This document shows, one piece after another, positions 1 through 27,589 of a stretch of DNA of 27,589 bases. This DNA comes from Pinguiococcus pyrenoidosus (taxonomy: Eukaryota > Sar > Pinguiophyceae > Pinguiochrysidales > Pinguiochrysidaceae), in contig JAAMXY010002602.1 of NCBI GenBank assembly GCA_019677205.1, positions 1 through 27,589 of the forward strand. The letters are read 5' to 3'. The first letter of the stretch is position 1; each line of letters opens with the position of its first letter. The notes below the pieces were generated by a model, which was given only the letters and a program-made list of their open reading frames with translations, was not told the origin of the DNA and did not search any database. A program made the translations under genes and the position numbers.

Positions 1-2781
1 AAACGTGCGCGTCGACGCTTTGGGCGTCGACGCCGGGGGGCTTTCCCGCGCTTTTGAGCTCGGATATGCGCTCGGCGCAGGTAAGTTCGGGTCAGGCTGC
101 GAAGCTCATGCCTTTGTGGATGGGACTGACGCGCGGTCTTGCGTGAACAAGGACTGAGCTTTGGGCTGAATGACGTGGGAAACCACAGGCTGCATCAGGG
201 AGATGTTGTCACCTTTGACGTGGTGCTGGATTTCCCGACGAAGACTCTTCAGCCGAGGCACTTTGAGATCCTGCAGAGGCACGAAGATCTTCAGGCGCAT
301 GCCATTGCGGCGGCGAGGCCGGCAAGCGATGAGACTGTCCTGCTTGAGAACGTCTCCCTGCTGGTTTGCCACTTCGACGAGACCACGCGCCTGGGCATCG
401 CCACCTGCGCAGACCCCGATGGACACGAGCAGCTCCAGCGCGAGCTTGCTGGGCTGACCGTCGATCTGCTTTCGCACCCCAATGAGCCCTTCTCCATCGA
501 GATTGCGGCGAGAAGTCGTCAGCGGAAGGAGGAGGAAATCCCTCTTCGCCGCTTTGATCGTTTGCTGGGCGAGGTGCACCTGCATGGCGCCACCGGCAGG
601 CTAGTGGCACGAGCGCTTCGCATACAAGAGTTCGGGTACCGGGATCGGCACGTGGGCGTCATCTGGTCGATGCCCAGCGGCCCAACTCGAGGCGTCATCC
701 GATGCTCGTCGCTGGGCGGCGAGGCGTACTTCAGCATGGACCAGGTGCTGGGCCGGCGAATCAGTGTCCCCAATGAGGTGTCCTTTGACATTCGATCCCG
801 CGGCGCCAGTACGAGCAAGCGAATCTGGTCTGCGGAAGGATTCGAGGCCGTTCGCATCCAGCAGGACAGGGGCAAGGCCTGGTACCAACGGGTTCTTCGG
901 CGCAACGTCGAAGGCACCGTCGAAGGTACCGTGGATGGCAAGCATGGCATGCGCGTCATCGTCAACCTCGACGAGCCGGCGCCCGTAGCGAGCTTCGCGA
1001 TGCGCTACGGCGTCCTCAGCACGGCGCTTCTGGAGCTGAAAACCCGCCGGAGCATCTGCTTTAGCCCGCAGCTGCCCGAAGATGCTCGCGTTGCCCTACG
1101 TGCGGTTGCGCCGGCTCTTGGTTTGCATGTCGTGGAAGGGGGGGAGGACGGTATCTCTGTGAGCGGATCACTGCCCGACGGTGCCTCCCTTCTACACGAG
1201 CCCTTTGAGCAGCAGCAAGACCTTTCCCAAATGAGAGTTCGATGCGCCGATTTGATGCCTGGCGTCCCGTTGGAGTCGATCCAAGCAGCGGGCACGCGAG
1301 TTGCGCTCGACATTGCGTATACTCGCAAGGTGGACTCCACCACGGCTAGCAACGTGCGACCGGTTGGGTGGTCGCCGCGAGATAATGTCAGCGCAGGCGA
1401 GCTGGAGACTGTTCGAGGGATTGTCACCTTCTGTAGCAGCAAGGGCGGGACCATCGCGCTGGAGACAGTGGACGAGCAGGTGCACTATTCCTTGAAGAAA
1501 ATCGAGGTCATTTCCGCCAGCGGCGAGACAACCGCCATGGTGGGTGAAGGGAATCCGGACCGCGACGTCGAGGAAGCCGGGCTGGTTTGCGGGGCCAACG
1601 TGGAGGTGGTCATGATGAAGGAGGGCCCGAAGAAGAGCAGGCAGAGTCGCTCCAACTTCCGCTGCCTTTCGATCCAGATCCTGCCGTTCGGATCGGTGAC
1701 CTTGGAAGAAGAGCTTCCCGTGGACTTTAAGGGCGTTGTGGTTGGTGTTCCCGTAGCCAACGAGGCTGCTGCCACTGCCAGTGGCAATGCTGATGGTGGT
1801 GCCGATGGCAACGGGGACGGCAATGCCAATGGTGATGCCGATGCCGATGCCATTGCAGATATCAATGCTGTTGCAGCTTCTGGTAGTTGGCAGGAGGGCT
1901 TGCGCTCCGCGCTCGTCACGCTCATCGGACCCACTGAAGCGCTGGATTGGTCGGACGATGATTACTTTGGATCTACCCCAAAGTCGGAGACCACGACACA
2001 GTGGCGCAGACGGGGAGCATCCGAGGAAGACGCTGCCGACCGCTTGGCCGCTCCAAGCGAGAGCCCCCAGGATCCAAAGCCGGTTGTCAAGGGCTTGCAG
2101 ACATTCTCATTTCACCCAACCGACGATGTCACCAATGATAGCATTTGCCGTGGGGACGTTGTCAGCGTCCGCCTGAGCCACCGAAAAGGTAGCTCAAAGA
2201 CCAAGTTCCATGTGCGGCGCATCGTGAAGTCGCCCGAGGTAGGCCCCCCTATGGTGGCATTCCCAAGGCAAAATCGCCGAGTCTGAGCGCCCCTTCCTTT
2301 CCTTGTCCGTTGTGCATTGCACAGGCCGCGCTTGACGAGACTGAGGGGACGGTAGCCTTTTCAGAGCGGCGAACGAGTTCCCTCACCTTGTCCTGTCCTA
2401 AGAACCCGGAGGGCCTGCGGGTGCACAGCCGATTCCTAATAAGGATCGGACTAGGCTCTGCATTCCCGACGTCGGGGAATGCTGTGCGGTACTTTTTGAT
2501 CCAAGGCGGAGATGAAAAGATGCATGCCATCGGGGTACGTATGCGCTTCTCGCGCGAAACAAGGTGAAGGCTCCGCTACGGAAAAGGAACTCATTCGAGT
2601 CGCCGCCAGATTTTGAAGAAGCCGGTGGAGCGACCGGTGGCACTTGCAGGCGAAAGCAACTATGGAGAGTACCGGGCGAGGAACACTGGTGAGCATGGTT
2701 GCTGTCAAGATTCTCCATGGTCGAGTCTTTGGCGAAGGCTCAACTACTGACAACCGCAAAATCGCATCTTCGCAGGGCTGA
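1..2781 (+). CDS. Divergent cold-shock-domain protein, UNR/CSDE1-like (5' partial)
   Basis: The gene runs in from the left edge. Inferred exons are 2-80 (donor GTAAGT), 152-2238, 2325-2534 and 2650-2781, with all phases closing (1, 0, 0); this gives about 835 residues before the TGA at 2779. The protein is a string of beta-rich units that recall UNR/CSDE1: each opens with a Gly-x-Val/Ile strand (RGVIRCSSLGGEAYF near 691, RGIVTFCSSKGG near 1414, EGTVAFSERR near 2343) and many contain a GDVVTFDV-type strand. The aromatic RNP1 motif (KGFGFI) of true cold-shock domains is absent, so these look like non-canonical CSDs. A low-complexity Asn/Asp/Ala/Gly stretch lies at about 1780-1860. UNR proteins bind mRNA and control translation and stability; that role here is by analogy. 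That the gene is real is well supported by the long open frame and G/C third positions. The family call is moderate, and the last exon (2650-2781) is the least certain part. Confidence 0.72.
1780..1860 (+). repeat. Degenerate GGN/GAY/AAY-type coding repeat
   Basis: An imperfect six-base-periodic repeat (variants of GGCAATGCTGAT and GATGCCGATGCC) encodes an Asn/Asp/Gly/Ala linker inside the cold-shock-like protein. It looks like an expandable, disordered spacer between domains. Confidence 0.6.
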
Positions 2782-3111
2782 GAAGGACCGCAGCAGTCGC
2801 GGAGGCGAAGAAAGCGAAAGGGCCGGACGGCTCGCCAGGCTTTGCCTGCCATCACAGACCAAGCCTGATCAAAGAAGCCAGCAGGGAGGCCTGAGCTTAA
2901 AGCAGAAGGATCTCCTCTTGCGTCAATGGCAGGCTTTCCAAGCTCCATTCCCCGCGCGGCCTCCTCAGGAATGTTCACGCCTCCTCAGGAATCCTCACGC
3001 CTCCTCACCTTGCGCTGGTGCTGGCACCTGTCCGACACCGGCAAGATAGCTGCTCAGCTGGTTCTCAGCGCACTGCATGATTCTTCCATTTGTCGTACTT
3101 GGCGCCCTTCA
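2782..3111. other. Convergent intergenic region with a short tandem repeat
   Basis: This is the tail-to-tail spacer between the cold-shock-like gene and CFAP99. It contains an imperfect tandem repeat at about 2960-3008 built on CTCCTCAGGAAT and TCACGCCTCCTCA. No reading frame in it has convincing codon bias or similarity. It probably holds the 3' UTRs of both genes. Confidence 0.5.
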
Positions 3112-5663
3112 TCATGTTTCGGGGACCATCGCTCGAGCTTGGTAAGCCCTGCTGCGTGCGATCCCTTCTCTTGTGATCCGATCGGCATACCTGTGGGATT
3201 CGCATGAGTTGGCGCAACGCGTCTAACGAGCAGAGGGAAGCGGGGCACTGACCTATTCCGGGCTCTCTGCTTCTTCAAGGCCGCCTTCTCCTCTGCTCTC
3301 GCCGCCTGGAACTTCGCCTTCTTGTCCTCGATGATCTGCCGCTGTTTCTCCAGCTCGTCGACCCGGGCAGCCAAGACTCGCGCGGCACTTTCATCTGAAC
3401 CTCGCCTTTGCTCGATGTCGGCTCTCAGTTGATTGCGCCTCTTCTGCGTCTTGTGCTTCACTTTTACAGCCTCCGAGGAGGCGGCATCGGCTTGCTCCGC
3501 TCGCTGCCGTGCCAAGGATTCGCGCTCGCGGCCCTTGAGGAGCTGCGAGAACTTCCTTTCTTCGACGACGTGATGCGCCGCGCCCAGGAACATCTGTTCT
3601 CTCTTCCTTCGGCGTTCTTCTTCCTTCAGCCGGGCGTGCTCTGCGTTGATTCGGTCCCGCTTGGCTTCTACCACCTTCAGGACCCGCTCATTCCCACGCG
3701 CACGGGTTTCCTGAGCGAGGCGCGCTTCTTCCTGCTGGGCTCGAATCTTCTGCTCCCGTGCTCGGGCATTGTCCTCCGCCGCCGCTTTCCTCAGCTCTTT
3801 CAGCTTCTTTTCGCGCTTCTCCAGGTCCAGTTGCTTCTTCTCTCGGTGCTCTACAATGTCCGCCCTCCGTTGATCCCGCTGAGGTGCAAAGCATGATCAA
3901 AACCTTGCTGAGACGTGGCATCTTCTTTTTGCCAGTTGGCAGAGCAGCTTCCTACGCATACCTGCTTCTCCTCCCGCATGCGATTCATCTCCAGCCTTTC
4001 CTGCATCTCGCACATGGACATCTCCCCCAGAAGCCCCTTTCCGCAGTGCGTGGTTGGATCGAATACGTTGACCGGCCGCTCGAAGAAGTGCTCGGCCTTG
4101 AGCTTTCGGATGCGCTCTTCCCGCTCGGCCTGTTCCACGAGGATCTCTTCCTCTCGCTCGCGCCGCCTTTGCTCCAGCTCCTCCTTCAGAGCGTCGCGAT
4201 TGTGGCGCCGCTCTTCCAAGACTTTCTGCACCGCGGCTTGCGGCGCGACTTCTCGAACTTCACGCACTTCAGAGACAAGAAGCTGGTTCTTCATCCGCGA
4301 CACGTCACTCTCCAGGGCCCTTAGATCTTGCATCCGCCTCGCTTCCTCCCGGAGACTCTGGGCGTACTCCGCATTGTCCAGCAGCCGCTGCTTCATCGCG
4401 GCCTTTGCGTTGTGCTCAGCAATGTAGGCCTGCTGCCGCTTCATCTCGACCTGCTCCTTCGCCAGGTTGGCATCGCGCTCGCGCATCCGCCGCTGCCACA
4501 CCTCGAAGTTGTGGGTGTCTTTGAGCTCCGCTTCGTATGCTTCGATGATTCTCGCCTCCTTCGCCTGCTTCTTCTTGAAGAGCGCATCTTCTCGGAGGAT
4601 GCTGGAGGCGGTGGGCCGCACGATCGGCTTCTTCCGGAAGTCCGGGGGCTTGTTGTACACCTTGCGGTCGAAGTCGAGCGTCGCTTGTTCCTCCGCCTCG
4701 AGTTGCTTCCGCAGCGTTCCCAGGTTCGTCCTCGTCTCATGCAGCTCGAAGGCTTGCTCTTCAGACTCTGCATACTTCTTCACCGTCGCCTCCAGCGTCT
4801 TGGCGCGTCGCTCCTGCCGCTGCTTCTCCAGCCCCTCCAGGGACGCATCGTGGGCGTGAGACGGAAGGGGCTTGGCCTGCGAGAAACTGGTCTTCAGTAT
4901 CGCATTTCGGGAGCTCCCATTTCTCTCACCACATGCCCCACCTGGTAAGCATGCGGGATTCGCATGGGCTCTCTCAGCGGTCTGGCAGTGGGCTTGTTGA
5001 TCTTCGGGCTCTTCGGCTGCGTCAGCTTCCTGAGGGAAAGCACAGCAAACATGCCATGAGCCTCATGTACGGCGTCCCTGACGCTTATTTTTGCCATCCT
5101 TACTTCTTGGCCACCTTGGGGATACCAGCCGTCGCCTCTCGCTCCTTCTTGGCCGCCTCGGCGGTCACCACTTGCAGCTCCAGACTGCGAAACATGGCCT
5201 CCAACTCGGCTGTTCGGCTTTGAATGGGCTCGAGAAGGCGTTTCTCGACGAATTCCAGGTCATAGAGCGCCACCAACTCCGCCTTTAGCACTGTGTTCAT
5301 CGTCTGCGCATCTAAAAGAAACTCCAAGAGCGGAGCGGCGACAGTTGCGGCTAAAGATTGCAGGAGATCTTTGAGCGCGCCTCGAGATAGCTCTTCCAAG
5401 CGGAAGAGCAGCACGCCCAAAAGGATCCTGTGCACGCTCATGTCGTTTCTAGATGCTTTGGCCGCCATTTGAAAGTAGAACAGCTCCAAAGCGCTCTTAA
5501 GCGCCGCACTGTGGCGCAAAGACGTGTAGATCGCTTGCCGGAGAAACATCTCATCGTCCTTGGCGCGGATGTGATCGTCCAAGAAAGCATCTAACGGTTG
5601 CTTGCGAACGTCAAACGCCTCTAAGAGCTCGACGGCGCGAAGAATCGCGAATTTGAACGACAT
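3112..5663 (-). CDS. CFAP99: CFAP99, cilia- and flagella-associated protein 99
   Basis: Five exons in transcript order: 5663-5104, 5029-4942, 4876-3962, 3878-3253 and 3190-3112. Introns are 74, 65, 83 and 62 nt and phases close at every junction. The N-terminal ~185 residues are a helical domain with VELLEAF and AFLDDHIRA, as in CFAP99. Next comes the short LTQPKSPKINKP...ARPL segment typical of the family (Leu-Thr-x-Pro-Lys before a proline-rich strand), then some 500 residues of charged single-helix or coiled-coil sequence rich in Glu, Lys, Arg and Gln. The family is axonemal and found in ciliated eukaryotes, so this implies a flagellate stage. The start is the first ATG, directly preceded by an E2F-type site. 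The last small exon (3190-3112) rests on splice consensus and phase alone. Confidence 0.87.
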
Positions 5664-5676
5664 TTTGGCGGGAAAA
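5663..5676 (-). promoter_or_regulatory. E2F/DP-type site at the CFAP99 start codon
   Basis: The plus strand reads TTTTGGCGGGAAAA; on the gene strand this is TTTTCCCGCC running straight into the ATG. It contains the canonical E2F core TTTSSCGC. The same 14 bases occur upstream of ORC3. Function is inferred from the motif and position. Confidence 0.55.
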
Positions 5677-5889
5677 TGCGCGAGAGAGGCGTTTGCTTTG
5701 GGCCGAAAAAACGAATTTGCTGAAGGATGAAAATAGGGAGGCCCATGTATATGGACAGAGGAACTCTGTATTCCTCATAAATAATACGACTCTTACAGCG
5801 GACAGAGTAGGAAAGTCAACTTTGAGACTTTGACTTGAGAAGGATGAAAACAACAGAGTCCTTTGTATTGTCTGCAACACGTCTACGCG

Positions 5890-8800
5890 TCAGCATCGTT
5901 CTCGCTTCCGCTCCGTTCTGAATTTCTCTCCAGGCATGCCGAGTCGCCTTTGATGCCTCTTAAGCTCCCAGCGGCGGCAGGCATTGTGCTGTGGTTTCTG
6001 CAAACTTCTACAAAGGTCGCAGCATGGTGAGGCAGACTGCTTCACGTCTTCAAGCTCTCTTTTTCCACTTGCATGCACCTTTGGCCTCTTCGCGAGAGTC
6101 GGCGTCGTGACACCTCGTCTGGTGCGGAGCATCATGCTGGGCACGACAAAGTCGGTTTGCACAGCGCCCATCTGCGTTGGCGGCTCCACCTGGATGGCGA
6201 CGGCCTTCGAAGTGTCTCGGCGCAGCCTCTCCGCCTCCAGGACGCCCGTGAGCTCCGCCTGCTTCTCCTGCAGGCGCACTTCGACATGCCTGATGTCATC
6301 CTCTAGCTTGTCGATCTTCTTCCTGTGAAGCTGCGCGAATCGTGCAAAGCGTGAGAGAGACTCTGCTGGAGCTGCAGGAAGCGGCCGAGTCCTGCTCCTC
6401 CATCCTCCTACCTTGTTCTCCGTGGAAGAGCGCTGATAGTCCACGGACAGCTGCTGACTTGCAGAGGCGAGGGACTCGGCTTCCTGTCTCGCCTTTGTCG
6501 CTTGTTCCTCCCAGTCGTCCCTTTCTGTTCTCAAGTTCTCAAGGGCCTAAACAAGCAACAGCATGAACATCAACACCAAGACAAGGCACCGCAAAGCGTC
6601 GACACCTTCCCTCCCAAACGGACTCACCTCCTTGTGGCTTTTCTTCAGGTTCTTGGTCGCGGCGTGGTGCCTCTCTGCTTGCTCCTCCATCGTATTCATC
6701 AAGTCGGTAATCTTTATCAAGGCCACGATGAGTCGTCAAGTTTTATTTCCGCGTCTCCTTTGACAACGCTCCGACGGACCTGTGTCTCCAAGCTGTCGTT
6801 CTCGCCTTGCAGCCATCTTGCCCTCATCTGAAGCTCGTCGGCACGATTCTGGACGTCGCTGAGCGCCTCCGTCAACCCGCGGAGGCTCTCAATCTCGAGG
6901 TTGGCTTTCGCCAAGTCCTGCTCAGACTCTTCGAGGCGTCGATCCTTCTCCGCTTCCTGTGATCGAGGAGTATCACATGTCATGTCATTTTCCGTTTCGT
7001 TTCCGCCCGGACAGAAAGCTGCGGTTGGTCTGTACCATCGCGTCTCCCATCTGTTCGAGGGACTCTTCTTGTTCTCTCTGAGAGCTTGCTGTCTTGGCTT
7101 CCTCCGCCTCGGCGCGCTTCAGCAGCTGGTCCTCGAGTTTCTCCTTCTCAGCGAGCCATGCCTTCGACTTGTCCTCCATCTCATTCTTTGCAGCCATCAG
7201 CTCCTGGCGTACCGACTCGATCTGATTCTCGAGCTTTGCTTTCTGGCATTCCCAGCGCAGCTCTCGGTCTTCAAGCAGCGCCAACGCGCTGGAAAGCTCC
7301 TTGGCTTCGGCCGTCAGCTTCGTCACGCTGCTGCGGAGCTCCGTCGTTTCCTGCTCCCTTGCAGCCTCGGTCTCACTTTCCAGCAGCTTGAGCTTGTGGG
7401 CAGCTCCAGAGGTGGAAGAGCTACGCTCCAGGGTGCTCGGTAGTTCGCCAGAGACCGAGGCATCGCGTTCCAAGGCATCGTCCGCCGTCTTCCGCTGATT
7501 TTCCCCAGACTGACTTGCCGCGTCTTCCTCTGCTTCGTGATCTCGACGTCTCAGCGCTTCTAACTCCTCCTTCTGATCTCGCACCAAAGCTTGCAGAGCT
7601 TCTATCTGCTGCGTTAGCATCGTCTCTTTCTTCGCGGCGTCGGTCTTCATCTCGTTGAGCTGCTTCTCATTGGCCCTATTGCTCTGCGCCAGCGACGTCT
7701 CGGACTCTTCAATGACCTTTTGGATCTTCGCCTCCGCCTCCGCCTTTGCCTTTTGCACTTCGTTGGCCGCCGTTGACCGCAACGCATCCATTTCCTCCTC
7801 CGCAGTCTCCTTCACCAAGCAGATCTTCTCTTCCGCCTCCGTCTTTACCTTGGCGAGGTGCGTATCCGCCTCGTGCTTCAAAGCGTTGAGAGAGTCTTCG
7901 ACAGTCTGAATCTTCGCATCTTTCTCGAGCAGCTCCTGTGCATTCTGATCGAGCTTCTCTCGCAGTGTAGCTGTTACCGCTTGATGCCTTTGCTCGTAGT
8001 CCGCCACGACGCGCTCCTTCGCCGCAATCGCGTCCTGCGCCTTCTGCTCCAACTGCTGGCGCTCTTGGCGGCTCTCGTGAAGCAGCTTCTCCAAGTGCTT
8101 CTCCAGCCGGTTGCGCGCCTTTTCTTCTGCTTCAAGGTTGCCTTCGTGCTCCAGCTGCAGCTCCTGCAGCTGCGTCATCAAGTCCGCTTCGCGGTGTCTC
8201 GCGGCGTTCAGCAGTGTCTGCATCCGCCCGCTCTTCTCCGTCGCGAGAGCCACCTCTGCTCGCAGGCCGCCCAGAACTTCGTCGAGGGTGGCAAGCTTCC
8301 TCCTCAGCACGGTGGCTTCACGCGTCAACCTTGCCACATCTTGCTGCCGGGACTTTGAGGTGGCCTCGGCCTTGTCCAGCTGCGTCTCGAGCTCGCTCCT
8401 GGCCTGCAGCTGCCTTTGCAGCTCCGAGACTGTCTTCTCCGAGGCCGCCAGCAGCGGTCGCAGCTTCTCAGCGTCGCGAAGTCGAGCTAGTGCAGTCCTA
8501 ACTTCGTCGCGACTCGCCGCGAGCTCGTGCCTGGTGCGCTTTAGGACGTGCATGTTGCTGCTGGAGAGCTTGGCCTTGAGCTCCAGCACCTTCTGGGTCA
8601 GGATGTCTCGATCCTCCTGCGCCTTGTGCACCTGGACGTCGAGCGCTTCGCGATCCTCTTTGGCAGCCGCTTGAGCCCGCTGTGCATCCAGCCGAGCGGC
8701 GGTGAGCTCATCGAGCAGGTGTTCGACGCGGTCCTGCAAGGCCTCGATCTTGCGGCTCTCCTTGTGCACCAGCTCAAAGTGGCCGCCGCGCTGGTCGTCG

Positions 8801-9105
8801 CGCAGCCGCAGGTAGGTCTCAAAGGGCGCAAAGACGGCCAGAGCGTCGCGGACGTCGAGACTGGGCACGGCGGTGAGGATCTCCGGCGGCACCGGCTGCC
8901 CTTGGCCGGCGAGAAGCGCCTGGCGAACGGACAGAACATCCTTTTGGTAGGCTCTTTGGATGACCTCCAGCATCATGTTTCGTCGCTTCAGGCGACCAGT
9001 GAGCAAGTCCACTTCTGTACGAAGCTTCGCGACCTCTTCGAGCACCTCGGCGCCCGCCGGTTCGTCGTCGTCGTCGTCCATGAAGAGCTCAGCATCGACG
9101 TTCAT
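5890..9105 (-). CDS. Long coiled-coil protein, uncharacterised (968 aa)
   Basis: Five exons: 9105-7036, 6956-6780, 6711-6628, 6546-6412 and 6330-5890. Introns of 79, 68, 81 and 81 nt all fall between codons (phase 0). After an acidic N-terminus with a run of Asp, residues ~20-840 are nearly continuous coiled coil with heptad-like Leu/Ala spacing and many Glu, Lys, Gln and Arg. One less helical insert (about residues 65-105, with PVPPEIL and FETYLRLRDDQRGG) may be a small folded element. The C-terminal ~100 residues are basic and carry a Cys/His cluster (CCDLC, then a His and a Cys 9 and 12 residues on) that could bind a metal. I do not recognise the family. A centrosomal, basal-body or cytoskeletal scaffold is plausible from composition and from its neighbour CFAP99, but this is inference. 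It shares a 513-nt divergent promoter with the gene at 9619. Confidence 0.82.
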
Positions 9106-9618
9106 GTTGACGAGGCGGAAGATCGCGTATGCGTCTTTTCGGCTTCTAGTCTGGCTCTACACGCTCTGCCTGTGCTTGGCCTGTCGGTAGCGAGGAGAAG
9201 AAGCTTGGAGAGGAATCGTCGACGAGCGCTCTTCTCTCTCTCTCTCTCTCTCTCTCTGCGGGTATCTTTGTGTTTCACACAAACTCGAAAACGCCACAAA
9301 AGGAAGAGACCGATTCTCAGCCTTCTCCGCTCTGGTTCCCCCGCATCTCCTTGCTCCCCTCTCTCTGATCTCGAACGCCAAAAAGAGGTGACATCTCTGT
9401 TTTCTCAAACCAAAACCACAACGCATTTTCCGCAGAACAAAGAGCCGAAAGTCAAAGAGCGGAAAACCGCGGCTAGTCCGGAGCGGACCAGAATCCTTAT
9501 TCAGCCCTGTTTCAGCAGACGGCCGTTCAAACTGCGCACTTTCCGGCCTTCCGATTGGCTCAAGCGTCCGACAAAGAGAGGATCTTGCGAACGCCGCAGT
9601 TTCGAGAGAGAGACGCCG
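9106..9618. promoter_or_regulatory. Divergent intergenic promoter region
   Basis: Head-to-head spacer between the coiled-coil gene (-) and the UBL/SAM-like gene (+). It contains a CT dinucleotide tract at 9233-9257 and an inverted CCAAT box (CGATTGGCT, core 9554-9558) 61 nt upstream of the plus-strand start. The minus-strand ORF of the neighbouring frame through here lacks conserved content. No TATA box is evident. Confidence 0.5.
9233..9257. repeat. (CT)n microsatellite
   Basis: About 12 uninterrupted CT units in the divergent promoter, on the side proximal to the coiled-coil gene (9105). Confidence 0.9.
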
Positions 9619-11861
9619 ATGAAATTGACGCTTCTTAAGCAGCCAGCGTACGCGCAAGTTGAGGCGAGAGGCTTGCGCCTGCGAGAGCTGCCGGTGTGCG
9701 ACGTGCTGACCGACCAGGTCGTGGGCGTCGAAGTGCTGTATCCTTGCGCCGCGAAGACGCTTAAAGAGAAGTTGCGCCGCAAGTTGCGCATCTCGCGAGA
9801 CAGCGCAGACTTGCGCCTCGTGTACCGCAATCGCATCGTGCGCGATGACGACCAAGTGCCGCTGGAGGAGCGCATGTTGCCGGCGTCCAAGAGGGACACC
9901 CGCCTCTTGGCCGACGACGCCGACGCGCCAAAGCATCGCTTGTACTTGATCCGCGACGACCATGGCAAAGCTGGTGTGTGGAAACTGCTCTGAATGCTTG
10001 CGATGGAAGACCAGCAGATTCAGGAGCCTTCATAACAGTCTTTGGTGTGGCGCAGACGCCGAGAAAGACAGCGAGAAAGAGAGACAAGCTGCAAAGCCTG
10101 TGCAGAAGGCGGAGGCTGAAGAGCCCCCCGAGGTGCAAGAGAGGTGCAAAGTGAGTCGTCCCAGCGGGTATCGTTTGAATATGTCTTAGCGAAGCGCTGT
10201 ACTCTGCGCAGGCGGCGAAAGAATATCGCGCAGCGCCAGCGCATTGCTGAGGCGGAGGCGCAAGCGAAGATGGCGTTGGAGGAGACGAGCATCCCAAGCG
10301 AAGGAGGTGCGCCTGGAACCAGCATTCCTGGTAGAGTGTTTCAGCGCTTAACTCCAATCGACACAGGGTTTGATCTGGCGGCCGAGCTGGAGGCGGCGGG
10401 CGCCTTGCGATTCCTGCCGGAGCTGCTGCGTTGCGGCTTCGGAGAGCGCGGCGCCTTTTCCAGCATACAGGAGGAAGATCTCACCCATGCGTCAGGTGCG
10501 TTGTCGAGTGGCATTTCATCAAAGCTTCCAGTTTCGACATGCATGAATTACAAGGGTTGCTCACGAAAGGCATGTGGATTGACAAACGCGCTCGCCTGAG
10601 GATCCTCGCGAGGGCGCGGCGCCTGCGCGAGGAGCTCGAAGCGGATGACGCTAGGAAAACGTCGGTTCTTCATGGTAGGCCTTGCTTTTCTAGAAGGGGC
10701 CATTGCCTTTGTAGGCGTGCTTGCCACTGCTTCGTCTAAAAAAATCTTTGCCGTCTTCTTTTCTGCTTTGTTCGTGTTGGTGTGCATGGGCAAGACTTGC
10801 AGGAAGCGTCAAAGTCCCGCGGACGATACACCATCGATGGCTCTCAGTTCTTCGCCACCAAGAAAGAGGTGCCGTGCCTTTCCGCACCGTCCTGGTCTAT
10901 TCCTCTTCCTCTTCTTCTTCTTCTTCTTCTTCTTCTTCTTCTTCTTCTTCTTCTTCTTCTTCTTGACGAAGAAAGAGGCTTATAAGAAAGCTGACGAATG
11001 ACTGCTTGTGGATACAGATGGAAGAGTATGAGGCACAGAAGATGCGCGAGAAGCTCAAGCATGAGGAGGACCAGCGGCTTCAGGCCGAGGAGAAGCGGAT
11101 GGTGAGTAGGTCATTGTACACCCGTCTCGAGAAAGAATCGATGCGCAGCTGAGGCATTCTTCCTCCAGCGAGCGAACATCCTCCGGATATCGCAAGCTCG
11201 CCGCCGGCAGAAGTCTGCCACGAGCCGCCTGGGAGCATATGGCAGCCCTCTGCGGCTGTCCGATCTTCCACAGCTGCCGGCGCCGCCGCCTCGCGAGCAC
11301 CATGCACAGCTGAGCAGGCTGATGAAAAGCATTCGAAGAGGTTGGTATCGCTCAAGGCGTCCGAAACAGGGGAAGGCACGCCTGCGCTTACCAGGGCTTG
11401 CTGCTGCGAATCTGCAGACGAAGATCGAGACGAGTACGGCATCCGGAAGCACATCCTGCTCCTCTCGAAGGACTTCTGCTGCGGGAAGCACGCCGACGCA
11501 GCCAAGCGCATCCGGGAGAATCACACCGGTACCCGGAACGAGACCATCCACTGCGCTCAATTTCTACGTACGAGCGACGCCTCACCCCAGCATTCGTTCA
11601 GACAGGCAGGTTCGCAAAGCCGAGCTTCGTCTTTCGGAGATGCTGCGTGCGCAGGACATATGGAACAGCACTTTCCTGGACGCCGAAGACCTGCGCAGCT
11701 GTGCGGAGGCTATCCTGCGCAGCCAGCGGGTGCCGGTGAACGCGGCCGACACTTCCTATCTGGTGCTGCGGACGCTTCGGGACGACAACCCGTACGGGCG
11801 ACGGCACCTCTTCAAGAAGCTCTTGCTTGAGTACTTGCGGGACAAGCTGATGGCGGGGTAG
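9619..11861 (+). CDS. Uncharacterised multi-exon protein with ubiquitin-like and SAM-like regions
   Basis: Supported exons: 9619-9973, 10056-10143, 10212-10495, 10570-10674, 10795-10868, 11018-11101 and 11169-11340, then a 3' part ending at the TAG at 11859. Exon 1 holds a ubiquitin-like pattern: TLKEKLRRKLRI, then LRLVYRNRIVRDDDQVPL, resembling the helix and following strands of a beta-grasp fold. A charged linker follows. Exons 3-4 encode a SAM-like five-helix pattern (FLPELLRCGFGE, then EEDLTHASGMW and RARLRILARARRL). Then comes a short coiled coil (exon 6) and an Arg/Pro-rich segment. The C-terminal ~85 residues are well-structured in appearance (RRHLFKKLLLEYLRDKLM). Between 11341 and 11619 the splicing is ambiguous: third-position bias favours exon 11418-11528 in a shifted frame, followed by an exon from 11575, but that second intron would be only 46 nt. 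The junction of exons 2 and 3 has two possible donors (10144 or 10151); only the first keeps phase with the strong acceptor. The function is unknown. Confidence 0.68.
10911..10964 (+). repeat. (TTC)18 trinucleotide microsatellite
   Basis: A pure TTC run lying in the intron 10869-11017 of the UBL/SAM-like gene, on the transcribed strand as polypyrimidine, just upstream of the acceptor at 11016-11017. It could act as an over-long polypyrimidine tract. The long serine or arginine reading frames over it are artefacts of the repeat. Confidence 0.95.
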
Positions 11862-12137
11862 GCGCGGCAAACGAAAGTGTCGTTACTACAGCGACAAACT
11901 AGCACAACGGAAAAATGACACATTCAGGAATCAAACAAGGACATGAAGCAAAAGAGCGCTACTCCTGGCTTCGCAGTGAACGGCAAATCCGCCTCAAGCA
12001 CGCACTCACTTTGTACATCTGGGCGATGCATGACCTACGCACAGGCTGTAGTACCAATTCCGTGGCATTCTCGCCGGTGCGCATCGAACGCGGACACCGA
12101 GCGAGCTTGCCACTTCAGGCTTCCCCTTCCGGGCTTC
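11862..12137. other. Convergent spacer, no gene seen
   Basis: Tail-to-tail region between the UBL/SAM-like gene and the TIPE-RGS gene. It probably holds both 3' UTRs; no conserved coding content or structured RNA was recognised. Confidence 0.5.
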
Positions 12138-13726
12138 CTACTCGTCGTCATCATCCATCTCCAGACCGTGCGCTTCGTCGTCGCCGGCGCCCTGCACGGC
12201 GAGACTCTCTTCCTTGATCTGCTCAAACGTCTCGGAAGTGAGGAACTCCTCGTTGAAGACCGTCTCCAGGGACGCCGTGACCTCCTCGCGGACGCGGTCG
12301 AAGAGGTTCTTCCGCACGTTTCCCGTCTCGATGGCGGTCTGCACCTCCTCTTTCGCGGCATCGCTCACAGGCACCTTCCCCGTCAAGATGTAGTTGTCCA
12401 CCAGCCGCTCCGCGCGCTTTGCGAGCAGGCCGCGGTTCTGGATCTTCGCGAAGTCCGTGACCTGCAGCAGGAACTGCCGCTGCGCCAGCGCCTCCTTCTT
12501 GTTCTCCAGGAGCCAGTCGTCCCACACGCTGGCGCCGTACGTGTCCCCGTGGAACGAGCGCATGGTGGGGTTCTCGAGGATGGTCTTGAAGTGCTCGAGA
12601 CGCTTCATGCGGCGCTGCTCGTCCAGCTGGGACGTCGTGTGGTTCGGTTGCGTCGCGGACAGGACCAGGTTGAGGTTCCGGTGGATGGCTTCTCGGTCGT
12701 CGTAGTACTCATCCTCGGACAGGAGCTTCCGCAGGAACTCCTCGTTGCCGAAGAACTCCACCACGGTGGTGAACCTGCCCGCGTTGCTGGCCTTCATCTT
12801 GGACTGCAGCACCGGCAGGAGCATGCCATGGAGCTCTTCCATCTTCGCCTTGATCCCCGCAGCGAAGCCCGTCCGCGCCTCCAGATCCTCGGTGTGCATG
12901 GCATCCATGATCAACCTCGCGAGCTCCAACGTCGGCTGCGTCGCCTCCGTGGCCTCGTCTTGCCGCAGCTCCCCGTTGTCCACCAAGACCGCGACCTACG
13001 CAGGAGCAGTTTTGACACGTTAGCCCTTCGTGACGGACATGTCATGGATGGGTTGGCCCCAGCTCCAACGACACTCCTCTGCGAAGCCCCAAGCGTTGCG
13101 CCAGGCTGGCCTTTGCCTTCTGTGGCTCTCGTGCATTGCCCGTCCGCGAAGGCTTTGTTCGACACGTCTCTCACACGCCTCAGACGGAGGCTACAAGTGC
13201 GGACTTCCAGGGCTTCCGAGTGCTTTGGGCTCAGCCAAACCGGCGCTTGACTGGTGTGTTCTTCTTTGCAAGAGCGTGTTCCACGCACACCCTGGCGCGT
13301 CTCCCTCTCTCCCTCTAGCAATCTGTCTGCGTCGGTCTCTTCACCGCGCCAAAAGCCTTCTTTCCAAAGTGTGCGTGGCTGTGAAGTTGCGACGGACGTT
13401 TTGCGCTTTTTGGTTTCCTCCGCTTTCAACTGTTCACCGTCTTCTTTTGGCCACGGGTCGCGCGCTGCTTTCCGAAGCAGCGGCGCAGCGGCGGAGGCGC
13501 TCGGAGGGCGCTTCGGAGCAGCGGTCGCAGGACGCACCTTCATGATCAGCTTCATGATGTGAAGCTTCATCTCCTTCCCGGTAGAGACGGAGGAGAACTT
13601 GATGGCGGCGGCCTTGAGGTGGTGGAGAATCTCATGACCCTCTTCTCCGATGTGTTTGACGATCGCTTTGCGCCCGGCGGCGCTCTCCGTGGCGCGCGAC
13701 GCCAGGAACTTCTTAAAATGGCTCAT
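12138..13726 (-). CDS. TNFAIP8/TIPE-like domain fused to an RGS domain (348 aa)
   Basis: Two exons: 13726-13538 and 12995-12138, with a 542-nt phase-0 intron (donor GTGCGT, acceptor CCTGCGTAG). Residues 1-157 follow the all-helical TIPE/TNFAIP8 pattern: an N-terminal amphipathic helix, then IMKLIMKVAVLVDNGEL across the splice junction (family: IMK.LIKVAIKIGIL), then GRFTTVVEFFGNEEFLRKL (family: GRI.HVF..F.D.EFL..LY). Residues ~194-325 follow the RGS fold: FKTILENPTMRSF, WDDWLLENKKEAL, RAERLVDNYI, KNLFDRVREEV and EEFLTSETFEQI. The C-terminus is acidic. RGS domains speed GTP hydrolysis on G-alpha subunits; TIPE proteins carry phospholipids, and animal members are reported to interact with G-alpha-i. 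The fusion therefore suggests a membrane-lipid-aware G-protein regulator, which is inference. The family assignments come from remembered patterns. The splice is strongly supported because the conserved TIPE helix is continuous only after splicing. Confidence 0.86.
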
Positions 13727-14342
13727 GCTTGTCCGGGAACGCAGATCCGGCGGCTTCCGAGGCTCGACGCGCGCGCGAGGTACAGCTCAAGTCGATCGGC
13801 GAGCGGACTTCTGCGCGGAGCGGCCGAGACATAAGATGGGGGTTCCTCAACCAACCGAATGCACTTTCGCGGCTGCGCGGGCCGGAGCTCTACGTGCGCA
13901 TAGGACGCGCGGATAGAGGCTGGGCGAGCGCTTCTCGTACCTGTGGCATGCGCGCTCAAGGAATCGACCCGCTGCGGCGAAACATTCAGACGCCAATCCT
14001 GGCGGGAAGCGCAGACAGCTAGAATCATTTGAGGCGTCCGCGTGCGAAACGCTTGATTCCTGTCGTGCATGTCCCGGAGGTAAATTGGAGGTAGATAAGA
14101 CTCCAAAGCGCGAGTGACGCGAGCTATGGGGCTCGCGAGCGTCGACGTCCTTCCTAATTGGTGCAACGATTCGCGATGAGGTGTCGTTCCTCTGCGACGG
14201 CTGGTATTTTGCCATAGATCGAGCGTGGTTGCTTGATGTGACGGATGAAGCAACGGTAGCCTGGCTTGCGGTAGCACAACCCCCCGCAGCTTCAGCGCGA
14301 TCTTCTCAGCTTCTCGGCAGAGTCCTTCCGTTGTTCCTGGTT

Positions 14343-14380
14343 CCGGTTTCCTGTTTCCGGTTTCCTGTTTCCTGCTTCCG
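14343..14380. repeat. Short tandem repeat, GGTTTCCTGTTTCC unit
   Basis: Two adjacent near-identical 14-base copies with degenerate neighbours on both sides (TTCCGG and TTCCTGCTTCCG). This is polypyrimidine-rich on the plus strand and polypurine on the minus strand. Confidence 0.7.
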
Positions 14381-14688
14381 ATCTTCCTCCGGCTGTGAAT
14401 GGCGCACACGCGGAACCAACGACTCGCGAATGGAGAACCACCCAACGGCCGACAGCTTCTTGCGATCATGCTTGTGAAGATGATAGGAACACAGGATCCG
14501 TCCAGCGAATCTCTCAGTCGGCCAAGGTTTGGAGATTTTTGAGTTGCTTGGAGACGTTTCATTCTGTGCCACTTGGATATAATTTGAAAATATAAATAGT
14601 GTTAAAAATGGAAAATCATAAGGAAAAACAATTGTTTGAATGAAACTCCAGCAGACCCCCTTCCCTCGCAAGCAAATTTGGATTGAGA

Positions 14689-14702
14689 TTTTGGCGCCAA
14701 AA
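14689..14702. promoter_or_regulatory. Palindromic E2F/DP site upstream of FtsZ
   Basis: TTTTGGCGCCAAAA is a perfect 14-base palindrome containing TTTGGCGC (E2F core TTTSSCGC) on both strands. It lies 49 nt upstream of the FtsZ ATG. A half-site (GGCGCCTTTT, 14721-14730) and an inverted CCAAT box (ATTGG, 14718-14722) follow immediately. Together these look like a compact cell-cycle promoter. Confidence 0.62.
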
Positions 14703-14751
14703 CTCAAAGGGAGTCGGATTGGCGCCTTTTGAGCGGGCGAGGATCGCCATC

Positions 14752-16771
14752 ATGCCGCGTCTCTCTTTGTTAATTGGCCTGATCGTCGTGTCCAGCTCCA
14801 GGGTGAGTGTCCGCCCGCTTGCTGTGGCGCCAAGTGGTGGCCAGAGCTGCTCACCTCGCGCCGCCCCCAGGGATTTTCACCGGCGCCCCGGCGACGAGCG
14901 CCGCTCTCTCGCAGGTTCGAGAGCATCTCCGGAGATGGAATGGTACGCGCACGTCCTTCATGCTTCGCCAGAGCGCAAGGCCGCGCGCGGCGACGTGCCA
15001 ACCGCGCGCGTTGAACTTCTCTTGCTCTCCGTCCGCTCCCGAAGGTGAACGTGTATCAGCCGCGCCCGGACGAGGTGGTCATCGCCGAGGGCTCCGCGTC
15101 CCCCTGCGTGATCAAGGTCTTGGGCGTGGGCGGCGGCGGAGGCAACGCGGTCAATCGCATGGTGGAGTCCAACATCAAAGGCGTGGAGTTCTGGTCGATC
15201 AACACGGACGCGCAGGCGCAGGCGCGCAGCTTGGCGCCACACACCCTCAACATCGGTGCGTGCTTGTTTTGCTTGCTCTTGGGAGGGGAGGCGCGAGAGT
15301 GAGCACACGGCTGTGAAGCGCTTCTGGGAAACCTGTGGCATTTCCGACTCGAAGACCAAGATCAGGACCCGAAGCAGCGGTAGTCGCAGCACCGACACCT
15401 CCTCCNNNNCGGCCCCAATTCAGCGAGGTGGTGCTCCTCCCAGGAAGCCATGAGCATGGGTATTGGCACCAGAATCAAGAAGCTAGGATAGGAGAACGAG
15501 ATCGGGACATGAAAGAAAGAGGAGAGCTAGGACTTTCCCACCGCAAGAGCAAGCAATGCGCTCGGCAGACACTGTCGGCGACCACTCGCCATCCGGTTCG
15601 GCAGCAAGGCTAATGCCTGTTTCCGCCTGCGCCTCTTCAAAAAACCAGGCAATCAAGTGACCCGCGGCCTCGGCGCTGGAGGCATCCCGGACGTCGGGCG
15701 GCAGGCCGCTGAGGAGTCGCGAGAGATGATCGCCACGGCAATAGCCGGAGCGGACCTCGTCTTCGTGACTGCGGGCATGGGAGGCGGCACGGGTTCGGGC
15801 GCTGCTCCCATCGTGGCGGAAGTTGCCAAGGACATGGGTGCGCTCACCGTGGCCGTTGTGACGAAGCCGTTCGGCTTCGAGGGCTCCAAGCGCATGAAGC
15901 AAGCCGTGGAGGCGATCAACGCTTTTCGCGATCGAGTCGACACTCTGATTGTGGTGTCCAACGATAAGCTGCTCCAGATTGTGCCCGAGGGCACGCCTGT
16001 CAAGGTCAGTTCCCTCCGGCTCTTGCTGGTTGCGTCGCGCGACTCATGTGCCAGTGCCCTCGTTTCCACAGGACGCGTTCCTGGTTGCCGATGACATCCT
16101 GCGCCAGGGCGTCGTTGGCATTTCGGAGATCATCGTGCGTCCTGGGCTCATCAACGTGGACTTCGCCGACGTGCGTGCGATCATGGGGAATGCAGGCACG
16201 GCGCTCATGGGCATCGGGACGGGCAAGGGCAAGACGCGAGCGGCCGATGCAGCGATCGCCGCCGTGGCCTCGCCCCTCCTGGACTTCCCGATCAAGAACG
16301 CCCAGGGCATCGTCTTCAACATCGTGGGCGGCAGCGACCTGACGCTGAGCGAGATCAACCAGGCCGCCGAGGTCATCTACGACAACGTCGACTCGAACGC
16401 GAACATCATCTTCGGCGCGCTGGTGGACGACTCCATGGATCAGGACGTGAGCATCACGGTGCTGGCCACGGGCTTCAAGGACGTGGGCTTCGGCGCCACG
16501 CCGCCTCCGCCGCCCCTCCAGAAGCCGACCTTCCGAGCCAGCGACGTCGTCAAGCGCCTGGAGCCGCCCGTCCAGCAGGACCTGGTGAGTGGCAGAATCG
16601 TGCGGGGTGGCCCCTCCGGCCACCAAAGTGCAGCTGCGAACACCGCTCTCATCTTCTTCTCCTTGTTCCCTTTCACGGTCCCGGAAGCCGCCTCCCGAGG
16701 ACGACTTCCCTCCGCCGGAGGAGCCGAGGAGCAGGATGCCGGGGTTCCTTCGGAGGCTTCGCCGGAAGTAG
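14752..16771 (+). CDS. FTSZ: FtsZ, plastid division tubulin homologue with bipartite presequence (428 aa)
   Basis: Six exons: 14752-14802, 14871-14942, 15045-15255, 15649-16004, 16072-16584 and 16688-16771; all phases close. FtsZ polymerises on GTP into the contractile ring that divides plastids. Visible motifs are the nucleotide-binding loop [13 protein letters not shown] (68-80), INTDAQA (93 on), the tubulin signature GGGTGSG (156-162), the T7-loop region [15 protein letters not shown] (catalytic for GTP hydrolysis) and a conserved C-terminal peptide, [11 protein letters not shown], like the bacterial tail that binds membrane anchors. Exon 1 encodes a hydrophobic signal-peptide-like segment, [16 protein letters not shown]. 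Exon 2 begins Gly-Phe-Ser-Pro and is rich in Arg and Ser with few acidic residues. That matches signal plus transit peptides of complex plastids. Intron 3 is long (393 nt) and holds a run of Ns. The usual Asn of the GAGGNP loop is Ile (residue 124). Confidence 0.96.
15406..15409. other. Four undetermined bases (NNNN)
   Basis: A run of four Ns within FtsZ intron 3, indicating an assembly or base-calling ambiguity. The true intron length may differ from 393 nt. No coding sequence is affected under the proposed gene model. Confidence 0.99.
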
Positions 16772-17166
16772 GGACACGGCCGTCGTCTTTTGTGAAGTCT
16801 TGATCTGTGATTGAGGAGGGAGGAGGCCTTATGGAGGCGTGGTGCTTATGTAAGTCTGCGAACCCAACTCCGCCGAAGCTGTGGATTCCAAGCTGTGTGA
16901 GTCTTCCGTGTGAGTTTCGTTGCGTCTCTCGCTTCCGTGAGAAATCATGGGTGGACCTCCGCAAGCGATGGACTTTGACCCCGTGTGCGCTTAGACGTTG
17001 GGACAGCGAGTGCACAGAATCCAGCACGCCGAATATGCACTCGTTCGTTATGCGCCTTCTTTCCTTCCTTTTCCTTCCCAATTCTGGGTCCGGGTGCGTC
17101 GTTCGTCAGGTTGCTCTTGCGCCAACTTTTCTCCCAAGCAGGAAACCTTCTTACATCTCCCCCTAT
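16772..17166. other. Convergent spacer between FtsZ and dihydrolipoamide dehydrogenase
   Basis: Holds the 3' ends of both flanking genes. A long plus-strand frame crosses it, but that is the antisense shadow of the dehydrogenase. Nothing else was recognised. Confidence 0.55.
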
Positions 17167-18859
17167 CTAAAAGTGGATCGGCTTATCATACGTGGCCATG
17201 CAGGCCTCCTTCAGGGCCTCGCTCAGCGTCGGGTGCGCGTGGCAAGTGCGGGCGATGTCCTCCGAGGACGCGCCATACTCCATGCCCAGGACGGCTTCCG
17301 AGATCATCTCGCCGGCGTTCGGGCCGATGATGTGCACGCCGAGGATGCGGTCGGTGCTCGCGTCCGACAGCACCTTGATGAAGCCGTCGACGGTCTTGAC
17401 GGCGCGCGCGCGGCTGTTGGCCGTGAAGGGGAAGGTTCCCTTGTTGTACGCGACGCCCGCCTCCTTGAGCTCGTCCTCCGTCTTGCCCACGTTGGCAAGC
17501 TCGGGCATGGTGTAGATCACGCCGGGGATGGCGTCGTAGTTGACGTGGCCAGCATATCCCGCCAGCGTCTCGACCACCGCGATGCCTTCCTCCTCGGCCT
17601 TGTGGGCCAGCATGGGGCCGTCGATGACGTCGCCGATGGCGTACACGCCCTGCACCTTCGTGCGGAAGTGGTCGTCCACGGGAATGCGGCCGAGGCGGTC
17701 GGTCTCGATGCCGAGGTTCTCCAGGCCCAGGTTGTTGGTGAAGGGCCGGCGGCCGGTGGCGACCAGCACGACGTCCACGTCCATCTGCTCCGCGTCTCCG
17801 CCCTTGCTGGGCTCCATGGTCACCTTGACGCCGCTGGAGGTCACCTCCGTGTTGGTGACCTTCGTGCTGAGCTTGAAGTTGACGCCCTGCTTCTTCAGGA
17901 TCTGCTGAAACTTCTTGGATATCTCCGAGTCCATGCCCGGCGTGCTGTGGTCGAGGAACTCGACCACGGTCACGTCCGCGCCGAGGCGGCGCCAGACGGA
18001 GCCCATCTCCAGGCCGATGACACCCGCCCCGATGACGATCATCTTCTCCGGCACGGACTCGAGCTCCAGGGCGCCCGTGGAGTCCACGATCCTCTTGCCC
18101 GCGTTGTCCACGGGCGCGGGAGGCAGCGGCGTGGGCTCGGAGCCGGTGGCGATGACGACGTTCTTCGTCTTGACCACCTGGTTGCCGCCGTCCAGCAGGC
18201 TCACATCCACGGTTTGCGAGTCTTGCAGGGTGCCGAAGCCCTTGACGTAGTCCACGCCATACTTCTTGAAGAGGTACTCGATGCCGCCCGTGAGCCCCAC
18301 CACCGCGTCCTGCTTGTTGGCCATCATGGTGGGCAGGTCGAGCTCGACGCCGGACAACTTGATGCCATGTCCCGCGAACTCGTGGTTGGCCTCCTCATAC
18401 AAGTGCGACGAGTGCAGCAGCGCCTTGCTGGGAATGCAGCCCACGTTCAGGCAGGTGCCGCCGAGCCGTCCGCGGCTCTCGACGCACGCCGTCTTCATCC
18501 CCAGCTGCGCGGCCTTGATCGCAGCCACGTAGCCACCCGGACCGCCTCCGATTACGCAGATGTCATAGTCATCTGTTGTAGGCAGTTTCAAGAGCAAAGA
18601 AGGAGAGAAAGTCAGACAAGCGAAGAGAAAGGAAGGGAAGAGGCAAACAAGGGAGGGAGAGGGAGTGTGCGTCTTGGCGGCTCTCCCTCTCTCTCTCTCT
18701 CTCTCCCCATGTATCTGTGATGTGAACCTCTCAAGATCTCCCCTCGTTTGGGCCTTCTGAAGCCCTTGTGCCACTTCCTTAGGCCCGGCTCACACTGTCG
18801 ACGTTCATGCAGCGAGGATGAAGAAGAAGCCTGGCGACGGCTCGCGCGTGCGGCTCCAT
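17167..18859 (-). CDS. DLD: Dihydrolipoamide dehydrogenase (E3 subunit), organellar (489 aa)
   Basis: Two exons: 18859-18796 and 18572-17167, separated by a 223-nt intron with a long polypyrimidine tract. This flavoprotein reoxidises dihydrolipoamide in pyruvate, 2-oxoglutarate and branched-chain dehydrogenase complexes and in glycine cleavage, passing electrons to NAD. Visible features are the FAD dinucleotide fold VIGGGPGG (28-35), the redox disulfide [12 protein letters not shown] (Cys62/Cys67), the NAD-binding fold [13 protein letters not shown], the second FAD motif [19 protein letters not shown], and the C-terminal dimer and active-site segment HAHPTLSE (His468, Glu473). Length is normal. 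Exon 1 encodes an Arg-rich, Leu-containing start ([16 protein letters not shown]) that fits a mitochondrial presequence. The donor is a choice between GTGTGA (in phase, chosen) and GTGAGC (out of phase). The enzyme identity is certain; the first exon is inferred. Confidence 0.96.
18681..18706. repeat. CT-rich microsatellite in the dehydrogenase intron
   Basis: An interrupted (CT)n tract within the 18573-18795 intron. On the gene strand it reads as GA repeats preceding a pyrimidine-rich acceptor region. Confidence 0.85.
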
Positions 18860-19448
18860 TTCTTCTTCGTACCACGCGAAGGATCTCAGCTTCTTCGCGC
18901 GAGTCCGCGCTGCGTGGCCATCCCTTTTTAACTTCTGTGCATCCCGCGCTCTTCTACTCTCCACTTCTTCGCACCGGGCCTGGGAAGATCCCAGGCATGC
19001 GAATGCGAGAAAAGGATGGGGCCATCAGCTCACCTCTGGCGACTCTGCTGGAGGTGAAGAAGCGCAGTGACTTGAGCTGAAGCGAACGCGCTGGCGCCGC
19101 AGTCCTCACCGCACGCATCTTGAAGCACAGAAAGGAGGCTCGAGCCCCTCAGAATCCTTTGCCCTGTCCCTTTGGATCTGCGCCACCAGCCTCCGCAGTC
19201 AATGGCAGATGGAGAGATCTGCGACGCTGCGCGAAGAGACTTCGAAAGATGGATTTCGCGCGGGACTTCGTTTCCAAAAAGCACACCAAAAATTAAAAAA
19301 AAAAAATTATCATCACTGACGAAGTCAGTGACACATTTACTACTGAATTTTTGTATTTTTTATAAATACTTTTACAAAAAATTATCAATATTTCTATAAA
19401 ATACTGTATTAACAATCATTTCTGTATTTTGACGCCTGCTGACTGCGT

Positions 19449-19480
19449 GACAGTGGGACAGTGGGACAGTGGGACAGTGG
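19449..19480. repeat. GACAGTGG minisatellite, four copies
   Basis: Four perfect tandem copies of an 8-base unit followed by one decayed copy (GACAGAAG). It lies at the downstream edge of the AT-rich island. Confidence 0.95.
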
Positions 19481-19648
19481 GACAGAAGGAGAGACTGAGA
19501 GAATGAGGAGGGATGATTTTAGTATTACCTAGCCGCCAGCTCGTACCTGGGAGATACTACAGTAGTCCTCGTCGGAAGTCGCATACCCTACCGTAGTACC
19601 CCCTCATTGTCATTTGGTCATTTGGTCTACCCTTTTTCTGCAGTCAGG

Positions 19649-20111
19649 ATTGGTGCACTGGCAAGAGCCCGCCACTTGAATTGGCCAATGGTGTCTACTC
19701 ACTGCACTTTGTCGGATATTCAAAACGGAGAGCTGGGAGCCATCAAACCAATCATGTGGGCGTCGACTCTCCCCGAAACTGTCCGGGACCGAACTCATCT
19801 GCTATTCAAATGCTGGTCATGTCACGCTCGTCCCCGGAGATTGGCTCCCGTGAAGCAACCGCCACAACCTTGCGCTTCCGATTGGTCCGCCGTCTCTTTT
19901 TGATTCCGCGGAATTGGGAATCTCGTGCTGCCCTTATCCCGCGCATAGCTGCGTCACGGATCGCTGCCACTCTTCCGTTCCCGTGGCGATTTGCGGTTTC
20001 AGGCCGGTGTCTATCTGCCGCATTGTAGGGCCGTCCCAGCCAGATCTTGCTCCTCCTTCAACGCGCCCGACCGCCTCAATCAAAGTTTGAAAGTTTGTAG
20101 GAGCTGATTGG
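19649..20111 (+). promoter_or_regulatory. Cluster of CCAAT/ATTGG boxes
   Basis: ATTGG or CCAAT pentamers occur at 19649-19653, 19685-19689, 19748-19752, 19840-19844, 19881-19885 and 20107-20111, in both orientations and in GC-rich settings such as CCGATTGGTCCG. This pattern is typical of NF-Y-bound promoters. The downstream gene starts at 20175. Confidence 0.45.
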
Positions 20112-20174
20112 GAGACCCGAGCACTTCCGAAAGGCCTCTCAGGAACTGTCGCGCGCGCGCTCCGCCTCGCCAGC

Positions 20175-20513
20175 ATGGGGCAGACGATGAGTGGTGCGGC
20201 GCCCGCGGGACAACGGACTTCTAGCAGCATGGACCTGTCCAAGCCGGCCAGCGAGCCCGGCTGCAAGGAAGAAGAGGCGTGCAAGGACGCCAGCGCCGAC
20301 GAGGCGAGGCGGCCGGCGACCTTGGGCACGCCGCCCAAGGGCTCTCCGCGCCGCTTGTACAAGACGCTGTCTCTAGAGCACTTAGATGAGGACGCGCGCT
20401 CGGGCTGCGACCCCATGGCGGGCCTCACCACGCCGCGCCAGCTCGGGAGCGTGGAGTCGCTGCCTTTCGTGGGCGACGAGCTGGAGGCCGACGATGACGA
20501 GGGCGAGTCCTAG
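20175..20513 (+). CDS. Small disordered protein, probably N-myristoylated (112 aa)
   Basis: A single-exon frame starting MGQTMS: Gly at position 2 and Ser at position 6 fit the N-myristoylation consensus, and Cys residues at 30 and 36 could be palmitoylated. The rest is low-complexity and acidic with Ser, Pro and Thr (KGSPRRLYKTLSLEHLDED, VESLPFVGDELEADDDEGE) and no predicted globular domain. Third codon positions are almost all G or C, as in the certain genes here, which argues that it is translated. SP and TP sites suggest regulation by proline-directed kinases. I recognise no family. A membrane-tethered signalling or scaffold peptide is the likely role, by inference only. It is convergent with XAP5, whose stop codon lies about 260 nt downstream. 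Confidence 0.62.
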   Translation: MGQTMSGAAPAGQRTSSSMDLSKPASEPGCKEEEACKDASADEARRPATLGTPPKGSPRRLYKTLSLEHLDEDARSGCDPMAGLTTPRQLGSVESLPFVGDELEADDDEGES

Positions 20514-20648
20514 GCGACTCTGCCCCGCGCGCACATCCCTGATAGACGACAGTGATAGCACACCTTGCCTTTGGTTGGCGCCCCGGCATGCGGCGGAGAG
20601 AATAGTCTTCATCTCCGGCCTCGGCGCCACGCCGGACCCGCACCCGAA

Positions 20649-20681
20649 GTCGGTGCCGTGCCGGTGCCGGTGCCGGTGCCA
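20649..20681. repeat. (CCGGTG)n short tandem repeat
   Basis: Roughly four to five units of GTGCCG/CCGGTG in the spacer between the myristoylated-protein gene and XAP5, outside both coding regions. Confidence 0.75.
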
Positions 20682-20771
20682 GGACGCTTCTGCGCCCGCC
20701 AACGAAGGGACCACAGTTTGAACACACGAGAGACGCCAGGCGCCACGCCGGGGCTCTTTGAAATATAGCCG

Positions 20772-22401
20772 TTATTTCGCAGACACCTCTCCTCCGTGGA
20801 TCGTGTACTTGCCGCGCTGTACACGGGGATCGTACACTTCCCATCGAGTCGCTGGGAAGATGTGACGGTTCCGGTCGTACCTGCGTGTCCAGACGCGGCA
20901 ACCAAGTGAGTCGGCGCACATGCAACCCAAAAATCACCGATGGAAGACAAGAGAAGACAAAAAACCATACACACAACTACGTACCATCTGCGATCGACCA
21001 CCTTGCCAGGATGGGATTCATCCTTCTCGACGGTCGCGTCATTTGTCAACCGAACATCCTCGTGCACGTCGAAATGGAAGAGCGGCCCAGACTTGCCCCT
21101 GGCCTGTCGTGTGTGATGCAGGGTCGTGTAACGAAGGAACGCGCGACGAACCTCCTCGCGTGGCTGCAGCGTGGCAATGCTCTCTCACCTTGGTGACAAT
21201 CATGTCATAGAAGCTGTAGTGATGTGGGATCATGAGGTCCTCCTTCACGTAGATGAGCTCATCGCTCGCAGTCGTGCGCAACTATCACCAAAAAATGGAG
21301 GTTTGCACCTTAAAGATTTGCACGCCTCCTCCTCATCGTCCTCCTTCGGTGGACGACGTACCTCGGGGAACTCGGGAATGAGCTGCTGCCGGACCTTCTC
21401 CACGAACTTGCCGATGGTCGTTCCCTTGGTCACCGTCAACGACCGGCGATGGCCACTACCGTCCCAGTACGAGTAGGTGACCTCTAGCGCTTCTGCCTTG
21501 AGCCGCTCTTGCTCTTCTCGCCATTCCCTCTCAAGGCGCTGCCGAGAAGCAGAAGGACACGGGAACGTCAGCGCCTACGGCCGCTTGCCCGCCGTCGCAC
21601 CTGCTTCTGGTTGCACTTCACGGACTGCTCTTACCAGCTTCTCACGTTGCAAGGCCTCCTCTCGGAGTCTATCTGGCAAGAAGTCCGTGTCGACAGCCGG
21701 GTTCTTCAGCTTGCTCACCGGCCGATCTGAGGCCTCGGGAGGCTCCGCCGATTCCGATGGCTCGGCAGGACTCTCTGTCGGCTTCGCCGCAGCAGGCTCT
21801 TCTTCGTCTTCTCCAAAGCTGAGCATGGCCCGCTTGCGCTTCTTCATCTTCTTCTTGTCCCGCTTTCTCTTCTCCGCTGCGCCCGGCTGAACCTCTTCGA
21901 CGCGGATGCGGTCCTCTCCCGCTTTCGTCTCTGTCGGGAAAGTGCCGCCGGCGCCGTGGACGCCCCTCTCAATCTCCTCTCGCGCCCTGCGGAACTCCTC
22001 GGCGGTCACCAGGCCATATTTCTTCGTCCGGAACGAGCTCTCATGCTGGTCCGACGAGCTCAGCGCGAACTTGCCATCGATGCCTTTCGTCCTGAAGAGG
22101 TGTCCGCGTGAGAACGCCGCCCTGGCAGGTGGGTTCCAAGGGGGCAACTCACCGGCGCTCCTGCTCCTCTGCAATCTTCCTGTAGTACAGAGAGAAAACG
22201 ACGTTGGTTGGCGCATTTCAAGATCAGTGGAGGATCGACGTCGCAGACGCGCTCAATTGAAACTACGCACCGCTTCTTCTGCTCAAACGCCTCCTGGTCC
22301 TTGTTGCGCTGCTTGGTGAGACGGGCAGCCCTCGCGCCGGCCAGGTTCCCCTCTACGGTGTGAACGCCGGTCGCATCGCGACTGAATTTGCGGTGGTCCA
22401 T
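20772..22401 (-). CDS. XAP5: XAP5/FAM50 family nuclear protein (370 aa)
   Basis: Seven exons: 22401-22271, 22179-22153 (a 27-nt micro-exon), 22091-21635, 21538-21362, 21281-21189, 21103-20985 and 20880-20772. Introns are 91, 61, 96, 80, 85 and 104 nt and all phases close. The N-terminal third is a charged helix, followed by a Lys-rich nuclear-localisation-type cluster ([14 protein letters not shown]) and an acidic disordered stretch. The C-terminal half is the conserved XAP5 domain: [61 protein letters not shown] and [14 protein letters not shown]. Family members are nuclear and tied to pre-mRNA splicing; in plants XCT affects the circadian clock, and in Chlamydomonas and mouse XAP5 proteins are linked to ciliary or sperm-flagellum gene expression. 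It is divergent from Nup58 across 322 nt. Confidence 0.96.
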
Positions 22402-22723
22402 ACTTTGGCGCGAAGAAATCAGACGTCTATGGCGCGTCCTGTGCAGATTTGCTGTAAATCTCGGATTGTTTGGCTAGATACTGATATATATGGGAGATTA
22501 AGTACTCTACAATATTACTTTGCTCAATGATGTAAAATTTGATAGAACGTCTAATACCGTATTTGAATTCTTCAGGCGTTAGGAAAATAATTAAAATTCC
22601 TATTCTAATCATAATTTCATAAATGTATTAAAAACGATTCGGTTAAAAAAACAATTTCGGGAGATTTCCCGCGCAAATTGACCCCAGCAACACACAAAGC
22701 GCGGGATCTCCGGCAAAGCAAAG
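22402..22723. promoter_or_regulatory. AT-rich divergent promoter region of XAP5 and Nup58
   Basis: Shared 322-nt upstream region. About 22440-22650 is strongly AT-rich, unlike the flanking GC-rich genes. An E2F-type site lies on the Nup58 side. No TATA box stands out from the AT-rich background. Confidence 0.55.
22665..22677 (+). promoter_or_regulatory. E2F/DP-type site upstream of Nup58
   Basis: TTTCCCGCGCAAA contains the canonical E2F core TTTCCCGC. It lies 46 nt upstream of the Nup58 ATG and about 265 nt upstream of the divergent XAP5 start. Confidence 0.58.
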
Positions 22724-24547
22724 ATGGCGTTCTCCTTCGGGAAAACGAGCACCACCGCCCCCACGACCGCATCTGCGTCGGGCGGCTTCAACTTCGGCGG
22801 CAAGTCCGGCGGCTCCACGGGTTCAGGCGGAGGCTTCAATTTCGGAGGCGGCACAGGCGGCACAGGCGGCGCCTCATCTTCAGGCGGAGGTTTCAACTTC
22901 GGCGGTAACACCGCGAGCTCTTCGTCTCCAGCTGGGGGCTTCAACTTCGGAGGCAGCACAGGCGCTTCGAGCAATGGCGGTTTCAGCTTCGGCGGCACGA
23001 GTGGCGCCAAAAGCACTTCTCCGGGATTTAACTTCGGCTTAACTGCGTCTTCGAATCAAAGGTGATGAAGTGACGCCACGAAACGCGTTTCTATGCACTG
23101 GAGATGTCTGGGACGCGTCACGAATAACGCTTGCGGGGGTTCTCTTCAAAGCGCAAATGCCGGACAGAGTGGCGCCACTCAGAGCGCCTTCGGATCTTCC
23201 GGCGGATTTGGCGGTTCGTCGTTGTTCGGCAACGCAGGCGCCTCCACTGCGTCGCAATTCAATCAGAGTACCGACGTCAAGCTGGACACTCCGTACAACA
23301 AGCTGCCGGCCAACATGAAGAACGCGGTGGATGAGTTGTGGAAGCAGATTTCCGAGCAGTAAGTGGTTTGAAGCCCCAGAGACTCTCGCCTGCCCCTTCC
23401 CTCTCAGCCTCATGGCCTCGTCTGGTCGGTAGACGGCAATTGGCAGATCGATTGAGAAATGTGAGCGACGCGGATCTCAAGAAGCTCACGGGCGACTTGC
23501 GGCAACTCAAGCAGGGACTGGGAAAGGCGCAGAGCATCCAAAGTGGTTTAAGTAAGTGGCAGGCCTGGCATTCGCGTGGGAGCCTGTTTTTCGCGAAGGG
23601 ATGTCCCCAATGACGATGTGCTCGTTCTCAAGCTGTGGCTGCGGAGGTCGTGCATGAGGATGCCAAAGGGTTGCTGGACGCGACGGAGCGGCATGGCGCG
23701 TGGCCGGTTGCTAGGATGCTGACGCCCACGACGGGGCTGCGGACCCGCGAAGACATGCCTTCGCCTTACCTACGAGAGACGATTGAGCACTTCACGACAG
23801 TTCTGCGCCTCTACGATGCTCAGATCGAGGCACTAGAGCGGCAGCTAGTCAAGCACAGGGCGGCCAAAGGCAGCGGAGACGCAAAGCCCGCCGGAGCGAT
23901 CCCGCCGCACACCATCGCGGAGCTCCTGCGCGTCCAGCAAGCTGCCTTCATGCACGTGGCCGGGTCTGTCGCGACCATCCATGAGAATGTACGTGAGAAG
24001 GAGGGCAGCGCCGGCCTCTCTGCGGGTAAGCCGGGCAATGCATCTCATCCGTCGGCCTCCAGGTGGACACGCTCCGGGCTCGCGTGCGCAAGCGCTCGGA
24101 ACGGGACCCGTTTGCTGCCGCGGACCGCCTAGAGAAGGAAGAGGAGCGGAAGTTTTCGAATCGCATGCGAGGTGAGCAGGGGAGGCTGGACGCAGATTGC
24201 TCCAACTTGAGGGAAACGCGGCTGATTCCTCGTGGCCTTCGCCTTCCTAGGGCTCGCACAACCGAATGCGAGCATGCCCAACGCTCCGATGGGCACCAAC
24301 TCAACGGCGCCATCGGGCGCGCAACAAGCGAGCAATCCGTTCGGATCTGTAACCATGGGAGCGGGCGGGTCAGGTAAATGACCAGAGCACAGTCCGTCGC
24401 GGCCGGGGCACGTGAGGGCGCCACTGAAAGGATGCTCCTGCCCCAGGCGGCTTCAACTTTGCGAGCGGTGCCGCTTCGGACGCCTTCTCCAGCAGGTCTC
24501 GGAGAGGTTCTAGCGGCAAGAAGTCCAAGCCTCGCGGCCAAGGGTGA
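22724..24547 (+). CDS. NUP58: Nucleoporin Nup58/Nup45 (central-channel FG nucleoporin, 450 aa)
   Basis: Seven exons: 22724-23061, 23152-23358, 23433-23551, 23633-23988, 24063-24171, 24251-24373 and 24447-24547. Introns are 90, 74, 81, 74, 79 and 73 nt, and all phases close. Residues 1-155 are a Gly/Ser-rich FG domain with repeated GGFNFGG units and further FG dipeptides that form the permeability barrier. Residues ~160-360 form the coiled-coil domain that assembles with Nup62 and Nup54, including DTPYNKLPANMKNAVDELWKQI, LRNVSDADLKKL and, most characteristic of Nup58, PSPYLRETIEHFTTVLRLYDAQIEALERQL and AGSVATIHENVDTL. The C-terminal tail is Ser/Gly-rich with one NPFG and one GFNF, ending in a basic SSGKKSKPRGQG. 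Animal Nup58 also ends in a basic tail. Its stop codon is only 15 nt from that of convergent ORC3. Confidence 0.93.
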
Positions 24548-24562
24548 CAGAAAGAGCCGTCC

Positions 24563-26926
24563 CTAGGTGAACGCGAATGCGGAACGCACAATTTTGTCCT
24601 TCCGCTTCTTGACGAATCCAACCAGCTCCAGCTCGTAAAGCGCATGAAGGAAGCGCATGCGCAGCGCCTTCGCGTCAAAGTCTCCGGCTTGCTTCAGTGC
24701 GCTGTCAGGGCCGTCAGACAAGCGCAAGCTCAGAGCTTGCGTCGCGAATGCGCGGTACAAATCGTTCATCTGGATCTGCTTTCCCGCGTCCTGGCAGCGA
24801 TCACACGGGAGGCATCAGCACATTTCCGCCTGTCATGATGAGAGCCCCACCGTTCTTGCCCACCTTCACCGCTGACCAAAGGATTCTCAAATCCCACGGG
24901 GCTTCTCCCACTTCTTCTGGAGAACTCGGAGCTCCGCTTCGCTCTCTGACGCATGGTCTTTCGATCGCCTCGCCTATCATCTGTCGAAGGGTTGGAGCAT
25001 GGGAGCTCCGCAGTTGGCCCACGTCGTCAAACCAAAACAACTCGCTCAGTGGCCCCAATCCTGATTCAAGGCCATGTCAGGTCCGCCATCGCGCTCCGAG
25101 AGGGGTCAGCGACGATCTGAAACGCACCGATTCGCTGCACCGCATCTATGAAGAAGGCTTTCACGAGAGCTCGGATGCGCTGCCGCAGCCCGGACTTGAT
25201 CTCCGCCACCGTCGCATCTTGCAGCAGCGCTTTCGGCAAGCCCTCGCCGCCCTTTCTTTCCATCACCAGCAGCACCAGCAGCATCTGCGAGAGAAGCAGG
25301 TAGATATGACCATCGCATGCGAGCGTTGGAGGGGCAGCCCGGAGTCGACGGAAGCCGTACCTTTCGCGATTCCGCTAGGTTTTGCAGGCAGGCGGCATAC
25401 CATGCTTCTTCCTCGAAGTCAACTTGTATTTCGCGGAGCAGTTGTATCCATCGATTGAGAAGCGCAGAGGTGCGCCTGTTGGTATCGACGGCGCGCCACA
25501 GGCTTTCTACGAAGTCTTCGTATCGCCGGCCGCGCCGCAGCACGACCTCCAGAAAGACCCTCGCCGGAGTCTCGCGGAGCCCGAGAATGCGACAGGCCTC
25601 TTGTCCGCATCTCGTCACCAGCCCAATGAGAACTCGCTGGGCGCACTGCTCTCTCGCCCATTGCCGCACTGGTCGGCCGCTCTCTGCTTCGTTTGTCGTT
25701 GCCTTTGCGATGGATGGCAGTATCTTCGACAGCGTCTTCACATCCAGCTGCTCGAGGGAGGAGCGCAGCTTCAGCTCATCCCGGAAATCCTTCATCCGCA
25801 GGAGCGCACAGAAGGAGAAGGGCTTCTTGAAGTGGCACAGCAAGGCGTAGTCGATGTACCGAAGCAGCGTTCGCACGGAGCCATGCTTCTCCAGGAACAT
25901 CGTGCTGAACCAGTAGAGCACTCCGGGCGAGAGCATGACGGGCACCTTGGCGTTGATGAACAGCTCCTCAATCAGATCATCCGCTATTTGCATCGAAGTC
26001 GGCGGCGAGATATGCCTGGGAAGCAGCACTTTGGATTCGAAAGGTAAGCCTGGCGCACTTTCCCTGTGTGGTCTCCGGGGCAGAAAGCTCGTACCGGCTT
26101 CCTGGGATGCACCCAATGGATGCGGAAAGCCCGTGGCAGTCGGCACGACAAAGACCAACCCGATGCTCTCCACGTTCTCCATGCTCGTCAAGTACGAAAG
26201 CAGCAGCTGCATCTCCGAGGACGCCATGCAGTTGCAGTCGTCAAACACCGCGATGAGCCGCGTCTCCGGGCGCAGCTGCAGCAGCATCTGCAGCACTTCC
26301 GCACTCAGACTCTCCGGCAGGACCTCTGCCTCCGCGAGCAGCTGCGTCGTCCTTGGGTCTGCGTAGCTGCCGAGATACTTATGAAGCGCAGTCCTCATAA
26401 AGCTCAGCGTCGAGTACGCCGTGCTCACGTCGTCCGCGCGGAGTCGAAGTGTGAAACACTGCGGCGGCAGAGAACTTTCGAAGTGCAGGGCGAGGTGCTT
26501 GGAGAGCGCCCTTCGTTCCACTTCATGGATGGAGCTCTGCATCAACGCGCAGGAGATGAAACCTGTGTGCTTCTCGCGCATGAAGTCTGCCGCTTCTCGG
26601 AACACATCTCTGTGGAGAGCGCCGTAAACTTGGCTGTACACCTAAGCAGCAACGCCACGGAATCTGAGCGCGCAGGAGCTTAACATCCCTTCTCTCGCAA
26701 CGCGACTTACGTCGTTCACGACAGCGCAGCACTCGCGATAGGCTTCGTATCGAAACCAGGCGGAGTCGGTCTCCTCTATCTTGAACGCTTTGTGCGGCGT
26801 ATGAGTAACCTAGCGACGGCGTGAGTCAACTCGCTCAACTCTGTTTTGGAGGGCGCGCAGGGTACCATGCTCCCTGCGTACCTGTCGATACGGATCGTCT
26901 CGCGGTAGGATGCAGCGAATCGACAT
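24563..26926 (-). CDS. ORC3: ORC3, origin recognition complex subunit 3 (647 aa)
   Basis: Seven exons: 26926-26882, 26809-26711, 26641-26113, 26049-25361, 25284-25128, 25060-24864 and 24790-24563; introns are 72, 69, 63, 76, 67 and 73 nt and phases close. ORC3 belongs to the six-subunit complex that marks replication origins and loads MCM. Family features are the N-terminal segment WFRYEAYRECCAVVND, the degenerate AAA+-like core (LIAVFDDCNCM, GLVFVVPTATG), LLPRHI followed by IADDLIEELFI, then YIDYALLCHFKKPFSFCALL, and the C-terminal winged helix (GKQIQMNDLYRAF, RMRFLHALYELELVGFVKK). No Walker A motif is seen, as expected for ORC3. The 63-nt intron at 26112-26050 has no in-frame stop, so it could be retained. 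Exon 5 to 6 splicing was chosen because it restores the spacing of the ORC3 DICIAYKLH-type helix. The start is the first in-frame ATG, 103 nt downstream of an E2F-type site. Confidence 0.92.
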
Positions 26927-27200
26927 GACTCCGTTGACCACAACGGGGGCCTTGAACGACACCGCGCTGCGGCGTCGAGTTCGCCTGCGATGCGCTGAAT
27001 TGAAAACTGGAGCTGAATTGAATTGAAAGTTTTGGCGGGAAAACTCCCAAGATCTGAAAGTACCGAGGGTACTCCACAACCTGTTTCTTTGTTTCTTTTC
27101 TTCCGGACTGTATATTACAGTATTATAGATGATTAGAACATACTGTACCCGGGTAGCATAAATTGTACGTACGACCACAGAACAACATATCAGTATTCAG
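26927..27200. promoter_or_regulatory. Divergent intergenic region upstream of ORC3
   Basis: Contains the E2F-type site and an AT-rich stretch (about 27090-27195) with short TACTGTA and GTACGTAC palindromes. It probably carries promoters for ORC3 and for whatever lies to the right. Confidence 0.45.
27030..27043 (-). promoter_or_regulatory. E2F/DP-type site upstream of ORC3
   Basis: TTTTGGCGGGAAAA, identical over 14 bases to the site at the CFAP99 start codon. It lies 103 nt upstream of the ORC3 ATG. E2F control of ORC genes is well established in animals and plants. Confidence 0.62.
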
Positions 27201-27274
27201 ATGAGGACGAGGCCACGGGACAGGGACGCGTTGCGTGGGGAGAGCGAGGCGAAGGAGAAGACCGAGCGACGTAG

Positions 27275-27549
27275 GACACCTGAAATTTGTTTCTCAAGAT
27301 CCCATCGTCTTGGATGCATCATCTGCAAGCGATTGGAGATCTTCTGGGAGCTTGCTAGAGCGTCTCAGAGAAGCCCGGACAGAGCTGCAACAGGCGGGCC
27401 ATGCCGGGAGCATCGATCTGAGCACGCCCATCCTCTGCCAACCTCTTTTTGATGTTTTTCCGCGTCTTCGTCAATCAAATTCACACGTGCAGGACGCGGC
27501 GACTGCCCTTGCTGCGATTCGAAGGGAGCTTGGAAGCTTAGAAGCTTAG
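27275..27549 (+). CDS. Possible small gene or exon at the right edge, unrecognised
   Basis: A frame reading HLKFVSQDPIVLDASSASDW, then LLERLREARTELQQAGHAG, and ending RRELGSLEA before a TAG has a protein-like, helix-rich composition with a short coiled-coil stretch. There is no in-frame ATG at its start. An upstream exon at 27201-27234 (ATG, then a GTGGGG donor) would join in phase through an intron of only 40 nt, shorter than any other here, so the 5' end is doubtful. I do not recognise the family. It may also be an exon of a gene that continues beyond the window. Confidence 0.35.
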
Positions 27550-27589
27550 AAGCCCGTGAGATCTCCAAACGGATCTCGTGCCGGGGGCG

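What the first reader, a model, noticed from the sequence alone, without database searches (positions are those of the whole stretch)
12138..13726. TIPE (TNFAIP8-like) domain fused to an RGS domain in one protein
The spliced 348-residue product joins an N-terminal helical domain matching the TNFAIP8/TIPE pattern to a C-terminal RGS domain. I know of no described protein with this architecture. TIPE proteins bind or transfer phosphoinositides and have been linked experimentally to G-alpha-i in animals; RGS domains bind G-alpha directly. A natural fusion would be independent evidence that TIPE proteins belong in G-protein signalling, and would place a TIPE-type regulator in a plastid-bearing protist. 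Sequence shows the motifs; the functional link is inference.
Basis: partly seen in the sequence, partly recalled or inferred. Interest (0 to 1): 0.82.

Follow-up and report, generated by a model that had tools for sequence, protein, structure and literature searches.

The report
Lipid-carrier domain fused to G-protein binder
A microalga has one gene that joins a lipid-carrying domain known mainly from animal immune and cancer proteins to a domain that usually binds the switch proteins used by cell-surface receptors, a combination I did not find elsewhere and which suggests that the first domain works in the same signalling pathway.

Summary

The closest functional precedent is Dictyostelium Gip1, a TIPE-fold protein that sequesters heterotrimeric G protein by its prenyl group. 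Best reading: a Gip1-like G-protein carrier or scaffold with its own G-alpha dock, not a classical RGS GAP. The architecture is shown; the mechanism is inferred.

The parts
13538..13726 (-). Exon 1: start codon and residues 1-63 (first part of the TIPE domain)
   Evidence: transcript-derived protein P0001
12996..13537 (-). Intron, 542 nt, GT-AG, inside the TIPE domain
   Evidence: the join agrees with the MMETSP transcript-derived protein
12138..12995 (-). Exon 2: residues 64-348 and stop codon TAG; holds most of TIPE and all of RGS in one open frame
12660..12995 (-). TNFAIP8/TIPE domain, exon-2 part (residues 64-175; the domain match begins at residue 5 in exon 1)
   Evidence: Pfam PF05527; model matches TIPE structures
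12219..12545 (-). RGS domain (residues 214-322)
   Evidence: Pfam PF00615; model matches RGS structures
12141..12218 (-). C-terminal tail rich in acidic residues (residues 323-348, ending DDDDE)

Best explanation
The locus is an expressed, single-copy algal gene for a TIPE-RGS protein. The TIPE half is a six-helix cylinder whose hydrophobic cavity holds a lipid, most likely the lipid anchor of a G-protein subunit, as in Dictyostelium Gip1. The RGS half is an RGS-homology domain, nearest in sequence to those of GRK2/3, that docks on G-alpha but has lost the residues used for GAP action. Together they would hold or escort a heterotrimeric G protein (or G-alpha) away from, or back to, the membrane and so set how much G protein a receptor can reach. 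Shown: fusion, transcript-derived match, both folds (predicted), the genome's other G-protein parts, and replacement of the compared GAP and phosphoinositide residues. Inferred: cavity ligand, G-alpha binding, sequestration or scaffolding.
Confidence: 0.45

Rival explanations
1. A working RGS GAP that the TIPE half brings to the membrane: TIPE binds phosphoinositide or another phospholipid and RGS speeds GTP hydrolysis on G-alpha.
For: The RGS fold and Pfam match are clear. The genome has G-alpha with a conserved switch I. Animal TIPE2 and TIPE3 bind PIP2 and PIP3 (PMC7170861 passages). A dilysine of the first helix aligns (K5 K6).
Against: 0 of 11 RGS4 positions kept, including N88 and N128. 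TIPE2 R75 and R91 are replaced.
Confidence: 0.22
2. A G-alpha effector: active G-alpha binds the RGS-homology domain and so recruits the TIPE lipid carrier to a signalling site, where it delivers or shields a lipid.
For: GRK2/3 RGS-homology domains are the first match by sequence and by Foldseek. A TIPE3 lipid-transfer report is cited in PMC6219514 (passage).
Against: The same residue replacements on the TIPE side; no data on nucleotide preference.
Confidence: 0.2
3. The RGS-like domain is a protein scaffold unrelated to G-alpha, as in Axin or sorting nexins, so the fusion says nothing about G proteins.
For: Axin and SNX RGS domains are among the fold matches, Axin level with the best. The compared RGS4 positions are all changed.
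Against: GRK3 by sequence and GRK2 by Foldseek rank first. The other half has a fold with a G-protein precedent (Gip1).
Confidence: 0.11
4. Artefact: two genes or exons wrongly joined.
For: Only one genome contig and one transcript-derived cluster were found.
Against: Exon 2 alone encodes most of TIPE and all of RGS in one frame. A transcript-derived protein matches 347 of 348 residues across the join.
Confidence: 0.02

Closest known systems
Gip1 of Dictyostelium (PDB 5z1n, 5z39)
   Different: Gip1 has an N-terminal PH domain; here the TIPE domain is N-terminal, no PH match was found, and an RGS domain follows
Animal TNFAIP8/TIPE1-3
   Different: The 119 other listed rows carry TNFAIP8 alone; 19-26% identity; R75 and R91 of TIPE2 not kept
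GRK2/GRK3 RGS-homology domain
   Same: First sequence match (GRK3) and first Foldseek match (GRK2) for the RGS half; a shared two-residue insertion in the MAFFT alignment
   Different: No kinase or PH domain here; about 20% identity; VIA ranks GRK2 below RGS16 and Axin
R4-type RGS proteins (RGS4, RGS16)
   Different: 0 of 11 compared RGS4 positions kept

Membership tests
TNFAIP8/TIPE | Significant match to the family profile over its length | tested here: met
   PF05527 E 3.5e-15, profile 11-178 of 181
TNFAIP8/TIPE | Six-helix cylinder fold | tested here: met
TNFAIP8/TIPE | Hydrophobic core and cavity positions | tested here: inconclusive
   Of columns hydrophobic in at least 95% of 25 vertebrate rows, 47 of 58 are hydrophobic here; of columns hydrophobic in at most 5%, 17 of 83. 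The cavity itself was not measured
TNFAIP8/TIPE (phosphoinositide-binding members) | Basic residues R75 and R91 of TIPE2 at the lipid site | tested here: not met
   D69 and T85 in the alignment; the mutant list H28, R75, R91, K183 is from PMC7170861 (passage); H28 and K183 were not mapped
RGS | Significant profile match and RGS fold | tested here: met
RGS (GAP-active) | G-alpha contact residues of RGS4 such as E87, N88, N128, L159, D163, R167 | tested here: not met
   0 of 11 positions kept; the contact list is recalled, the numbering was checked against 1agr
RGS | Binding to G-alpha | not testable with these tools
   Needs a binding assay
Gip1 | N-terminal PH domain plus C-terminal TIPE fold | tested here: not met
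   Only TNFAIP8 and RGS listed in Pfam at E up to 10
Gip1 | Binding of the geranylgeranyl group of G-gamma | not testable with these tools
   Needs a binding assay; G-gamma was not identified in the genome
GRK | Kinase domain after the RGS-homology domain | tested here: not met
   No kinase match; the protein ends 26 residues after the RGS match

The most novel reading that the evidence does not exclude
A soluble, single-chain carrier of a whole heterotrimeric G protein: one domain swallows the lipid anchor and the other grips G-alpha. Together with Gip1, this would mean that the original job of TIPE folds in eukaryotes was to control where G proteins sit, with the animal immune and cancer roles as later variants.
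Probability: 0.28. Interest if true: 0.87.

Novelty: new variant of a known kind. Interest (0 to 1): 0.68.

Why it matters
How animal TIPE proteins connect to receptor signalling looks unsettled to me: G-alpha-i (a title in the reference list of PMC6219514), Rac and phosphoinositides (PMC7170861 passages) have all been proposed. A gene in a distant lineage that physically joins a TIPE domain to an RGS domain, in a genome with receptors, G-alpha and G-beta but no other TIPE match, points to heterotrimeric G proteins as the shared partner. It gives a single protein on which that idea can be tested by simple binding assays. It also extends TIPE beyond what one paper states: animals, plus one weakly related protein (Gip1) in single-celled organisms such as Dictyostelium (PMC7170861).

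Tried and rejected
Search for the same fusion elsewhere. The full protein alone gave only itself at E up to 1 among 6095 candidates. Residues 1-180 alone gave only itself at E up to 10 among 805 candidates. A three-row profile with mouse Tnfaip8 and TIPE3 segments gave 410 hits among the 7997 candidates scored (a capped set); the best 120 are listed. Of these 120, P0001 alone carries both PF00615 and PF05527; the other 119 carry PF05527 alone. Every listed row with an organism name is a vertebrate; the rest are unnamed. The other 290 hits were not seen. The searches need shared exact 5-residue words, and the two single-protein searches take lengths of about 191-609 residues only, so a diverged or longer fusion could be missed. 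A scan of viral contigs found none.

A padded query meant to shift the length band was printed in a script but not searched; I used region mode instead.

Red-algal origin: no phycobilisome linker match, so a phycobilisome-bearing alga is unlikely. The organism was not identified. Thirteen class C receptor matches and LHC motifs hint at a red-lineage secondary alga, perhaps a stramenopile (recalled traits, not tested).

Paper searches. TNFAIP8 with RGS domain and fusion: 1 paper, unrelated. TIPE, TNFAIP8, RGS, protist (3 of 4): 6 papers, no such fusion in titles or abstract starts. RGS domain with DUF758: 0. TIPE2/TNFAIP8/RGS/lipid transfer/heterotrimeric/alga (4 of 6): 2 papers. PF05527: 0. 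TNFAIP8 with algal or oomycete words (2 of 6) was too loose to tell anything: 10,632 papers, and the 5 listed hold no TNFAIP8. Two wider listings, on GPCR-system evolution and on TIPE evolution, showed nothing on this fusion in the 10 and 12 rows listed. One paper asked for by DOI is not held.

Full report
OBSERVATION. The minus-strand gene at 12138-13726 has exon 1 at 13538-13726 (189 nt), an intron at 12996-13537 (542 nt, GT-AG) and exon 2 at 12138-12995 (858 nt with stop codon), and encodes 348 residues. Pfam-A lists only TNFAIP8 (PF05527, 56.8 bits, E 3.5e-15, residues 5-175) and RGS (PF00615, 40.5 bits, E 4.1e-10, residues 214-322), both far over their cut-offs. In the six-frame genome search both domains fall in the single open frame of exon 2. 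The fusion is therefore independent of how the intron is spliced.

EXPRESSION. A protein database built from public genomes and transcriptomes holds one entry that matches, P0001, from MMETSP, standing for 4 sequences and labelled complete. It is identical over 347 of 348 residues (H339D) and runs straight across the exon join. That MMETSP is a transcriptome collection is recalled, and I saw the protein, not the reads.

COPY NUMBER AND SURROUNDINGS. The genome (23.7 Mb, 768 contigs) has one TNFAIP8 match, this one. A search with the full protein gave 4 matches: the two exons and two weak RGS-only matches (E 0.2 and 0.3) on C514. Of ten window frames scanned, four gave Pfam matches: two exon frames of an FtsZ gene, a dihydrolipoamide-dehydrogenase-like frame and an ORC3-like frame; nothing suggests a functional cluster. 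The genome has 22 chlorophyll-binding matches at E up to 1e-6 and no phycobilisome linker.

G-PROTEIN SYSTEM. PF00503 gave 18 matches, 8 of them over cut-off, on 5 contigs (C468, C304, C620, C75, C254). Three good G-alpha loci read RVRTSGIV at switch I. One of three N-terminal stretches examined reads MGACGSS, a myristoylation-type start (motif recalled); the other two showed no such start in the frame read. Two G-beta-like genes score highest (C359, C199); two further frames pass the cut-off only as summed WD40 pieces. PF00615 gave 21 RGS matches, 16 over cut-off, the window's own among them; five lie in one 895-aa frame on C514. PF00003 gave 13 class C receptor matches. The one G-gamma match is below its cut-off.

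MECHANISM. Gip1 of Dictyostelium is the experimental precedent. Its C-terminal region has weak homology to TNFAIP8 proteins and the same cylinder fold; its cavity takes the geranylgeranyl group of G-gamma; [quoted passage not shown] Gip1 pairs this with a PH domain. The algal protein pairs a TIPE fold with an RGS-homology domain. The simplest reading is that both halves act on one G protein: the TIPE cavity on a lipid anchor, the RGS-homology domain on G-alpha. GRK2 is a partial analogue: PDB entry 2bcj, listed, is GRK2 with both G-alpha-q and G-beta-gamma. The compared GAP-facing residues are replaced, so holding or escorting is more likely than switching off. Missing support: no G-gamma found, no measured binding, and Gip1's Glu307 is not clearly matched.

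NOVELTY. The paper searches listed under Tried and rejected showed no report of this architecture (one search was too loose to count). These are search listings; I read passages of PMC6219514, PMC7170861 and PMC5489176 only. PMC7170861 states that TIPE proteins are conserved in animals and that single-celled organisms such as Dictyostelium have only the weakly related Gip1. Protein searches showed no second fusion, with the limits told under Tried and rejected. Both domains are known kinds and the combination is new to me, hence new variant of a known kind.

VERDICT. Architecture and expression: about 0.97 sure. G-protein-directed function of some kind: about 0.85. Gip1-like carrier or scaffold without GAP activity: 0.45.

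Noticed in passing
window about 15015-16550, plus strand: FtsZ gene in several exons (Tubulin/FtsZ and FtsZ_C Pfam matches); its sequence looks cyanobacterial/plastid-type by my reading; the frame listing shows unreadable codons (X) near 15400, which may be an assembly gap.
   Followed up: partly
G000 contig C514, 4959-7244 (loci L002, L003, L005, L006, L018): One 895-residue open frame with five RGS matches in tandem, four over cut-off and one weak.
   Followed up: no
G000 contig C254, 7703-8053 (locus L026): A G-alpha-like copy with an internal TAG and several odd residues, perhaps a decayed copy.
   Followed up: no
G000, 13 places: Thirteen class C (7tm_3) receptor matches, several in pairs or triples on one contig (C91, C44, C155, C216).
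   Followed up: no
window 6988-9156, minus strand: 723-residue open frame, coiled-coil in appearance, no Pfam match at E up to 0.001.
   Followed up: no
window 25109-26641, minus strand: 511-residue frame with an ORC3 N-terminal match (E 1.4e-6).
   Followed up: no
window 17170-18789, minus strand: 540-residue frame with strong Pyr_redox_2 and dimerisation matches; reads as dihydrolipoamide dehydrogenase.
   Followed up: no
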